Part shown: positions 1 to 64,000 of the stretch, piece after piece
How the letters are laid out: each line of letters starts with the position of its first letter
Numbering within the stretch: position 1 is the stretch's first letter
NCBI GenBank assembly: GCA_027075325.1
Contig: JALTBN010000051.1
Span: 63,558-127,557 of the forward strand
DNA length: 64,000 nt
DNA from: Thermococcus sp.
GTDB taxonomy: Archaea > Methanobacteriota_B > Thermococci > Thermococcales > Thermococcaceae
Direction: 5' to 3'
Notes under the pieces: generated by a model
What the model was told of the DNA's origin: nothing
The model's database searches: none
Seen by the model: only the letters and a program-made list of their open reading frames with translations
Translations under genes and position numbers: made by a program

Positions 1-90
1 GTTGCTGAGCCTCCTGACGAGCTTCTTAGCACCCGGAATGACTCCTGTCTCAAGATCGACCTTAACTCCAATCGGGTTCTTGTACTCCAT
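1..90 (-). CDS. pgiA: Glucose-6-phosphate isomerase, cupin type (5' end only)
   Basis: Only the first 30 codons lie in the window; the gene runs off its left edge. The N-terminus (MEYKNPIGVKVDLETG, then PGAKKLVRRLSN) closely follows the archaeal cupin-type phosphoglucose isomerase of Pyrococcus and Thermococcus, which interconverts glucose-6-phosphate and fructose-6-phosphate in the cytoplasm. The ATG at 88-90 is preferred because GGTGAT lies 4 nt before it; an in-frame ATG at 94-96 would overlap that site. A TATA-like TTAAATAG (about 121-128, minus strand) and a glycolytic regulator motif at 142-158 sit upstream. Confidence 0.85.
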   Translation of the reverse strand, partial: MEYKNPIGVKVDLETGVIPGAKKLVRRLSN

Positions 91-141
91 AAACATCACC
101 GGAATAAAATAAACCAAGCCCTATTTAACCTTTCCCTTTTG

Positions 142-158
142 TATCACCGGCAGTGTTA
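142..158. promoter_or_regulatory. Thermococcales glycolytic motif (Tgr/TrmBL1 site) at pgiA
   Basis: The sequence TATCAC-CGGCA-GTGTTA matches the known TATCAC-N5-GTGATA site of the sugar-responsive regulator Tgr/TrmBL1 with one half perfect and four of six bases in the other. It lies upstream of the pgiA TATA box and overlaps the stop codon of the M50 protease gene. In the published model a site upstream of TATA means activation under gluconeogenic conditions. Confidence 0.75.
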
Positions 159-731
159 TAAAAGCATGTTGAGGGAATACGCTATCCCTATGGCCACCGC
201 CCAGTAGCTGGCGTTCCAGCGGAGGACCTTATAGCCATCCAGGGGAGGGATCGGCCAGAGGTTGAAGAAGGCAAGCCACGCGTTCACCATCGCTGTGATC
301 CTCACCGTAAGTCCAAGTATCCCCTCAGAAAATGACCCTCCAATTGAATACAGGGCCAGGAAGATGACCGCTATGAGTATGTTGGTCGCGGGACCGGCGA
401 GGGCTGTCATGCCCATGGCCCTCCTGTCGATGAAGCCGTGGAGGCTGTAAATCTGAACTGCCCCCACCGCGGCGAATATCCACGTGCTCCCTGTAATGGC
501 TTTGGTGGCAACTCCAAGGAGGAGGGCCAGCACAATCCCCGTGTCCCACCTTCGATAGATGGCATAATAGCCGAAGCGCCTGGCCAGCCCTCTGTGGGCC
601 ATTTCGTGGAACACGAACGCCGTTAGGATGGCGATTGCCGCGGGAAGCATCATGGAAGGGTTGAAGTCAGAAAACAGGAGCAACAGGACAAGAAAAGAAA
701 TCGCTAAGTCCTCCACCTCGCGGCGGTTCAT
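156..731 (-). CDS. Site-2 protease family (M50) intramembrane metalloprotease
   Basis: A 191-residue, very hydrophobic protein. HEMAH (about residues 43-47) is the HExxH zinc site within a transmembrane segment, and NLWPIPPLDGYK (about 157-168) is the conserved N-x-P-x-x-x-L-D-G motif that supplies the third zinc ligand. Four to six membrane segments can be read. The family cleaves membrane-anchored substrates in the bilayer; the substrate here is unknown. It overlaps the KH-like gene upstream by four bases (ATGA), so the two are probably co-transcribed and translationally coupled. It has no PDZ or CBS domain, making it a minimal member. Confidence 0.85.
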   Translation of the reverse strand: MNRREVEDLAISFLVLLLLFSDFNPSMMLPAAIAILTAFVFHEMAHRGLARRFGYYAIYRRWDTGIVLALLLGVATKAITGSTWIFAAVGAVQIYSLHGFIDRRAMGMTALAGPATNILIAVIFLALYSIGGSFSEGILGLTVRITAMVNAWLAFFNLWPIPPLDGYKVLRWNASYWAVAIGIAYSLNMLL

Positions 732-916
732 CTAGCTTTCACCTCAATTTTCCTGCCGAGAACGAGCTCAGCAGCCTTAACCGCAGCTCCTCCTGTTCCC
801 ACAGCGATTCTAACCTGATCCTGGGGTACGTAGACGATTATCCTGTCCCCCTCGTATTCGACTTCCAGCACCTCAACGTTTAGCATCTTCCTAAGGCGCT
901 CGGTTATATCGTTCAT
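728..916 (-). CDS. Small KH-like RNA-binding protein
   Basis: A 62-residue protein with beta-alpha-alpha-beta character. The central stretch IAVGTGGAAVKAAELVLG carries a GxxG loop (GTGG) typical of type II KH domains, as in the NusA/Era group, suggesting single-stranded nucleic acid binding. GGGGAG lies 5 nt before the ATG at 914-916. It overlaps the M50 protease gene by four bases. The length is that of one KH unit without other domains. The partner RNA cannot be read from sequence; the domain call rests on the motif only. Confidence 0.6.
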   Translation of the reverse strand: MNDITERLRKMLNVEVLEVEYEGDRIIVYVPQDQVRIAVGTGGAAVKAAELVLGRKIEVKAR

Positions 917-929
917 GGCCGCTCCCCAT

Positions 930-1649
930 TCAAATAACGAACCCCCTGTTATAAATGTTACCCAGCAGGTGTGGAGAACCGAGAAAGTGCTCCACGCCCT
1001 TCACGTGGCCGAGTCCAACGACTGCGACGATCTTGGGTCTCCTTATCCCTCTACCCCGCAACTCATCCACCGTGCGGATAAGATTGCGGGCCATGATGAC
1101 GTTCCTCTCCTCAACGAGGACCCGGTAGAGGTACGGGTATCTGTTTCGGAATTCGAACATCATCTCCCTGTACGACTCCACGGGATCCCCCAGCTCCTCT
1201 GCGGCTGCACCTCTCACACCCGGAAGGAAAAAGGATAATCCCTCGAAAGCCAGGAGGAGTCTCTCTCTGAGCGGGGCCGCAAGTATCTTTGACATTATGC
1301 TCCTTATGTCCTCATCGATAAGGAGAAGGGGGATTCTGAGCCTTCCTGCCGCTTCAATAGCCGCCAGCATCTCACCCCCAGGAGTCATCCCAAACTCTTC
1401 GCCCAGTCTCTCCTCGAATTTGGTCAGGAGATAGCTGACCAGACCGGAGCGTCCGAACTGCAGGCTCTCTTTCAGTCCAGCCTTTGCCCCGGAAGTGATT
1501 CCCCTGAACCTCAGGGGATCGAGTTCAACGGCTATGGCGGTGGGGTTTTCTTGCTCTATCACCCTCAGGACTTCCTCCCTGCTCCTGGGTGATACGTGCA
1601 TCGTTCCGATTATCCTGACGTATTTCAGATAGCTCATTCCTCCGCTCAT
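930..1649 (-). CDS. TraB/PrgY-like protein
   Basis: A 239-residue member of the TraB/GumN/PrgY superfamily: GTMHVS near the N-terminus, AVELDPLRF, LLIDEDI and the late VVGLGHVKGVEHFL. The paired GTxH and GxxH motifs are family hallmarks, thought to be metal-binding and hydrolase-like. Bacterial relatives are linked to pheromone inactivation; the archaeal role is unknown. The start at 1649 is chosen because GGAGG lies 7 nt before it and because its ATG overlaps the RNase Z stop (ATGA). An in-frame start 11 codons upstream lacks such a site. Confidence 0.75.
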   Translation of the reverse strand: MSGGMSYLKYVRIIGTMHVSPRSREEVLRVIEQENPTAIAVELDPLRFRGITSGAKAGLKESLQFGRSGLVSYLLTKFEERLGEEFGMTPGGEMLAAIEAAGRLRIPLLLIDEDIRSIMSKILAAPLRERLLLAFEGLSFFLPGVRGAAAEELGDPVESYREMMFEFRNRYPYLYRVLVEERNVIMARNLIRTVDELRGRGIRRPKIVAVVGLGHVKGVEHFLGSPHLLGNIYNRGFVI

Positions 1650-2590
1650 TGCTTTTCCTCCAGGATGCTTTTGAGCTCCCATGTGCCCGATTTAAGGGTT
1701 ATGACGTCGAAATCCTTCGGGACTACCGCGTTAACACCGAGACCCTCGCATATTTGCAGGGCTTCCTCAACGTACTCCCGGTAGCTGTAGCGGAAGGCCC
1801 TGTGAAAGAGCGCCAGGAGCTTCACCTTTGCCCTTTTAGCGGTCTCACAGGCCTCTTCCACAGTGGAGTGGTAGCTCTCACCCCTATCTTTAGGATTCAG
1901 GTAGGTGGCCTCGTGGATAAGCAGGTCGGCCCTCTCCGCAAAGAGCCTCACCCTCTCGCAGGGCTTGGTGTCACCTGTGTAAACTACCTTGAGCCCCTTC
2001 CTTCTCGGTCCGGTCACATCCTCAAGACGGATTATACGGCCGTTCCGCTCGATTTGACCTTCCTTCTCCAGCTTTCCGAGTATCGGCCCCTCGCTTAGCC
2101 CGTACTCGACGAGTTTCTCTTTCAGGAATTTCCCCCTTCTGTCCTTCTCCTTGAAGACGTAGCCCAACGCTGGAATCCCGTGCTCGACCTTGAAGCTCCA
2201 CACCTCGTAATCTCCAAACTTGAGCCGGGTTTCCCCAAGCTCGTGAACGTGGATGTCAAACCCCGGCCGAAAGAAGCCGCTGTTCAGGAGGTTCTGGACG
2301 AACTGGAAGGTGTATTTCGGCCCGAAAATGTGCAGGGGTTTCTCCCTGTTCCAGAGGTTCATCGTCTGGATTAAGGCGGGGATACCGAGGTAGTGGTCGC
2401 CGTGGAAGTGGGTGATAAAAATCTTATCCACTCTCATCGGGCTGAGCTTTGCGGTGTTCATCTGCCTCATTGTGCACTCCCCAGCATCGAAAAGCACTAT
2501 CTCGCCCCTGTAGCGTAAAGCTATGGACGGGACGTTTCTCTCCCGCGTTGGCATTATCCCTCCGGTGCCGAGGAAGAAGACTTCGAGCAT
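1646..2590 (-). CDS. rnz: Ribonuclease Z (tRNA 3' endonuclease)
   Basis: The protein starts MLEVFFLGTGGIMPT and has 314 residues, the usual size of the short RNase Z form. The metallo-beta-lactamase zinc site is HFHGDH (about residues 61-66), with further ligands in YTGDT and in the late LFHRAF region. It cuts pre-tRNAs after the discriminator base to allow CCA addition. The start at 2590 aligns with the family; a reading frame extending to 2674 lacks family similarity. It is followed by TraB in an ATGA overlap. Confidence 0.92.
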   Translation of the reverse strand: MLEVFFLGTGGIMPTRERNVPSIALRYRGEIVLFDAGECTMRQMNTAKLSPMRVDKIFITHFHGDHYLGIPALIQTMNLWNREKPLHIFGPKYTFQFVQNLLNSGFFRPGFDIHVHELGETRLKFGDYEVWSFKVEHGIPALGYVFKEKDRRGKFLKEKLVEYGLSEGPILGKLEKEGQIERNGRIIRLEDVTGPRRKGLKVVYTGDTKPCERVRLFAERADLLIHEATYLNPKDRGESYHSTVEEACETAKRAKVKLLALFHRAFRYSYREYVEEALQICEGLGVNAVVPKDFDVITLKSGTWELKSILEEKQ

Positions 2591-2760
2591 GTTAAACACT
2601 TCCCGCTTGGCACTTAAAAATGCTCCCTTTCTTGGTGTACGAGAATGGGAGCAGACGGTCACCTTTACTGTCACTGCTGAAAAGGCACGGCTTCTTTACA
2701 TTCCTGAGTTGATAAAAAAGATTAAAACCTTCAGCCCAGTACTTAGTCTGGTGAAGCAAC

Positions 2761-3726
2761 ATGGAAGAGATTCTGAAAGCCATTGAAGAGAAGGATACAA
2801 AAAAGCTTGCAAACCTTCTCTACTACAAGATTGATGAGCTGGAGGATGAACAGCTCGGAGAGGTTCTCAGGAAGGCCGAGAAGCTGGCCCTTGAGCAGAA
2901 GGACTATGAGCTCTACAAGCTGGTGGTGTATTACTATCACGAGTTCCTCGAGGTGGACAAAATAAGCGAATTCGAAGAGCTCGCCGAGGAGGAGGGCTCC
3001 TTCGAGGCCAAATTCCACCTTGCCGACCTTTACTTCCTTATCGGCGAGCTTGAGAAGAGCCTTGCCCTCTACGACGAACTCCTTGAGGAAGAACTCAAGG
3101 GCAACAACCTTGAGCACATAGCGGAGATACAGTACAACATGGCCTTAATCCGCGAGGAGCTCCAGGACTACGAGAAAGCATACGAGCTCCTTGAACAGGC
3201 GGAGGAGAACTACGAAAAACTGGGGGACAGGGAAAAGCTCCTTCACGTCCGTGTTTACAAAGCCTACGTCCGGTTTGAGATGGGGGAGACCTACGAGGCC
3301 AAGGCCATGCTGGCTTCCCTCCTTCCGGAGGCAATGGAGCTTCAGAACGGCAGGCTCCTGGCTGAGATTCATCTGAGCTTTGAAGAGATCTTCGAGGAGG
3401 ATGAAGACTATGAAGCGGCCCTTCAGGAATGCCTCTACGCCCTCCTGTGGGCGAGGGGAACCGAGTACTACGACGTCGCTTTTGATGCCCTCGTAGACAT
3501 CCTCTGGCAGCTTTTCCTCGATGACGATTTTGAGACCGTTTACAGCAACGTTCCGATGTTCAGGGAAGCCCTTCCAGATCTGGCTGACTTCTTCGACGGT
3601 GTTCGCTACCTAGCTCTGTACAAGGACGGCCGCATTGAGGAATCAAAACTTAAGGAGATCGTGGAAAGGGTGGCCGATAAGCGGCTCATCGACCTACTCC
3701 AGTTCCTCGGCGAGGCCGAGCTCTGA
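2761..3726 (+). CDS. Tetratricopeptide-repeat protein
   Basis: A 321-residue, strongly acidic, almost wholly helical protein. TPR-like helical pairs run through most of it, for example FHLADLYFLIGELEKSLALY (about residues 83-102), IQYNMALIREELQDYEKAYE and VRVYKAYVRFEMGETYEA. No catalytic domain, signal peptide or membrane segment is visible, so it is probably a cytoplasmic protein-protein scaffold. A TATA-like TTAAAACC lies about 30 bp upstream of the ATG. Its 3' end overlaps the convergent DUF447 gene by 33 bp. Partners are unknown. Confidence 0.8.
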   Translation: MEEILKAIEEKDTKKLANLLYYKIDELEDEQLGEVLRKAEKLALEQKDYELYKLVVYYYHEFLEVDKISEFEELAEEEGSFEAKFHLADLYFLIGELEKSLALYDELLEEELKGNNLEHIAEIQYNMALIREELQDYEKAYELLEQAEENYEKLGDREKLLHVRVYKAYVRFEMGETYEAKAMLASLLPEAMELQNGRLLAEIHLSFEEIFEEDEDYEAALQECLYALLWARGTEYYDVAFDALVDILWQLFLDDDFETVYSNVPMFREALPDLADFFDGVRYLALYKDGRIEESKLKEIVERVADKRLIDLLQFLGEAEL

Positions 3727-4320
3727 GGCGATTTCAAGGGCTCGTTCCATTATTTTTCTTCCCACTTCGTCCCGACCTCCGAGCCGGGAAAACAGACTGT
3801 AGTTCTCTTTTATCGCGAAGAAAAGCCTTCTGGCCTCATCTGGGGAGGATTTAGCCGCTACCCTCAACCTTGTAAAATCAACGGCTATCTCCACCAGCGC
3901 GCAGTCCACTCTGCTGAACGGCCGTGAAGGAAGCAAGCCGGGAATATCCCCACTGGGGGCGAGAGAACAGCCCAAAACCTCCGTTACTCCAAGACTGTCG
4001 GAGTGAACTCTCCATTTGCACTCAACATCCCCATAAACGCCGGGAAGTCCCCTGATCCACCGGTATGTGCCTGTTTCTTCAAAAGAAAGTTCAAGCTCAG
4101 GGGGAAAGTTGAGGGCCAGCCTGACCAGAAGGCCCGCATCGCTGGTGGCCTGGAGGGCCGCATGGGGCCACTTCGTCAGCTCCTCCGCGCTCCTGCCGCC
4201 GAAGAGCTTGAACGAAAGAATATTCCCCTTTTTAACGACTCCTACCGGGGTGGCATTCGTTTTTGTGATGAGGAGCATCTCGTAAACCTGTCCATCGTTT
4301 AGAAGATCGATGAACGCCAC
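3694..4320 (-). CDS. DUF447 family protein
   Basis: A 208-residue protein beginning MAFIDLLNDGQVYEMLLITKTN, as in the archaeal DUF447 family. The fold is expected to be a split barrel of flavin-binding type (LLITKTNATPVGVVKKGN, then LFGGRS), followed by a helical C-terminal part. Archaeal homologues often sit near C1/pterin genes, but nothing here specifies a substrate. It converges on the TPR gene with a 33-bp overlap, so the two transcripts are antisense at their ends. Confidence 0.65.
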   Translation of the reverse strand: MAFIDLLNDGQVYEMLLITKTNATPVGVVKKGNILSFKLFGGRSAEELTKWPHAALQATSDAGLLVRLALNFPPELELSFEETGTYRWIRGLPGVYGDVECKWRVHSDSLGVTEVLGCSLAPSGDIPGLLPSRPFSRVDCALVEIAVDFTRLRVAAKSSPDEARRLFFAIKENYSLFSRLGGRDEVGRKIMERALEIASELGLAEELE

Positions 4321-4353
4321 TTTAAACCACCGAAGAAAATAAATGAAAAGAAT

Positions 4354-5418
4354 TTAAAGCTGCTGCTTGGGCAGGACGAGGATGTCGTCCCTTCTGATGT
4401 AGAACTTGACGGGCATGGTGGGCTTTATGTTCCCGACGTCCCTTGAGCCGATCGTCCTCGCTATGATCCTCGTCTCCCCGAACAGGCCGATGACTTCTAT
4501 GAAAAAGCCGTAGTACTCCACGAGGTCGACGGTTCCCTCGAGGGTTATCCCGTCTTCAACCGGCTGAAGGCTGATGCGCTCAGGTCGTATGACGATGACG
4601 ACGTTGTCACTCTCCCCGGTGTAGTGAAGGTTCTCAAGGCGGAAGCTCTCGAATTCGACGGTTACCCTATCACCGTTCCGTTCCACGACTTTTGCCGGGA
4701 TGACGTTTGTTTTGCCCATGAAGGATGCGACGAACTCCGTCCTTGGGTGTTCATAGATCTCCCGTGGAGTTCCCACCTGCTCGACGGTTCCCACGTTCAT
4801 AACCGCTATCCTGTCGCTTATTGCCATTGCCTCCTCCTGGTCATGGGTAACGTACAGGACGGTAATACCGAGCTCGCGCTGTATTCTTCTTATCTCAGAG
4901 CGCATCTCAAGCCTGAGCTTGGCATCGAGGTTGCTCAGGGGTTCGTCGAGGAGGAGAAGCTTCGGCTCGACGACTATTGCCCTCGCGATTGCAACACGCT
5001 GCTGCTGACCGCCTGAGAGCTGGGTGGGGTAGCGATCCTCAAAGCCGCGGAGCTTGACGAGGTCGAGGGCCCACTCAACCTTTTTCTTTATCTCCTCCTT
5101 CGGAAGCTTCCTGAGCTTTAGACCGTAGGCGACGTTGTCAAAGATCGTCATATGGGGCCAGAGGGCGTAGTTCTGGAAGACGAGGACGGCCCCCCTCTCG
5201 CTGGAGCTGAGGTTGGTGACGTCCTGATCCCCGAACCAGACCTTTCCTTCCGTTGGGTAGTCCAGCCCGGCTATAATCCTCAGCGTTGTTGACTTTCCAC
5301 AGCCGCTGGGGCCGAGGAGGGTGAACAGCTCCCCATGCTTTATGTGGAGGTTTATACCCTTGAGGGCCACCGTATCGCCAAACTTCTTAACGATATTTTC
5401 AAGCCTGACCTCAACCAT
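4354..5418 (-). CDS. ABC importer ATPase with TOBE domain (Fbp/Pot type)
   Basis: A 354-residue ATPase. Walker A GPSGCGKST is near residue 37, Q-loop FQNYALWP near 82, signature LSGGQQQR near 135, Walker B LLLLDEP near 155 and H-loop VTHDQEEA near 191. The last 110 residues form a TOBE-like regulatory domain (VIVIRPERISL). The gene follows the double permease by 9 nt and completes a three-gene importer operon with the lipoprotein upstream. The closest architecture is ferric iron, thiamine or polyamine uptake; the ligand cannot be decided from sequence. Confidence 0.88.
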   Translation of the reverse strand: MVEVRLENIVKKFGDTVALKGINLHIKHGELFTLLGPSGCGKSTTLRIIAGLDYPTEGKVWFGDQDVTNLSSSERGAVLVFQNYALWPHMTIFDNVAYGLKLRKLPKEEIKKKVEWALDLVKLRGFEDRYPTQLSGGQQQRVAIARAIVVEPKLLLLDEPLSNLDAKLRLEMRSEIRRIQRELGITVLYVTHDQEEAMAISDRIAVMNVGTVEQVGTPREIYEHPRTEFVASFMGKTNVIPAKVVERNGDRVTVEFESFRLENLHYTGESDNVVIVIRPERISLQPVEDGITLEGTVDLVEYYGFFIEVIGLFGETRIIARTIGSRDVGNIKPTMPVKFYIRRDDILVLPKQQL

Positions 5419-5427
5419 CTTATCACC

Positions 5428-7641
5428 TCACGAGAGACCGATGAAGGAGTACCTCTGCTTGGTGATTATGTTCACCAGCAGGATTGACAGTATCTGCACC
5501 GTTATGAGCAGCACACCAAGGGCTGCCGCTATGTTCACGCTACCAACCGCTGAGAGCATCACATCCTTCATGAACGCGGTTATTGGGGCATTGGTCATGT
5601 TGAGGGAACCTATTGTAACGCCAACGCTGGTCTCACTCATGGCGTAGACGAAGCTGAGCATTGCACCACCGAAGACGTTCAGCGAGATGAGGGGTAGTAT
5701 GATGCTTGTGAGGGTCTTCCACCTGCTGGCACCGAGGTTCATGGATGCCTCGTCAAGGGACACGTGAACCTGCTGGAGACCCGCATAGACAGATCTGGCT
5801 GCGAACGGTAGCCTCCTGACCGAGTAGGCCAGTATGAGGAGGTATCCTGGGTTGAACTCGCTCGGATTTATTGGGTCGAGCGGCGTTCCGGGGAACAGCA
5901 GGTGGAAGAAGTAGAAGTAGCCCATTGCAACTACGATACCTGGGACTGCCATCGGGAGTACAACAGTGCTCTCAAGTACCGGCGTCAGTGCGCCCTTGAA
6001 CCTGCTCGTGGCGTAGGAGGAGGTTATGGAGAGGAGGATTATCAACACAACGGCCACGGATGAGTAGAGAAGGCTGTTCACAATATACCTTCTGACGTCC
6101 GGGTTCAGGAGCATTTCTTTAATGTACTTCATGGTTGCCTCCGTCTTCTTGCCTGCGGGTACGTTGAACATCGTCGCCTGGAACTGGGAGTGGGTTACGT
6201 TGAGAGTTCCGTCGGAAAGCACCTCACCGCTGGCCGTTATCAGTCCTTTCATCTGGGTATGAATCGTGCCGTTGTATCTTGCGGCTGTCCCCTGGAAATC
6301 CGCGTACGTCACGTTGCCGTTCATTGTGAAGGTGTTGCCCTGAATGACTATCCTGCCGGCGAAGAAGCCGTTCAGGGTTCCATTGATGACTCCAAGCTCG
6401 CTGGAACTTCCGGAGACCCCACCATTGAAGAACCATCCGTTCTTGCTGGTCTCTATGGTGCCGTTCGTCAGCTGCACCCCTTGGTCCGGATAAAGGATTC
6501 CCATGAAGTTGGCGCTTATGTCCGTAACGTTGGTGACAACCCTGTGCTCCTGAGTGAACGCCAGCTTAACAACGCCAGCCTGGGGCGTTATGGTGAAGAG
6601 CAGGAGCGGGAGGAGGATGAGGTAGATGGCTATAGCCTGCCAGAGCCTGGGCTTGCTAACGCGGGGTGACCACCTTCCACCCTTGCTGAGCATTGCGTAC
6701 TGTCTGAGGCTCACGTACTTCCTTATGCCCAGGAATGCCAGTATTGCGAGGGTTAACATGACTATTGCAAGGGCCGCTATGAGCGGGCTTCTCTCGCCGG
6801 TCCCAAAGAGGAACTTGCTGAATATCTGGTAGGACATTATCTTCTTCGCAAGGTCATTGCTGTGGAAGACAATCGGAGCCGCGAGGTCCTCAAGGCTGAA
6901 GATGAAGACGAGGGTTGCCCCCGCCGCAATTCCCGGAAGGGCAAGCGGGAAGGTAACAGTCCTGAAGAGGTGGAAGCCCCTGCTCCCCAGGTTTTCCGCC
7001 TGCTCCTCCAGAGAGGGGTCGATGTTTATGAAACTGGCGTAGGCGTTTAAGTATACTATAGGATAATAGGTTATTGCCTGGGCGAGGGTTATTCCAGCCA
7101 GCCCGTCTATTCTGAGTCTGAAACCGAAGAGTGCGTGGAGGATGTTGCTAACCATTCCGTACTCACTGAACATCTGCTGAACGACGTAGGCACTGACGAA
7201 GGGGGTAACGAGCAGGGGGATGAAGAGCAGAATGCGGAAGACGTTCTTTCCGGGGAAGGAGAATCTCGCCATGAGGAACGCGAACACGGTTCCAATGAGC
7301 GAGGCCAGGAGCGTGACAACGGTGGCCACAACCACCGAGTTAAGGACTATACCGAAGTCAAGTCCATTTATTATGTAAAGCCTCTCACCGGTGCCCGGCA
7401 TTATTACCCTCTGCACGAGACTTCCGTCGGGCGGGAACTTTACATAGTTGCTGTTTGTGAGTACTTCCTTAAACCAGTGAAGGGAGATTCCTCCGTTATA
7501 GGTAAAGGCTATGGCCAGCATGGCCAGTACCGGGATTATCAGGAAAAACAGCAAATACAAAAGAGGGAAAAGGTAGGAGGTGGCAACGAGAGGCTCAAAC
7601 TTGGGAGTCCCAAAGAGCCTCTCGCTCCAGCTGCTCTTCAT
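5428..7641 (-). CDS. Double ABC permease (FbpB-like) with extracellular insert
   Basis: A 737-residue fusion of two MetI-type permease halves. The EAA loops are EQAENLGSRGFHLFRTVTFP in the first half and DEASMNLGASRWKTLTSIIL in the second, each contacting an ATPase subunit. Between the halves, about residues 375-500 form a soluble segment rich in N-x-T/S (NGT, NVT), Gly and Thr, facing outside. FbpB-type permeases lack such an insert. The start at 7641 is set by GGAGGTG 6 nt upstream and an ATGA overlap with the lipoprotein gene. Confidence 0.87.
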   Translation of the reverse strand: MKSSWSERLFGTPKFEPLVATSYLFPLLYLLFFLIIPVLAMLAIAFTYNGGISLHWFKEVLTNSNYVKFPPDGSLVQRVIMPGTGERLYIINGLDFGIVLNSVVVATVVTLLASLIGTVFAFLMARFSFPGKNVFRILLFIPLLVTPFVSAYVVQQMFSEYGMVSNILHALFGFRLRIDGLAGITLAQAITYYPIVYLNAYASFINIDPSLEEQAENLGSRGFHLFRTVTFPLALPGIAAGATLVFIFSLEDLAAPIVFHSNDLAKKIMSYQIFSKFLFGTGERSPLIAALAIVMLTLAILAFLGIRKYVSLRQYAMLSKGGRWSPRVSKPRLWQAIAIYLILLPLLLFTITPQAGVVKLAFTQEHRVVTNVTDISANFMGILYPDQGVQLTNGTIETSKNGWFFNGGVSGSSSELGVINGTLNGFFAGRIVIQGNTFTMNGNVTYADFQGTAARYNGTIHTQMKGLITASGEVLSDGTLNVTHSQFQATMFNVPAGKKTEATMKYIKEMLLNPDVRRYIVNSLLYSSVAVVLIILLSITSSYATSRFKGALTPVLESTVVLPMAVPGIVVAMGYFYFFHLLFPGTPLDPINPSEFNPGYLLILAYSVRRLPFAARSVYAGLQQVHVSLDEASMNLGASRWKTLTSIILPLISLNVFGGAMLSFVYAMSETSVGVTIGSLNMTNAPITAFMKDVMLSAVGSVNIAAALGVLLITVQILSILLVNIITKQRYSFIGLS

Positions 7642-9227
7642 CCATTCACCTCCTGGAGAACCTTGTTGTACTTGTCCTTGGCCGCCTGGGTCCACTCGGC
7701 CATTATGGTGTCCTTGAAGTCCTTGTCGGTGAGGAGCTTATCGTTTATCTTCATCGCATAATCCTCTGTGAAGGTTACCATTTTGCCCGTGTCCGGGTCC
7801 TTGAACTGGATAGGAGCGGTGAGCTCATCCTTGAGCTGCTCAAACTTCTGGTCGTCTATTTTTCCGCTCTTGTGGGCGTTTACCAGGGCCATCCAGGCGG
7901 TGTGGAGCTCCAAGTTGGCATCAACCAGGGTGGCCTTGAAGTAGAGCTGCATGGCGTTGACGGTCTTGAGGGCCTCGCTGTCGTTGAAAGCTATTCCCTT
8001 GGTGTGGAGGGCGAGGTTGTAGGCCGTCCTGAGGTCTGGCCTCTGCTGGCCGGCTGGGGTGTTGAAGATGCTGGGGTTGACCGGGAGCCTGTTGACGTCC
8101 TTGTTGAGCCATATGGCCTGTCCGTCCGTCAGAACCCAGTAGATGAAGGCCTGCGCAGCGTCCGGGTGCTTGCTGTACTTAAGGAGTGCTATCGGGTCAC
8201 CGTTGATGATGCTCTCCCCCTCAGGGATTATGTAAACACAGTCCGGGTTGAGGTGCATTGCCGTGTATCCGTAGAAGTCAATGGTGTTCCCGGCGGCTAT
8301 ATCTCCGGCTATGACGGCTTCCCTAACGGCGTCACTGGCTGCGTACACCCTGGAGTTGGCTGCAATTATCGTCAGTATCCTCCAGCCCTCGTCCCAGCCG
8401 AAGGCTTGAAGTATAATCTGGTATATCCTCGTGTTTGAGGTACTCATCGTAGGATCGGCTATACCATACTGCGGTGGGTCCCTAGCCCATGCCTCGGTGG
8501 CTATGTCCTCCCACTTCTTGGGCTCCGGGAGACCCCACTTCTGGATGGACTTCTTGTTCTCGGTGAATCCGAAGGAGGAGAGTGCTGCCGCTATCCAGTA
8601 AATTTTACCGTCCTTATCCTTCCTCACCATTGGCATGCCCGCAAGGGTCTCGGGTATGTCCTTTCCGAGAAGACCCAGAACCTTCTGGTCTGTTATCGGA
8701 GCTAGGTAGCCCTCCATGTAAAGGTTGTCGAAGAGGGTCGGTCCTCCGCCCCAGCCTACATCAGCATGGCCGTCCTTTATGAGCCTGGGCCACTGGGATT
8801 CAGTGGCTTTGATGAACTTGATGCTCGTTATGTGGTACTGCTTGGCTATATCGCTCTTGAGGAAAGCCTCCTTCGCGAGCGTGGCTATGGTAGTGTCGTG
8901 CCTGGTAAGAACAATGAGCTCGATGTTGCCGGAGGAAGTGCTCGATGAGGCCGTTGTGGTGGTCGTGGTTTCAGAGGATGTTGTCTGGGACTGGGTGGTG
9001 GTCGTGGTCTGCTGCTGGCTCGTCGTGGTGGTCTGAGACTGGGTGGTGCTTGCGGAAGAGGAGGAGGTTGTTGAAGAGGTCTTGGTCGGAGACGGGGAAA
9101 CAGAAGAGCTGGCACTTGGAGAGGAGCTGGTCGTGCTGCTCGACGTTCCTCCACCGCCGATACAGCCGGCGGCGACTACACTGAACACCAAAAGCAACAT
9201 TACGAGAGCTGCGGCGGTCTTTCTCAT
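7638..9227 (-). CDS. ABC importer substrate-binding lipoprotein
   Basis: A 529-residue secreted protein. A signal peptide ends in the lipobox VVAAGC (Cys about residue 22), so the mature protein is lipid-anchored. A Ser/Thr-rich tether of about 75 residues follows, then a solute-binding domain starting at about residue 100 (IELIVLTRHDTTIATLAKEA) with the cluster-1/6 type two-lobe fold. GGPTLFDNLYMEGYLAP resembles iron and thiamine binding proteins. GAGGTGAAAGGCA precedes the ATG, and a TTAAAAATA TATA box lies near 9264. It is the first gene of the importer operon. Confidence 0.87.
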   Translation of the reverse strand: MRKTAAALVMLLLVFSVVAAGCIGGGGTSSSTTSSSPSASSSVSPSPTKTSSTTSSSSASTTQSQTTTTSQQQTTTTTQSQTTSSETTTTTTASSSTSSGNIELIVLTRHDTTIATLAKEAFLKSDIAKQYHITSIKFIKATESQWPRLIKDGHADVGWGGGPTLFDNLYMEGYLAPITDQKVLGLLGKDIPETLAGMPMVRKDKDGKIYWIAAALSSFGFTENKKSIQKWGLPEPKKWEDIATEAWARDPPQYGIADPTMSTSNTRIYQIILQAFGWDEGWRILTIIAANSRVYAASDAVREAVIAGDIAAGNTIDFYGYTAMHLNPDCVYIIPEGESIINGDPIALLKYSKHPDAAQAFIYWVLTDGQAIWLNKDVNRLPVNPSIFNTPAGQQRPDLRTAYNLALHTKGIAFNDSEALKTVNAMQLYFKATLVDANLELHTAWMALVNAHKSGKIDDQKFEQLKDELTAPIQFKDPDTGKMVTFTEDYAMKINDKLLTDKDFKDTIMAEWTQAAKDKYNKVLQEVNG

Positions 9228-9394
9228 TGCCTTTCACCTCATTCCAGTGTTTTCGAGGTATTTTTAAGGTTTTGTTACAGCCCAAACGGGCAATATACTA
9301 AACTGACCAGAGACTTTTTCCACGGGTATGTTAATATGGGTTTTGGTGGTAGATTAAGTTTAAAAGAACCGGAAAAATAGTGGACGTGATGTCA

Positions 9395-10186
9395 ATGAAA
9401 GAAGCGGTGGTGGCCAGGAACCTTACGATATATTACGGCGGTAAACCTGCCCTCTCCGACGTCAACTTCGAGCTCAGTGAGGGGAATACCCTTCTCCTCT
9501 TGGGCCCCAATGGAGCTGGAAAAACTACTCTACTGAGGGTCATAGCAGGGTTCCATCGTGAGTACCAGGGAGAGCTGCTCGTTTTTGGGAGGACCCCCCT
9601 GGAAGCGAGGGAGTTTGTTTCCTACGTGCCTCAGAGCCACTCCCTCAACGAGAAGGTCCCCCTGACGGCACTGGAAGTTGTATCTATGGGAGCCATTTAC
9701 AAGAGGGGGATACTCCACAGGAAGATTCCGGAGGAAATTCTGGAGCGGGCCGCAAAGGCTCTGGAATTCGTTGGCCTGGGGGGTATTGGGGGTAAACCGT
9801 TCAGCAACCTCAGCGGGGGTCAAAAGCAGCGGGTTCTGCTTGCGAGGGCCCTTATAAGCGACCCGAAGCTCCTCCTTCTGGATGAACCCCTTTCAGCCCT
9901 TGACCCCTCCGCCAAGGCGGAAGTGGCCTCAGCTCTGTCGAAGATAAAATCAAAGCGGGGTATAACGATGATCATAACCACCCATGATATAAACCCCCTC
10001 CTGGACATTGGGGACAGAGTGATGCTCATCAACAAGCGTATGATAACCTTCGGAAAGCCAGACGATGCCCTGAAAGACGAGATAATAAAGGCGGTTTACG
10101 GGCCCCTCGCGAGGACCATAAAGGTTGAGGATAAGCTCTACTGCATCACCGGAGACCTCCACATATTCAGGGGGGAGAAAAAGTGA
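9395..10186 (+). CDS. Metal ABC transporter ATPase (ZnuC/MntA-like)
   Basis: A 263-residue ATPase: Walker A GPNGAGKTT, Q-loop VPQSHSLNE, signature LSGGQKQR, Walker B LLLLDEP and H-loop TTHDIN. The short length and absence of TOBE fit the zinc/manganese/iron chelate class. The start is uncertain: GTG at 9380, ATG at 9389 or ATG at 9395; the last is preferred because GTGAT lies 4 nt before it and a TTTAAAAG TATA box lies near 9359-9366. GTGA overlap joins it to the permease. No substrate-binding protein gene is adjacent. Confidence 0.85.
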   Translation: MKEAVVARNLTIYYGGKPALSDVNFELSEGNTLLLLGPNGAGKTTLLRVIAGFHREYQGELLVFGRTPLEAREFVSYVPQSHSLNEKVPLTALEVVSMGAIYKRGILHRKIPEEILERAAKALEFVGLGGIGGKPFSNLSGGQKQRVLLARALISDPKLLLLDEPLSALDPSAKAEVASALSKIKSKRGITMIITTHDINPLLDIGDRVMLINKRMITFGKPDDALKDEIIKAVYGPLARTIKVEDKLYCITGDLHIFRGEKK

Positions 10187-11004
10187 TTCCCGATTTCATC
10201 ATAAGGGCGGTGCTGGCAAGCATAACAGTAAGCGTCCTCCTCGGCCTGCTTAGTCCGCTGATAAACATGAAGGGCCTCGCTTTCTTAACCCACGCGATAT
10301 TCCATGCCCTCCTCTTAGGCGCGGTCCTGGGCATGATACTCGGCATCATCTTCAACAATTTAGCTCTCGTCACGCTCGTGGCCATGGTCACCACAGTTGC
10401 TACCGTCCTCCTGATAGCGGTGATAGAGTACCACGGATTTTCCTCCGATACTGCCGTTGGAATTGTGGCCAGCTTCGTGGCAGGTCTCGTCGTTCTCGGC
10501 TTTGGCATCCTCTACAAGGTAATGGCAGGCAGGCCGTACTTTCCGCTGAGTGAGAACATAGTTTCATACCTCACCGGCGAGATATTCCTCGTGAGCACCC
10601 ATGACCTCCTCGTGCTGACCTCCGGGGGTTTTCTCGTACTCATTGTCCTCCTGCTCTTCTACCGCGACTTTGTATATCTGAGCTTTGATCCGGAGGGCAT
10701 GGAGAGCTATGGTGGGAGAACCCGCTTCTACCTCTACCTCCTCTACACGCTTGTTGGGCTCATCGGGGCCCTCATAGTGCAGAGCGTCGGTCTGGTAACC
10801 CTGCAGGTCATAGCGGTTCTTCCAGGGGCGATAGCCATGATGCTTGGGGGCGACATCAGGCGCATCATCCTGGCGAGCCTCACCGTCACGCTGACCATTC
10901 AGCTCTCCTCGGTCTTCATAGCTTACTTCACGGCCATTCCACCAAGCGGTATCGCCACGATAATACTCGGTGCGGTCTACGGAGCACTCCTCATGAGGCG
11001 GTGA
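10183..11004 (+). CDS. Metal ABC transporter permease (ZnuB/MntB-like)
   Basis: A 273-residue, eight- to nine-segment membrane protein of the ABC-3 family. It starts with GTG inside the stop of the ATPase gene (GTGA). Family features include GLAFLTHAIFHALLLGAVLG (about residues 27-46), where the His residues and small residues line the path, and the late GLVTLQVIAVLPGAIAMML. It works with the upstream ATPase to import a divalent metal, with the precise ion unknown. Its stop is overlapped by the RNase HII reading frame, so the three genes form one operon. Confidence 0.85.
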   Translation: MIPDFIIRAVLASITVSVLLGLLSPLINMKGLAFLTHAIFHALLLGAVLGMILGIIFNNLALVTLVAMVTTVATVLLIAVIEYHGFSSDTAVGIVASFVAGLVVLGFGILYKVMAGRPYFPLSENIVSYLTGEIFLVSTHDLLVLTSGGFLVLIVLLLFYRDFVYLSFDPEGMESYGGRTRFYLYLLYTLVGLIGALIVQSVGLVTLQVIAVLPGAIAMMLGGDIRRIILASLTVTLTIQLSSVFIAYFTAIPPSGIATIILGAVYGALLMRR

Positions 11005-11006
11005 AT

Positions 11007-11741
11007 ATGGGGAGAAAGCTCGCCGGAATCGATGAGGCAGGCAGGGGACCGGTTCTCGGTCCGATGGTGATAGGGGCCGTCGTCGTTGACGAGGAGAAGC
11101 TTCCCCTCCTGAAGGAGCTGGGGGTGAGGGATTCGAAGAAGCTGACCCCAAAGCGAAGGGAGCGTCTCTTTGGGGAGATAACCCAAATCGTCGACGATTA
11201 CGCTCTTCTCGTCCTCTCTCCGGGGGAGATTGACTCAAGAAAAGGAACCCTAAACGAGTTTGAGGTTGAGAACTTCGTGAGGGCCCTCAACTCCCTTAGG
11301 ATAAAACCCGACGTCGTTTACATAGACGCGGCCGACGTGAAGGAAGAGCGCTTCGGCGAGGAGGTTGGGAGCGGGCTGGACTTCAAGGCAAAGATAGTGG
11401 CTGAACATAGGGCCGACGACAAATTCCTTCCCGTTTCGGCGGCATCCATACTGGCCAAGGTGGCAAGGGACAGGGAGATAGAGAGGCTGAAGGAGAAGTA
11501 CGGTGAGATAGGCTCTGGATACCCAAGTGACCCCAGGACAAGGGAGTTTTTGGAGGAATACTATAAGAAACACGGCGATTTCCCGCCCATCGTTCGGAAG
11601 ACCTGGAAGACCCTTAGAAAGATAGCGAAAAAGATAGCGGAGGAGAGCACTAATACAGGGAATGGAGGACAGCTAACGCTCGAAAGCTTCATTAGAGAGA
11701 AGAGTGACAGTGAAGCAAAGGAGAAAAGGGGGAAAGGATGA
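11007..11741 (+). CDS. rnhB: Ribonuclease HII
   Basis: A 244-residue enzyme that cuts RNA in RNA-DNA hybrids and at single ribonucleotides. GIDEAGRGPVLGPMVIGAVV carries the first catalytic Asp and Glu, and VYIDAADV the third acid. VSAASILAKVARDREIE is the family's later conserved block. The tail QLTLESFI resembles a PCNA-interacting peptide, as expected for archaeal RNase HII. ATG at 11007 is preferred over GTG at 11001, which overlaps the GGTGA site. It is the last gene after a metal transporter, which may be coincidental. Confidence 0.93.
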   Translation: MGRKLAGIDEAGRGPVLGPMVIGAVVVDEEKLPLLKELGVRDSKKLTPKRRERLFGEITQIVDDYALLVLSPGEIDSRKGTLNEFEVENFVRALNSLRIKPDVVYIDAADVKEERFGEEVGSGLDFKAKIVAEHRADDKFLPVSAASILAKVARDREIERLKEKYGEIGSGYPSDPRTREFLEEYYKKHGDFPPIVRKTWKTLRKIAKKIAEESTNTGNGGQLTLESFIREKSDSEAKEKRGKG

Positions 11742-11747
11742 ACAACC

Positions 11748-13592
11748 TCAGAGTTCGTCCACGTCGAGTTCAATGAGCTCTCTTTTGGGAGCCTCTTCCT
11801 TTTCATCCTCCTCGGCAGGCTTTTCTCCCTTCTTTGGCAGTCCTCCAGGGCGCGACTCCTTCTTCTTCGGAAGTCTGGAGGAGGGGTTCTTCTTTGGCAG
11901 TCCATCCTGCGTAACGTAGACCATGGGGAACAGCGGAGGGGCCCTGACATCCGCAACAGGGGCAGTGCTCTCCTCTTCCCCGGCTTTTCTCCTGGATTCA
12001 ACATAGCGAACGAACCTGCCTATCCTGCAGAGCCTGCCGAGCCAGAGGAGGTAGTCCAGCAAGGACTCGGTGAAGGCCTCCCACCTGACTAAGTCGTAGA
12101 GGAAGACTCCCATTACAACGGCGGCTTCCGGGATGAGGGCGGTGGCGTAGAAACTGAACTGCGTTTTCCCACCCATGACGTACTGGAGGGCGAAGAGAAG
12201 AACCGTACTCCAGAACACGCCGAAGGGGAGCAGCGCTCCCTCACCGCGCCTCTTCCACATGTACGGGGCCGCGAAGATTGCCACAACAGCGAAGAGGAGT
12301 AGCGTTGGATTGGTGTTAGCCACAACATCCGGGTTGAAGTGGAAGTGGAAGGAGTTCCCGTTGTAAAACCACTCCCAGAACGGGGCGGTCCAGGGGTTCG
12401 GCCCCTTGTAGCTGAGGTGCCACTTGAAGCTCCCCAAAAAGTCGCGGAGCCAGTGGTTGAGGCCAACGACTTTAATGGCTGGAATCTCCGGGAGGATGAA
12501 GCCTACGATGGGCAGGACGAGGGTGGCGTTGAGGAACAGTCCGAGCTCTTTCAGTGCATCTCTGCTTGAGTACGCGAATTCCGCCAGCGCCAGCAGGGAG
12601 AGGAGCGTCAGGAATTCAAAGTACTTCGCGTCCCAGTAGTCTGCCAGGTATTCGGCGTAGGCAACAACGGCACCGCCGATGAGGGCGAGGAGTATTATGA
12701 ACCGGAGGGTCTTCTTCCAGGAGACTTTCTTCCCGGCGTCCGCCACGAGCTGGAGGAAGAATACCGGGTAGCCGAAGGCACCGCTGAGCTTCGTCGCAGC
12801 TGCCAGCCCTGCTCCAAATCCTGAGAGGTTCCTCCATCCGTAGACAAGGAAGAAGACGAAGAGTCCGACGAAGAACGCAACGTAAATGTCGAGCATGGCC
12901 GCGATCGCAGTAGCCTGAAGTGTCGGGTCAACCGCGACGAAAAAGAGCGCTATGAGGGAGGCAAGGTAGCTCCGGGTCACTTTATAAGCCGCCAGGAGAA
13001 CGAGGAGCTGAAGGAGGCCGTAGAGGATTATGCCCGGGAGACGCCATCCCCGCGGCTCGTCCCCGAAGACCAGCATACCCAGCATTATGAAGTCCTTCCC
13101 GAGGAAGGGGTGCTCCGTGTTAAGATAGTTCTGGATGTTGTCCTTGTCCGGGTAGCGGAAGCCCGTTACGGTATAGGCCTTTCCATCCGGGATTTTCTTC
13201 AGGTAGTCCATGAAGGCTGGGAGGTTCTCACGCGGGATTTCGACGTACATTCCGGGGAACTTCTGGTAGCTTATCGTCGCGGAGGAGTTTCCATCGTATC
13301 TCCTGACGGCTTCATCCACGATATAGCGGTACTTGAGCTTGGCCTCGTCGCTGCTGAATATGACGTTAATTCCCTCGTAGCCGTTGTGAATGTAGTGCAG
13401 GTCCATCCCGAGGCGGTGAAGGGTGTTGCGCGAGGCCGGGACGTACCATACTTCATCGCCTATGTAGTCCCTCAGGCTGCTCTTGGTCGCGGTGTCGTAG
13501 GCGTACCAGAGCGATGCGCCCATCATGCCAACGGCAAGGAGGAGAAACAGAATGAACTTTACCCCGACATTAAACCTTCCGATTTTTACCAT
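11748..13592 (-). CDS. GT39-type dolichyl-phosphate mannosyltransferase family protein
   Basis: A 614-residue polytopic protein. GDEVWYVPASRN (about residues 45-56) contains the acidic DE typical of the first outer loop of the GT-C/PMT class, and NTEHPFLGKDF (about 153-163) is the HPPLGK-like motif. About eleven hydrophobic segments follow. The family moves a sugar from a lipid phosphate to protein on the outside of the membrane. The last 60 residues are a charged cytoplasmic tail with LPKK repeated four times and ending in acidic residues. It converges on rnhB with a 6-nt gap. Confidence 0.78.
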   Translation of the reverse strand: MVKIGRFNVGVKFILFLLLAVGMMGASLWYAYDTATKSSLRDYIGDEVWYVPASRNTLHRLGMDLHYIHNGYEGINVIFSSDEAKLKYRYIVDEAVRRYDGNSSATISYQKFPGMYVEIPRENLPAFMDYLKKIPDGKAYTVTGFRYPDKDNIQNYLNTEHPFLGKDFIMLGMLVFGDEPRGWRLPGIILYGLLQLLVLLAAYKVTRSYLASLIALFFVAVDPTLQATAIAAMLDIYVAFFVGLFVFFLVYGWRNLSGFGAGLAAATKLSGAFGYPVFFLQLVADAGKKVSWKKTLRFIILLALIGGAVVAYAEYLADYWDAKYFEFLTLLSLLALAEFAYSSRDALKELGLFLNATLVLPIVGFILPEIPAIKVVGLNHWLRDFLGSFKWHLSYKGPNPWTAPFWEWFYNGNSFHFHFNPDVVANTNPTLLLFAVVAIFAAPYMWKRRGEGALLPFGVFWSTVLLFALQYVMGGKTQFSFYATALIPEAAVVMGVFLYDLVRWEAFTESLLDYLLWLGRLCRIGRFVRYVESRRKAGEEESTAPVADVRAPPLFPMVYVTQDGLPKKNPSSRLPKKKESRPGGLPKKGEKPAEEDEKEEAPKRELIELDVDEL

Positions 13593-13672
13593 GCTACCAC
13601 CTGGGGTTTTTTGGAGCGTTTCCTTTTAAGTTTTGGGCGAAGCTTTTAAAACCCCCTGAGCAACCGGATGCG

Positions 13673-14824
13673 ATGATGGCGGAAATCACGGAGGAGTTAA
13701 TCGAACTCGCGGTTGAACTCATAAAGAAGGGCTACGATGAGAGGAAGCTCCGGGCCAAACTCGGACCCAACTGGGAGCTGATAGTGGAGATAGCCAAAGC
13801 CCGGATACGGGCGAAGGACAAGTTCTCCCGCCCGGACCTCTGGATGGACATGGAGGGGCTCCGCTATGCGACCCACGAGGTCGTCGCCAGATACCGCGCC
13901 GAAAGGCTGAGAGAACTTGGAATCAAGAGCATCGCCGACGTCTCCTGCGGCATAGGAATACAGCTCATCTTCTATGCGATGAAGGTCGAAAGGGCCTACG
14001 GAATCGACATAGACCCCCTCAAAATCGAGTTCGCCAGGAGAAACGCCGGGAAATACGGAGTTTCAAACGTTGAGTTCATCAACGCTGATTCGCTCTCTCC
14101 GGAAACCGTTGAAAAAATCGATGCCGAGGTCATCTTCTCTGACCCTGCAAGGCCCCCGGAGGCCCCCGAAAGAAACCTTGAGGGCCTCCTCCCCAGTCCG
14201 CTTAAAGTATATGAGGCCTATAAGGGAAAGACCGATTCGTTTATATTCGACCTTCCCCCGCAGATGAGGAGGGAGAAGGTACCATGGAAGGGCGAGTTTG
14301 AGTACATAGACCTTTTTGGGGCGTTGAACAGACTCACCTTCTACACCGAACCGCTTGCAAAAGCTGATAGGAGCGCGGTGGTTCTCCCGGCAGGGGTGAG
14401 ATTGGAGAACGATCCATCTCTTGAGAACATCGTTGAGTGGACTGAAAAGCCCGGTGAGTATCTCTACGAGATACCGCAGAGCATAGACTACGCGGATTTA
14501 ATAAATGAGCTCTTCCACAGGCTTCCAGTTGAGGCAGAGATGTTCATACGGGAGAAAAGACGGGTCCTGGCGACGGGAAGCGAGCCGGTAAAAAGCCCAT
14601 ACCTCAAGAGAACCTACCGCGTTGTCGCCGTTGTACCATTCCATCCCGTCAGGATAAACGACCTCCTCAGAAGGGAAGGCTTTGGAAGGGCCACGCTGAG
14701 AATAGGCGTTCCAGAGGGCGAATACTGGAAGATACGGAAGAAAATCGAGGAGAACCTCAGGGGAGAAAGGAGAGCGTTCATCTTCAAAGCCGGGGAGAAG
14801 GGAATCATCGCCGAGGAACTATAG
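13673..14824 (+). CDS. SAM-dependent methyltransferase with THUMP-like C-terminus
   Basis: A 383-residue class I methyltransferase. The SAM motif I is [15 protein letters not shown] (about residues 88-102), followed by [17 protein letters not shown] and the acid-containing [15 protein letters not shown] (about 156-170), which resembles the DPPR catalytic region of RNA/DNA methylases. The C-terminal third resembles the THUMP-like domain that follows such catalytic cores. Substrate unknown. Two adjacent ATGs (13673, 13676) are possible starts. A TTTTAAAA TATA box lies about 30 bp upstream. Its end overlaps the small convergent gene by 6 bp. Confidence 0.75.
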
Positions 14825-15019
14825 CTCCTCGATTCTGGCGTTTCTAATTTTCTTGGAACCGATTCTGAGCCCTTTAAAGTAGTTTACATGCTCTTCCGGG
14901 AGGAAAACGTCGAGTTTGGTCTCCCTTAGGCGCTTTCTCTTCTTCTGTATGCCCTCTGGTTTTTTGACCGATACCCCCGTGCTCAGAAACTCGTCCAGCT
15001 TTCGGTCCATGATTTCCAA
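14819..15019 (-). CDS. Probable TIP, small Thermococcales inhibitor of PCNA
   Basis: A 63-66 residue basic protein starting at ATG 15010 or TTG 15019. It contains two similar halves: KLDEFLSTG near the N-terminus and KLDVFLPEE in the middle, each of the form K-L-D-x-F-L, separated by a run of Lys/Arg. From memory, T. kodakarensis TK0808 is the ~65-residue PCNA inhibitor TIP and RNase HII there is TK0805. The gene order here (rnhB, GT39, methyltransferase, this gene) fits that numbering. TIP binds PCNA and prevents ring assembly. Identity is inferred from size, composition and synteny. Confidence 0.6.
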
Positions 15020-15114
15020 CCGGGAATAATATGGATGGAGGTATAAAACTTTTTCCGAGGTTCCCCATCGAAAACGTTTTATCCGTCCAGTTCAACACAC
15101 TTCAGGTGGTTCAG

Positions 15115-16161
15115 ATGAGGATCGAAAGGCTGAAAAAATTAATAGCGGAGAAGGAACTCGACGGCATTTTGATAACCTACAACCCGAACCTGTTCTACTT
15201 CACGGGCTCGGCTCCCGTTCTCGGCGGCTACCTCGTGGTTACAGCCGATGATGAGATCTTCCTCGTCCCCCAGCTGGAGTATGAGGAGGCCAAGGAGAGC
15301 TCAAGGGTCCCCGTTGAGTACTTCAAGAGGGGGGCGGACCTCTATGAGAAGCTCAGGGAGCTTAACCTCAAGAAGTTGGGTATCGAGGGCAGAACGAGCT
15401 ACTCCAGCGTTCAGAACCTCAGGGAGAAGATCGGGGCTGAGGAATTCACCGTTGTGGACGACGTCATCAAGGAGCTGAGGATGATAAAAACACCGGAGGA
15501 GATAGAGGTCATAAAGCAAGCCTGCAGAATAGCCGATCTCGCCATGGAGACGGCCATAGAGGAGGTACGCGAAGGAGTACGCGAGAGGGAAGTTGCGGCA
15601 AAGATGGAGTACGTCATGAAGATGAACGGGGCCGAAAAGGTCGCCTTCGACACGATAGTGGCGAGCGGGTGGCGCTCCGCCCTTCCGCACGGGATTGCGA
15701 GCGACAAGAGGATAGAGAGAGGAGACCTCGTCGTCATCGATGAAGGTGCCCTTTACAACCACTACCACTCGGACATGACGAGGACAATAGTCGTAGGCAC
15801 TCCAAACGAGAAGCAGCGGGAGATATACGAGATAGTCCTTGAGGCCCAGCGGAAGGGTATTGAAGCGGCAAAGCCAGGGGCTACTGCAAAGGACGTCGAC
15901 ACCGTTGCGAGAAGGGTCATAGAAGAGTACGGCTACGGCGAGAACTTTATCCACTCTACGGGGCACGGTGTTGGCCTGGAGATACACGAGTGGCCGGGGG
16001 TGAACCAGTACGACGAGACCGTTCTAAAGCCGGGGATGGTGATAACGGTCGAGCCTGGCATCTACATTCCGAAGTTCGGCGGTGTCAGAGTAGAGGACAC
16101 CATAGTCATCACGGAGAACGGCGCTGAAAGGCTCACCAAGACGGAGAGGGAGCTCATCTGA
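15115..16161 (+). CDS. pepQ: Xaa-Pro dipeptidase (prolidase)
   Basis: A 348-residue pita-bread metallopeptidase, the same length as the P. furiosus prolidase. Metal ligands can be seen in VVIDEGALYNHYHSDMTRT (two Asp), HSTGHGVGLEIHEWP (His), TVEPGIY (Glu) and VRVEDTIVI (Glu). It splits dipeptides with C-terminal proline in the cytoplasm. The ATG at 15115 follows GGTGGTTCAG; a longer reading frame from 15031 would add non-homologous residues. Family members often have a hydrophobic residue before GALYNHY where Glu is seen here, a small local difference outside the metal set. Confidence 0.92.
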   Translation: MRIERLKKLIAEKELDGILITYNPNLFYFTGSAPVLGGYLVVTADDEIFLVPQLEYEEAKESSRVPVEYFKRGADLYEKLRELNLKKLGIEGRTSYSSVQNLREKIGAEEFTVVDDVIKELRMIKTPEEIEVIKQACRIADLAMETAIEEVREGVREREVAAKMEYVMKMNGAEKVAFDTIVASGWRSALPHGIASDKRIERGDLVVIDEGALYNHYHSDMTRTIVVGTPNEKQREIYEIVLEAQRKGIEAAKPGATAKDVDTVARRVIEEYGYGENFIHSTGHGVGLEIHEWPGVNQYDETVLKPGMVITVEPGIYIPKFGGVRVEDTIVITENGAERLTKTERELI

Positions 16162-16248
16162 CTCCTATTTTTCACTTTAGAAAGTGAAGAGAAACCGCTT
16201 CCAAAAATTTTATGAGCTGGTTTGAATAAAAGAACAGCGGGGAGTGTC

Positions 16249-16443
16249 ATGGAGAACGTCGAACAGGTCATTCTTCAGGAACTGAAGGAAATCCGGGAAG
16301 AACTCAGGATACTGAACTCCAAGATTGATAATTTCGCTGGATACTTTGAGGTGGACGAGGAGGAACTGCATGAGCTTCTAAATGAGCTGGAAGATACCAA
16401 GAGGAATGGGGTTCGCCTAGAGGAGATCCTCGATGAGCTATGA
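16249..16443 (+). CDS. Probable antitoxin of a RelBE-like pair
   Basis: A 64-residue, acidic, helical protein with a coiled-coil front half (VILQELKEIREELRILNSKID) and an acidic C-terminal half likely to wrap the toxin. It precedes and overlaps the RelE-like gene by 11 bp, the standard antitoxin-first order. The ATG at 16249 follows GGGGAG; an in-frame TTG further upstream is less likely. The assignment rests on size, charge and position. No classical DNA-binding motif is obvious, so autoregulation is uncertain. Confidence 0.7.
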   Translation: MENVEQVILQELKEIREELRILNSKIDNFAGYFEVDEEELHELLNELEDTKRNGVRLEEILDEL

Positions 16444-16693
16444 AGTAGTGCTATCCCGAAAAAGTCTGAAATTTTTGGGAAACCTTCCCCCCAAAGACAG
16501 GGCGAGGATAAAGGACTCCCTACTCAAACTTAGAGAGAACCCATGGTCAATGCAATACAAAAAATTAAAGGGCTACCCTTTCTACCGAATCCGAGTTGGG
16601 GAGTATAGGATCATTTACAGCGTTGACGAATCCGCTAAGACCGTTTACGTGATTAAGATAGGCCGCAGAGAGAACGTTTACAAAGACCTTTGA
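16433..16693 (+). CDS. RelE/ParE-family toxin
   Basis: An 86-residue basic protein with the RelE fold: YEVVLSRKSLKFLGNLPPKDRARI at the start, then LKGYPFYRIRVGEYRIIYSVD and VYVIKIGRRENVY. The core Arg residues in YRIRVGEYRIIY and the C-terminal KIGRRENVY are typical for archaeal RelE mRNA interferases such as that of P. horikoshii. It would cleave mRNA in the ribosome A site when free of antitoxin. It is followed 10 nt later by pelota, a ribosome rescue factor, an interesting adjacency. Confidence 0.85.
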   Translation: MSYEVVLSRKSLKFLGNLPPKDRARIKDSLLKLRENPWSMQYKKLKGYPFYRIRVGEYRIIYSVDESAKTVYVIKIGRRENVYKDL

Positions 16694-16703
16694 GGTGAAA
16701 ACC

Positions 16704-17777
16704 ATGCAGATAATCCACCAGGACGTCAAGGAGGGCAAGGTAAAGATCAAGGCCGAAACTTTAGACGATCTCTGGCACCTCTACCACATCATCGATCCCG
16801 GTGATGTCGTTTACGCCAAAACCCTCCGCAAGCAGGCCCAGAGGAGCGACTCCCTGAGGGCTGAAAAAGTTGAGGTCATCCCGGTATTCCTGGGCGTTAA
16901 GGCTGAGAAGATAAACTTCCACAAGTTCGCTAACCAAGTCCGCGTCACCGGGCCAATTGTCTACGCGAGCAGGGAGGACGTTCCCCTTGGGAAATACCAC
17001 ACGATAGCTATAGAGCAGGGAACGGTGGTAACGGTACAGAAGCCGAGATGGAAGGAGCACCACATTGAGAGGCTGAAAGAGGCTGTCGAGGCTTCCAAGA
17101 GGGCACGTGTCATGATAACCGTCATCGACGATGGCGAGGCGGACATGGCGCTCGTAAGGGAGTACGGGGTGGAGGTGCTCAACAGCATCCGGCACAACAT
17201 CGGCGGAAAGCAGTACAGCACAAACAGGGAAAGCGAGGAGATGAAGTTCTTCCACGACGTTGCCAGGACAATGGAGGAGGTAATGAAGCGTGAGAACGTT
17301 GAGAAGGCGATTGTTGCCGGCCCCGGCTTCGTCAAGGAAGACTTCTACAGGTTCCTGCGGGAAAAGTATCCTGAGCTCGCCGAAAAAGTCGTTATCGAGG
17401 ATACCAGCGTCACAGGGGGGACGGGAATCTACGAGGTCATAAAGCGCGGGATAGTTGATAAGGTCTACCACGAGAACCGCGTGGCCAAGGAGATTCAGCT
17501 CGTGGAGAAGGTTCTTGAGAATATCGCAAGGGACAACGGTCTCGTCGCCTACGGCCTGAAAGAGGTTGAGGAAGCCATCAACTACGGCGCGGTTGAAACC
17601 CTCCTTGTTCTGGACGAACTCCTGAAGGGGGAGCACAGGGAGAAGATCGAGGAGCTCATGGACGCGGTTCGCTACTCGCGCGGCGAAGTGGTGGTTGTCA
17701 GCTCCGAACACGAGGGCGGCGACAAGCTGAAGGCCTTGGGAGGTCTGGCGGCTCTGCTCAGATTCAGGGTAAGGTAG
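16704..17777 (+). CDS. pelA: Pelota (archaeal Dom34), ribosome rescue factor
   Basis: A 357-residue protein beginning MQIIHQDVKEGKVKIKAETLDDLWHLY, the Sm-like N-terminal domain of pelota, followed by the central and C-terminal eRF1-like domains (VAGPGFVKEDFYRFL and EAINYGAVETLLVLDELL). It recognises stalled ribosomes with aEF1A and splits them with ABCE1. The start at 16704 follows GAGGTGAAAACC; a GTG three codons upstream is inside that site. ABCE1 is the next gene on the same strand, so rescue and recycling factors sit side by side. Confidence 0.94.
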   Translation: MQIIHQDVKEGKVKIKAETLDDLWHLYHIIDPGDVVYAKTLRKQAQRSDSLRAEKVEVIPVFLGVKAEKINFHKFANQVRVTGPIVYASREDVPLGKYHTIAIEQGTVVTVQKPRWKEHHIERLKEAVEASKRARVMITVIDDGEADMALVREYGVEVLNSIRHNIGGKQYSTNRESEEMKFFHDVARTMEEVMKRENVEKAIVAGPGFVKEDFYRFLREKYPELAEKVVIEDTSVTGGTGIYEVIKRGIVDKVYHENRVAKEIQLVEKVLENIARDNGLVAYGLKEVEEAINYGAVETLLVLDELLKGEHREKIEELMDAVRYSRGEVVVVSSEHEGGDKLKALGGLAALLRFRVR

Positions 17778-17885
17778 CCGCCTCCCCTCTCTGAAATGCG
17801 GGACGCTCAAGAGAAAAATGCCAAAACCTGCGTCCATCCCGCAACCCTTTAAAACCCTCCCCCTCAGCCTAACCCGGTGGTGAGG

Positions 17886-19664
17886 ATGAGCAGGATAGCG
17901 GTCATCGATTACGATAAGTGCAACCCCGACAAGTGCGGGCACTTCCTGTGCGAGCGAGTCTGCCCTGTCAACCGAATGGGCGGCGAGGCGATAATCATAG
18001 ACGAAGAGAACTACCGCCCGATCATCCAGGAGGCCAGCTGTACGGGCTGTGGAATCTGTGTGCATAAATGCCCATTCGGCGCGATAACCATTGTCAACCT
18101 TCCGGAGCAGCTGGACGAGGACTGCGTCCACCGCTACGGAATAAACTCCTTCGTTCTCTACCGCCTCCCGGTGGTCAAGGACGGCATGGTCGTCGGAATC
18201 CTCGGGCCGAACGGAACCGGTAAAACAACCGCCGTTAAGATCCTCTCCGGCCAGCTCCTCCCGAATCTCTGCGGCGACAACGATTCCTGGGACAACGTGA
18301 TAAAGGCCTTCCGCGGCAACGAACTTCAGAACTACTTCGAGAGGCTGAAAAACCGCGAGATAAAGCCGGTTGTCAAGCCGCAGTACGTTGACTTAATCCC
18401 CAAGGCCGTAAAGGGCAAAGTTAGGGATCTCCTCAAAAAGGCCGATGAAACTGGAAAGTTCGACGAGGTTGTGAAGGAGCTTGAGCTTGAGAACATCCTC
18501 GACAGGGACATAAGACAGCTCTCCGGCGGTGAACTCCAGCTCGTTGCAATAGCGGCCGCCCTCCTCAGGGATGCGCACTTCTACTTCTTCGACGAGCCGT
18601 CGAGCTACCTCGATATAAGGCAGCGCCTGAAGGTCGCGAGGATAATCCGCGGGCTGGCGGATTCGGGAAAGGCCGTCTTGGCGGTCGAGCACGATTTGGC
18701 AGTTCTCGACTACCTCAGCGACATCATTCACGTCGTCTACGGAAAGCCAGGAGCGTATGGTATATTCTCCAAGCCAAAATCAACGAGGAACGGAATAAAC
18801 GAGTTCCTCAACGGCTACCTTAGGGATGAGAACGTCCGTTTCAGGCCCTACGAGGTGAGCTTCACGAAGAAGAGCGAGAGGAAGAGCCAGGAGGGCGAGA
18901 TACTCGTTCAGTATCCAAAGCTCGTGAAGGACTACGGCTCCTTCAGGCTTGAAGCGGAGGGAGGAGAGCTTTACATAGGCGAGGTCGTTGGAATCGTCGG
19001 CCCGAACGGGATAGGAAAGACCACCTTCGTCAAGATGCTGGCGGGAGTGGAGAAGCCGACGGAGGGGGAGGTCGACTGGTCTCTCACAGTCTCCTACAAG
19101 CCGCAGTACATAAAGACCGACTACGAGGGAACCGTTTACGAACTCCTGAGCAAAATCGATGCTGCCAAGCTCATGAGCAGCTTCTACAAGAGCGAACTCC
19201 TCAACCCGCTCGGCATTCCTGAGCTGTACGACAAGAAGGTCGAGGAGCTGAGCGGTGGCGAGCTTCAGCGCGTAGCTATAACCGCCTGCCTGATACGCGA
19301 TGCTGACCTCTACCTGCTCGATGAGCCTTCCGCGCACCTCGACTCGGAGCAGAGGCTCGCTGTCTCAAAGGCGATCCGCTCGCTCATGGCCAAGAACGAG
19401 AAAACAGCTCTGATAGTCGAGCACGACGTCATGATGGTCGATTATCTAAGCGACAGGCTCATAGTCTTCGAGGGCGAGCCGGGGAAGCACGGTAGGGCGT
19501 TGCCCCCGATGGGGATGCGCGAGGGCATGAACCGCTTCTTAGAGGGCGTCGGCATAACCTTCCGCAGGGACCCGGACAGCGGCAGGCCGAGGGCCAACAA
19601 GGAAGGCTCGGTGAAGGACAGGGAGCAGAAGGAGAGGGGCGAGTACTACTACGTCATAGCATAA
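17886..19664 (+). CDS. abcE1: ABCE1/Rli1 ribosome recycling ATPase
   Basis: A 592-residue soluble twin ATPase. The N-terminus has two [4Fe-4S] sites (cysteines in YDKCNPDKCGHFLCERVCPV and CTGCGICVHKCPFG). The two nucleotide domains show Walker A GPNGTGKTT and GPNGIGKTT, signatures LSGGELQ in both, and Walker B ending FFDEPSSYLD and LLDEPSAHLD. It splits post-termination and stalled ribosomes. ATG at 17886 follows GGTGGTGAGG. A CTTTAAAAC TATA box lies about 35 bp upstream, so it has its own promoter apart from pelota. A T-run follows the stop. Confidence 0.95.
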   Translation: MSRIAVIDYDKCNPDKCGHFLCERVCPVNRMGGEAIIIDEENYRPIIQEASCTGCGICVHKCPFGAITIVNLPEQLDEDCVHRYGINSFVLYRLPVVKDGMVVGILGPNGTGKTTAVKILSGQLLPNLCGDNDSWDNVIKAFRGNELQNYFERLKNREIKPVVKPQYVDLIPKAVKGKVRDLLKKADETGKFDEVVKELELENILDRDIRQLSGGELQLVAIAAALLRDAHFYFFDEPSSYLDIRQRLKVARIIRGLADSGKAVLAVEHDLAVLDYLSDIIHVVYGKPGAYGIFSKPKSTRNGINEFLNGYLRDENVRFRPYEVSFTKKSERKSQEGEILVQYPKLVKDYGSFRLEAEGGELYIGEVVGIVGPNGIGKTTFVKMLAGVEKPTEGEVDWSLTVSYKPQYIKTDYEGTVYELLSKIDAAKLMSSFYKSELLNPLGIPELYDKKVEELSGGELQRVAITACLIRDADLYLLDEPSAHLDSEQRLAVSKAIRSLMAKNEKTALIVEHDVMMVDYLSDRLIVFEGEPGKHGRALPPMGMREGMNRFLEGVGITFRRDPDSGRPRANKEGSVKDREQKERGEYYYVIA

Positions 19665-19666
19665 CC

Positions 19667-19679
19667 TTGGCTTTTTTAC
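19667..19679 (+). terminator. T-rich terminator after ABCE1
   Basis: A GGCTTTTTTACTT run lies directly behind the ABCE1 stop codon. Oligo-T tracts are the usual archaeal transcription termination signal; there is no clear hairpin. Confidence 0.45.
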
Positions 19680-19765
19680 TTCCTCATTCCCGTTCTTCCG
19701 TTTTCGGTGGGTTCCCGATGCGAAATCTATAAATCCCGGAACGCCTATTATTCCCCGGTGGAACA

Positions 19766-19930
19766 ATGTCAAGGGTTGCTTACCGTGCTGTGGAGAGGGA
19801 GAACCCGGGAAGGATAATCGACATGGTCTCTCACCTTAATTACAGGGAGTTCCTGGAGGAGCTTCACTCCGCTGTTTTAAACAAATCTAATGAACCCCGC
19901 AGAGCCCTTCAGGAGAATGGGGAGGGATGA
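19766..19930 (+). CDS. Unrecognised 54-residue protein coupled to the AIR-synthase gene
   Basis: A 54-codon gene, short but well supported: ATG at 19766 follows GGTGGAACA, a CTATAAAT TATA box lies about 38 bp upstream, and its TGA overlaps the next ATG (ATGA). The product (starting MSRVAYRAVERENPGRIIDM) is charged and helical with a Pro-Gly turn. No family is recognised. Its promoter drives a two-gene unit with the AIR-synthase/HypE-like protein, so a partner or regulatory role is possible. Confidence 0.7.
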   Translation: MSRVAYRAVERENPGRIIDMVSHLNYREFLEELHSAVLNKSNEPRRALQENGEG

Positions 19931-20925
19931 GAGTGCTTCCCACTGGAAAGGTCCCTCCAGAAGTTCTCGAAAAACTCCTAAAACACCTTGGTTCTGAAAG
20001 CAGGAGAATCATCGTGGGACCCGGCACAGGCATCGACTTCGGGGCCGTGGATTTCGGAGACAGGTTTCTGGTCGCCTCAACCGACCCGATAACCGGGGCA
20101 GTTGAAGACATCGGGTTCTACGCGGTCCACATCAGCGCAAACGACGTTGCCATCTCAGGCGCACGGCCAAAGTGGTTCCTGGTAACGCTGCTCCTCCCCG
20201 AAGGCTCGGATGAGGTGCTCCCGGAGGGGATAATGGCGGAAATAGACAGTGAAGCAAAGAAGCTCGGCGTAGCAATCATAGGCGGTCACACGGAGGTATC
20301 CTCAGGCTTAGATAGGCCTATCGTCATGGGGACTATGCTCGGCGAGGTGGAGAGGGAAAAGCTCGTCAGGCCCGATGGAGCAAAGCCCGGAGACGCGGTA
20401 ATAATGACGAAGTGGGCTGGGCTGGAGGGAACATCGATAATAGCACGGGAGAGGAGGGATGAGCTGGCCGGTGAATTTGGGGAGACCTTCGTTGAGAGGG
20501 CCGCTTCCCTTGCGGAGTACATCAGCATCGTCCCCGAGGCAACGATAGCAGCGGAGTTCGGCGTTGATGCAATGCATGACCCGACGGAGGGGGAAGTGGC
20601 CAACGGACTCCATGAGATGGCGGATTCAGCGGGATTGGGCTTAAGGGTCTATCCAGAGAAAATCCCAGTTAGGGAAGAAACAAAGGCCATCTGCGAGTTT
20701 TACGGCTTAGACCCCCTTGCCCTCGTTGGTTCGGGTGCGCTGCTGATAGCGGTGAAAAGGGATCACGCGAGGGTTCTTGTGGAGCGTTTTCTGGCCAGGG
20801 GAATCAACGCGGCCATTGTAGGGGAGTTTTTGGCTGAAGGGAAGAGGGTTGCGATAACGCGGGGCGATGAGCGGCCTTTCCCAAGACCCGAGACGGACGA
20901 ACTGTGGAAGATTTTCGGGAGATAG
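19927..20925 (+). CDS. AIR synthase family protein (HypE-like, without catalytic tail)
   Basis: A 332-residue PurM/HypE superfamily protein. ATP and phosphate-binding features are DFGDRFLVASTDPITGAVEDIG (about residues 41-62), HISANDVAISGARP, IIGGHTEVSSG and AMHDPTEGEVANGLHEMA. True HypE ends in a conserved Pro-Arg-Ile-Cys tail whose Cys carries the thiocarbamate; here the protein ends ELWKIFGR with no Cys. It is therefore a paralogue that probably phosphorylates or activates another substrate. It is translationally coupled to the small gene upstream. Confidence 0.82.
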   Translation: MRVLPTGKVPPEVLEKLLKHLGSESRRIIVGPGTGIDFGAVDFGDRFLVASTDPITGAVEDIGFYAVHISANDVAISGARPKWFLVTLLLPEGSDEVLPEGIMAEIDSEAKKLGVAIIGGHTEVSSGLDRPIVMGTMLGEVEREKLVRPDGAKPGDAVIMTKWAGLEGTSIIARERRDELAGEFGETFVERAASLAEYISIVPEATIAAEFGVDAMHDPTEGEVANGLHEMADSAGLGLRVYPEKIPVREETKAICEFYGLDPLALVGSGALLIAVKRDHARVLVERFLARGINAAIVGEFLAEGKRVAITRGDERPFPRPETDELWKIFGR

Positions 20926-20960
20926 GCATTAATTTCGGCTTCAGCAACGGATAACGGGCA

Positions 20961-21902
20961 TCACAGCTCCACCGAGATGTTGAGCTTTTCCTCCTCCTCA
21001 AGTTTGACGAGTATCTCACGGGCCTTCCCCTGTTCAAGTGGTATCCTCTTGAGCTGCTCGTATGCTGCCATTATCTCCTTCTTCTCGTCTCCAAAGGCTT
21101 TTTTGCCCATATAGAGCAGAACAGCCAGTAGAACGCCCTTCATCGTCCTCTCCGGCAGGGGCAGCATCTTCCAGCCGTTATCGTAGACGTACGCCGCTTT
21201 GGGGTTCTCATGACCCTCAAGGAGGTAAACCGGCACGATCCTCTTGCCTTTGTCGATTTTGAGGTACTCGAAGAGGGCCTCCATGGGATAACCCTCTTTG
21301 ACAAGCCCCATGAAGCTGAGCTCAAGGGCCTTGAGGAGTGAGGAAACGCGCTCTATCTCCGTTATCTTGGACTTCTCTATGAGGGACAGCTTCAACGCCG
21401 CCTTCATTGGGGGCTCGTTCAGAAGGTTGACGGAGACCAGAATCCGCTCCCTGAGGCTGGAACCGACTTCAAAAGCCTTAACAATAACCCACATAACTCC
21501 GTTCGTCAGGATGCCGTACTTAACTCCCGTGCTGAAGCAGTACTTCGCCAGCTGACGGAGAGGTTCCTCCCGCTTCATTACGTTGACGCCGAGGTTCTTT
21601 GCCTCCAGGTACGCTATCGTCTCCCCGCCGAGGATTATTGCGTAGTCGGCCCTTCCCTCGTCCGTCCTCCACTCGGGCCTCACCACCTCGGGGTTGTCCC
21701 ATTCCCAGCCGAGGGCGCTCATTATTTCTCCAATCAGGTGCTGCTTTACTGCTTCCTCGTTACTCTCGTAGAGCCCTCTGTGTGTGTTAACCTTCTTCAG
21801 GACCCGCATTATGCTGGCGGCTATGGCGCTCAGGTCCCGGACCCCTCGGGATATTGGGACTATCGCACCATCCCCGCGGGCAGTATCCTTGACGTCCTCC
21901 AT
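20961..21902 (-). CDS. Orphan HsdR N-terminal-like PD-(D/E)XK protein
   Basis: A 313-residue protein. Residues about 45-160 match the N-terminal nuclease domain of type I restriction HsdR: GWEWDNPEVVRPEWRTDEGRAD followed by ETIAYLEAKNLG gives the D-(x)n-E-x-K catalytic set. The rest is helical and lacks any helicase motif. No hsdM, hsdS or modification gene is near, so it is not a complete restriction system. Similar stand-alone proteins occur in Thermococcales with unknown role. The neighbours are unrelated. Confidence 0.75.
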   Translation of the reverse strand: MEDVKDTARGDGAIVPISRGVRDLSAIAASIMRVLKKVNTHRGLYESNEEAVKQHLIGEIMSALGWEWDNPEVVRPEWRTDEGRADYAIILGGETIAYLEAKNLGVNVMKREEPLRQLAKYCFSTGVKYGILTNGVMWVIVKAFEVGSSLRERILVSVNLLNEPPMKAALKLSLIEKSKITEIERVSSLLKALELSFMGLVKEGYPMEALFEYLKIDKGKRIVPVYLLEGHENPKAAYVYDNGWKMLPLPERTMKGVLLAVLLYMGKKAFGDEKKEIMAAYEQLKRIPLEQGKAREILVKLEEEEKLNISVEL

Positions 21903-21998
21903 TCACTCACCTGCCGGGTATAAAATTGGGACAACTCCTAAATAAGGGTTTTGGCAAAGGTTTTTGTGGAGCGGCTCCTAATCGGCATGGTGAAAAAC

Positions 21999-22799
21999 AT
22001 GTGCCGCGTCCTGTTCGCAGTGGGGGACGGCGAGAGAATACAACCCCTCGTCGATGCCCTCGTCAAGGCTTCTGAAAACGACCCCTACAAGGAGGCCAGG
22101 GGGAAGGGAAAGGCACACGGGGACGGATGGGGATACGCGCTCCTGAAAAAGGACTCCCTTGTGAACTACCGCTCCGGCAGGCCCATCTTCGAAGACCCTG
22201 AAGGCATTGAAAGGCTCAAGGGCTTCCTCAGCGGTTTTCTGGCAGTTATAGCCCACACACGGGCGGCATCGCAGGGGGCTAAAAACCTGTTCAACGCCCA
22301 GCCGTTCTCGTTCTCAAGCAGAAAAGGGTTCTCATACTGGATCTACCACAACGGTGACCTCAACAAGGCCGAGGTAATAAGGCTGGCGGATTTCGATGAA
22401 GCCCACTTCAAAGATGCCTCCGACAGCTACGCCCTGGGGGCATACCTCTGCAGAATGCTGGACTCATTTGGAGCGGACGAGGTTTTAAAGCACTACTCGA
22501 TACTTGCAAAGACCGCCAACACCAGCTTCAACACGGGGACGCTTTTCCTGAGCCCTTCCGGGAAGGCTGCGGGCTTCGTGACGGCATATTCAAAGCCCAC
22601 CTACCTTCTGAAGCGCGAGAACTGGGACTACGTTAGACAGATAGTCCTCAGGGGCGATAACCTCTTCGCGATTGGTTCATCAACGCTGGAACTATACCAT
22701 AAGGCAGAATGGAGGAACGCGGTGAACGGCACCGCTTTCTACGTCGATATCGACCTCGGAGGCGAGACTTTCAGTGTTCGGGAGCTCGTCCTCGGCTGA
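21999..22799 (+). CDS. Class II glutamine amidotransferase domain protein
   Basis: A 266-residue protein whose start is set by Cys2 (MCRVLFAVGDG), the N-terminal nucleophile of class II amidotransferases after Met removal. Supporting motifs are HGDGWGYALL, IAHTRAASQG (the Arg contacts glutamine) and WIYHNGDLN, the oxyanion Asn-Gly. No acceptor domain follows, so ammonia must be passed to an unknown partner; it resembles YafJ/DUG3-like proteins. GGTGAAAAAC precedes the ATG at 21999. Longer reading frames would bury the catalytic Cys. Confidence 0.85.
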   Translation: MCRVLFAVGDGERIQPLVDALVKASENDPYKEARGKGKAHGDGWGYALLKKDSLVNYRSGRPIFEDPEGIERLKGFLSGFLAVIAHTRAASQGAKNLFNAQPFSFSSRKGFSYWIYHNGDLNKAEVIRLADFDEAHFKDASDSYALGAYLCRMLDSFGADEVLKHYSILAKTANTSFNTGTLFLSPSGKAAGFVTAYSKPTYLLKRENWDYVRQIVLRGDNLFAIGSSTLELYHKAEWRNAVNGTAFYVDIDLGGETFSVRELVLG

Positions 22800-22847
22800 G
22801 ATAGTGTTTTATATTTTTGTACCCAAAATTATTCCCGGTGGTCTCTA

Positions 22848-23255
22848 ATGGAAATGAGGGCCCCCATAGAGGTTTACATGACAAGGAAACTTATAGGGGT
22901 GCGCCCGGATGATACCGTGAAGCGCGCGGGAGAGGTCATGAGCGAGTTCGATATCGGCTCACTCGTCGTGGTCGATGGTGGGAACGTCGTTGGATTCCTC
23001 ACGAAGGGTGACCTTATCAGGCGCGTTATCGTACCCGGCCTGCCCAACACAACCCCCGTACGGGAGGTAATGACAAAGGATCTCCTCACGGTGCCTTCTA
23101 CAGCTCCCCTCGGCGAGGTTCTTGACCTCCTTGCAAAGAAGGGCATCAAGCACGTCCTAATCGAAAAGGACTCCAGGATCGTGGGCATATTCTCCCTCTC
23201 GGACCTCCTTGAGGCGAGCAGGAGAAAGCTCGAAACGGCGATAGCCACGGAGTGA
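22848..23255 (+). CDS. CBS-domain pair protein
   Basis: A 135-residue protein consisting of two CBS domains: VYMTRKLIGVRPDDTVKRAGEVM with GSLVVVDGGNVVGFLTKGDL, then VMTKDLLTVPSTAPLGEVLDLL with HVLIEKDSRIVGIFSLSDLL. Such pairs bind adenine nucleotides and act as energy sensors. No effector domain is attached. GGTGGTCTCTA precedes the ATG. Its stop overlaps possible starts of the phosphoesterase gene, so the two are likely co-expressed. Confidence 0.87.
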   Translation: MEMRAPIEVYMTRKLIGVRPDDTVKRAGEVMSEFDIGSLVVVDGGNVVGFLTKGDLIRRVIVPGLPNTTPVREVMTKDLLTVPSTAPLGEVLDLLAKKGIKHVLIEKDSRIVGIFSLSDLLEASRRKLETAIATE

Positions 23256-23260
23256 TGGGC

Positions 23261-24760
23261 ATGTTGCGGATAGCCCACATAAGCGATACCCACATAACCA
23301 GCGAGGGGGCATTCAAGGGCTACGCCTTCGACCTCATCGTGGAGGAGATAAACCGGGGGAACTTCGACTTCGTTATCCACACCGGAGACATAACCAACCA
23401 GGGACTCAGGGAGGAGTACGAGCAGGCCGCGTATCAGCTCAAGAAGATCCAGAAGCCGCTGGTGGTTCTCCCCGGAAACCACGACGTTAGGAACGTTGGC
23501 TACAAGCTCTTTGAGGACTTCATAGGGCCACTCAATGGCGTCTACGAGTTCAAAGGAGGGGCCGTCATCTGGGTTGACTCGACGATACCGGACTTAAGCG
23601 ACGGAAGGATCGGCGGCCACAAGTTTCGCTGGCTCAAGGAAAAGCTGGAGGAGTACTCAGACAGAAAATTCAAAATAGTGGCAGCGCACCACCATCTCGT
23701 CCCGCTCCCCGACACCGGCAGGGAGAGGAATGTTCTCTTCAACGCCGGCGACGTCCTCGACCTCCTCCTCCGCCACGAAGTCACCCTCTACACCTGCGGT
23801 CACAAGCACGTTCCCAACGTATACCGCGTTGAGGATCTCGTCATAGACAACGCGGGGTGCACGTCATGCAGGAAGACCCGGAGAGGGGATGTCAACAGTT
23901 ACAACATCATAGAGCTCCACGACGATGGGAGTGTTAGGGTAACGATAAGGCGCATCACGGGGGATGAGGTCCAGAAGGAGCACAAACCTGTCAGGCCCAA
24001 AATATTCGTCCCCTCAGGAAGGAGGCTTCTAAGAATAGCCCAAATAAGCGAGAGCAACGTCTCGGATAGGGTCTATTTCCGCAGAAAGACCCTTGAGAAC
24101 GTCATCCAGATGATAAACGAAAGACTGAAGCCCGACCTCGTGATACACAACGGCGACGTTGTAGATGCGGGGATAGAGAGGTATTACGGGAGGGCCCACG
24201 GGTACTACCAGGCTGTAAAGCCCGACAAACTCGTCATCCCCGGCCACAACGACATAACCTACCTCGGCTACGAGCTTTTTCAGGAGTACTTCGGGGAGCC
24301 TGAGATACTGGAGCTAAACGGAATCGTTGTCATCCCCGTCCTGAGCGCCCAGTACGAAACGCCCATCGGTGTGGTTGGCAGGATGGGACAGAAAAAGCTC
24401 AGGAAAGCACTGGAAGAGTACGAGGGGAAGTTCAGGATAGTGGCAATGCACCACAACGTCATTCCGATACCGAAGAGCAGGGAGATCGGTTTCCTGGAGG
24501 ATGCCGGGGACGTTCTGAAGGTGCTGACCGATGAGGGGACGGAGCTTGTCCTGACGGGACACGGTGGAAACGCCTTCGGGATGCGCATCGAGAGAACGCC
24601 GATAGTCAACGCGGGCTCCGTAAGCTGGGAGCTCCACAGGAACCCCTTCGGAAACAGCTTCAATCTCATTGATATCTACACAGACATGGTGGTTGCCTGG
24701 GAGGTCCAGTCGACCTGGGAGAGCAGGAAGCTGCTTGGAATCTGGAAGAGGAAGGGTTAG
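23261..24760 (+). CDS. Metallophosphoesterase with a second, degenerate phosphoesterase domain
   Basis: A 499-residue protein with two calcineurin-like domains. The first is complete: [28 protein letters not shown] and CGHKH. The second (from about residue 255) keeps the order but loses key residues: QISESN for SDTH, HNGDVVD, PGHND for GNHD, MHHN, and GHGGN for GHxH. It is probably inactive or altered in metal use. Substrate unknown; cyclic nucleotide or phospholipid head groups are possible. ATG at 23261 is preferred because GTGATGGGC precedes it. It follows the CBS gene closely. Confidence 0.82.
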
Positions 24761-25623
24761 CTTTCCCTCAGCTTTTTCATCATGTCCTCCATTATATTGG
24801 AGACGGTCTTCTCCAGCTCGACGTTCTCTATGACTGATATCCCAAACTCCCGTGCCCTCTCCATGAGGTACTCCTGTATCCTCATTATTCTGTCCGCGTT
24901 CTTCACGTACCTCTCCGCACTTCTCACGGAGTATCTCGCCCTCTCATAGAAGTGGGATACTAAGTGCTCCTTGCTCGGGACGGCAATGATGTACATGAAC
25001 TCCTTTTCCTCGAGTTCTATGAAACCCGGAACCACGTGAATCCCCTCTATCAATGTGTTCAGGCCCTCCCTCCTTGAGCGCTCCAGGACGGCTTTTATTC
25101 CGACGGAGACGTGTTTCACCTGCGTTTCAAAACCGTAGATCAACGGGTCTATTCCCTTTGGGGCGTTCGACACTCTCTCCGCCATGAATGAAGAAACGTG
25201 TATATCCGGCAGAAGCTCCTTCGCTATTACCTTCCTCATGACCTCCCTTATGGTGTCCGTGCCTATTATAGTCCTTACCCCGAGCCTGAAGGCCAGTTCG
25301 GTGGCTATCGTGGACTTTCCAACCCCAGTTGCACCGCCCAGCAGAACGGCCAGCCTTACCCTTTTCCTCCGGAGGGTTCTCCAGAAGAGGTACCTCTCCG
25401 CAGCTTCTTTCAGACCCATCTCAACGAGCTTTGAATAGGTGATCTCCCTTATTTCATCACTCGTTACGGCGTACTTTCCCCTTCTCTCAAGTTCCTTTTG
25501 AACCTCCGCGGCTATTGCGTAGGATACGCCAACATCAACACCCGCGAGGGTTATCGAGCGCGTTAGTATGCCCCTGGAAAAGGGCAGCCTCACCTTCCTC
25601 TCGGAATCAGTTACTATTATCAT
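24757..25623 (-). CDS. pgk2: 2-phosphoglycerate kinase
   Basis: A 288-residue P-loop kinase: [22 protein letters not shown] (Walker A) about residues 95-116, [11 protein letters not shown] following, and [10 protein letters not shown] as the later block. It converts 2-phosphoglycerate to 2,3-bisphosphoglycerate, the substrate of the adjacent cyclic bisphosphoglycerate synthetase. The N-terminal part (about 90 residues, [18 protein letters not shown]) is an ATP-cone-like helical domain. The start at 25623 follows GAGGGGGCC and overlaps the synthetase gene by 17 bp. Confidence 0.88.
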
Positions 25624-26974
25624 CACCGGCCCCCTCCGAGAGTACTCTCCTCCCCAGAGCAAGAACCGCGCTCTCCAGGTCTTTTCCATCGACGTTAACC
25701 GGCTCGTTGTCGAGGTATATGACTTCAATGCCCCGTTCAACCGCCCACTTGGTTACAACGTCCACTGCGGCGGCTTTCAGCTCGACGGCGACAGCATCGA
25801 TGCCTTCAAACTTTCCCATGTCCTCAATAAGGGAGGGCCTGTTTGAGAGGTTTCCTGAAACGTGAAGAACCTCCGCGCCCATGGCCTCCAAGTGCTTCCT
25901 TGCCCGCGGGAGAGCGATCTCTGACGTCATTACCAGACCGAGCCTCTTCCCATTTACATTTCCAAGCGGCCGGGGCCATAGTTCAACGAAGTGGACGTCA
26001 GCCTCAGGGTTGAGTGAGGAAACTGCCTCCAGCATGGTCTTCCGCTTCCCTTCGTCAATGCCCTCCCCTCCAGTAACTACCACGATATTCGCCAGCGAGA
26101 GCTTGAAGGGCCCGAAGTACGGGGTCAATGAAGCCTCACCGTCGGAAGCACCCGCCACGAGGATATAACCGTCAGCCCTGTACGGTGGGAACGTGGCGCC
26201 GCTTCCCTCAAGGATTATTAAGTCATGGGGAAGCTTTTCGGCCATCTGCACGCCCCTTTCCACAACGTCAAAGAAGGAAAAGCCCGCCATCCCCCCGCCA
26301 CAGCGCCTGCACCCTATTGTTGTCACCCTCGAAGTTAGTGCATCCTCAAAGTGGTCTGAGGCGGCGTGCCTGCCTTCCTCCGCCACCTTGAGAAGGAAAT
26401 CCGGGTTTATCTCAAAGGTCTCACCGTCTATTACCTCCGGCTCCTCCGGTCCCCCTCTGCTCATGGTGACCACAACTGGCCTGGCAATCCCTTTCAGGGT
26501 CCTAGCGACGAAACCGCTGACTGCAGTCTTTCCAACGCGCTTTCCAGTCCCTACCACTGCTATGCTCGACTTTTTGGTTCGTTTTAATGGTCTGGGCGTG
26601 AAGCAGAAATCGGCTCCCCTGTACGTCACGTTGTAGAGCATGCAAATTGAGGCTATTCTAAACCTGTCCGCGTATCCCACAACCGGCTCGTCGCTCAGGT
26701 CGACTACTTCATCGACATCGTTTTCATCGAGGGCCCTCCTGAGGGCATCGAGATAATCCTCGGAATGGTAAAGCTTCACCCCGAGTTTCCGCTCAACGTC
26801 CTTTAAATCCCCTATTTTCTCGCTCCCTCCAAGAAAAACGGCACAGCATACATCATCGAGCTTCTTCAGGGCCCAGGCGGTTACGGGAGGGTAGTGTTCC
26901 CCATCCACCAGAGCGAGCTTCATCCCATCCACCGTGTATATTACTTTGCTCATGTCTTTAACCTTTGCCCGCAT
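25607..26974 (-). CDS. cpgS: Cyclic 2,3-diphosphoglycerate synthetase
   Basis: A 455-residue protein with [14 protein letters not shown] near the N-terminus, a P-loop-like [16 protein letters not shown] (about residues 139-154) and [20 protein letters not shown]. These follow the Methanothermus fervidus enzyme that closes 2,3-bisphosphoglycerate into the cyclic form using ATP. Cyclic bisphosphoglycerate is a thermoprotectant and phosphate store in some methanogens. ATG at 26974 has GGGGAGGG immediately before it; ATG at 26953 is an alternative start. A TTTATAAT TATA box lies near 27007. Confidence 0.88.
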
Positions 26975-27072
26975 GCCCTCCCCGGCGAATGCCGAGAGGA
27001 AGAATTATAAAGGCCTGATGCCAAATATAAGCGGAGCTGCCACGGGCAGCCATCGACAGGAGGTGTTGAAAG

Positions 27073-27252
27073 ATGGTTGAGCTACTGGTTAAGTCCAAGG
27101 TTAAGGAAGCCGTTAAGGCAGTGGATGAGGAAATGAGGGTTAACCCAGAGTTCTACGACGCTCTTGAGGCCGAAGTTAAGGCCCTCATCGAGAAGGCCGT
27201 TAAGAGGGCCAAGGACGAGGGCAAGAAGACCCTCTACCCGAGGCACGTTTGA
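27073..27252 (+). CDS. Histone-fold protein, DUF1931-like
   Basis: A 59-residue protein (MVELLVKSKVKEAVKAVDEE, then a long Ala/Glu/Lys helix, then GKKTLYPRHV). The helix-strand-helix-strand-helix pattern with a closing R/K-T-x-x-P-R-x-V resembles histone folds, close to the DUF1931 single-chain or dimeric group. It is unlike the HMf-type histones. AGGAGGTG lies 8 nt before the ATG and an AAATATAA TATA box lies near 27023. A GCTGCC/GGCAGC hairpin (27036-27050) sits between TATA and the ribosome binding site. DNA binding is plausible but untested. Confidence 0.72.
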   Translation: MVELLVKSKVKEAVKAVDEEMRVNPEFYDALEAEVKALIEKAVKRAKDEGKKTLYPRHV

Positions 27253-27301
27253 CTGCGATGCATTTTTATTCTCCTTTTCCAATTCTCTTACGGTGTTATC
27301 A

Positions 27302-28180
27302 GTGGCACTCCAGAAACTTGGTGATTCTTCCTACCTTTACCCAGGGAGCCCTTCCACGATGGTGGTTCTCTCCGGGGGAAAAGCCATCCTCGTTGATCCG
27401 GGTCATGGAAGGGGCAGACACAAGGACCTGAAGAGGGAAGCGAGAAAGCTCGGCGTGGAGATAAAGGCTCAGCTGGCCACCCACGGCCACGCCGATCACG
27501 TATCCGTCTGCCCTAAAATAGGTGTTCCTCTTTTCATTCACCGCTTCGAGTTCTCGATAGCGGAGAGCCCTCTGAACAGAGAAGTCCTCACTTTTGGCTC
27601 AAAGGCACCAGAGGGATTTCTCGCCTTCCAGTTTCCGGGTGAAGTCAGGGTGCACGCCGTTTTTGAGTGGAGCGACACGCTCTTCGGGCTTGGGGCAGTC
27701 AAACTCAACGGCCACTCTCCTGGAATGACGGGCTTTCTGCATGAGGGGGACGGAGTTCTATACGCGGGAGACTCCTTCTTCGGTTCCAGACTCATCGATT
27801 CCGTTGGGATTCCATACCTTGTTGACCCAGAATTATTTAAAGCCTCAATTAAAGAATTAAAGGAATATGCAGAAAAGGGCTATCTCCTCATACCCTCACA
27901 TGGGAAGCCGGTTGAGGGAGAAGAGGCCGCCGAACTTCTGAACTTCAACCTAAAACGCGTGGAAGAAACTGAATCCCTCATTTTGGAACTCCTGAAAACC
28001 CCCATGTCAACGGACGAGCTGGCCCTCAGAATAATGGAGCGCTATGGAGTCGAGATCACACCTCAGAGGCTCGCCCTTAACCTCGTCCCGGTGAGGGCAT
28101 TCATAGCGGAGCTGTACAACCAGGGGGAGATTGAGGCCGTCGTGGATGGAGGGCTTAAGTGGCGAATCCACAGGGGTTAA
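27302..28180 (+). CDS. MBL-fold metallohydrolase with C-terminal winged-helix domain
   Basis: A 292-residue protein starting with GTG at 27302, chosen because GGTG lies 6 nt before it. The metal site begins THGHADHVS (HxHxDH), followed by LNGHSPGMTGF and YAGDS. After about residue 190 a helical segment of winged-helix type follows (LLKTPMSTDELALRIMERYG, LAELYNQGEIEAVVDGG). This resembles the LACTB2-like MBL/WH class, which includes nucleases and thioesterases. Substrate is unknown. It follows the histone-fold gene by 49 bp on the same strand. Confidence 0.78.
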   Translation: MALQKLGDSSYLYPGSPSTMVVLSGGKAILVDPGHGRGRHKDLKREARKLGVEIKAQLATHGHADHVSVCPKIGVPLFIHRFEFSIAESPLNREVLTFGSKAPEGFLAFQFPGEVRVHAVFEWSDTLFGLGAVKLNGHSPGMTGFLHEGDGVLYAGDSFFGSRLIDSVGIPYLVDPELFKASIKELKEYAEKGYLLIPSHGKPVEGEEAAELLNFNLKRVEETESLILELLKTPMSTDELALRIMERYGVEITPQRLALNLVPVRAFIAELYNQGEIEAVVDGGLKWRIHRG

Positions 28181-28245
28181 CCCTGCGGGTATACAGCCTA
28201 AACCCCGCGATCCTTGTGGTTACCAATCACAAAGATTACGAGAAA

Positions 28246-28268
28246 CTTTGTGGATAGAAGCCACAAAG
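28246..28268. repeat. Perfect inverted repeat between convergent genes
   Basis: CTTTGTGG and CCACAAAG are separated by 7 nt, giving a perfect 8-bp stem. A weaker related pair (CTTGTG/CACAAAG) lies 28213-28234. The site is between the convergent MBL and Cas4-like genes and may act as a bidirectional terminator or a remnant repeat. Confidence 0.6.
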
Positions 28269-28280
28269 AACTGGGAGGTA

Positions 28281-28913
28281 TCACTCCTCATCGGGGTAGC
28301 AGAGGTAGCGGTAGGGGCAGAACTTGCAGAGGTAAGAGTAGTGACCCTTTGGGGGCTTTTCCCTTTCATAGGCTTTTTTCACGCTGTAAAAGTGCCTCAG
28401 CGTCTCCTTGAAGAGCTTGTTGTCGTAGGGCACCTCAAAGGCCCGGAAGTTGGGCCCCTTGACCACGGGAAAAGACGAGAAGTCCAGTTTGCCCACGACC
28501 TTCATCGGCTCGTCGTGGAGCTTGATGTAGTAGAGGTAGCCGTATTCAGCTTCCGCCCAGCGGAGGTATATGTTGAGCTGGGCTAAGTGGTAGTCGTAGG
28601 GAACCCTGGGCAGGCTGGTCTTCCCCTTTATCTCGATCGGGAAGTCCTTGTAAGCGTCTATCCTGCCGTGGATTTCAAAACCCAGCTTATTGGAGCGGAG
28701 AACGAGGTGCTTCTCAAGCTCGAAGCCAAAGTGCTTGTTTAGAATCTCGCCGAGGACGTTGTGGATGTTTATCCCCTGGTTCAGCCTGACCTTCACGAAC
28801 TCAGGCCACCGTTCGGGGTAGCCCATGAGCCTGAAGTATATTCTCCTGGGGCAGGTTAGGGCCTCGCTCGCGTAGAACTCCACGAAACCGTCGTTTTCGC
28901 TGGATTCACCCAT
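28281..28913 (-). CDS. Cas4-like PD-(D/E)XK exonuclease, stand-alone
   Basis: A 210-residue RecB-like nuclease. One Cys near the N-terminus (ALTCPRRIYFRL) and three near the C-terminus (YLCKFCPYRYLC) are placed to bind a [4Fe-4S] cluster, as in Cas4. The nuclease core shows GRIDAYKDFPIEIKGKT with Asp and E-x-K. No cas gene or CRISPR array is in the window, so this is a solitary Cas4 family member with a likely DNA repair role. GGAGG lies 7 nt before the ATG at 28913. Confidence 0.82.
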   Translation of the reverse strand: MGESSENDGFVEFYASEALTCPRRIYFRLMGYPERWPEFVKVRLNQGINIHNVLGEILNKHFGFELEKHLVLRSNKLGFEIHGRIDAYKDFPIEIKGKTSLPRVPYDYHLAQLNIYLRWAEAEYGYLYYIKLHDEPMKVVGKLDFSSFPVVKGPNFRAFEVPYDNKLFKETLRHFYSVKKAYEREKPPKGHYSYLCKFCPYRYLCYPDEE

Positions 28914-28967
28914 AGATTTCCCTCCGGGAACGGGGCGGGTCATCGGCCCGCGAACCTCGCCGCCCCT

Positions 28968-29025
28968 GCGTCAGCTAATACCGACGTCATCACCCATCAG
29001 ACTGGGCAAGGGTCGTCATCCGCGG
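28968..29025 (-). ncRNA. C/D box small RNA (2'-O-methylation guide)
   Basis: On the minus strand the order is C box CGGATGA (29016-29022), 15-nt guide (29001-29015), D' CTGA (28997-29000), 3-nt spacer, perfect C' GTGATGA (28987-28993), 12-nt guide (28975-28986) and D CTGA (28971-28974). Ends are GC-rich and can pair (GCG/CGC). A TTTTAAG TATA-like element lies about 25 bp upstream (29047-29053). Size and spacing match archaeal L7Ae/Nop5/fibrillarin guide RNAs. By the N+5 rule the D guide would target a U in CUAAUACCGACG and the D' guide a G in ACUGGGCAAGGG. Confidence 0.82.
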
Positions 29026-29087
29026 GTGGGCTACGCTGGAGGGCTTAAAACGTTTTGCACGAAAAGGCAGAAGAAAAAGGGAGACCC

Positions 29088-29447
29088 TCAGAGCTCGATA
29101 CGGCCCCTCTCGCCGCGCCGTATCGAGTAGCTGAGGCCATACGCAGGCCACAGGCTGGGCGGGCTCTCGTAGTGGTGGAGATTCCTGAGTATCTTCTCCG
29201 CGGACTCCCTGTTTTTTGCACGGACTACGAGCTTTCCACGCCTGAGCTCAACTTCCCCGTCCGGGAGCCTAACGCGGAGTGTATCACCTGAAATCTCCGG
29301 CCTCGCTTTCATCAGGAGCCTGCGGTACTCCTCGTACGCCTCCCTACTGAGGGACTGCTCAAGAAAAGGCCGTTCCTCTTCTTCCTTAGAGCCAAATATC
29401 CTTGAAAACCAACTACTACTTGAGGACTCGTCCTCCATACCCTTCAT
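29088..29447 (-). CDS. Uncharacterised 119-residue protein
   Basis: No family is recognised. The N-terminal 40 residues are low-complexity (a Ser run, then WFSRIFGSKEEEERP), and the rest reads as an alpha/beta domain with ISGDTLRVRLPDGEVELRRGKLVV and a helix ending in LRNLHHYESPP. Soluble, no signal peptide. GGAGG lies 3 nt before ATG 29447 and 12 nt before ATG 29438, so the start is uncertain. It lies upstream of the sRNA on the same strand. Confidence 0.6.
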   Translation of the reverse strand: MKGMEDESSSSSWFSRIFGSKEEEERPFLEQSLSREAYEEYRRLLMKARPEISGDTLRVRLPDGEVELRRGKLVVRAKNRESAEKILRNLHHYESPPSLWPAYGLSYSIRRGERGRIEL

Positions 29448-29547
29448 CGACCTCCGGTCTGGGATGTTTCCCAGTATTTTCTCTGCTTATGGGGCTTTTA
29501 AGGCTTTCTAATCGTTTTTCGACGAAACGACAGAATCCACAGAAAGT

Positions 29548-29555
29548 CTAATATA
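29548..29555 (+). promoter_or_regulatory. TATA box of a leaderless taw2 transcript
   Basis: TAATATAC is centred about 25 bp before the ATG at 29576 and no ribosome binding site lies between. Transcription should start at or next to the ATG. Confidence 0.6.
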
Positions 29556-29575
29556 CCCCGCCATCACCTCGCTGA

Positions 29576-30418
29576 ATGATGACTGGGACGCAGGTCATAA
29601 AGCCAAGGATAAGGGAGATACTATCCAGAGAACTCCCGGAAGGGTTCATCCAGCTCCTCCCAAAGCACTGGGTGCAGATAGGGGATGTTCTAATTCTCCC
29701 GCTCAGGCCCGAGCTTGAGCCGTACAAAAGGAGGATAGCCGAGGTTTACGCGGAAGTTATAGGGGCCAAGACCGTCCTGAGAAAGGGCCGCATATGTGGA
29801 GAGTTTCGTGAGACCAACTACGAGCTCCTCTATGGGAACAGCACGGTAACGATCCATGTTGAGAACGGTGTCAAATACAAGCTTGACGTTGCAAAAGTGA
29901 TGTTCTCACCCGCAAACGTGAAAGAGCGCGTGAGAATGGCCAAAGTGGCCAAACCCGGTGAGCTGGTCGTCGACATGTTCGCCGGAGTCGGGCATCTAAG
30001 CCTTCCGATGGCAGTTCACAGGGGGGCGAGGGTCATTGCAATAGAGAAGAGCCCCTATACCTTCCGCTTTTTGGTCGAGAACATCTGGCTCAACGGTGTT
30101 CAGGATTTAATGACCCCCTACAACATGGACAACCGCGACTTTCCTGGGGAGAGCATCGCCGACAGGATACTGATGGGCTACGTTGTCACGACCCATGAGT
30201 TCATTCCAAAGGCGCTAAGCATAGCGAAGGACGAGGCGATGATCCATTACCACAACACTGTGCCGGAAAAGCTGAGGCCGGAAGAACCTTTTGCAACGTT
30301 CAGAAGAGTAGCCAGGGAGCACGGCTACGAGGCGGAGAAGCTGAACGAGCTGGTGATAAAGCGCTACGCCCCCGGAGTCTGGCACGTAGTAGTTGATGTT
30401 AGGGTTTACAAGAGGTAG
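29576..30418 (+). CDS. taw2: tRNA wybutosine-synthesis aminocarboxypropyltransferase Taw2
   Basis: A 280-residue Trm5-like class I enzyme. MFSPANVKERVRMAKVA and DMFAGVGHLSLPMAVHRGA are the family blocks, followed by NMDNRDF and the late substrate loop MIHYHNT. Taw2 transfers the 3-amino-3-carboxypropyl group of SAM to the tricyclic base at G37 of tRNA-Phe. It lacks the DPPR-like N-P-P-Y of methyl-transferring Trm5. ATG 29576 and 29579 are both possible. No ribosome binding site is present, indicating a leaderless mRNA. It converges on the tungsten oxidoreductase gene. Confidence 0.87.
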   Translation: MMTGTQVIKPRIREILSRELPEGFIQLLPKHWVQIGDVLILPLRPELEPYKRRIAEVYAEVIGAKTVLRKGRICGEFRETNYELLYGNSTVTIHVENGVKYKLDVAKVMFSPANVKERVRMAKVAKPGELVVDMFAGVGHLSLPMAVHRGARVIAIEKSPYTFRFLVENIWLNGVQDLMTPYNMDNRDFPGESIADRILMGYVVTTHEFIPKALSIAKDEAMIHYHNTVPEKLRPEEPFATFRRVAREHGYEAEKLNELVIKRYAPGVWHVVVDVRVYKR

Positions 30419-30491
30419 TAACCCTCCAGAACCTCCCGTACTGTTCCCGGCATCGTGCAAAAAAGTGCGCAAAAGAAAGAGTTGAAGGAAT

Positions 30492-32393
30492 TCAAATCCC
30501 CGCCCCAATGTCCTCTGCAATGTCAGGGAGGTCGAGGGCGACGAGCTTGACCTTGGTCGGAATTCCGTCCCGGCTCCAGCCGCGGGCCTGGTAGTATTCA
30601 TCCAGCATCCTGTCAAGCTCCCAGGGCGGGACGTGAAGGCCCTTGCTGACACCCTCGGGTATCGGCTCCCACATCACCCTGTACGGGAGCGTGTCGTCCT
30701 TCCTGCTGAAGCCCTCGCGGACGTTGAAGGCCCTGGCGATGTTCATTATCCTCTCGCCGATGACCATCAGCTCTGCCTCGCCGATGTTCATTCCGGTGAC
30801 GGCCTCGACCAGCGGCGGGAAGCCCTCAAGGAAGTACATGTGGCGGGAGAACTTGCAGGTTCCAGTGGCGTCGTAGACTGCCATGAGGTTCTCGTGGAAC
30901 GCTATCTCAAAGCCCTTGTTCTCGCCCTTGGTCCTGTCGATGTTGTCAAACTTCCACCACCTGCCGACGAGCTCGGTTCCATATGCTCCAGCGGTGAGGT
31001 GGTCTGCACCGCGGACGTTGACTGCAAATGCCAATGCCATGCCCTTTATGCCACGGACGTCATACGCGGGAGGCTCCATTCCCTTGACGTGCATGGCGAA
31101 CTTCCAGCTCTCCTTACCGAGTCTCTCACTGGCCCTCTTAACACCGTCGGCGAGGAGCTTTCCGAGGTTGCCCTCGCGGAGCGCCATCTTCCTGAGGGCC
31201 TGGACAGCGGCATCACCGTTGCCGAAGGTGAGCTCAAGGCCATCGGTTTCCTCCTTGGTGAGGAGACCGCGCTCGTAGGCCTCCATGGCCCAGGCTATGG
31301 TAACACCGGCCGAGATGGTGTCGAGGCCGTACTCGTCTGCTATCTTGTTCAGATAGGCGACTGTCTCGAAGTCGTCTATCTCAAGCACTCCACCGAAGGA
31401 GTAAAGGGTCTCATACTCCGGACCGTCGACCATGAAGGTGCCCCACTTCTCGCTCTCGACCCTGACGTACTGACTGCACGGCTTGTTGCACATCGGGCAC
31501 GGCCTCCTGCCCGCGCGGTACTTCGGAGCCCAGAAGTACGGGTCGATACCTATGTGTTCCCTTCCCTCCTCCTTGGCCTTCTCGTAGGCCTTCTTGAAGA
31601 AGCCCATCTGCCAGTTCCTGGTCGGGAAGGTTCCCCTCTCGCGGTTCATCCAGTCGAGGAACTCACCGCTTCCGTACTCCATGTCTGCCTTGGTCGCCGG
31701 GTGGTCCTTAAAGACCAGCGCCCACTCCTTGATGAGTTCGCGGAGCTTCTCCGGGTTGGCTATCGGAACCTTCTTAGAGCCCTTAACGAGGATACCCTTG
31801 AGCTTCTTGCTTCCGAGGACTGCGCCGGGGCCGCCTCTAGCGGCCTGCCTCTCGTCGGTTTCGATTATCGAGATGAGGCTGAGGTTCTCGCCGGCGGGGC
31901 CTATGAAGGCTGTTGCAAACCTCGGGTACTCCTTCTTGGCCTTGGCTCTTGCCTCGCCGGTGGTGAGGCCCCAGTAGCCGTCAGCGGGAACGAATTTAAC
32001 CTCCTCATCCTCGATGACGAGAAGAACGGGCTCCTCGCTCTTGCCCTCTATGATAAGCATGTCGTAGCCGGCCCTCTTGAGCTGGACACCGAGCTCTGCA
32101 CCGGCCATCGATCTGCCGTATCCCCCTGTCAGCGGGCTCTTGAAGTTGAAAGCGGTCTTTGAGCCGGTTCCTATACCTGTGTCAACGAAGAGACCGGGCG
32201 TGATTATCATCTTGTTCTCCGGTCCGAGCGGGTCAGCTTTAGCTGGAACTTCGTCGTAGAGAACTCTGGTTCCAAACCCGACGCCGCCGAGGTACTTCCT
32301 CGGGAACTCCTCCGGGAGGGGCTCCACCTTGACCTCCTTCGTGGTCAGGTTGACCCTCAGAATCCTGCCCCAGTAACCGCCTTTCGCCTCCAT
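30492..32393 (-). CDS. Tungsten aldehyde:ferredoxin oxidoreductase family, WOR4-like
   Basis: A 633-residue AOR-family enzyme. The [4Fe-4S] cluster ligands are CPMCNKPC (about residues 297-304) plus a late Cys in ATGTCKFSRH. Pterin-binding blocks include FKSPLTGGYGRS and AARGGPGAVLGSKKLKG. It differs clearly from AOR, FOR and GOR sequences as recalled, and size and C-terminal features fit WOR4 of P. furiosus, whose substrate is unsettled. In P. furiosus WOR4 is encoded close to the cyclic bisphosphoglycerate genes, as here. A CTTATATT TATA box lies near 32430. Confidence 0.85.
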   Translation of the reverse strand: MEAKGGYWGRILRVNLTTKEVKVEPLPEEFPRKYLGGVGFGTRVLYDEVPAKADPLGPENKMIITPGLFVDTGIGTGSKTAFNFKSPLTGGYGRSMAGAELGVQLKRAGYDMLIIEGKSEEPVLLVIEDEEVKFVPADGYWGLTTGEARAKAKKEYPRFATAFIGPAGENLSLISIIETDERQAARGGPGAVLGSKKLKGILVKGSKKVPIANPEKLRELIKEWALVFKDHPATKADMEYGSGEFLDWMNRERGTFPTRNWQMGFFKKAYEKAKEEGREHIGIDPYFWAPKYRAGRRPCPMCNKPCSQYVRVESEKWGTFMVDGPEYETLYSFGGVLEIDDFETVAYLNKIADEYGLDTISAGVTIAWAMEAYERGLLTKEETDGLELTFGNGDAAVQALRKMALREGNLGKLLADGVKRASERLGKESWKFAMHVKGMEPPAYDVRGIKGMALAFAVNVRGADHLTAGAYGTELVGRWWKFDNIDRTKGENKGFEIAFHENLMAVYDATGTCKFSRHMYFLEGFPPLVEAVTGMNIGEAELMVIGERIMNIARAFNVREGFSRKDDTLPYRVMWEPIPEGVSKGLHVPPWELDRMLDEYYQARGWSRDGIPTKVKLVALDLPDIAEDIGAGI

Positions 32394-32540
32394 ATCAGAA
32401 TCACCTCGAAGGATTTTCGGCCCAAAGAATATAAGCCCTTCGAAAGGGGTTCTGTTTTATGGGAAATCCCGTGTTAAGCAGGTATGTTATCAGCCGTGAA
32501 CCGTGCCGAAGCAATCTTTGGAAGGAACCACAAACTCGAT

Positions 32541-32873
32541 GAGACTCAACGGGACTGTCATCCCGTGCGTTGGTTCTTTGCTCCAAAGTCGCGAAGGCAA
32601 AACAAACTTTGCAGTGCAAAGTTTGATCAAAGAGTTCCTTTATCATTAAAAGAGCAAAAATTATCATTAAAAGAGCAAAAATCAGCGTGCACTACTAAAG
32701 TGCAACGTTAGATGTGGTTTAATCCCCAGATTAGTCCCTTCGAACAGTTTCAACTTTAATCAGCGCCCGAAGGGCGCTTTATGCAGTGAAACACTCACCA
32801 AAGGAGCAGATGATAAAAACCCATTCCAGAAATGCAACTTGTAAAAAAAGGCACTTGTTTTCCGCCAGCGCTG
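32541..32873. repeat. Hairpin-rich repeat unit, copy A
   Basis: This non-coding unit is collinear with copy B at 33141-33456. Shared blocks in order are CTCAACGGGACTGTC, TCCCGTGCGTTG, a 21-nt palindrome at 32604-32624, ATCAAAGAGTTCCTTT, AGCGTGCACT, a hairpin at 32762-32778 and TTTCCGCCAGCGCT. Loops vary between copies while stems persist. It is more AT-rich than nearby genes and has no coding potential. Function unknown. Confidence 0.75.
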
Positions 32874-33140
32874 AAACTTCGCACTGCAAAGTTTCATCAA
32901 AGTTCGTGATTCCTCTCTTGAGGCTCTAACTTGAGAGGATTTCAAGTGTAATTGGCAGTGCTAACAGGGGATTCACTGGAGAGGCTCTTAGTGAGGGGTT
33001 CACTCTGGTCGCGTTCCGTTGGAGCGCTAAAAAGCCGAACCCACTTGAAAAACGCTCCTGATGAGGAATCCACTCTTAAATGGCACTTTAAAGAGAAATC
33101 CTGCCAAAATTGTTCTCTTAGAAAAAGAATCGCCAACCTT
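32874..33140. repeat. Spacer between repeat copies, with a third palindrome copy
   Basis: At 32874-32894 lies a third, imperfect copy of the palindrome (AAACTTCGCA and TGCAAAGTTT), followed by TCATCAAAG as in copy B. The remainder, to 33140, is AT-rich, with no gene, RNA or further repeat recognised. Confidence 0.6.
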
Positions 33141-33456
33141 GATCAAACTCAACGGGACTGTCGTCCCGTGCGTTGAAGCGAAGCTTCAACGTCGCGCAGG
33201 CAACAAACTTTGCAATGCAAAGTTTCATCAAAGAGTTCCTTTCTCATAAATAGACGATAGTATTAGCGTGCACTCTCTTTGCGACCCATTAGCAAGGGGG
33301 TTTGTTCCCAAAAGAATCCCTTCAAGCAGTTTGCAGTTTATTCTGGCGTCCAAAGGACGCCTTGAGGAGAGCAAACGCTGTGAGATAGCGATTAATGAGT
33401 AAACCCCTTTGGAAATTAGCATTTCCAGAATAGTACACAATCTTTCCGCCAGCGCT
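33141..33456. repeat. Hairpin-rich repeat unit, copy B
   Basis: The second copy of the unit, about 600 bp from copy A. Its hairpins are at 33153-33168 (CGGGAC/GTCCCG), 33173-33189 (TTGAAGC/GCTTCAA), 33205-33225 (palindrome) and 33345-33361 (GGCGTCC/GGACGCC). The last pairs differ from copy A at two positions on both arms, so base pairing is kept. It ends 20 bp before the 3' end of tRNA-Met. Confidence 0.75.
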
Positions 33457-33475
33457 TGCTCTGCAAGGGCTGTAA

Positions 33476-33583
33476 TGGTGCCGGGGCGGGGCTTTGAACC
33501 CCGGACCTCTCGGTTTCTCAGGCTCCCCCGAAGGGGAGCGGCCCTATGAGCCGAGCGCTCTGACCAGGCTAAGCTACCCCGGC
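33476..33583 (-). tRNA. Elongator tRNA-Met (CAT) with intron
   Basis: Acceptor strands GCCGGGG (33577-33583) and CCCCGGC (33480-33486) pair; the discriminator is A and CCA is encoded (33476-33478). D stem GCTT/GAGC, anticodon stem CTCGG/CCGAG, anticodon CAT at 33546-33548, T stem CGGGG/CCCCG with loop TTCAAAG. A 30-nt intron (about 33515-33544) interrupts the loop after position 37 and folds as GCTCCCC/GGGGAGC, as usual for a bulge-helix-bulge substrate. The first pair G-C and lack of initiator features indicate the elongator form. Confidence 0.93.
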
Positions 33584-33674
33584 ACGACCCGAGCGCTCGA
33601 CCTATACCTCCAGGAGGGCATTTTTAAATCTTTCGATTCTTTGGATTGGGGTTCCTGAGACGCCTCCGAAGACG

Positions 33675-34418
33675 TCACGCTATGCTCAGGAGCCATATCC
33701 CCATCCCGATCAGGAGTGTCCCAGCCACGACCGAGAGCTCAGGGGAGTGGCGCACCATTGCCCGCGAGAACTCCTTACTCTCCCTCAGACCCCCCATGGT
33801 CAGGAGGATTACTGTGAGCGGAAGGACGAATATCAGGTTGTAAAGGGCCAGCATGAGGAGCACCATTGGCGTTGAAGTCCTCGAAATCACCGCCGCATAC
33901 ACCAGGTATGGCCCCGCGGAACACGGCAGGAGGGTTGTTGAGACAGTAAGGCCGAGGATGAGACCCCCAACTACAGTAGCCTTTTCAGAGAACGCCCTTT
34001 TTCGCACTAAGCCCTTTCCAACCACCCTCGAACGCTCCATAATCCCTGTAAGAATGGTATACGCCCCGAAGATCAAGGCGAAGTATCCGGCCCATCGAAG
34101 GGGTATCCTGCCCGCGATGAGGCTCAATCCCAGCCCCAGAGTGTAGTACGAGACATAAACCGCAACTATGAACGACAAGCCAACGATGTAGAGCCGTCTG
34201 CGGCTGAGCCCCCTGACTGAAAGGGCTATGAGAAACAGGGTGTACACCACAAAAGTGCAGGGGTTTATGGAATCCCCCAGCGCGAGAGCCAGGAACTGGG
34301 GGATAAACCACTCCATTCCAAGCAGGTATAAGACCATTGAGCTTATTCCAAAGGACAGGGCCAGTATAAGGAGGAGGTATTTGACCTCAGTTTTGCTGAT
34401 TATCTCCCCGAGCCTCAT
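33675..34418 (-). CDS. CcdA-like thiol-disulfide transmembrane protein
   Basis: A 247-residue protein with six or more membrane segments. Two conserved Cys motifs, GDSINPCTF (about residues 48-56) and LLPCSAGPY (about 162-170), are those of CcdA/DsbD-beta, which pass reducing power from cytoplasmic thioredoxin across the membrane. No thioredoxin or cytochrome c gene is adjacent. The GTG at 34424 and ATG at 34418 are alternative starts. The following genes are a redox-rich cluster, which fits the role. Confidence 0.83.
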   Translation of the reverse strand: MRLGEIISKTEVKYLLLILALSFGISSMVLYLLGMEWFIPQFLALALGDSINPCTFVVYTLFLIALSVRGLSRRRLYIVGLSFIVAVYVSYYTLGLGLSLIAGRIPLRWAGYFALIFGAYTILTGIMERSRVVGKGLVRKRAFSEKATVVGGLILGLTVSTTLLPCSAGPYLVYAAVISRTSTPMVLLMLALYNLIFVLPLTVILLTMGGLRESKEFSRAMVRHSPELSVVAGTLLIGMGIWLLSIA

Positions 34419-34540
34419 GCTCACAGTTTCTCAGGAGGGGATTTAGTCGTTTCTAAAACCTCCGGTTTAAAACCAGCGGTTGAAGGGATGTCGTTCGTGG
34501 GATTTAAAAGGAGAAGTGCATTGAACATTAAGGGGGGAAC

Positions 34541-35191
34541 ATGAGGCTCACAATCCTCAACGACAACACCCCATCAGAGGGTTTCCTAAACGATTGGGGC
34601 TGGAGCGTCTTAGCTGAAGGAAAGCACCGCTTTCTATTCGATGCGGACACGAGAGGGGAAGTTTTAGCCAACAACTCAAAAGTCTTAGAGATTTCGCTTC
34701 AAAACCTCGACTTCGCGGTCCTGAGCCACTGGCACTACGACCACTACGGGGGCTTTACATACATAGCGGGGCTCAACCCCGGACTGAGGCTCTACGCCCC
34801 GCCGGGTGGGAGAATAGAAGGGCTGAGCGTTTTCGAAGTCATTGACGCTGGAGAGATAGCCGACGGAGTCTGGACTTCTGGAGCACTGGACGGCTTTGAG
34901 CAGGCGGTTGGTGTGGAGACTCCCTCAGGTCTCGTCATCATCGTCGGCTGTTCCCACCCAGGAGTTGACAGGCTTACCAAAGCCATACTTGAAGTTTCGG
35001 GCTATGAAAAAGCCCACTTCGTCATCGGCGGCTTCCACTATCCCTCACGGAGAACGCTTGAAAGACTTGCCAAAATGGCCGAGTTCATAGCCCCTGCCCA
35101 CTGCTCCGGCGGTGAGGCGAAGGCCTACGTGAGGAAAAAGTATCCTGAGAAGTTCATGGAAGTGAGAACCGGGAGCGTTCTGGAGGTTTAA
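34541..35191 (+). CDS. MBL-fold metallohydrolase, DHPS-like
   Basis: A 216-residue metallo-beta-lactamase-fold protein: LSHWHYDHYGG (HxHxDH with Trp), VGCSHPGVDRLTKAIL and IGGFHYPS, then APAHCSGG. These match the dihydropterin/ribofuranosylaminobenzene synthase-like group, as does the longer paralogue at 41350. Substrate unknown. Terminates in an overlap of 4 bp with the convergent DUF2250-like gene. Confidence 0.8.
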   Translation: MRLTILNDNTPSEGFLNDWGWSVLAEGKHRFLFDADTRGEVLANNSKVLEISLQNLDFAVLSHWHYDHYGGFTYIAGLNPGLRLYAPPGGRIEGLSVFEVIDAGEIADGVWTSGALDGFEQAVGVETPSGLVIIVGCSHPGVDRLTKAILEVSGYEKAHFVIGGFHYPSRRTLERLAKMAEFIAPAHCSGGEAKAYVRKKYPEKFMEVRTGSVLEV

Positions 35192-35679
35192 ACACCCAGA
35201 AACTCCACCAGCAGCTTAAAGAACGCCGTCTTTCGCCCGCTGGGCGTTATAAAGCGGTATAGGAGGAGTTCTTCCCTAATCTTATCACCCATAAGGTCTT
35301 TTGAGAGCTCGTTGAAGTTTTTAGCCCCTGCCAGGGCCCTCACGACCTCCCATCCGCCCGGAAGAAGTGAGTCGAAGTAGTTCCTCAGCCACTTCTCGTC
35401 AATCGAGCGCACAAAGAGTTCCCCCTCGCGCGAGAGCCTGTAATAGGTGTGGTGCTTGTGAACCTCGAAGGCCTTCTTAAACCTCGCTTTACTCCTCTTT
35501 ACTGCACTCCCGGAGTCCCGCTCTACCAGCCCCGCTTCCATTAGGTCTTTTATCGCGTCCTCGATGAGGGAAAGGGGTAGCTCGCTCATCTTGCCCATCA
35601 TCTTGGCGTAGTCGACGCCGGCCTTCCTGAGATGGGCCAGGACGTAGAGGTGAACCGGGAGGAGCCGTACGGGCTGCAT
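35188..35679 (-). CDS. DUF2250-like winged-helix protein
   Basis: A 163-residue protein. The first 95 residues form a winged helix (LYVLAHLRKAGVDYAKMMGKM, LIEDAIKDLMEAGLVERDSGSAVKRSKARFK, HTYYRLSREG) matching DUF2250 from memory. The second part is helical (LLPGGWEVVRALAGAKNFNELS). It may bind DNA or RNA; targets unknown. Convergent with the MBL gene, divergent from the CGGC gene. Confidence 0.65.
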   Translation of the reverse strand: MQPVRLLPVHLYVLAHLRKAGVDYAKMMGKMSELPLSLIEDAIKDLMEAGLVERDSGSAVKRSKARFKKAFEVHKHHTYYRLSREGELFVRSIDEKWLRNYFDSLLPGGWEVVRALAGAKNFNELSKDLMGDKIREELLLYRFITPSGRKTAFFKLLVEFLGV

Positions 35680-35826
35680 AGGTTACACCTTTGAGACTGT
35701 ACTTTGGGTATGGTTTGTCTCCGTCGCTCCCTTCTCAACCGCGCTTTATAAATCTCCTCTTCTCCAACGGGAAGGTTTAAGGTATGTGTAGTGAACATCA
35801 TGTGTAAATCTCCGGGGATGCCGGAA

Positions 35827-36264
35827 ATGGTGAAGATAGGGATAATTATATGCGACCGCTACCGGACCTGCGCCGGCGGCAAGTGCTTTAGAGCTTTAAG
35901 GGAGCGCGAGGGGGCGTTCAGCATATACAAGGGGCAGGACGTCGAAGTCGTGGGCTACACCACCTGCGGCGGCTGTCCCGGCGGCAACATAGAGTACGCC
36001 CCGGCGGAGATGAAGAAGAACGGCGCCGAGGTCATCCACTTGGCGACGGGCTTTCTCGTGGGCTACCCGCCCTGCCCGTGGATCGACTACTTCAAGAAAT
36101 TCATCGAGGAGAAGTACGGCCTCAGGGTCGTTCTCGGAACCCATCCAATCCCCCAGAAGTACTACGTAACGCACAAAGCCCTCGGGACGTGGGACTCACC
36201 CGAATGGGAGGAGCGCCTGAAGTACGTCCTCTGCGATGAGGAGACCCGTAAGAAGTACGATTGA
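35827..36264 (+). CDS. CGGC-domain protein
   Basis: A 145-residue protein with many Cys: ICDRYRTCAGGKCF at the front, YTTCGGCPGGN (the CGGC motif), and PPCPW. The domain is thought to bind metal or a cluster. Start at 35827 follows GGGGATG; ATG 35818 is an alternative. It converges on the ICMT-like gene. The surroundings (NifX-fold, Suf) suggest a role in Fe-S or metal handling, by association only. Confidence 0.8.
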   Translation: MVKIGIIICDRYRTCAGGKCFRALREREGAFSIYKGQDVEVVGYTTCGGCPGGNIEYAPAEMKKNGAEVIHLATGFLVGYPPCPWIDYFKKFIEEKYGLRVVLGTHPIPQKYYVTHKALGTWDSPEWEERLKYVLCDEETRKKYD

Positions 36265-36280
36265 GCCGGTTGCTTTAGAC

Positions 36281-36712
36281 CTATACCCTCGGAATGAAGC
36301 GGGGCGTTTTCTTTCTGTATCCTATCCATTCCTCTCCGAAGCGCTCTTCGAGAGCCGTCTCCTCTTCCCCTATGAACCCCACCACCGAAAGCCAGTAGAT
36401 AACTGGCAGGAGGAGCATGAACCCTCCGATCACGAGCGAGAAGCCCGGAAGGATTAGAAGGCCCCAGATTGAGTATATCGGGTGTCTGACCTTTGAGTAG
36501 CAGCCAGTGGTCAGGAGCTCGCCCCTCGCGTGGGCCCGCGAAACCTGCAGGTAGCAGAGGAGCCACAGGGCCACGCCGATTGTCATCAGGAAGGCGCCCG
36601 GCTTAACAAGCTGAATAGAAGTCACGTTAAATCGATCGTTTAAATAAAAAGCGGCCGCCGCGTACGGGGCGGAGACGGCCGCCACCTTCGGCTCTATGCC
36701 CCAGAACCTCAT
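36281..36712 (-). CDS. Small membrane methyltransferase (ICMT/PEMT family)
   Basis: A 143-residue protein with four membrane segments. RHPIYSIWGLLILPG and the late EEETALEERFGEEWIGYRKKTPRFIP are the shared SAM-binding hallmarks of isoprenylcysteine carboxyl methyltransferase-like proteins (PEMT/ICMT). The acceptor is unknown; small lipid or thiol substrates are possible. It follows the NifX-fold gene by 2 nt (GGAGTGAGC then ATG), so they form an operon. Confidence 0.78.
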   Translation of the reverse strand: MRFWGIEPKVAAVSAPYAAAAFYLNDRFNVTSIQLVKPGAFLMTIGVALWLLCYLQVSRAHARGELLTTGCYSKVRHPIYSIWGLLILPGFSLVIGGFMLLLPVIYWLSVVGFIGEEETALEERFGEEWIGYRKKTPRFIPRV

Positions 36713-36714
36713 GC

Positions 36715-37137
36715 TCACTCCTCGACGATCGGCTTTTCGATGGCTCTCTTCTTCTCCTCGACCTGCTCCCACAGCTCGTCGAAGTTCTCAACGAGCCTCT
36801 GGAGGGCGAGCTTTAGATCCCTGGTTCTGGTAAAGAAGGCCACCTTGTTGGTCTTGTCCCTTATTCTGAGGAAGTTCGGCCCCATCCTGAAGGCCGCTAA
36901 AACGTCGACGTCGAGGAGCTGGCTAACCACAGCTTTGAACTTCCTCGGGTCACCATGCCCCCCGTCCTCTTCCTCCTCGAAGTCCTTTGCCTTGTTGTGC
37001 CTCTTTTTGAGGAGCTTAATGTTCCCGTCGTCGCAGACCTCATAGATTGCGAAGAACTCCGAGTCTCCATAGTGGGCATCGATGAGGTGCTCCTTATCCT
37101 CCATTCCAAATGCGACCTTGAGACATCTCCCACTCAT
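36715..37137 (-). CDS. NifX/NifB-fold protein without tail
   Basis: A 140-residue protein beginning MSGRCLKVAFGMEDKEHLID. The RNase H-like NifX/NifB (dinitrogenase iron-molybdenum cofactor) fold is suggested by DAHYGDSEFFAIYEV, KFKAVVSQLLDVDVLAAFRMGPNFLRI and the terminal helix. The start at 37137 has GGTGAT 4 nt away. An acidic/His segment EEEEDGGHGDP lies mid-protein. It is transcribed divergently from the tailed paralogue at 37239, and the palindrome at 37205-37218 lies between. Confidence 0.65.
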   Translation of the reverse strand: MSGRCLKVAFGMEDKEHLIDAHYGDSEFFAIYEVCDDGNIKLLKKRHNKAKDFEEEEDGGHGDPRKFKAVVSQLLDVDVLAAFRMGPNFLRIRDKTNKVAFFTRTRDLKLALQRLVENFDELWEQVEEKKRAIEKPIVEE

Positions 37138-37204
37138 GAGCATCACCACCGAAAACTTCAGGGGTTGGCTTATAAGTGTTAGGGCCACCGAAAAGTTTAA
37201 ATGG

Positions 37205-37218
37205 TGTGCATATGCACA
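37205..37218. promoter_or_regulatory. 14-bp palindrome, probable operator (NifX divergent promoter)
   Basis: TGTGCATATGCACA is a perfect palindrome. It lies immediately downstream of the TTTAAATG TATA box (37194-37201) of the plus-strand gene and about 30 bp upstream of the minus-strand TATA (CTTATAAG, about 37168). A copy with one change is at 40560-40573. Confidence 0.65.
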
Positions 37219-37238
37219 AAATAATGGAGGTGATGTAG

Positions 37239-37856
37239 ATGAGGATCGCTGTACCCACCAACGGTGGAGGGCTTAACGACACGGTTGCACCGGTGTTCGC
37301 CCGCGCACCCGCGTTCTACATCGCGGATGTAGACGAGAACGGCAACGTGATCAACGAGAAGGTCATCCAGAACGGAGCGGCCATGGCCGGCGGCGGAGCC
37401 GGTCCAATGGCGGTTCAGACACTCATCAACGAGGGCGTTGAGGCAATAATAGCTCCCCAGGTCGGCCCGAACGCCCTTGGCGCCATACAGGCAGCGGGCA
37501 TAAGGCTCTACCAGGTCGCCCCCGGAACGCCGGTTGAGGAGGCCATAAAAGCAGTTACCAGCGGAAGCGCCGGACAGTTCACGGCACCAGCACCAGCCGC
37601 GCCGGTGGCTCCAGCAACCCCAACGACCCCCACCCCGGCGTACGGCCCGTACCCGACTGCGCCGGCTTACCCGCCGTACCCTGCCTACGGTTACGGATTT
37701 GGCTGGGGCCGCGGTGGCGGCTGGGGAAGAGGACGCGGATTTGGACGCGGATGGGGTAGAGGTGGCAGAGGCTGGGGAGCCAGACTCGGCTACTGCCCGT
37801 GGACCGGCCAGCCGAGCAGGAGGACCTGGCTTTCCAGGTTCTTCGGCTGGTGGTGA
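37239..37856 (+). CDS. NifX/NifB-fold protein with Pro/Gly/Arg-rich tail
   Basis: A 205-residue protein. Residues 1-110 are the NifX/NifB dinitrogenase iron-molybdenum cofactor fold (MRIAVPTNGGGLNDTVAPVFARAP, and GPNALGAIQAAGIRLYQ). A Pro/Ala/Tyr linker follows (about 113-147), then a Gly/Arg/Trp segment with GWGRGRGFGRGWGRGG and an ending rich in Trp (RFFGWW). There is no nitrogenase in the window. GGAGGTGATGTAG precedes the ATG. The tail resembles that of its paralogue at 40618 and the N-terminus of the next gene. Confidence 0.82.
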   Translation: MRIAVPTNGGGLNDTVAPVFARAPAFYIADVDENGNVINEKVIQNGAAMAGGGAGPMAVQTLINEGVEAIIAPQVGPNALGAIQAAGIRLYQVAPGTPVEEAIKAVTSGSAGQFTAPAPAAPVAPATPTTPTPAYGPYPTAPAYPPYPAYGYGFGWGRGGGWGRGRGFGRGWGRGGRGWGARLGYCPWTGQPSRRTWLSRFFGWW

Positions 37857-37894
37857 GCCCTTTTCTCTCTTTTTAGCTTTTTGAGGTGTCGAAA

Positions 37895-38140
37895 ATGCCG
37901 CGCGGTTTCGGAAGGGGCATGGGCCGGGGTGGAAGATTCGGCTCATACTCCTCCTACTACGGGAGTTTCCTTGGCCGCTTTGGACTCTACGGGATAGTGG
38001 ACCTAATCTTTCTGCTCCTGATCCTCTACGTACTCTTCAAGCTCTTCCTGGTGGCGGCCGGATACGTGGTGGCTCTGGTTGTGCTGTTCCTGCTCTGGGG
38101 CTTTCTCAGACCCTACCGGAGGCCTTTCTGGCCAATATGA
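37895..38140 (+). CDS. Small membrane protein with Gly-Arg N-terminus
   Basis: An 81-residue protein: MPRGFGRGMGRGGRFGSYSS at the front, two hydrophobic segments (LYGIVDLIFLLLILYVLFKL and AAGYVVALVVLFLLWGF), then a basic end. The ATG at 37895 follows GGTGTCGAAA. The Gly-Arg front mirrors the tails of the two NifX-fold proteins. It is co-directional with, and 38 bp after, the NifX gene. No family recognised. Confidence 0.68.
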   Translation: MPRGFGRGMGRGGRFGSYSSYYGSFLGRFGLYGIVDLIFLLLILYVLFKLFLVAAGYVVALVVLFLLWGFLRPYRRPFWPI

Positions 38141-38396
38141 GCCGCACTATCCCGCGGTAGTACGTTTCCTCTTTTTCCACTTCAAAGAACTCCCTTACCA
38201 GTCTATGCGTTTCCCTCAACGGGTCGTCGTCCAGGAGGGTAGTAATTCAGGGTTTTCCCCGTTCCAACGCCTATTTCGAGCGTTTTTCCCTTGGCGAAAG
38301 ATGCTGCCCCCTCGCGGAGGGGAGTGAAGAACCTATTAAGTGGCCTTTCAAGGAGCTCGTAGAACTCGGCTACCTGTTGTACTTCTCCCTGTACAC
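38106..38396 (-). pseudogene. Decayed UbiE-like methyltransferase gene
   Basis: Read backwards from a GTG at 38394-38396 with GGTGAT before it: VYREKYNR, a frame change, then VAEFYELLERPLNRFF, KGKTLEIGVGTGKTLNYYP (SAM motif I), then an abrupt jump and frame change to PLRETHRLVREFF and YYRGIVRL, the usual C-terminus of such methyltransferases. Roughly 100 or more middle codons are absent. Its 3' end overlaps the membrane protein gene by 35 bp. Confidence 0.78.
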
Positions 38397-38416
38397 AAAA
38401 ATCACCGGGAGGGGGC

Positions 38417-39757
38417 TCACATGCCCCCGCTTACCGCTAACTCGATTATCTTCCTTATCTCAACGAGGAACTCCATCGGGATGTCCTTGAGCATCGGTTC
38501 AAGGAAGCCCTTGACGATGAGCTGCGTCGCCTTCTCCTCGTCGAGTCCCCTTGACATGAGGTAGAACAGCTCTTCCTCACGTATCTTGCCTATTGCCGCC
38601 TCGTGGCTCAGCTCGGCGTCGTCGACCTTGCTAACGAGTCCCGGATAGGTCTCCATAATAGCCTTATCGCTCATGAGCAGGGCGTCACAGCTTATGTGGC
38701 CCTTGGTCTTCGGCGCTTCGGCCGTTATTACGCCGCGCGTTATGACCTTGCTCTCGTCCATTATGACTGCCTTGCTCGCGTTTATTCCTGCCGCTCCAGG
38801 TCCCTGCAGGAACATCCTGCCGCCGAGGTCGATGTAGTAATCATTCTGGCCGAGTAAAATTCCATTCAGCTCGACGTAGCCGTTCTCATCGACCCAGTAG
38901 TGCGGGTCGCCTATGTTGCTCTTCCCAGCGCCGAGGGTAACGGTCGTGTTGATGAAACGCGCGTTCTTTCCCACTTTGGCCCTCGTCATGGGCCTGGTGT
39001 GGACGTACTCAGGCCAGTTCTGCAAGACTGTGAGCTGGCCCTTTGCACCCTCGGCGAAGTATGCCTCCGTCATGTCGAGGTGGAGCGAGTGCCTCAGGAG
39101 TATCGGCGCGGTACAGCCCTCTATCAAGTGAAACTCGGTGTTCTTCTCCGCTATGATGATTATGTGAGGTGCCTGGGCTAAAGCGCTCTCCTGGATTAGG
39201 AAGAACAGGTGAAGTGGGAACGGGATCTTTAACCCTTCCTTGACGTAGAGGAAGATTCCCCCGTTCCAGACCGCCGTGTGGTAGGCCGTTAGCTTGCTCT
39301 CGTCAACGCGGAAGAGCTTGAGGAAGTGCTCCTTCACAAGGTCGGGGTACTTCCTGACGGCTTCCTCCGTCGGGAGGACGATGAGGCCCTTCTTTGCCCA
39401 CTCCTGGAGGAACTGGTTGTAGATGACCCCTGTGTCGGTCTGAACGGCTAAACCGGCTATGTACTTCTGTTCGACCTCATTGATGCCCAGTCTGTCCAGA
39501 AGGGCCCTCATCTCGGGCGGGAGGTCTTCAAGACTATCGATGTGCTCGGGAACGCCCTCAACTTCAGGTTTGGCTATGAAGTGGAGCAGCTGCTCCTCGC
39601 TTATTACCGGGTCGTTGTGGGGTGCCCTTTCAAAGGCCTCAAGGGCCTTGTAGCGGATCCTCGTCATCCATTCCGGCTCTCTGTTCCTCTTCGCGAGTTC
39701 CTCGATCTGGTTCTCGATTATAGCCTTGGCATCACTTAGGGTTATCGTTTCCGTCAT
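38417..39757 (-). CDS. sufB: Fe-S cluster assembly scaffold SufB/SufD
   Basis: A 446-residue protein of the SufB/SufD family. The C-terminal half is a right-handed beta-helix (HLIEGCTAPILLRHSLHLDMTEAYF, GNARFINTTVTLGAGKSN), ending with the conserved DDAELSHEAAIGKIREEELFYLMSRGLDEEKA. It works with SufC, whose gene overlaps its start by four bases (ATGA). No sufD, sufS or sufU is adjacent. One SufB-like protein is usual in Thermococcales. Confidence 0.9.
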   Translation of the reverse strand: MTETITLSDAKAIIENQIEELAKRNREPEWMTRIRYKALEAFERAPHNDPVISEEQLLHFIAKPEVEGVPEHIDSLEDLPPEMRALLDRLGINEVEQKYIAGLAVQTDTGVIYNQFLQEWAKKGLIVLPTEEAVRKYPDLVKEHFLKLFRVDESKLTAYHTAVWNGGIFLYVKEGLKIPFPLHLFFLIQESALAQAPHIIIIAEKNTEFHLIEGCTAPILLRHSLHLDMTEAYFAEGAKGQLTVLQNWPEYVHTRPMTRAKVGKNARFINTTVTLGAGKSNIGDPHYWVDENGYVELNGILLGQNDYYIDLGGRMFLQGPGAAGINASKAVIMDESKVITRGVITAEAPKTKGHISCDALLMSDKAIMETYPGLVSKVDDAELSHEAAIGKIREEELFYLMSRGLDEEKATQLIVKGFLEPMLKDIPMEFLVEIRKIIELAVSGGM

Positions 39758-40494
39758 GCTCCCACCTCCTCGAATATCCTGGCGAATCCTTCTCTGTCAA
39801 TCCTGTCGACGAGATCACCGCTTCCGGTCTTGACAATTTTACCGTCCTTCATGACGTGGACTGTAAGCTTTTCCCTGTCGAGGTGGCCGAGGATCCTGCC
39901 GTAGTGCGTGATGAGGAGTATCGCGGTTCCCCTCTGGTGAAGCTCCTCTATCTTCCTGCTGATTATGCTGAGCGAGTCAACGTCAACGCCGCTGTCCGGC
40001 TCATCCAAAATGAGCAGCTTGGGCTCGATGAGCAGCGCCTGAAGGAGCTCAAGTCTCTTCCTCTCGCCGCCGGAGAAACCGACGTTTACGTAGCGGTGGA
40101 GGTCCTCCTCCCTGAACCAGAGTTCCTTTGCCTTCTCAACGATTACGTCGTAGGCTTCAGCCGGATCAATCCCCTTAAGCTCAACGAGGACCTGCTGGAG
40201 GAACTCGATTATCTTCACCCCTTCGACCTCCGGCGGGACCTGGAAAGCCAAGAGGATGCCCTTCTTGGCCCTCTCGTCCGGGCCAAGCTTGTGGACCTCC
40301 TCACCTTCGAAGGTTATCCTCCCGCCGGTGACCCTGTACTTTGGATGTCCCGCTATTGTTAAGGCCAGCGTTGACTTCCCGGAGCCGTTGGGGCCCATAA
40401 CCACGTGAAACTCTCCTGGATTCACGGACAGGTCAACACCTTTCAGTATCTCCTTGTCCTCAACTGAAACGTGAAGGTTCTCAACTTTGAGCAT
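39754..40494 (-). CDS. sufC: SufC ATPase, Fe-S cluster assembly
   Basis: A 246-residue soluble ABC ATPase: Walker A GPNGSGKST, FQVPPEVEGV at the Q loop, signature FSGGERKR, Walker B LLILDEPDSGVD and H-loop THYGR, all typical SufC forms. It starts at 40494 with GGAGGTGAGCTA upstream. Its TATA-like CTTAAAAA lies near 40530, and a palindrome (40560-40573) shared with the NifX promoter lies upstream. Drives conformational change in SufB during cluster assembly. Confidence 0.92.
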   Translation of the reverse strand: MLKVENLHVSVEDKEILKGVDLSVNPGEFHVVMGPNGSGKSTLALTIAGHPKYRVTGGRITFEGEEVHKLGPDERAKKGILLAFQVPPEVEGVKIIEFLQQVLVELKGIDPAEAYDVIVEKAKELWFREEDLHRYVNVGFSGGERKRLELLQALLIEPKLLILDEPDSGVDVDSLSIISRKIEELHQRGTAILLITHYGRILGHLDREKLTVHVMKDGKIVKTGSGDLVDRIDREGFARIFEEVGA

Positions 40495-40559
40495 TAGCTC
40501 ACCTCCATGGGTAGCGTTTATGGGACGTTTTTTAAGCATTTTGGAACAAGTGTGGGTAA

Positions 40560-40573
40560 TGAGCATATGCACA
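40560..40573. promoter_or_regulatory. Second copy of the palindrome (suf / NifX divergent promoter)
   Basis: TGAGCATATGCACA differs at one base from the perfect palindrome at 37205-37218. It abuts the CTTTTAAC TATA box (about 40577) of the NifX-fold gene and is upstream of the sufC promoter. Confidence 0.65.
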
Positions 40574-40617
40574 AGCCTTTTAACTTAGGTCATCCTAATT
40601 CGGGTGGAGGTGATAGG

Positions 40618-41109
40618 ATGAGGATAATCGTGCCAACTGTTAATGGAGGTCTCGACGACAGGGTAAACCCTGCCTTTGGGAGGACCCCAACTTTCACGAT
40701 AGTCGATATCGAGAACGGGGAGATAGTGAACGTTCAGGTGCTCCCGAACCCCGGCTACTCCCAGCCAAGGGGCGCCGGAGTCACCGCAGCCCAGTTCGTT
40801 ATTGACCAGGGCGCCAACGTTGTGATCTCCGGTGAGTTCGGACCAAACTCTTCCGGTGCCCTACAGGCTGCAGGGATAAGGATGGTCTCGGCACCGGCAA
40901 CCATGACGGTTAGAGAGGCCGTTGAGGCCTTCCTCCGCGGAGAGCTTTCCGGTCCGGTCATGGGTCCCGAAGGCGGCGGAATGGGGGGCGGCTACGGAGC
41001 AGGCTACGGCCGCGGTGGTGGCATGGGCAGAGGAATGGGACGCGGCATGGGTCGAGGAATGGGAAGAGGCCGCGGTGGCGGCTACGGCCGTGGAAGAGGA
41101 GGATGGTGA
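40618..41109 (+). CDS. NifX/NifB-fold protein with Gly-Met-Arg tail
   Basis: A 163-residue protein: MRIIVPTVNGGLDDRVNPAFGRTP, then GPNSSGALQAAGIRM, the NifX/NifB fold (about residues 1-110), then a tail from about residue 117 of repeating GMGRG units and GGYGRG. GGAGGTGATAGG precedes the ATG. Divergent from sufC. The role is unknown; relatives carry iron-molybdenum cofactor precursors in nitrogen fixers, but no nitrogenase gene is present here. Confidence 0.85.
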   Translation: MRIIVPTVNGGLDDRVNPAFGRTPTFTIVDIENGEIVNVQVLPNPGYSQPRGAGVTAAQFVIDQGANVVISGEFGPNSSGALQAAGIRMVSAPATMTVREAVEAFLRGELSGPVMGPEGGGMGGGYGAGYGRGGGMGRGMGRGMGRGMGRGRGGGYGRGRGGW

Positions 41110-41110
41110 G

Positions 41111-41125
41111 CTTCCCTTTTTTCCC
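41111..41125 (+). terminator. T-rich terminator after the NifX-fold gene
   Basis: CTTCCCTTTTTTCCC lies directly behind the stop codon, followed by further T-runs. No strong hairpin is seen. Confidence 0.45.
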
Positions 41126-41349
41126 TGTTTTCTCCGAATTTCTCCTTCGGGGCCGTGGTTCTCAGGGCACTCTAGTTTAATGGCCGTTAACAGATTAATA
41201 ACCAAGCAATTACAAGGCTTTTCTGCTAACCCATTAACCACAACCCTTTTATGAGTACCTCCAGTGCGAGAGCTCATCATCGAGCGCCCAAACTTTAATC
41301 AGAACTGGGTGTGGAAAAATTTAAGGAAAGTTTGATTTTTCTAAGCCCG

Positions 41350-42171
41350 GTGATACCTACGAAGCTCACAATCCTCTTCGAGAACCATGCGGGCTATAGG
41401 AAGGGCCTCATAGGCTACCACGGCTTCTCCGCGCTGGTGGAGCACAACGGGAGAAAGGTTCTGGTCGATACGGGAACCGACGGCGAGGTTCTCCTCAAAA
41501 ACATGGAGGCCCTTGGGGTCTCTCCCGGAGAAATAGATGCACTCTTCATAACCCACGGCCACTACGACCACACCGGTGGAATGAAGGCTTTTCTCGAAGC
41601 CAGGGGTAAGGAAATCGACGTCTACGCCCATCCGGGCATCTTCCAGCGCAGGGTCGCGCTTAAGCCGAAGCTAAGGGAGATGGGAATTCCATTCACGAGG
41701 GAAGAGCTCGAAAACCTCGGCGCAGTCTTCCACCTGAGCACAAAACCTGTTGAGTTTTTACCGGGCTTCATCAGCTCGGGCGAGATATGGAGAAACCACT
41801 GGGACAGGGCCGTGGGTTATCTAGTAGAGAACGGAGAATACGTTAAAGACCCTGTGAAAGACGATATAGCTCTCATCGTGGACCTGGGGAAAGAAGTTGC
41901 CGTGATAACCGGCTGCGGCCACAGCGGGATCATCAACATAGTGGAACACGCAGTAAAGCTCACCGGAAAGCAGATAAGGGCCCTCATCGGCGGCTTCCAC
42001 CTGAGGGGGGCAAGCCAGGCGATGCTCGAAGAGGCCGTTGCCAGGCTGAGGACCCTCAGTGTGAAGAAGCTCTACGCCGGCCACTGCACTGGGATCGACG
42101 AGTACGCGTATTTGAAGGTAGGTTTCGGGGAAGTCGAGCCGTTGCACGTGGGAAAAGTTATAGAGGTTTAA
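41350..42171 (+). CDS. MBL-fold metallohydrolase, DHPS-like, with unclear start
   Basis: A protein of about 273 residues: THGHYDHTGGM (HxHxDH), TGCGHSGIINIVEHAVKLTG and IGGFHLRGAS, then YAGHCTG, as in the dihydropterin synthase-related MBL group. It is a longer paralogue of 34541-35191. The start is odd: no ATG is near. GTG at 41311, TTG at 41332 and GTG at 41350 are in frame; GGTGAT (41349-41354) is ideally spaced for ACG at 41359. A TTTAAGG TATA box at 41318-41324 suggests transcription from about 41343. Confidence 0.78.
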   Translation: MIPTKLTILFENHAGYRKGLIGYHGFSALVEHNGRKVLVDTGTDGEVLLKNMEALGVSPGEIDALFITHGHYDHTGGMKAFLEARGKEIDVYAHPGIFQRRVALKPKLREMGIPFTREELENLGAVFHLSTKPVEFLPGFISSGEIWRNHWDRAVGYLVENGEYVKDPVKDDIALIVDLGKEVAVITGCGHSGIINIVEHAVKLTGKQIRALIGGFHLRGASQAMLEEAVARLRTLSVKKLYAGHCTGIDEYAYLKVGFGEVEPLHVGKVIEV

Positions 42172-42174
42172 GCC

Positions 42175-42786
42175 TCAGACTCCCCCGCCCCCGGCTCCCC
42201 CGGTAAAGATTATGACGGTGAACTCCGTCTTCAGCTTATCAGTGAGGACGGAACCCGGCTGAAGGGGCCACACTATGGTGAAGCTCTTCTTCCAGGACGC
42301 ACTCTCCCCGTCGACGTGGTACACATCCACCCTCGCGGCGGGGACTATAAGCAGGGGCCGCACTATGGCCACATAATCCATCCTCTTGGGCATGAGGGTT
42401 TCGGTGTCCACCCCAGTATCCCGAACCAGGTAAACCTTCATAAGGCCAAATTCGGGCAGGCCGAGCCTTTTCAGCTCCGTTGTGTTCAGGTGGTATAGCT
42501 TCAGAGAATCGGAGGAGAGAACGCAGGAAGCGGTGTAGCACGTTGTTCCACCTGTGGGGGAGTGGATGTCGAAGTATATGCCCGTTATCTTGTATGCCGA
42601 GAACGACGTCACGAAAACAGCTATTAAAAGGTAAGCCGCGAGCTTTTTCAGCCGGAAGTTCCTCTTTTTAATGTACGCGTGGTATTTCCCGTACCACAGG
42701 ATGAGCGCGAGGGGTATCGAAAAGTAATAGAGGACGAGCAAGCCCCCGAATATCACGGGAGTTGTCGCGTGGCTGTGGTAAACCAT
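42175..42786 (-). CDS. Uncharacterised membrane-anchored protein
   Basis: A 203-residue protein with two hydrophobic segments near the N-terminus (VIFGGLLVLYYFSIPLALIL and LAAYLLIAVFVTSFSAY) and an extracytoplasmic domain containing two Cys (TTCYTASCV), beta-rich, ending in GGAGGGGV. No family recognised. It converges on the MBL gene with a 3-nt gap. Confidence 0.6.
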   Translation of the reverse strand: MVYHSHATTPVIFGGLLVLYYFSIPLALILWYGKYHAYIKKRNFRLKKLAAYLLIAVFVTSFSAYKITGIYFDIHSPTGGTTCYTASCVLSSDSLKLYHLNTTELKRLGLPEFGLMKVYLVRDTGVDTETLMPKRMDYVAIVRPLLIVPAARVDVYHVDGESASWKKSFTIVWPLQPGSVLTDKLKTEFTVIIFTGGAGGGGV

Positions 42787-42829
42787 ATTATCCCCATCAG
42801 GATTTAGGTCGACCTCTTAAAAGGTTTTC

Positions 42830-43738
42830 TCAGTCCTTTCTTTCCGACAGTTTTCCGGACTCCACGTTGATGGTCTCCGGCGTGCGGTAGATGAAAGCCC
42901 CGTCCTCCTTCAGGATGTGCCTGCGCATGTCGCCGGGCGGGACGCCGTTGGCATCGTAGATCACCGCCTGGGTGTCAGGGTCGTGGTAGAGCACGAGCGT
43001 CGGCCCCGCGAGGTTCATTATCGAATCAACCGCGTAGGCCGTCCCCAGAATCGCTGCGCGGGCCCTTATCGGCCGGGTTATTAGCGGTATCGCTGCACTT
43101 CCTGAGGAGCCGTAGGCAAGGACTGCGGCATCGTCCACTACAACGACTGTCTTCCTCCTCTTTTCAATCGCCGCTGAAATCACGAGGAAAGCGTTCCCGG
43201 CGGTCGTCAGGCTGTGAGTGTTCCCGAGGTTCACGAGGACGTTGCCCCTTATTTCAGGCGGTTCCCCGCTGTGGAGCGCGGCATCGAGGGGCGTGTAGCT
43301 CTCGGCTATAACCTCCGCGTACTTCGCCTTTGATTTCAATGCATCCTCCATGCTCTTCACCTTACCTGCAAGGATATCCGCGTAGAGCCGGTCAGTAAGC
43401 GCTGTGTCGAGACCGTAGGCGGTTTCTACAATCGTTGCTGCGCTGTAAGCGTCAAAGGCCCCTTTCACCGCCATCTTTAGGGGGTCGAGGCCCATTGGCT
43501 TCCCGTCCTCAACATCGAGAACCGTATCAAAGCCCTCTCTTGGGTAGTACCCCCTGCTGTCGAAAACGACTAGGGAATAGCCCTTTTCCCTGTACTGCTC
43601 CAGAATGGGGAGTATGGCCCTTTCAGTCCAGCCGTCCATTCCGAAGACCTTCAGGGTTCTCCCGTGGTAGGCAGGGTCGTAGAAAACGTCCTCCTCTTCA
43701 CCTTTGAGTATCCTGACAGCCATTCCGCTGTACCTCAT
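42830..43738 (-). CDS. HerA/VirB4-like protein lacking Walker A
   Basis: A 302-residue protein of uncertain family. VVVVDDAAVLAYGSSG resembles Walker B followed by a sensor of the HerA/VirB4 ATPases, and the preceding GNVLVNLGNTHSLTTAGNAFLVISAAIEK fits that core. GLDPLKMAVKGAFDAY and VFDSRGYYPREGF match the region just before. No P-loop GxxxxGKT is seen, so it may not hydrolyse ATP. ATG 43738 follows GGTGAGTTCG. No nurA or mre11 partner is near. Confidence 0.5.
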   Translation of the reverse strand: MRYSGMAVRILKGEEEDVFYDPAYHGRTLKVFGMDGWTERAILPILEQYREKGYSLVVFDSRGYYPREGFDTVLDVEDGKPMGLDPLKMAVKGAFDAYSAATIVETAYGLDTALTDRLYADILAGKVKSMEDALKSKAKYAEVIAESYTPLDAALHSGEPPEIRGNVLVNLGNTHSLTTAGNAFLVISAAIEKRRKTVVVVDDAAVLAYGSSGSAAIPLITRPIRARAAILGTAYAVDSIMNLAGPTLVLYHDPDTQAVIYDANGVPPGDMRRHILKEDGAFIYRTPETINVESGKLSERKD

Positions 43739-43785
43739 CGAACTCACCAACCTCCTTTAGAAACAAGGAGTATAAACGGCTTCCG

Positions 43786-44937
43786 TTAGAGCACCTTAAC
43801 CATCTTCTCCATCCAGGGGCTTACGCGGACGCGGATGTAGCCCCTGAGCTTCTCATCCACCTCTCTATCTCCGGTATAAACCCTTATGGTACCTTTCTCG
43901 ACCTTGGAAGGGGCCGCCACGACGACGATGTTCTCCTTTGGAATCCTCCTCAGGACTTCCGCAGAGAACTGCTGGTTGCCCCTGCCGAAGAGGAAGTTCA
44001 GCCCCCCGATCACAGTGACCACTATCTTTGGGTTCCTGTCAACAAAGCGGAGGAGATCCTTTTCCGCCGCGTCCTTAACGAGGAGCCTCGCCTTTCCATT
44101 TTTGACCTCGACAACGTCCACACCCAGTAGAGTTCCGGCTATGCCGAGACGGTCCTTTATCCGCTTTACAGTCGAACCGGCGCCAAGGAAGTACACACCA
44201 TCCTCTTCGAGTATTTCCTCCGCAACGGCATCCGCTATGGCCTCAAGGGTCTCGCCCTCGTCCACCTTCTGGGCTTCTTTTGCACCCTGGATGAGGAGCT
44301 CTACCACTGGGGTGATGGCCTTGCCGTAGTGCTTCGGTCTTATCTCGTCCCGCCTGAAGGCCTCCTCATCGAGGTCCATCACGTCCCTCTCCTCAAGCCT
44401 TGCCCTTCCACGGGCAAACTCGACGAGGAGCAAAGCGGCGCTCTCAGGGGACGCGGCAAACACTCCGGAGAACATCTTAACCCCCGTGGGAACGCCGAGG
44501 ATTGGAACGCGCCTGTCAGCAACTGAATAAACGTCCCTGGCCGTCCCATCTCCCCCGGCGAAGACCAATACGTCAACTTCTTCCGCCATTTTGCCCGCGA
44601 GTTCCTTCGTGTCCTCCGATGTCGTGTCGGGTATTCTAAGGCCCTCCACCTCATGGTAGCTGATCTTTCTATGCCGGATGACCTCAAAGGGAAAACCGAA
44701 CTCCCGCAGGTAGTCCTCTCCCAATGGGCCCGGACCGGTGAGGAACCGCATTCCCCCAGATTCCTCGAAGTGGCTCAGCTCGTTCAGGAAGAGGCGCGCC
44801 ACGTCGGGGGCAACGGGCCTTGCACCCCTCTTTATGGCCTCCTCCACGACGCCGTCCGTCCCCTTGAGGGCCACCCTGCCGCCCATTCCGGCTATGGGAT
44901 TGACTATAAATCCCACTCTAACATTTTCCTCTTCCAT
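43786..44937 (-). CDS. ATP-NAD kinase/AcoX-like kinase
   Basis: A 383-residue protein. VGFIVNPIAGMGGRVALKG and VFAGGDGTARDVYS carry the NxxxG and GGDGT motifs of the NAD kinase/diacylglycerol kinase fold. The C-terminal half (GVYFLGAGSTVKRIKDRLG, TVIGGLNFLFGRGNQQFS) is typical for the ATP-NAD/AcoX group, which differs from the canonical NADK of Thermococcales. Substrate uncertain. Start at 44937 or 44943; GGGGATGA lies upstream. Confidence 0.8.
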   Translation of the reverse strand: MEEENVRVGFIVNPIAGMGGRVALKGTDGVVEEAIKRGARPVAPDVARLFLNELSHFEESGGMRFLTGPGPLGEDYLREFGFPFEVIRHRKISYHEVEGLRIPDTTSEDTKELAGKMAEEVDVLVFAGGDGTARDVYSVADRRVPILGVPTGVKMFSGVFAASPESAALLLVEFARGRARLEERDVMDLDEEAFRRDEIRPKHYGKAITPVVELLIQGAKEAQKVDEGETLEAIADAVAEEILEEDGVYFLGAGSTVKRIKDRLGIAGTLLGVDVVEVKNGKARLLVKDAAEKDLLRFVDRNPKIVVTVIGGLNFLFGRGNQQFSAEVLRRIPKENIVVVAAPSKVEKGTIRVYTGDREVDEKLRGYIRVRVSPWMEKMVKVL

Positions 44938-44983
44938 CTTCATCCCCAAAAAAGATGAAACCGGCAGGGCTTAAACCTTCCCC

Positions 44984-46435
44984 TCACCTCATGTACTTCC
45001 TGGCGAAAACCGTCAGGAACACCGCCCACATGAACGTCCCAAAAAGGGCCTCAAGTGAGGCTATAGCCCTTCCCGCACCGATGGGATGGTAGTCCCCGTA
45101 ACCAATGGTGGTCGCGGTTACGATGCTGAAGTACTCGTAGTCCAGGAGACCCATACCTCCTGAGGGCCCGGCGATGCTCTTCGTGGCCCAGAACAGGAGG
45201 GGAAAGATAAAGTTAACCGCCGCCAGCCATAGGAGAATTGGCCTTTTCCAGTCCGTGCCGTATCTGCACGTCAAATCTGCAAAGAGCCACTCAAACGCTA
45301 CCTCCAGCCGGTCGAAGAGCCTTTTCACTCCTCTCCTCTTCGACTGGAGCCGGGCCTTCCTCCTCGCCAGCATTTCAAGGTAGTAGTACCCGTCCGCCCT
45401 CTCAAAGTCCCCGCTCTTTTCCCAGCTTGTCCTTGCAAGGCGGTAGAACAGCTCTTCCGCGTTGGGGTTATTGAACCTGCAGTTTTCGACGACCATGAAG
45501 CCGCCAACGGTAAGCTCCACCGGGAGGCTGGGGAGGACGGTCATCGCCCACGTCGAGTCAACGATTAAGTGAGAACCTCTTAGGACCAGATTTCCCTGAG
45601 TAACAACGTGGATAAACTCCGGGGAGCGGAGGTGGCTTTTCGCAATTTCAACGTGACCGAACACGTCGAGGTCCTCAAGAACCAGTCTTCCAGAGAAACC
45701 GCTCACCGTGAGCCTGACGTGCCGTTTGAAGCGCGGGGAAAAGTCGAAGGAGACCCCTCTTATCACGAGCTCCCTGGCCCTAACGGCCCTGCGTCCCTCT
45801 CTGGAGATATTAACCCCGTGCTCTTCGAGAATCCTCCTCATGAGGGGGTAGCGGGTGTTTAGCCCTACCCTCCTCACGTCCCTGAGGTTTGAGATGAGTA
45901 TGAGACCCGAGACGCTCCTCTCGCCGTAGGAGCTTTCCTCACCTTCCTCAGCCCCTGTGAACCGGGTTGAGTTTATCATGAGGTACTTCACGCTGGAATC
46001 GCGGATGGATATGTGCCCGGAAAAATCCACACGAAGGACGTTCAGGCCGAATACGTTTGAGTCCTTAATCAGAAGCACCTCCAGTGCCGTTCCGTAGACG
46101 ATGAGCCTCTCAACGGTGGAGCCGATGAGTATAAGTCCCTTAACCTCAGAACCGTCCAGAATCAGGCTCTTTAAAGTTGAATCCCTGAAGACCAGCATTT
46201 TCTCACTTTTGTAATCCCTGATTGTGGCATCGTAAAGGTAAACCCCCTCGAAGTAGCTCTGCCCTGATTTCAGCCGCCTCTGAAAGGTCGTGTCCTTAAC
46301 TTCCCGGAGCTTATCTCCCAGAAGTTTCTCCCCCTCCTCAAATGAAATATGAAGGGGGCAGTATTTCGAGCCTTCAATGGATTTAAGCCTGCATTTTCGA
46401 CCATTTTTGTAAACGTAGTCACACAACACCTTCAC
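44984..46435 (-). CDS. Zinc-ribbon, beta-repeat and potassium-channel fusion protein
   Basis: A 483-residue protein with an unusual order. Residues 1-30 have CDYVYKNGRKC and YCPLH, a probable Cys3-His zinc site. Residues about 60-340 are beta-strand repeats rich in S/T/D and G resembling pentapeptide or beta-helix proteins (RDSTLKSLILDGSEVKGLIL, IRDSSVKYLMIN). The last 90 residues are a two-helix potassium channel pore (WLAAVNFIFPLLFWATK, filter TTIGYGDYHP, SLEALFGTFMWAVFL). The repeat region is probably cytoplasmic and may sense a ligand. The Cys-rich start overlaps the GNAT gene by 17 bp. Confidence 0.8.
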   Translation of the reverse strand: MKVLCDYVYKNGRKCRLKSIEGSKYCPLHISFEEGEKLLGDKLREVKDTTFQRRLKSGQSYFEGVYLYDATIRDYKSEKMLVFRDSTLKSLILDGSEVKGLILIGSTVERLIVYGTALEVLLIKDSNVFGLNVLRVDFSGHISIRDSSVKYLMINSTRFTGAEEGEESSYGERSVSGLILISNLRDVRRVGLNTRYPLMRRILEEHGVNISREGRRAVRARELVIRGVSFDFSPRFKRHVRLTVSGFSGRLVLEDLDVFGHVEIAKSHLRSPEFIHVVTQGNLVLRGSHLIVDSTWAMTVLPSLPVELTVGGFMVVENCRFNNPNAEELFYRLARTSWEKSGDFERADGYYYLEMLARRKARLQSKRRGVKRLFDRLEVAFEWLFADLTCRYGTDWKRPILLWLAAVNFIFPLLFWATKSIAGPSGGMGLLDYEYFSIVTATTIGYGDYHPIGAGRAIASLEALFGTFMWAVFLTVFARKYMR

Positions 46436-46964
46436 CGTCCCTGAAGCGCTCGTATAGCAGGACGTCGACGAACCCCTCCCCCGGAACGTACTGATGTCTC
46501 CTCAACCTCCCGGCCCTCCTGAAGCCGTTGCTCTCAAGGATCGCTATGGAAGGCCTGTTGGTCTCATAGACGCTGGCGTAAACCTTACGCAGGTTGAGCC
46601 ACTCGAAGGCGTAGACCAGAGCCAGAGCAACGGCTTCGGTCCCGTAGCCCTTCCTCCAGTGCTCAGGGCCAAGGAAATAGCCTATCTCCGCATTCCTGCT
46701 CTGGAAATCAATGTTGTGCAGTCCAACGAGGCCAACCAGGTGTCTCTGTTCCCTCGTGACTATGGAGAACACCTTCTCCCGAACCTTGTTTCTGCGAATT
46801 GTTTCATACCATTCGAGCTCGTCCTCATAGAAGAAGACCTCATGGGGCTTGAGGAGGTGCCTTCTAACCCTCCTGTCATTGTACCACTTCCACAACGTGG
46901 GTATGTCCTCCCTCATGGGAACCGACAGAGCAACCCTGGTACCTTCCAACACTACGGGCCTCAT
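46419..46964 (-). CDS. GNAT acetyltransferase (RimJ/RimL-like)
   Basis: A 181-residue acetyltransferase. The acetyl-CoA binding motif A is EIGYFLGPEHWRKGYGTEAVAL (Q/R-x-x-G-x-G/A), followed by RKVYASVYETNRPSIAILESNGF and the late GRLRRHQYVPGEGFVDVLLYERF, as in ribosomal protein or spermidine N-acetyltransferases. Acceptor unknown. The ATG at 46964 follows GGTGCACGGA. It precedes and overlaps the channel gene in the same direction. Confidence 0.85.
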   Translation of the reverse strand: MRPVVLEGTRVALSVPMREDIPTLWKWYNDRRVRRHLLKPHEVFFYEDELEWYETIRRNKVREKVFSIVTREQRHLVGLVGLHNIDFQSRNAEIGYFLGPEHWRKGYGTEAVALALVYAFEWLNLRKVYASVYETNRPSIAILESNGFRRAGRLRRHQYVPGEGFVDVLLYERFRDGEGVV

Positions 46965-46978
46965 TCCGTGCACCTTAA

Positions 46979-46986
46979 GTTTAAAA
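46979..46986 (+). promoter_or_regulatory. TATA box of a leaderless regulator gene
   Basis: AGTTTAAA centred about 27 bp before the ATG at 47010, with no ribosome binding site between, indicating a leaderless mRNA. Confidence 0.55.
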
Positions 46987-47009
46987 GTTCCTTTCCGTAT
47001 TTAACTTTG

Positions 47010-47987
47010 ATGGAGAGGGAAAAACTGGTCAGGGCCGTGTCCAACATATTTCAGAGTGCAGGATTCAGGGTCGCCCTGGTTGAACTGAGGGGCGGTTGCT
47101 TCGATATCGTGGCCAGCGGGCGCTTTCTTCTCCTCTTCGTCAAGGTGTCCCTGAACATCGATACCGTGAACGAGGAGCAGGCAAACGACTTAAAGCGCCT
47201 ATCCCGCGTCTTCAACGCTTCGCCCCTTATAGTGGGCCTTAGAACGAAGAACGGGGAGCTGGAGGAGGGTGTTGTCTACGAACGCTTCGGAATCTACGCC
47301 CTCAACCCCGCAACCCTCCGTGCCGTCCTCCAGGAGGGAGAGCTCCCGGCGATATTCGCTGAGAGGGGCGGCTTCTACGTCAGTGTTGATGGTAGGCTTC
47401 TCAAAGAGCTCCGCGAGAAGAACGGCTACTCCGTTGGGGAGCTTGCCGCCATACTCGGGGTTTCAAGGAAAAGCCTCCTGAACTACGAGCGTGGTGAGCA
47501 GGCGGTCTCCATAGACGTCGCTATTAGAATGGAGGAACTGTTCAACGAACCCATTGCCCGCCCCATAGACGTCCTCAGGGCAAAGGTGGAGGCTGAGCTG
47601 AGCTCAAAACCGGAAACGCCGCTGGAGAAGGAGGTTTTTGAAGGGCTCGAGCGGCTTGGACTGGGCGTCGTCAAGGTCAAAAGGGCCCCATTCAACGCGC
47701 TTTCAAAGGAAAACGAGTTCACAATCCTAACCGGAATAGATGAGAAGAAGACGCGCTCCACGGTTAAGAGGGCCGAGATGGTGGCGGAGGTCGGGAGAAT
47801 AATCAACACCGACGGCCTCTTTGTGCTCGAAAGAACCAAGACGGAGGTAATCTCGGAGATCCCGCTTATACCGAAGGAAAGCCTCAGGGAAATCCGGGAC
47901 GCTGACGAGCTGGTTGAGATGATCGAGGAGCTGAAAAAGAGAGTTAGTGAGAGAAAGTCGAATTCAGACGTTCCTTTATCCGAATAA
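47010..47987 (+). CDS. Archaeal HTH-type transcriptional regulator
   Basis: A 325-residue protein with an N-terminal alpha/beta domain (about 1-125), an XRE-type HTH (LKELREKNGYSVGELAAILGVSRKSLLNYERG, about residues 131-162) and a C-terminal domain with KRAPFNALSKENEF and ISEIPLIPKESLREI. This layout matches the conserved euryarchaeal putative HTH regulator family. Targets unknown. It starts at ATG 47010 about 27 bp after a TATA box. Its end overlaps the convergent HD gene by 12 bp. Confidence 0.82.
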   Translation: MEREKLVRAVSNIFQSAGFRVALVELRGGCFDIVASGRFLLLFVKVSLNIDTVNEEQANDLKRLSRVFNASPLIVGLRTKNGELEEGVVYERFGIYALNPATLRAVLQEGELPAIFAERGGFYVSVDGRLLKELREKNGYSVGELAAILGVSRKSLLNYERGEQAVSIDVAIRMEELFNEPIARPIDVLRAKVEAELSSKPETPLEKEVFEGLERLGLGVVKVKRAPFNALSKENEFTILTGIDEKKTRSTVKRAEMVAEVGRIINTDGLFVLERTKTEVISEIPLIPKESLREIRDADELVEMIEELKKRVSERKSNSDVPLSE

Positions 47988-49220
47988 AACTTTTCTCCAC
48001 ACCCTTCTAACATCTTCGACGTACCTCGCGGGGGACGCGATGAGAACGGCCCAGCGTGGTGTCTGCCTTCTCTTGAGGGCATTGGCGAGCGGAGTTACCT
48101 TCGTCAGGGGCTGGACTTCGCCGTTTTCCAGAAGAACACCTATCTCAGTCGACTTCAGCCTGGGTTCGCTCAGCATCAGATCCGCTATACTGAATTCCAG
48201 GATTACCTCCCCTTCCTTTGCCCCGACGGCATCCGCCAGGAGCCTCTCTATCTCCTGCCGCCTCTTGACGTTCCGATACGCAGTTAGGAGCTCCCTCTTC
48301 TCGTCCGCGCTGAGTTCATCGGCCCCGGCCAGAACCGCCGCCTTGTAGAGGTCGCGGTACTTTATCTTTCTCACCATCTCCGCTGGATATCCCTCAAGGT
48401 CCTCAAGCTCGACGAGAACCCTGCAGTCTATCATCTTCCAGAAGTCCCACAGATGGTCCTGTTCCAGAGCCGATTCGAGAGCCCTGGTAAGCATCCCCTC
48501 GGCTATCTTAACGGTGTGGTGGAAGTAGACGCGGGAATACATGAGGGAGCGCGCCACCATCATGCCCTCAACTGCTTCTATTCCCTTTTCCTCCACCATA
48601 AGCTCTCCGTTGTGTACCGTGAGAACCTTGAGAAGCCTTTCAAGGTCGATTATGCCGTGGGCGACCCCCGTGTAGTGCGCGTCCCTTATGAGGTAGTCTA
48701 TCTGGTCAACGTCAACGTCTCCGTGGAGGGCCTGACCGACGTACTTCTTCCTGTGCCTCCCAAAGACGAGCTCCGCGACCTCTTCCGGCGACACACCGTA
48801 CTCCTTCAAGATGTCCGGTATAGCCCCCCCGCCGTTGCCGTCGGTTATGTCTATTCTCCCCAGGATTATGTCCTGTCCGAGGCGCATGTGGTCGTGTTCC
48901 CTCGTGTAGTGCTTGTAGATGCTCTCAAAGGTGTGGCTGAAGGGGCCGTGACCGATGTCGTGGAGCAGGGCCGCTATCTCAAGGACAATGGCGTCATCTC
49001 TCTCAAGCCCCAGTTCCCCGGAGAGTCTCCTCGCAACGTTCCAAGCGCCGAGCGAGTGCTCAAAGCGCGTATGGTTGGCGCCGGGGTAGACCAGGTAAGC
49101 AAGGCCGAGCTGTTTTATGTTTCTGAGCCTCTGGAACTCCGGCGTTTTAACGAGGTCGAGGATAACACCGTCAATTTTCATACTGCCGTGTATCCCGTCG
49201 TGAATTATCTTTCCGGACAT
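47976..49220 (-). CDS. HD-domain phosphohydrolase (dNTPase-like)
   Basis: A 414-residue protein. Metal-binding motifs are H...HD...D: TRFEHSLGAWNVA, LLHDIGHGPFSHTFE and DVDVDQIDYLIRDA. These match the SAMHD1/dGTPase-like family found in many archaea. The start at 49220 is chosen because GGTGAGGGAG precedes it and a TTTATAC TATA box at 49251-49257 would give a transcript starting near 49229; more upstream starts would lie at or before that point. Convergent with the regulator gene. Confidence 0.85.
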   Translation of the reverse strand: MSGKIIHDGIHGSMKIDGVILDLVKTPEFQRLRNIKQLGLAYLVYPGANHTRFEHSLGAWNVARRLSGELGLERDDAIVLEIAALLHDIGHGPFSHTFESIYKHYTREHDHMRLGQDIILGRIDITDGNGGGAIPDILKEYGVSPEEVAELVFGRHRKKYVGQALHGDVDVDQIDYLIRDAHYTGVAHGIIDLERLLKVLTVHNGELMVEEKGIEAVEGMMVARSLMYSRVYFHHTVKIAEGMLTRALESALEQDHLWDFWKMIDCRVLVELEDLEGYPAEMVRKIKYRDLYKAAVLAGADELSADEKRELLTAYRNVKRRQEIERLLADAVGAKEGEVILEFSIADLMLSEPRLKSTEIGVLLENGEVQPLTKVTPLANALKRRQTPRWAVLIASPARYVEDVRRVWRKVLFG

Positions 49221-49437
49221 CTCCCTCACCGGAGAGGTTTTTACAGCCATGTATAAATCCTTTTCCATTGGGGCTCATCCAAAACCTCCAGAATTCCAGA
49301 TAGGGTTGAGAACAGAAAGAGCAGGGAAAAAAGTCAAAGGACGTCACTTGTATTTTCCTTCAAGCTGGAGCTGCTTTATCTTGGCGGTTAGTCCCCTGAC
49401 CAGTGCCATGTTATAAATCCCTTTCCGTCCATCTGGT

Positions 49438-49454
49438 TATCACCGGTGGTGTTT
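49438..49454. promoter_or_regulatory. Thermococcales glycolytic motif (Tgr/TrmBL1 site) at pgk
   Basis: TATCAC-CGGTG-GTGTTT matches TATCAC-N5-GTGATA with one perfect half and four of six in the other. It lies about 10 bp upstream of the TTTTTAAC TATA box (49463-49470) of pgk, the activator position in the Tgr model, consistent with higher expression under gluconeogenic growth. Confidence 0.8.
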
Positions 49455-49515
49455 AGAATACTTTTTAACATGTGCTGGTTTACTATGCAGCGATGGGGTT
49501 ACGGCCGGTGATAGC

Positions 49516-50748
49516 ATGTTCAGGCTCACGGATTTCACCTATGAAGACAAAACAGTGTTTCTGAGGGCGGACCTCAACTCCCCCGTAGAGAACGGGAGGA
49601 TAACCAGCGATGCCCGCTTTAGAGCGGTTCTTCCGACAATCCGGCATCTCCTCAACGATGGAGCAAAGGTTGTCATAGCGACCCACCAGAGCAGGCCCTA
49701 CAAGGGGGACTACACAACAACTGAGGAGCACGCTGAAATCCTTGGCAGGCTCCTCGGTCAGGAGGTAGAATACGTTGAGGATATCCTCGGAAAGTACGCG
49801 AGGGAGAGGATAAGAGCCCTGAAACCAGGGGAGGCGATAATTCTTGAAAACCTCCGCTTCTCCGCGGAGGAGGTCTTCTACAAACCCCTTGAGGAGTGCG
49901 AGAGGACCTTCTTCGTGAGAAAGCTCGCGCCGCTCATCGACCACGTTGTAAACGACGCCTTTGCCGCCGCCCACCGAAGTCAGCCCTCCCTTGTTGGTTT
50001 TGCACGGCTGAAGCCCATGATAATGGGGAAACTGATGGAGGAGGAGATTGACGCGCTCAGCAGGGCCTACGAGAGCGACGAGAGGCCGAGGGTCTACGTC
50101 CTGGGGGGTGCAAAGGTTGATGATTCCCTCCGTGTTGCCGAGAACGTTCTGAGGAGCGGAAGAGCTGACCTTATACTCACCGGCGGCCTCGTGGGACAGA
50201 TATTCACCTTAGCGAAGGGCTTTGACCTTGGGGATACCAACATAGAGTTCCTCCACAGAAATGGCCTTCTTGGGCTGGTTGACTGGGCCGAGAAAATACT
50301 TGACGAGTTCTACCCGTACGTCAGAACCCCCGTCGATTTTGCCGTAGATTACCGCGGAGAGCGTCTTGAGGTCGACTTATTGAGCGGCGAAAAGAAGCTC
50401 TTCGATAAAAACCCAATCCTCGACATAGGTTCCCGCACTGTGGAGAAGTACCGTGAGATTCTGATGGATGCGAGGATAATTGTTGCAAACGGACCGATGG
50501 GTGTCTTTGAGATGGAAGACTTTGCCGCAGGCACCGTTGGAGTTTTTCGGGCAATAGGTGAGAGCCCGGCATTTTCGGTGGTCGGTGGAGGGCATTCAAT
50601 AGCGAGCATCTACCGGTACAGCATCACCGGAATAAGCCACGTCTCGACGGGCGGCGGCGCGATGCTGAGCTTTTTCGCAGGGGAGAGACTGCCGGTGCTG
50701 GAGGCCCTCAAAATAAGCTATGAGAGGTTTAAGGGGTACGGACGGTGA
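49516..50748 (+). CDS. pgk: Phosphoglycerate kinase
   Basis: A 410-residue two-lobe kinase: VFLRADLNSPVENGRI near the N-terminus (substrate Asp/Asn), ENLRFSAEE, LGGAKVDDSLRV, NGPMGVFEMEDFAAGT and VVGGGHSIASIYRY, the nucleotide-binding GGG loop. It interconverts 1,3-bisphosphoglycerate and 3-phosphoglycerate; in Thermococcales, where GAPOR bypasses this step in glycolysis, it acts mainly in gluconeogenesis. GGTGATAGC precedes the ATG. The upstream Tgr motif supports that regulation. Confidence 0.95.
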   Translation: MFRLTDFTYEDKTVFLRADLNSPVENGRITSDARFRAVLPTIRHLLNDGAKVVIATHQSRPYKGDYTTTEEHAEILGRLLGQEVEYVEDILGKYARERIRALKPGEAIILENLRFSAEEVFYKPLEECERTFFVRKLAPLIDHVVNDAFAAAHRSQPSLVGFARLKPMIMGKLMEEEIDALSRAYESDERPRVYVLGGAKVDDSLRVAENVLRSGRADLILTGGLVGQIFTLAKGFDLGDTNIEFLHRNGLLGLVDWAEKILDEFYPYVRTPVDFAVDYRGERLEVDLLSGEKKLFDKNPILDIGSRTVEKYREILMDARIIVANGPMGVFEMEDFAAGTVGVFRAIGESPAFSVVGGGHSIASIYRYSITGISHVSTGGGAMLSFFAGERLPVLEALKISYERFKGYGR

Positions 50749-50855
50749 GGTTTCCGCCATAACCGCTCTTTATCTCTCTCATCAGTACCTTAATCAGATT
50801 ATTCCATACCCCGCCGTCTTCTTCATTTTCCCGTGGTATACGCCCCAGCGACAGC

Positions 50856-51326
50856 TCATTCTCTCCTCTCAGGCATCTCTCCGAGAAGAATCAGCCTCAC
50901 CCTCTTGCTGAACTCGGCAAACTCCCTCGCAAGGGCTTTCCTCTGTTCATCGTCCAGCTCGGTGATTGAGTTGAACACTTCCCTCAGCACTTCAGTCATC
51001 TCCCTTCCCCCGAGCCTCGCGAACTCCTTAAAGCGTTTTGAGAGCTCAAGAACCTCCTCCAGCTCGTCGGAGTGCTCCTCAAGGTACCTTTTCCCGGCTT
51101 CAGTCGCTCTATATATCCTCTTCTCGCGCTTCCCCTCTCCAACGGGCTCTATCAGACCCCGCCTCCTGAGGGAAGACAGTATCGGATAAACCGTTCCGGG
51201 GCTCGGGTGGGGGATTCCATAAACCTTCTCCAGCTCACTCATCAGTCTGTATCCGTGCATTGGAGTTTCAGTGAGCATTTTGAGTATTAGGAGCTTGAGG
51301 TGCCCCCTGAAATTCGGCTTTTCCAT
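50856..51326 (-). CDS. PadR-family transcriptional regulator
   Basis: A 156-residue winged-helix protein: LKLLILKMLTETPMHGYRLMSELEKVYG, then GTVYPILSSLRRRGLIEPVGEGKREKRIYRATEAGKRYL, the PadR wing, then a dimerising helix. ATG 51326 follows GGTGACCGCT. An inverted repeat at 51335-51358 lies between the TATA (TTTATAA, about 51361) and the start, so it should repress itself. The same repeat precedes the ferredoxin gene upstream. Confidence 0.9.
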   Translation of the reverse strand: MEKPNFRGHLKLLILKMLTETPMHGYRLMSELEKVYGIPHPSPGTVYPILSSLRRRGLIEPVGEGKREKRIYRATEAGKRYLEEHSDELEEVLELSKRFKEFARLGGREMTEVLREVFNSITELDDEQRKALAREFAEFSKRVRLILLGEMPERRE

Positions 51327-51334
51327 AGCGGTCA

Positions 51335-51358
51335 CCAATATATCGATCGACATGTTGG
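51335..51358. promoter_or_regulatory. PadR operator at its own promoter
   Basis: CCAATATAT-N6-ACATGTTGG: a 24-bp interrupted inverted repeat just downstream of the padR TATA, with each arm one base changed from the copy at 51830-51853. Confidence 0.7.
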
Positions 51359-51371
51359 GGTTATAAACTTT

Positions 51372-51785
51372 TCAGTTGTTCTTCCTGAACCTTTCACCGT
51401 GCTCCTTCCTGAAAACGAACCTTACTCCATACTTTTTCTTAAAGGGGAGTTTGAGCGCGTTGTAGAGCAAAACGAATGCCGGATGCCTGACTGGCTTTTC
51501 GACGGGCCTAAGCGCCCCCGTTGGACAGGCCTGAACGCAGATGTAGCACTTCCTGCAGTTTTCAGGGTTCGCCATAAACGGCCTGAGCCTCACCTTATAC
51601 CTCACCCCAAAGAGGCTCACCTTCATTGGAACCACTTCCCATATCCTGTCACTAAACGGGCACACGAAGATGCATTCCTCCCCACCCCCGCAGATGGGGT
51701 AGTGTATGATGAGGGGGGCCATCCCCTTCATCTTCTCATAGTACTGCCTCCAGTCCGGCACATCCTCAGGTTCAGTGTTGCCCAT
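51372..51785 (-). CDS. Ferredoxin-like protein with one 4Fe-4S motif and extra Cys
   Basis: A 137-residue protein. CRKCYICVQACPTGA is a complete CxxCxxCxxxCP [4Fe-4S] motif; an earlier ICGGGEECIFVCPF (three Cys) may hold part of a second cluster. The C-terminal third is basic (LPFKKKYGVRFVFRKEHGERF). Probably a soluble redox carrier. GGGAGGGTGAGCTC precedes the ATG. Its operator at 51830-51853 and its place next to padR indicate control by that regulator. Confidence 0.8.
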   Translation of the reverse strand: MGNTEPEDVPDWRQYYEKMKGMAPLIIHYPICGGGEECIFVCPFSDRIWEVVPMKVSLFGVRYKVRLRPFMANPENCRKCYICVQACPTGALRPVEKPVRHPAFVLLYNALKLPFKKKYGVRFVFRKEHGERFRKNN

Positions 51786-51829
51786 GAGCTCACCCTCCCA
51801 GGATATTCATCCTTTAGACATGTTTTATT

Positions 51830-51853
51830 CCAACATATCGACAAATATGTTGG
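51830..51853. promoter_or_regulatory. PadR operator at the ferredoxin promoter
   Basis: CCAACATAT-N6-ATATGTTGG is a perfect interrupted inverted repeat (24 bp in all) immediately upstream of the AATAAAAC TATA-like element of the ferredoxin gene. Confidence 0.75.
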
Positions 51854-52017
51854 TTAAAAGCTTTGCGGTTATTCTCCTTGTAGAACAGGGATGGTTATGA
51901 GCTAGCAAGGGACAATGGCCCCTGAGAACCGCGTGCTCCGTACCGTTCGCATCCTGCCGATGGCGTTCTTGGTAAACCTTTTTACCTCCTTTCTTGCTTA
52001 TCCTTTTTGGTGATAAC

Positions 52018-52446
52018 ATGAGGCTTGTTCTTAAGCCCCTCTTCGAGGCCGAACTGCCGGCTGGCTTTGAGGAAATCATTCGAGAAAAACTGACCGGAAA
52101 GGAGGTAAGAACCGGCGAGACAGTTGATATTGATCTTCTGGGAAAGCCCCTCCGTTTTAAGGTCCTCCTCGCCGATCCGTCTCCTTCAAAGGTCAGCAGA
52201 ACAGCGAGGATTGAGCTCTCAACCTCTAAGATCAACGAGGTGACGCTTGAGTTTGAACGAGACGTAAGCGATTCTATCCCGTTTGAGGGTGGGTTCGTGA
52301 TCATCCTCGGAAATGAGGTTCGGATACTGAACCGAAACGGGCAAAAAGTTTATAGCCGGGAGTTCGAGAACCTGAAGAAGGTTAGGGCTGCCGAAGGGAG
52401 GGTGGTGATAGTCCATGGGAACAAAGTCACGGTCGTTGAGCCTTGA
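52018..52446 (+). CDS. Uncharacterised beta-rich protein
   Basis: A 142-residue protein starting MRLVLKPLFEAELPAGFEE. Strands such as VDIDLLGKPLRFKVLLADPSP and GGFVIILGNEVRILNRNG recall the N-terminal substrate domain of the AAA ATPase VAT/Cdc48, but the match is weak. GGTGATAAC precedes the ATG. Its 3' end overlaps the start of nth by 32 bp, so the two are probably transcribed together. Confidence 0.65.
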   Translation: MRLVLKPLFEAELPAGFEEIIREKLTGKEVRTGETVDIDLLGKPLRFKVLLADPSPSKVSRTARIELSTSKINEVTLEFERDVSDSIPFEGGFVIILGNEVRILNRNGQKVYSREFENLKKVRAAEGRVVIVHGNKVTVVEP

Positions 52447-53149
52447 TGGATTTACCTTCGAGGAGGGCTGGGGGGAAAAGAAGAAAAGGGCCGAGAGGAT
52501 AGTCGAGATCCTGATGAAAACCCACCCAAGGGAAAAGCTCCTAATAGGGGACCCCTACAGGACTTTAATCCACTGTATAATCTCCCAGCGAATGCGCGAC
52601 GAAGTTACATACCGCGTCTGGGAAGAACTCTTTAGGAAATACCGTGACATCGAGACGGTGGCGAGCACGCCGATTGAGGAGATGCAGGAGTTCCTGCGGA
52701 AGCAGGGGGTTGGCCTGTGGAAGACGAAGGGCGAGTGGATAGTCAAGGCCTCGCAGATAATCCTAGGGAAATACAACGGGAAGGTTCCCGATGATATCCA
52801 CGAGCTTATGAAGCTACCGGGCATCGGGAGGAAGTGCGCCAACATCGTCTTAGCTTACGGCTTCGGCAGGCAGGCCATTCCCGTTGACACCCACGTCAAC
52901 AGGATAAGCAAGCGACTTGGATTGGCTCCGCCGAAAGTCGCCCCAGAAAAGGTCGAGGAGTACCTCACCGAGCTGATCCCGGAGGAAAAGTGGATTTACG
53001 TCAACCACGCGATGGTGGACCACGGGAGGAGCATCTGCAGGCCGATAAATCCAAAATGCGATGAGTGCCCCCTCAGGGAGCTCTGTCCCTACGCGAAGGG
53101 CCTCGTGACGGACGACGACATAAAGGGAAACGGGAAAAGAAAAGGCTAA
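52415..53149 (+). CDS. nth: Endonuclease III (DNA glycosylase/AP lyase)
   Basis: A 244-residue base-excision enzyme. Helix-hairpin-helix LMKLPGIGRKCANIVLAYGF carries the catalytic Lys after GR, and VDTHVNRISKRLGL the catalytic Asp. The [4Fe-4S] ligands are CRPINPKCDECPLRELC (C-x6-C-x2-C-x5-C). It removes oxidised pyrimidines. The start, within the previous gene, follows GGTGATAGTCC. It converges on a secreted protein gene with a 4-bp overlap. Confidence 0.93.
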   Translation: MGTKSRSLSLDGFTFEEGWGEKKKRAERIVEILMKTHPREKLLIGDPYRTLIHCIISQRMRDEVTYRVWEELFRKYRDIETVASTPIEEMQEFLRKQGVGLWKTKGEWIVKASQIILGKYNGKVPDDIHELMKLPGIGRKCANIVLAYGFGRQAIPVDTHVNRISKRLGLAPPKVAPEKVEEYLTELIPEEKWIYVNHAMVDHGRSICRPINPKCDECPLRELCPYAKGLVTDDDIKGNGKRKG

Positions 53150-55044
53150 CCCTGAACCTTCTCCATTTTGATATCCGTTATCTTTGTGTGGAGGTAGAGT
53201 GAGCCGCCACCAATGCCGCTTATCGATGCAACTATCTCAACTGGGAAGGGAAGCTCCCTGGCGACGAGGGTGTACCCGCTGGCCGGAAGGGCACCCATGA
53301 AGCTCCCGCTCCAGCTGACGTTGTAGAGCCTGAAGTTCATCCCGGCCAGGCTGATCGTACCGTCCGGTGAGACCGTGTACCCGTTCCCGTTTGAGGAGAG
53401 GTCTCCAACCGTCACGATGTCTCCGTAGATTCCTCCCGCAAAACCGTTGTAGAGGTCCCATATCTGATCGAAGGGGTTCTGGGTTATCTCCACCCCACAG
53501 CTGGGGTCTCCTTCCGGTCCTGAATCGCCGAGGGAGTAATGGCAGTTCGACCCGTCTATGTCGATTTCATCTGGTGAATCGCTCTCGGCGAGCTGGAAGG
53601 CTGATGGCATCCAGAGGACCCAGCCCGTGTACTCCACCAGGTTCTCGGATGTGGTGCGGACCGTGAAGCGGTAGACAGAGCCGTCGTCCATTGTAACGAC
53701 CGCGTAGAACAGGTATCCGCTGTCCGTCTCGTTGTAGCCGCGCTTCATTGTGTAGTGGACCTCGCCACCGGGCGTTTTATATGTAATGTCGTAGGTTATC
53801 CCTTTTATAACGTACTCGCTGTCACCGATCTTCACCGGTTCCGATGCGTCCCAGTTTTTCCTCCAGTTCTCGGTTTCGGTCTGTGTTTGGGTGGTTGTTG
53901 TTGAAGTGGACGCGGTTGTTGTGGTTTTCGTGTGCGCTGGCGTCCAGGTCGACTCCGGCTCCTCAACCTGGCCGAAGTTCTTGGAGAGCTTTATGTCCTC
54001 AAGCTGCAGGCTCGCAGATATCTGACCGCTACCACCCTCGGTATAGCCCGCGAAGGACCCCTCTATCCTTATTGGAACCGGAAGTTCCGGTGCTATCCTG
54101 GCAGAGCCGTTTCCCCTGACTGCTCCCACGCTCCAGCTCCACTCCACGTTCGCAGTCCAGAAGGAGTACTCGCCGATGTGCGCCGTCCCGTCGGGGGTTA
54201 TGCGGTAGCTGTAGCCAATTCCCATGAAACCCGCGTTGTAGCTCCCGCCGGTCCTCATGTCCCTCTTGGAGATGTCGCCCCAGAGCGGCACCATGACCAT
54301 CGACATCCAGTAGGCATAAACCGGAACCCCCCCGAGTGTTCCAATGAGGTCCGAATCGCCTTCGGTGTAGGGCATCTCTGAGTAGTGACCAAAGGAAGCA
54401 GGGTTCGTCCAGATGTAGTGGGAGTCGCCGTAGTTAACTTCCATGCCGACTACCGAACCCTGCATAAGGGCCATGAAATTCGGCATCGGGGCTAGGAAGT
54501 ACTGGTCAGTTGCGGGGCTGAAGTTCTTCACCCATATCCTGTACTCCACAGGGTACTGAAGTTCCTGATCCTGAACGGGCGTTATCCTGCCCCAGTACTC
54601 GAAGACCTTAACATCACCAAGGTCTTTTTTCTCCCCATCCGAGCCGGAGGCGTAGAGATGGATGGTGTTGTATCCCCTCGATTTCTCTATTTCGTACGTT
54701 CCGCTTCCCTCGCTTCCGCTCACGCTTACCCTGTACCGGACATAGGTTATCCAGTAGTCCTTTCCGTTGACCGCAACCTTCACCGTGGAGTTCCACGGCG
54801 TCCAGTACTCTGACCCTGCAGCGCTCGTTGTGGTTGAAGAACTCCCCGATCCCCCGCCAGTAGAGCTCTGCGTTGACGTACCCCCGCTATGGGAGGAGCT
54901 CTGGGTGCTTGATGCGCTTTCCGAAGAGCCGGAGGTGGACGTCGTTGAACCACCTCCACCGCTCCCGATACAACCGCTGGCAACCACTCCAAGGAGGAGA
55001 ACGGCCACCAGCAGGAAACCCGCTAAAAATCTTCCTCTTCTCAT
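53146..55044 (-). CDS. Large secreted lipoprotein with repeated domain
   Basis: A 632-residue protein. Signal and lipobox VVASGC lead to a Ser/Gly/Thr-rich linker of about 60 residues. Two similar beta-rich halves follow: the first with VNGKDYWITYVRYRVSVSGSEG, EKSRGYNTIHLYASGSDG; the second with IGDSEYVIKGITYDITYKTPGG, MKRGYNETDSGYLFYAVVT. The halves are separated by a second Thr-rich linker. The ends of both halves are alike (ARELPFPVEIVASISG / APELPVPIRIEGSFAG). No enzyme motif is seen. GGTGGTATC precedes the ATG at 55044. Confidence 0.78.
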   Translation of the reverse strand: MRRGRFLAGFLLVAVLLLGVVASGCIGSGGGGSTTSTSGSSESASSTQSSSHSGGTSTQSSTGGGSGSSSTTTSAAGSEYWTPWNSTVKVAVNGKDYWITYVRYRVSVSGSEGSGTYEIEKSRGYNTIHLYASGSDGEKKDLGDVKVFEYWGRITPVQDQELQYPVEYRIWVKNFSPATDQYFLAPMPNFMALMQGSVVGMEVNYGDSHYIWTNPASFGHYSEMPYTEGDSDLIGTLGGVPVYAYWMSMVMVPLWGDISKRDMRTGGSYNAGFMGIGYSYRITPDGTAHIGEYSFWTANVEWSWSVGAVRGNGSARIAPELPVPIRIEGSFAGYTEGGSGQISASLQLEDIKLSKNFGQVEEPESTWTPAHTKTTTTASTSTTTTQTQTETENWRKNWDASEPVKIGDSEYVIKGITYDITYKTPGGEVHYTMKRGYNETDSGYLFYAVVTMDDGSVYRFTVRTTSENLVEYTGWVLWMPSAFQLAESDSPDEIDIDGSNCHYSLGDSGPEGDPSCGVEITQNPFDQIWDLYNGFAGGIYGDIVTVGDLSSNGNGYTVSPDGTISLAGMNFRLYNVSWSGSFMGALPASGYTLVARELPFPVEIVASISGIGGGSLYLHTKITDIKMEKVQG

Positions 55045-55055
55045 GATACCACCCT

Positions 55056-55469
55056 CTAACTTCTCTCCTCCGGGAGGACGGCCCCGTAGAGCCAATATCT
55101 CCCGGTGGAGTCTGAGATGAGCACTACTCTTCCATCTTCAAGCGGCTTGTTCCTGAAAATGTACCGCCCCGTTGGAAGGAGCGTCCAGCGGAGGGAGGTT
55201 GGCTTCTTAAACTTGTGACAGTCTTTCCCGGAAGGTTTGCCTGGCTTGTCAAGATGCCACACGAGTGTCATGTTCCAGGTTTCCGGAGTCGGGCGAGTGG
55301 CCGTTGCTGCAATGGTTGTGGTTGTCGCGGCTGTTGTTGTCGGGCTGCTCGGAGTTGTCGCTGTTGTGGGGGAACCGGTTAAGCTCGCCGTTGCGGTTGA
55401 GGGACCGATGGTGAGGGCTAACCCTGAAATCGGAAAGACGAGAAGCAGCAGCAATGAAACGTTCCCCAT
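55056..55469 (-). CDS. Small secreted protein with Thr-rich linker
   Basis: A 137-residue protein with a signal-like hydrophobic start (NVSLLLLLVFPISGLAL), a Thr/Ala/Pro-rich stretch (about residues 25-60) and a C-terminal beta-rich part (LRWTLLPTGRYIFRNKPLED). It precedes the large lipoprotein gene by 11 nt, so they are likely an operon of cell-surface proteins. No family is recognised. Confidence 0.6.
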   Translation of the reverse strand: MGNVSLLLLLVFPISGLALTIGPSTATASLTGSPTTATTPSSPTTTAATTTTIAATATRPTPETWNMTLVWHLDKPGKPSGKDCHKFKKPTSLRWTLLPTGRYIFRNKPLEDGRVVLISDSTGRYWLYGAVLPEERS

Positions 55470-55590
55470 GTCTATCTCTCCCCGACTTCCCCAAAAAAAC
55501 GAAAGGGGCTTTCATTCTGTATAATACGCGTTTCATCCTATTAAAGATTTCCCAAAACTTCAAGGTCAGTTGAAGTTTCTCGAAAGTCAT

Positions 55591-56262
55591 CTAATCGGTG
55601 AGAAAACTGTGAACTTTGATTTCTCCCCGAAGGAGTTCATCAAAGGGTATCGGACGGAACTCCCTTCCGGCATAAGCCGCCAGGTCAAAGACTCTACTAA
55701 CTGCGGCGATTATTGCGGTATCTGCGGTCGCAACGTTCTCAAAGGATTTGAGCTCGAAATCAGGACTTTTAACGAGCCGGACTTCGCCGGGGACTTCGAA
55801 TTTTTCAAGGGCGCTCTCGGTCATCTTCTTTACCTCTCCACTCTTTGGAACGTTCTTTCCGTAGAAAAAGACAGCCTTTCCAACTGTAAGCTCGGAGAGG
55901 GAGTTAACAACTCTTTCAACTACCCCCCGGCTTCTCTTCGTAAGCCTGTACCTTCCCTGATACTTGAGATCCCTCACGAGGCCGTCCTCACAGAGTATTG
56001 CCTTCCCGTCCATCAGGGACTCAATGGTTATGAGGACGTTGAAGCCGTCTATCGCCAAAATTTTACCGGAGAGCTCTCCCGGTCTCAAAAGCTTTTTCCT
56101 GACTTCAGCGATCCACACGTCCGAAAAGACGCATCTCGCCAGGAGGTGCCTCTCCCCCATTGGGAGCCGGTAATGGTTGGCCACAAAGTCGAGGGCAACC
56201 TTCCTGCGATAGCCCCTGTTCAGGAGGTACTTCAAATCTTCGCGGGCTCTCATTAGGTTCAT
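55591..56262 (-). CDS. DUF434 family protein
   Basis: A 223-residue protein starting MNLMRAREDLKYLLNRGYRRKVALDFVANHY, which is the DUF434 N-terminal helix bundle. The later region has ILAIDGFNVLITIESLMDGKAI with two Asp and VFFYGKNVPKSGEV, TADTAIIAAV, resembling a PIN-like nuclease fold. No ribosome binding site precedes the ATG, while CTTTTTAAG lies about 25 bp before it, so the mRNA is probably leaderless. Confidence 0.75.
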   Translation of the reverse strand: MNLMRAREDLKYLLNRGYRRKVALDFVANHYRLPMGERHLLARCVFSDVWIAEVRKKLLRPGELSGKILAIDGFNVLITIESLMDGKAILCEDGLVRDLKYQGRYRLTKRSRGVVERVVNSLSELTVGKAVFFYGKNVPKSGEVKKMTESALEKFEVPGEVRLVKSPDFELKSFENVATADTAIIAAVSRVFDLAAYAGREFRPIPFDELLRGEIKVHSFLTD

Positions 56263-56283
56263 GGAGGAAGATTGTATGAGAGT

Positions 56284-56292
56284 CTTAAAAAG
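56284..56292 (-). promoter_or_regulatory. TATA box of a leaderless DUF434 gene
   Basis: CTTTTTAAG on the minus strand lies about 25 bp from the ATG at 56262, with no ribosome binding site between. Confidence 0.5.
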
Positions 56293-56310
56293 GCGCCTCC
56301 CCCACAGGGA

Positions 56311-56535
56311 TTAAACCTCCAATGAGTCAATAGCCACACGTATCCACCGAAGGTACGAGTTTATGGTTCCCCGGAGGGCCGAGCTGTCCTTTGCCAGAAA
56401 GCGGATCGCTATCTTTTTTCCGTCCCTCAGGAACTCTATCCTGCTCCTCCTGTAGGGGACGGTCTTATGCTCGTAGAGAACGCTCTCATAAACGACCTTA
56501 GCCCTCTCCTCATCCGGAAAAGAGATCTCGATCAC
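56311..56535 (-). CDS. pcc1: KEOPS complex subunit Pcc1
   Basis: A 74-residue protein starting with GTG (56535): VIEISFPDEERAKVVYESVLYEHKTVPYRR, then ALRGTINSYLRWIRVAIDSLEV. This is the Pcc1 pattern; it dimerises within KEOPS, which makes t6A37 in ANN-decoding tRNAs. GTG overlaps the stop of the Brix gene (GTGA), and GAGGGA precedes it. Longer reading frames upstream are only overlap with the Brix gene. Confidence 0.85.
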   Translation of the reverse strand: MIEISFPDEERAKVVYESVLYEHKTVPYRRSRIEFLRDGKKIAIRFLAKDSSALRGTINSYLRWIRVAIDSLEV

Positions 56536-57179
56536 TCCCTCGATGGGCCAGCCTTCCAGGTGACCTTGGTTCCCAGCGCTTCCTTGTAGTCCCATCTCCG
56601 ACCGTCCTCCATTATCCAGATTTTAACACTCACAAGGGGGCCCACGGGGCTCTCCTTCGTAACGTCGAGGCGGTAAAAGTTCACCGCCATTCCGCGCGGA
56701 TGTCTTTCGATGACCCCCAGCACGTCAGTATTATACTTGTCAGCTATACCGAGCAGGGAACGCTCTTTTCTGGGAACGAAGGTTCCACCCGTGAGCTCCG
56801 CAAAGGCCTGGCCGAAGGCCGCGTGGTCCGGACCCGTTCTCTTTGCGGTGGTTATTACTAAGGGCATGTCATCACGGAGGGGCCTTACGTCCCTGAAGCC
56901 AATCTCGCGCTGTAGCTTTATTCCGTGAAGGTAAAGATGGCCCATGTAGCCCCAATCCTCAGGATCAACCCTGATGAACGTCATCTTGAGAGGATTGCCT
57001 TTCCAGACGTTGATTATCAGGAGCCTCCCGTAGTTCCTGTCGTAGGCCTCCATCAGGAGGTCTTTAAGGGTCTTCTTTCCCCTCGTCAGGTAGAGGGAGT
57101 TGGGAAAGACCTTCTCCAGGTCGTGACCGAAGCTCCTCGTCCTCCTTGTCGGTCTGTGGGATGTCGTTATCAGCATCAT
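56532..57179 (-). CDS. Brix-domain ribosome biogenesis protein
   Basis: A 215-residue protein starting MMLITTSHRPTRRTRSFGHD, the Brix/Imp4 N-terminus, with LYLTRGKKTLKDLLMEAYDR and KYNTDVLGVIERHPRGMAVN following. It likely assists rRNA processing and 50S or 30S assembly, as archaeal Imp4-like proteins do. It overlaps pcc1 by 4 bp. Many archaeal genomes have Brix-pcc1 pairs. Confidence 0.87.
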   Translation of the reverse strand: MMLITTSHRPTRRTRSFGHDLEKVFPNSLYLTRGKKTLKDLLMEAYDRNYGRLLIINVWKGNPLKMTFIRVDPEDWGYMGHLYLHGIKLQREIGFRDVRPLRDDMPLVITTAKRTGPDHAAFGQAFAELTGGTFVPRKERSLLGIADKYNTDVLGVIERHPRGMAVNFYRLDVTKESPVGPLVSVKIWIMEDGRRWDYKEALGTKVTWKAGPSRE

Positions 57180-57239
57180 GGCATTCTTTAGCTCTGAGAG
57201 GCAGTTAAAAAGCTTTTCTTTTGGCCTTCCTGGGATGCA

Positions 57240-57908
57240 TTAATATTTAACCAGAGCATTTAGAAACCGGACAACGTCCCTAATTCCAAAGCGTCCCTCC
57301 CGTAAGGGGTCGTATATGAGTTCCACGGCCACCTCCTTTATCCTCGCGCCCATCTTTGCGGCCTTTAGCAGCATCTCGGTCTCGACCTCGTAGCGGTCGC
57401 TCTTTATCCCCGGCAGGAAGTCTCTGCTGTAAGCCCTGAAGCCGCTCTGGGTGTCGTAGACGTACGTTCTGAGCTTGAGGCGGATCAGTCTGGTCGTGAT
57501 TATGTTGCTCAGCCGTCTGTGGAGGGGCCTCTTCCCGGCTTCCTCGACCTTCCGCGCCCCGATGACCATATCTGCCTCCCCGTCGACTATGGGCTCAGCG
57601 AGCTTGATGATCTCCTCCGGCCTGTGCTGGCCGTCGGCGTCCATGAAGACAACGACGTCGCCCGTGGAGTTTTTCACGCCCTCACGCATCGCGCAGCCCT
57701 TGCCGCAGTTCTTCTCCAGCCTGATGGCCTTTATCCTGGGATCTCTCTCCGCAAAGGCCCTCGCTGCATCGTAGGTTCCGTCAGCCGAGCCGTCGTCGAC
57801 CACTATCACCTCATCGACGAAATCTGGGATCTTCTCCAGCACCCCAGGAAGGCGTCTCTCCTCGTTGTAGGCGGGAATGATAACGCTGATCCTCTTCCCC
57901 TTTAGCAT
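57240..57908 (-). CDS. GT2 glycosyltransferase (dolichol-phosphate mannose synthase-like)
   Basis: A 222-residue GT-A fold enzyme: ISVIIPAYNEERRLPGVLEKIP, EVIVVDDGSADGT (DDGS nucleotide-binding), VVFMDADGQHRPEEI (DAD metal site) and TQSGFRAYSRDFLPGI. No membrane segments follow, so it matches the soluble DPM1-like type. It would charge dolichol phosphate with mannose or glucose, feeding GT39-type enzymes such as that at 11748. It lies directly after panB. Confidence 0.87.
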   Translation of the reverse strand: MLKGKRISVIIPAYNEERRLPGVLEKIPDFVDEVIVVDDGSADGTYDAARAFAERDPRIKAIRLEKNCGKGCAMREGVKNSTGDVVVFMDADGQHRPEEIIKLAEPIVDGEADMVIGARKVEEAGKRPLHRRLSNIITTRLIRLKLRTYVYDTQSGFRAYSRDFLPGIKSDRYEVETEMLLKAAKMGARIKEVAVELIYDPLREGRFGIRDVVRFLNALVKY

Positions 57909-58763
57909 TCACTCCTCCTCCAGCTTCTCAAGGGCCCTCTGGGCCTTTCTCCTGAAGTCGTCCTTGTCGAGGAACTCCCAGTAGTGCTCCTTGGCAGGGA
58001 ACTGCTCCCCCTTGACCTCCTCACGGTAGTTTTTAAGTGCAAGCCGCATCATGCCGCCGATGTCTGCGTACTTCTTGACGAAGGGCGGGGTCTCCTCGTA
58101 GATTCCAAGGAGGTCGTGCCAGACGAGAACCTGGCCGTCGACCCACGGGCCGGAGCCTATGCCTATGGTCGGAATGGATATCTCCTCTGTGACGAGCTTC
58201 GCAACGTCCGCCAGGGTGAACTCCAGGACGACCGCAAAGGCACCCGCCCTCTCGAGGGCCTTTGCATCGCGCAGTATCTCCTCAATCTCCTCCTCGGTCT
58301 CGCCCATGAGCCTGTAGCCGCCAAGCCTTAAATAGCGCTGGGGGGTGAGGCCGGTGTGTCCCATCACCGGGATGCCCATGCGCACGAGCTTGCGCACGAG
58401 CTTTTCGTGGTCGTAGCCGCCCTCGATCTTGACCGCATCCGCTCCGGCCTGGATGAGCCTGACCGCGTTCTTAACGCCCTCCTCAACGTCCACCTCGTAG
58501 CTCCCGAAGGGCATGTCAGCGAGAACGAGAGCCCTCTTGACAGCCTTCGCAACGGCCCTCGTGTGGAAGACCATCTGCTCCATCGAGACGTTCAGAGTGT
58601 TTTCTTCCCCGTAGACCACCATACCCACGGAATCGCCGATGAAGATTATGTCCATCCCCGCCCTGTCCGCTATCAGCGCGGAGGGATAATCGTAAGCCGT
58701 TACCATCGCTATCTTTTCCTTCCCCTTCATCTCGATTATGCGCCTCGGCGTTATCTCTCTCAT
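57909..58763 (-). CDS. panB: 3-methyl-2-oxobutanoate hydroxymethyltransferase (PanB)
   Basis: A 284-residue TIM-barrel enzyme: [62 protein letters not shown] and [20 protein letters not shown]. It makes ketopantoate, the first step to pantoate and coenzyme A. ATG 58763 follows GGTGGGTGGTGAC. The last residue is one nucleotide from the glycosyltransferase gene, so they are an operon though functionally unlinked. Confidence 0.93.
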
Positions 58764-58881
58764 GTCACCACCCACCTCATTTCGAGGCCGGTCTAATTAA
58801 CGGTTTCGATGGTTGGGTTTATAACCCGGCCGGAGAACCCGGGTATGGAAAGAACGCGGGAAATAATTGGGGGTGATTACC

Positions 58882-59310
58882 GTGAGAGAATGGGAGCACT
58901 ACGAGCATACCGCTGACGTAGGCATCAGAGGCTATGGCGAGACCCTGGAGGAGGCCTTTGAGGCCGTTGCACTGGCGCTCTTCGACGTTATGGTGGACGT
59001 GAGGAAGGTTGAGCCGAGGGAGTGCCGGGAGGTCAAGGTTGAAGGGGAAGACCTGATGGCCCTTCTGTACAGCTTCCTCGAAGAGCTTCTCGTCCTCCAT
59101 GACATGGAGGGACTCGTCTTCGGCGACGTGGAGGTCGAGATTGAAGAGGGCGGAGAGGGATACCGGCTCAAAGCTAGGGCCTGCGGTGAGCCCCTCGACT
59201 ACGAGAAGCACGCGCCGAAGGAGGAAGTGAAGGCGATAACCTACCACGAGATGGAGATAAGGAAACTGCCCGACGGAAGGTGGATGGCACAGCTGGTTCC
59301 GGACATATGA
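58882..59310 (+). CDS. Archease, RtcB and Trm4 cofactor
   Basis: A 142-residue protein starting at GTG 58882, with GGGTGAT 4 nt before it. [24 protein letters not shown] has the HTADVG motif with the conserved metal-binding Asp. [21 protein letters not shown] is the second family block. Archease activates the RtcB tRNA ligase and improves specificity of Trm4 in P. abyssi. Both partners are next on this strand: Trm4-like at 59320 and RtcB at 60789. Confidence 0.92.
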
Positions 59311-59319
59311 GGTGGTCTC

Positions 59320-60255
59320 ATGAGCGCGAGGGACAGGATCAGGGAGGTAAACCCCGGGTTCTACGAGCGCTATTCAAAGCTCGAAGACACCGACGAGTTC
59401 TGGGAGTTCATAGTGAAGCCGCTCAGGCAGAGCATAAGGGTGAACACGCTCAAGGCGCCGCTCGAGGTCGTGGTTGAGAGACTTGAGGAGGAGTTCGAGC
59501 TGGAGCCAATCCCCTGGGTCCGCGAGGGCTTCTTCATAAACGTTGACAATCTCGCGAAGGTTCCGGAGCACAGCCTCGGCTTAATCTTCGGCCAGGAAGC
59601 GAGTTCGATGATCCCGCCGGTGGTGCTAGATCCCAAGCCGGGTGAGCTGGTTCTGGACATGGCGGCAGCACCCGGCTCGAAGACCGGCCAGATCGCTCAG
59701 TATATGGAGAACGAGGGCTGTATAATAGCCAACGATATGAAGCTCAGCCGGGCCAACGTCCTCATCGCCAACCTAAACAGGATGGGGGTTCTTATAGCGC
59801 GCGTTACCACGAGGGACGGGGCCTACTTCGCCAGATTCGAGAACACCTTCGCTAGAATACTCCTCGATGCACCGTGCTCCTCTGTGGGGATGATAAGGAA
59901 GAAGTGGCGCTTTCTGGAGGAATGGCGCCTGAAGGGCGTCATCAAGTACATGAACATCCAGAAGAGGCTCATAAGGGCGGCCTATGAAGCCCTGAAGCCC
60001 GGTGGGACTCTCGTCTACTCAACCTGCACGATAGACCCCCTGGAGAACGAGGAGGTCGTCGACTACCTGCTCAGGAAGACCGACGCGAGGATCGAGAGGA
60101 TCGACCTTCCTGTGAGGACGAGTGAACCGGTCCTCGAATGGGAGGGGAGAACTTACTCGCCCGAGCTGAAGAAGGCCCTGCGCATTCACCCGAACGACAA
60201 TGACACGGAGGCCTTCTTCATAGTTAAGATACTCAAACCGGAGGGAGGCGAATGA
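59320..60255 (+). CDS. tRNA m5C methyltransferase (Trm4/NSUN family)
   Basis: A 311-residue enzyme. SAM motif I: VLDMAAAPGSKTGQIAQYM. The catalytic pair of Cys is in LLDAPCSSVGMIRK and YSTCTIDPLENEEVVDYL. It methylates cytosine C5 in tRNA. The P. abyssi Trm4 and archease genes are adjacent, as here, where the start comes 9 nt after the archease stop. It overlaps the next gene (ATGA). Confidence 0.92.
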   Translation: MSARDRIREVNPGFYERYSKLEDTDEFWEFIVKPLRQSIRVNTLKAPLEVVVERLEEEFELEPIPWVREGFFINVDNLAKVPEHSLGLIFGQEASSMIPPVVLDPKPGELVLDMAAAPGSKTGQIAQYMENEGCIIANDMKLSRANVLIANLNRMGVLIARVTTRDGAYFARFENTFARILLDAPCSSVGMIRKKWRFLEEWRLKGVIKYMNIQKRLIRAAYEALKPGGTLVYSTCTIDPLENEEVVDYLLRKTDARIERIDLPVRTSEPVLEWEGRTYSPELKKALRIHPNDNDTEAFFIVKILKPEGGE

Positions 60256-60728
60256 GCGGAGAGAGCAATGAAAAGGCGACCACTAACCCAAGGGATGAAG
60301 TTGGAAGAACGGACGATACCGGGCTGGTGAAGAGGCTTCTCATTGAAAACTACGGCTACGCACCCGATCTGGTCTACGAAATACGCGGGAGGTACCATAA
60401 GGTTTACGCGTGGAAACCGTGCTCCCTTGAAATCAAAGGCCCCGACAGGCAGGGGATTTACTTTGCCCGGGTGGAGAGCGACGGGATAAGACTCAGCATT
60501 GAGGGGAGTTTCCTGGTGGGACCAAAGGCGACAAAGAACGTCGTTGAGCTTGACAACGAGAGGGCGAGGCGCTATCTGGCCGGTGAGAGTGTTGAGATTG
60601 AGGATAGAGAACTCCACGGCTGGGTGATAGTCAAGTGGCGCTCCTACTTCCTCGGCTCCGCGAAGGCCAAAGAAGGGAAGCTGATAAACTACGTGCCGGG
60701 GGAAAGGAGGTTAAAGCTCGATCTGTAG
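60252..60728 (+). CDS. PUA-like / RsmF C-terminal-like RNA-binding protein
   Basis: A 158-residue protein with a disordered N-terminus and a beta-rich domain (RGRYHKVYAWKPCSLEIKG, GIYFARVESDGIRLSIEGSFLVGP, YFLGSAKAKEGKLINYVPGERRL). The last segment resembles the RNA-binding C-terminal domain of RsmF-type methylases. It overlaps the methyltransferase gene by 4 bp, so it probably serves it as a separate RNA-binding module. Confidence 0.7.
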   Translation: MSGESNEKATTNPRDEVGRTDDTGLVKRLLIENYGYAPDLVYEIRGRYHKVYAWKPCSLEIKGPDRQGIYFARVESDGIRLSIEGSFLVGPKATKNVVELDNERARRYLAGESVEIEDRELHGWVIVKWRSYFLGSAKAKEGKLINYVPGERRLKLDL

Positions 60729-60788
60729 TCAAAGGTGTCCCGCGAAAGATTAAAATAACTTTAGGCTTACCTAAGGCAGGGTGAGAGG

Positions 60789-63602
60789 ATGGTTCCGTTG
60801 AGGAGGATCGACAAGATCCGCTGGGAGATACCGAAGTTCGATAAGAGGATGAGGGTTCCGGGCAGGGTTTACGCTGACGACCAGCTGATAGAGAAGATGC
60901 GCCAGGACAGGACGCTTGAGCAGGCCGCTAACGTTGCAATGCTCCCCGGCATCTACAAGTACTCCATCGTAATGCCGGACGGACATCAGGGCTACGGCTT
61001 CCCAATCGGCGGAGTGGCGGCCTTTGACGTAAAGGAGGGCGTAATAAGCCCCGGAGGCGTGGGATACGATGTGAATTGCCTCCACGAAGAAACTGAGGTG
61101 ATAAGTGACCTGGGATTCAAGATTCAGGTGAAAGATCTTCCCAACTCGTTCAAAAGGGTTCCACTAAAGGTTTACGACGCAAAAGAAGGCCACAACGATC
61201 ACTCCAGAATAATGTTGGTCGCGGAGAGGGATAGTGACGAAGAGGTATACGAAATAAAACTGGCAAGTGGAAGGGTTCTTAAGGCCTCCGGGGACCACCC
61301 AATACTTACTGAGAACGGGTACATAAAGGCAGAGAATTTAAAGCCTGGTGATTTGGTAGCGGTTTATCCATTTGAGGGAGTCGAGTACGAAGAACCAGAA
61401 CCGAGGGTTCTTTTAACTAACGAAGACTTCAAAAACGAGGACAGACAGCTAGTCAAGTACTTGGAAGAGAGAGGACTGCTTCCATTGAGAATGGACGACC
61501 CAAGAATTGGAATTCTGGCGAGGATACTGGGATACTTTATAGGCGACGGATCCTTTGACATTTACCGTGAGAAAAACGGAAGGGAAAGGATAATCACAGT
61601 CTTCTACGGAGACGGAGGAGGACTGGAAGCCCTTAGAAAGGACATTGAGTTCTACTTCAACATCAGGGCCTCCAGAGTCTACAAGAGAACCAGAAGGGAA
61701 AACATCAAGACTGCATGGGGGGAGTTTGAGACCACGGGGACTGAGTACTCGATAAAGGTCACCTCAAAGGCGTTTTCAAAACTCCTCATCAAGCTGGGCG
61801 CCCCAGTGGGCAAGAAAACTGACATTGACTTCGACGTTCCTGAGTGGATCAAAAAGGCTCCAAAATGGGTTAAGAGAAACTTCCTGGCGGGACTTTTCGG
61901 TGCAGACGGGAGCAAGCCGAGATTGATTTCAGATGAGTATAGGTACACGCCAAATTCCATATCCCTAACTGCGGTTAAGACCAGAGAACTCGAAGAAAGC
62001 CTTGTGAGATTCCTAAATTCAATTAAAGAACTGCTGGCAGAGTTTGAAGTAGCTTCTCATGTGAGAAAGATCAAAGAGTACGACAACCGGGTAATGTATA
62101 GGCTTGTAATATACTCCAACACGAGGGAGATGTATAACTTCCTCTCCAGGATTGGCTACGAATACACCGCCCAGAAGCCCTGCGCACTGATCTTCGCGGA
62201 ATACTTAAGGAGAAAAATTGTGATAGGAAACAACATCTCAGAAAGCAACTTAGTCCAGAGAAACAGAAAGATGAGAGAACTTCTGCCTGACTTCGAGAGC
62301 TTCCTCAAAGCCTACGGGCTTGAAGGTGGCTTTGTGCTTGACTCAGTAATTGAAGTTAGAAGGATAAAAAGTGACTCCAAAAAGCTCTACGACGTTGGCG
62401 TCTACCATGAGGCCCACAACTTCATAGCCAACGGCGTTGTCGTCCACAACTGTGGCGTCCGTCTCATTAGGACAAACCTCACCGAGAAGGAAGTAAGGCC
62501 AAAGATCAAGGAGCTCGTCGATACTCTCTTCAAGAACGTGCCAAGTGGCCTTGGAAGTAAAGGCCGCGTGAGGCTCCACTGGACTCAGCTCGATGATGTC
62601 CTAGCGGACGGTGCAAAGTGGGCCGTTGAGAACGGCTACGGCTGGAAGGAGGATCTGGAGCACCTCGAAGAGGGCGGAAGGATGGAGGGTGCCGACCCGA
62701 ACGCGGTCAGTCAGAAGGCGAAGCAGCGCGGGGCGCCCCAGCTCGGCTCCCTTGGCTCTGGAAATCACTTCCTTGAGGTTCAGGTGGTTGACAAAATCTT
62801 CGACAAGGAGATTGCTAAGGCCTACGGCCTCTTTGAGGGGCAGGTCGTTGTGATGGTCCACACTGGCTCGCGCGGTCTCGGGCACCAGGTGGCGAGCGAC
62901 TACCTCAGGATAATGGAGAAGGCTAACAGGAAGTACGGTGTGCCGTGGCCCGACCGCGAACTCGTCAGTGTTCCATTCCAGACGGAGGAAGGGCAGAGGT
63001 ACTTCAGCGCGATGAAAGCAGCCGCCAACTTCGCCTGGGCCAACAGGCAGATGATAACCCACTGGGTCCGGGGGAGCTTTGAGGAGGTCTTCAAGAGGAA
63101 GGCCGAGGACATGGAGATGGGCATCGTCTACGATGTGGCACACAACATAGCGAAGGTCGAGGAGCACGAGGTCGACGGGAAGAAGGTCGAGGTGGTTGTC
63201 CACAGAAAGGGAGCCACGAGGGCGTTCCCTGCAGGGCATCCGGACGTTCCTAAAGCGTACCGCGACGTCGGCCAGCCCGTCCTGATTCCCGGCTCGATGG
63301 GAACTGCCAGCTATGTCCTTGCCGGTGCGGAGGGCTCGATGAAGGAAACCTTCGGAAGCTCCTGCCACGGCGCCGGAAGGCTCCTCAGCAGAAAGGCCGC
63401 AACAAGACAGTACCGCGGTGACAGACTCAGGAACGAGCTTGCCCAGCGGGGCATCTACGTGAGGGCCGCTTCGCTCCGCGTGGTTGCCGAAGAGGCTCCG
63501 GGCGCCTACAAGAGCGTCGACAACGTTGTCAACGTCGTCCACGAGGCTGGGATAGCAAACCTCATCGCAAGAATGAGGCCAATGGGCGTTGCCAAGGGCT
63601 GA
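60789..63602 (+). CDS. rtcB: tRNA-splicing ligase RtcB (intein-interrupted)
   Basis: A 937-residue precursor that becomes 479 residues after removal of an intein (61077-62450). RtcB joins 2',3'-cyclic phosphate and 5'-OH ends of tRNA halves. Metal ligands are in YDVN+CGVR (the Cys directly follows the intein), [10 protein letters not shown] and [12 protein letters not shown]; the guanylylated His is in [22 protein letters not shown] precedes the ATG. The ligase needs archease (58882), and a tRNA-Met with intron at 33476-33583 is a plausible substrate. Confidence 0.95.
61077..62450 (+). mobile_element. Intein with LAGLIDADG homing endonuclease in RtcB
   Basis: 458 codons between DVN and CGVR. 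Starts [14 protein letters not shown] and ends GVVVHN before Cys, the required splicing residues. [23 protein letters not shown] contains the block-B His. The homing endonuclease has [15 protein letters not shown] and [13 protein letters not shown], the paired LAGLIDADG motifs, both with an Asp. It is visibly more A-rich than the host gene, fitting transfer. A homologous intein is known in P. horikoshii RtcB. Confidence 0.95.
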
Positions 63603-63686
63603 AGCATTTGCCCTTTTAAATTTTCCACATTTTGAAGTCCAAAATTTTGAAAAAGAGGTTTTGAAAAGGGGAATCCCGAAAAGACT

Positions 63687-64000
63687 TCATCTTATCCTTG
63701 CACCAAGCTTCACTTCTTTGTCCGGGGTGAGCAGGGCCACGTTCTCACCGTCATCAGCAGCGAGGAGCATTCCCTGGCTCTCGACACCGCGGAGCTTCTT
63801 GGGCTCGAGGTTCGCTATGATGACGACGTAGTGGTTGAGCAGCTCTTCCGGCTTGTAGTACTTCTTGAGGCCGGCGACGAGCTGTCTGACCTCGTCCCCG
63901 AGGTCGACCTTCACCACGTAGAGCTTGTCCGCGTTGGGGTGGTCCTTGACCTCGATTATCTTTCCGACCCTCAGGTCGAGCTTCATAAAGTCGTCAAAGC
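63687..64000 (-). CDS. metS-beta: Methionyl-tRNA synthetase beta subunit (partial)
   Basis: The visible frame starts beyond the window end; FDDF precedes MKLDLRVGKIIEVKDHPNADKLY, as in the Pyrococcus MetRS beta subunit. The OB-fold tRNA-binding domain is complete in view (VAGLKKYYKPEELLNHYVVIIANLEPKKLRG, SQGMLLAADD). It binds tRNA and pairs with the catalytic alpha chain. The ATG at 63984-63986 is unlikely to be the true start. It converges on rtcB across an 84-bp AT-rich gap. Confidence 0.88.
   Translation of the reverse strand, partial: FDDFMKLDLRVGKIIEVKDHPNADKLYVVKVDLGDEVRQLVAGLKKYYKPEELLNHYVVIIANLEPKKLRGVESQGMLLAADDGENVALLTPDKEVKLGARIR

Follow-up and report, generated by a model that had tools for sequence, protein, structure and literature searches.

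What is the duplicated, hairpin-rich, non-coding DNA that lies between two genes in a 64 000 nt stretch of a Thermococcus contig (hereafter, the window)? A sequence-only reading had described two collinear copies (32541-32873 and 33141-33456) that share blocks and hairpins, with base pairs changed on both arms, and had inferred selection on structure at the RNA or DNA level. The observation was confirmed when we re-examined the sequence. Its interpretation was partly supported: conserved pairing is seen across many relatives, but selection at the RNA level is not supported and selection of any kind is not proven. The element proved to be one member of a large, apparently undescribed repeat family stacked at tRNA 3' ends, whose arrays coincide with rearrangement endpoints.

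A stack of modules behind a tRNA-Met gene

The two copies share a segment of 79 nt at 77% identity and one of 53 nt at 91% identity, plus shorter blocks. In the central hairpins of the two copies, two of seven pairs have changed on both arms, as claimed. The second hairpin, also said to keep a pair by a double change, is weaker than stated: it is a perfect 7 bp stem in one copy but pairs over only 4 bp (TTGG/CCAA) in the other, where one of the four pairs is a double change. The palindrome that had been reported as a third copy is one of three junction palindromes. The segments fold better than dinucleotide shuffles (z of -2.2 to -4.2), and the observation is more than chance.

Three things had been missed: the middle segment (32874-33149) is itself a module of another subtype, the whole stack abuts a tRNA gene, and the element is dispersed across the genome. 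The tRNA was found with Rfam and, allowing introns, with ARAGORN, which mislabels it Ser(aga); its anticodon was read by hand. The element starts 4 nt after the encoded CCA and fills the space down to an aldehyde:ferredoxin oxidoreductase-like gene, so named from our reading of the protein. In the direction of the tRNA, it consists of a type A module, a type B module, a second type A module and a remnant, the three modules being ~270-280 bp each.

Table. Features of the tRNA-Met locus and nearby genes (window coordinates)
Position	Strand	Feature	Support
33476-33585	-	Elongator tRNA-Met (CAU) gene with a ~29 nt anticodon-loop intron; encoded CCA at 33476-33478	Rfam RF00005, 53.4 bits at 33479-33583; ARAGORN; anticodon read by hand
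33204-33472	-	Module 1 (type A), tRNA-proximal: proximal hairpin CAGCCCTTGC..GCAAGCGCTG, nested inverted repeat, distal palindrome 33205-33225	Sequence; family alignment A1; covariance model R1 hit of 110 bits at 96854-96964 of contig C51
33345-33361		Central hairpin of module 1, GGCGTCC-AAA-GGACGCC	Sequence; helix 4 of A1, 96% of cells paired
33173-33189		Second hairpin, perfect 7 bp stem	Sequence
33147-33203	-	Junction of modules 1 and 2: long-form linker hairpins (CAACGGGAC..GTCCCG..CGTTGAAGC..GCTTCAACG)	Sequence; same long form in other arrays, short form CAAACTTCGCCTGCGCGAAGTTTG in most
32872-33149	-	Module 2 (type B): long imperfect palindrome with terminal inverted repeats ATCAAAG-GTGATTC / GAATCAC-CTTTGAT; junction palindrome at 32874; central hairpin 33011-33027	Fold; family alignment A2; copies at other tRNAs
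32601-32871	-	Module 3 (type A), distal palindrome 32604-32624	Sequence; repeat analysis; family alignment A1
32762-32778		Central hairpin of module 3, AGCGCCC-GAA-GGGCGCT	Sequence
32640-32681		Perfect 21 bp tandem duplication inside module 3	
32522-32600	-	Remnant of a fourth module (proximal linker hairpins only, then degenerate)	79 nt repeat family D1, 77% identity to 33125-33203
32570-32586		Second hairpin, 4 bp stem	Sequence
30492-32393	-	Aldehyde:ferredoxin oxidoreductase-like gene	Reading of the protein
28968-29023	-	C/D box snoRNA between protein genes, ordinary for the group	RF00095

Modules of the family at large are 250-285 nt long and imperfectly palindromic throughout, with a central 7 bp GC hairpin and short palindromes at the joints. 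The type A core between the GGGTTT and AAACCC arms is 107-116 nt in all 42 copies aligned. The junction hairpins occur in a short form and in a form ~40 nt longer (CGTTGAAGC..GCTTCAACGCACGGGAC..GTCCCGTTG), and the long-form insert is among the most conserved parts of the family (up to 98% across species). A second short repeat (GTGGGGCGAAGCCCCAC, GGGGGTTTGAGAGTACAG) sits inside some junction hairpins, in two oriented copies (loci L029 and L033) and in the 3' flank of a tRNA-Val (tac) gene (L131).

Repeat modules at tRNA 3' ends

The absence of both transcription and further copies had been named in advance as grounds for rejecting the sequence-only reading. The genome of the window (G000) holds about 20 related clusters, of which 17 lie directly 3' of a tRNA gene. 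The three others, on contig C27 at ~304.8 kb (L026), ~323.3 kb (L027) and ~91.2 kb (L028), do not; L027 lies at one end of a ribosomal protein operon, and the three may mark former tRNA sites or other targets. By similarity search, which depends on an element library built in this study, 23 of 39 tRNAs in genome G026 and 25 of 40 in genome G027 carry the element, which begins 2-8 nt after the CCA. Exact-pattern hits in named records are all Thermococcus or Thermococcaceae.

In order to test the linkage without bias, and to carry out the covariance search suggested at the outset, a model (R1) was built from 42 type A cores and run on three complete Thermococcus genomes. Of 38 hits with E below 1e-4, 32 lie within 1 kb 3' of a listed tRNA and none 5', with 30 in the orientation of the tRNA. 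Two more lie behind tRNA-Trp, giving 34 of 38, whereas about 2% of each genome would qualify by chance. Covariance searches found modules in 57 of 61 species of the genus, a few copies in three other genera and none in nine species of a further genus.

Distances to the tRNA cluster at 2-8/~22, ~280-305, ~580-620 and ~840 nt, and the modules stack in tandem with a period of ~290 nt from the tRNA. Of 119 modules near a tRNA, 99 share its orientation; in a breakdown by type these were 47 of 50 type A and 52 of 69 type B modules. At the tRNA-Met locus of 30 species, 25 carry an element of varied type and 5 are empty or degenerate. Comparison of orthologous flanks, another check proposed beforehand, showed that loci L184 and L183, and likewise L186 and L175, are colinear downstream over 733-969 nt of aligned flank, but that one member of each pair has an extra whole module between the CCA and the older module. 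That this is gain rather than loss is inferred, as no outgroup was available, but it is supported by the finding that proximal modules are closer to consensus and better folded than distal ones (p 0.006 and 0.010). These data suggest that stacks grow at the tRNA end.

The modules were compared with known systems. They resemble MITEs in being short, non-coding (no coding capacity was noted) and dispersed, in the terminal inverted repeats of type B and in their variable presence at orthologous sites. They differ in that inverted pairing runs through the whole module, in the nearly exclusive 3'-tRNA site and in tandem stacking at the tRNA. No target-site duplication was seen at the species-pair junctions and the old junctions are eroded hairpins, so this feature speaks neither for nor against MITE membership, which we leave undecided. 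Long elements sharing the module ends were not sought systematically, and none turned up on plasmids or phages; nor was any copy of the module found on plasmids, phages or viral contigs. The rtT repeats of Escherichia coli tRNA operons are tandem non-coding units directly 3' of a tRNA gene. There was no match to the rtT model at gathering score or at E<=5, no duplication of the tRNA end was seen in each unit by eye, and the modules are dispersed genus-wide over many tRNAs. No other Rfam family matched above threshold, in agreement with the sequence-only reading, to which no known family had suggested itself. Casposons target the 3' end of tRNA genes and insert beside them without altering them (PMC4046053), and the modules share this position. 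However, they are ~280 bp without genes, and so lack cas1 and polB, and showed no ~14 bp target duplication; Cas1 was not searched for in the genomes. IS200/IS605 derivatives and REP/BIME palindromes share hairpin ends and palindromic non-coding units, but the modules are larger and nested. IS200/IS605 transposition, suggested by TTAC before some hairpins, was rejected as the general mover because the Y1 transposase (PF01797) is absent from 8 of 10 genomes carrying the elements and the preceding bases vary. The enzyme that would move the modules has not been identified.

Pairing within the modules

Misalignment had been put forward as a possible source of the double changes. On alignment A1 (42 type A sequences, aligned without structure), 83.5% of cells pair, compared with 44-48% when the partner is slid by one column. 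Forty cells are double changes, against 18.2 +/- 3.2 in shuffled alignments, with 0 of 500 shuffles reaching that number. Relatedness can inflate this count, and the outermost helix is poorly aligned. RNAalifold consensus on pooled diverged alignments failed to recover the nested stems, so helices were named by hand and counted with controls. Type B modules (alignment A2) pair at 92.9%, but their covariation is uninformative because the paired columns hardly vary.

A structured non-coding RNA, or a long tRNA trailer read from the tRNA promoter and acting in regulation, tRNA 3' maturation or termination, would fit the start 2-8 nt after the CCA, the orientation of type A modules, which also fits co-transcription, the strong folding and the covariation. 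An RNA fold should, however, tolerate G-U on its own strand, so that G-U should be commoner than A-C on the transcribed strand. The counts were 20 vs 23 in type A and 20 vs 16 in type B (40 vs 39 in total), and sense and antisense strands fold equally well relative to shuffles (z -3.7 and -3.8). The modules are also absent behind many tRNAs and vary between species at the same tRNA. We regard a functional RNA as unlikely, although no transcript data were examined. The results favour a DNA-level palindrome, or palindrome correction during replication.

The latter raises the possibility that there is no selection on structure: the copies would be passive repeats spread by ectopic gene conversion among tRNA 3' flanks, and the compensatory changes would come from quasi-palindrome correction (template switching) in replication, which can make paired changes without function. 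This is consistent with the symmetry of G-U and A-C, with junction-hairpin loops in both orientations (CCTGCGCG and CGCGCAGG), and with tRNA-Arg (gcg) and tRNA-Asp (gtc) of G000, which carry the same module, apparently identical as judged by eye. We consider it doubtful, as inner core length is tightly kept, whole-module insertions begin at the tRNA end and the family is shared by nearly the whole genus (57 of 61 species).

REARRANGEMENT

Synteny was compared 4-4.5 kb either side of shared tRNAs in G026, G027 and a third genome, G034. For G026/G027, tRNAs without elements in both genomes kept their downstream neighbours in 9 of 10 cases, and those with elements in 15 of 34 (Fisher p 0.013). 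Merging tRNA clusters into loci gives 9/10 vs 14/28, and 10/12 vs 14/26 and 12/13 vs 16/26 for the other pairs (p 0.056, 0.147 and 0.063). At locus level the enrichment is therefore only suggestive per genome pair, and the pairs share genomes and are not independent. Half-broken element loci keep the upstream side: 5, 6 and 5 loci were 'upstream only' in the three pairs, against 0, 1 and 1 'downstream only'. Over 30 species the tRNA-Met gene has 5 upstream but 16 downstream synteny classes.

Downstream arms were exchanged between unlike, element-bearing tRNAs. G027 and G034 show a reciprocal Leu-CAA/Val-GAC swap, while G026 and G027 show a three-way cycle, Val-GAC to Leu-CAA to Thr-GGU to Val-GAC. 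Upstream sides were kept in these exchanges. Synteny resumes at or within ~190 nt of the array ends: at 648/188, 261/1093, 1085/173 and 187/385, against arrays ending at 647/157, 165/1092, 1092/113 and 157/366; the fifth, 458/806, resumes ~170 nt beyond.

We conclude, with fair confidence, that the element is a stack of non-coding, quasi-palindromic DNA modules belonging to a dispersed family that inserts immediately 3' of tRNA genes in Thermococcus. The analysis itself demonstrates the position after the CCA, the module architecture, the tandem stacking, the extra modules in species pairs, the turnover at orthologous tRNAs and the coincidence of arrays with exchanged chromosome arms. It is by inference that we regard the palindrome as a DNA-level feature, and that modules spread as DNA, either as non-autonomous mobile elements moved by an unknown host or MGE recombinase recognizing the tRNA 3' end or hairpin ends, or by ectopic conversion anchored at the tRNA. 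That inverted copies at different tRNAs act as recombination substrates, flipping the chromosome between unlike tRNA genes, is likewise inferred. More tentatively, the modules may be a new class of archaeal selfish DNA that homes to the 3' edge of tRNA genes, always adds new modules next to the tRNA and, by providing inverted homology between unlike tRNA genes, is a main cause of the rapid chromosome inversions of Thermococcus.

Inversion endpoints at tRNA genes, including Leu/Thr and Leu/Gly, have been published (PMC5495485). That work attributes the events to tRNA sequence and an integrase and, as far as we found, mentions no repeat family. A review states that transposable elements are absent or rare in Thermococcus (PMC8371274). 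We found no description of the present family, although an earlier account outside the literature searched is not excluded. A repeat family behind most tRNA genes in G026 and G027, with arm exchanges falling at its arrays, offers homology between unlike tRNAs and a simple and testable answer to how such inversions arise. It also shows that these genomes hold an extensive repeat family.

Alternatively, SSV-type integrases acting on tRNA genes could cause the breakpoints, with the modules as bystanders. Int-pTN3 recombines tRNA genes and low-specificity homologous segments, but could not invert tRNA-Leu with tRNA-Thr in vitro (PMC5495485), yet such exchanges are seen here between module-bearing Leu, Val and Thr genes, and only 1 of 10 module-free loci broke between G026 and G027. 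We consider this explanation unlikely. In its favour, an apparent integrated element splits tRNA-Ile in G000: contig C72 (18.5 kb) starts near a complete tRNA-Ile (50-124) and ends with only the 3' half of tRNA-Ile followed by a module (locus L037, 6425-6547), which looks like a mobile element integrated in tRNA-Ile with the module array pushed to its far end.
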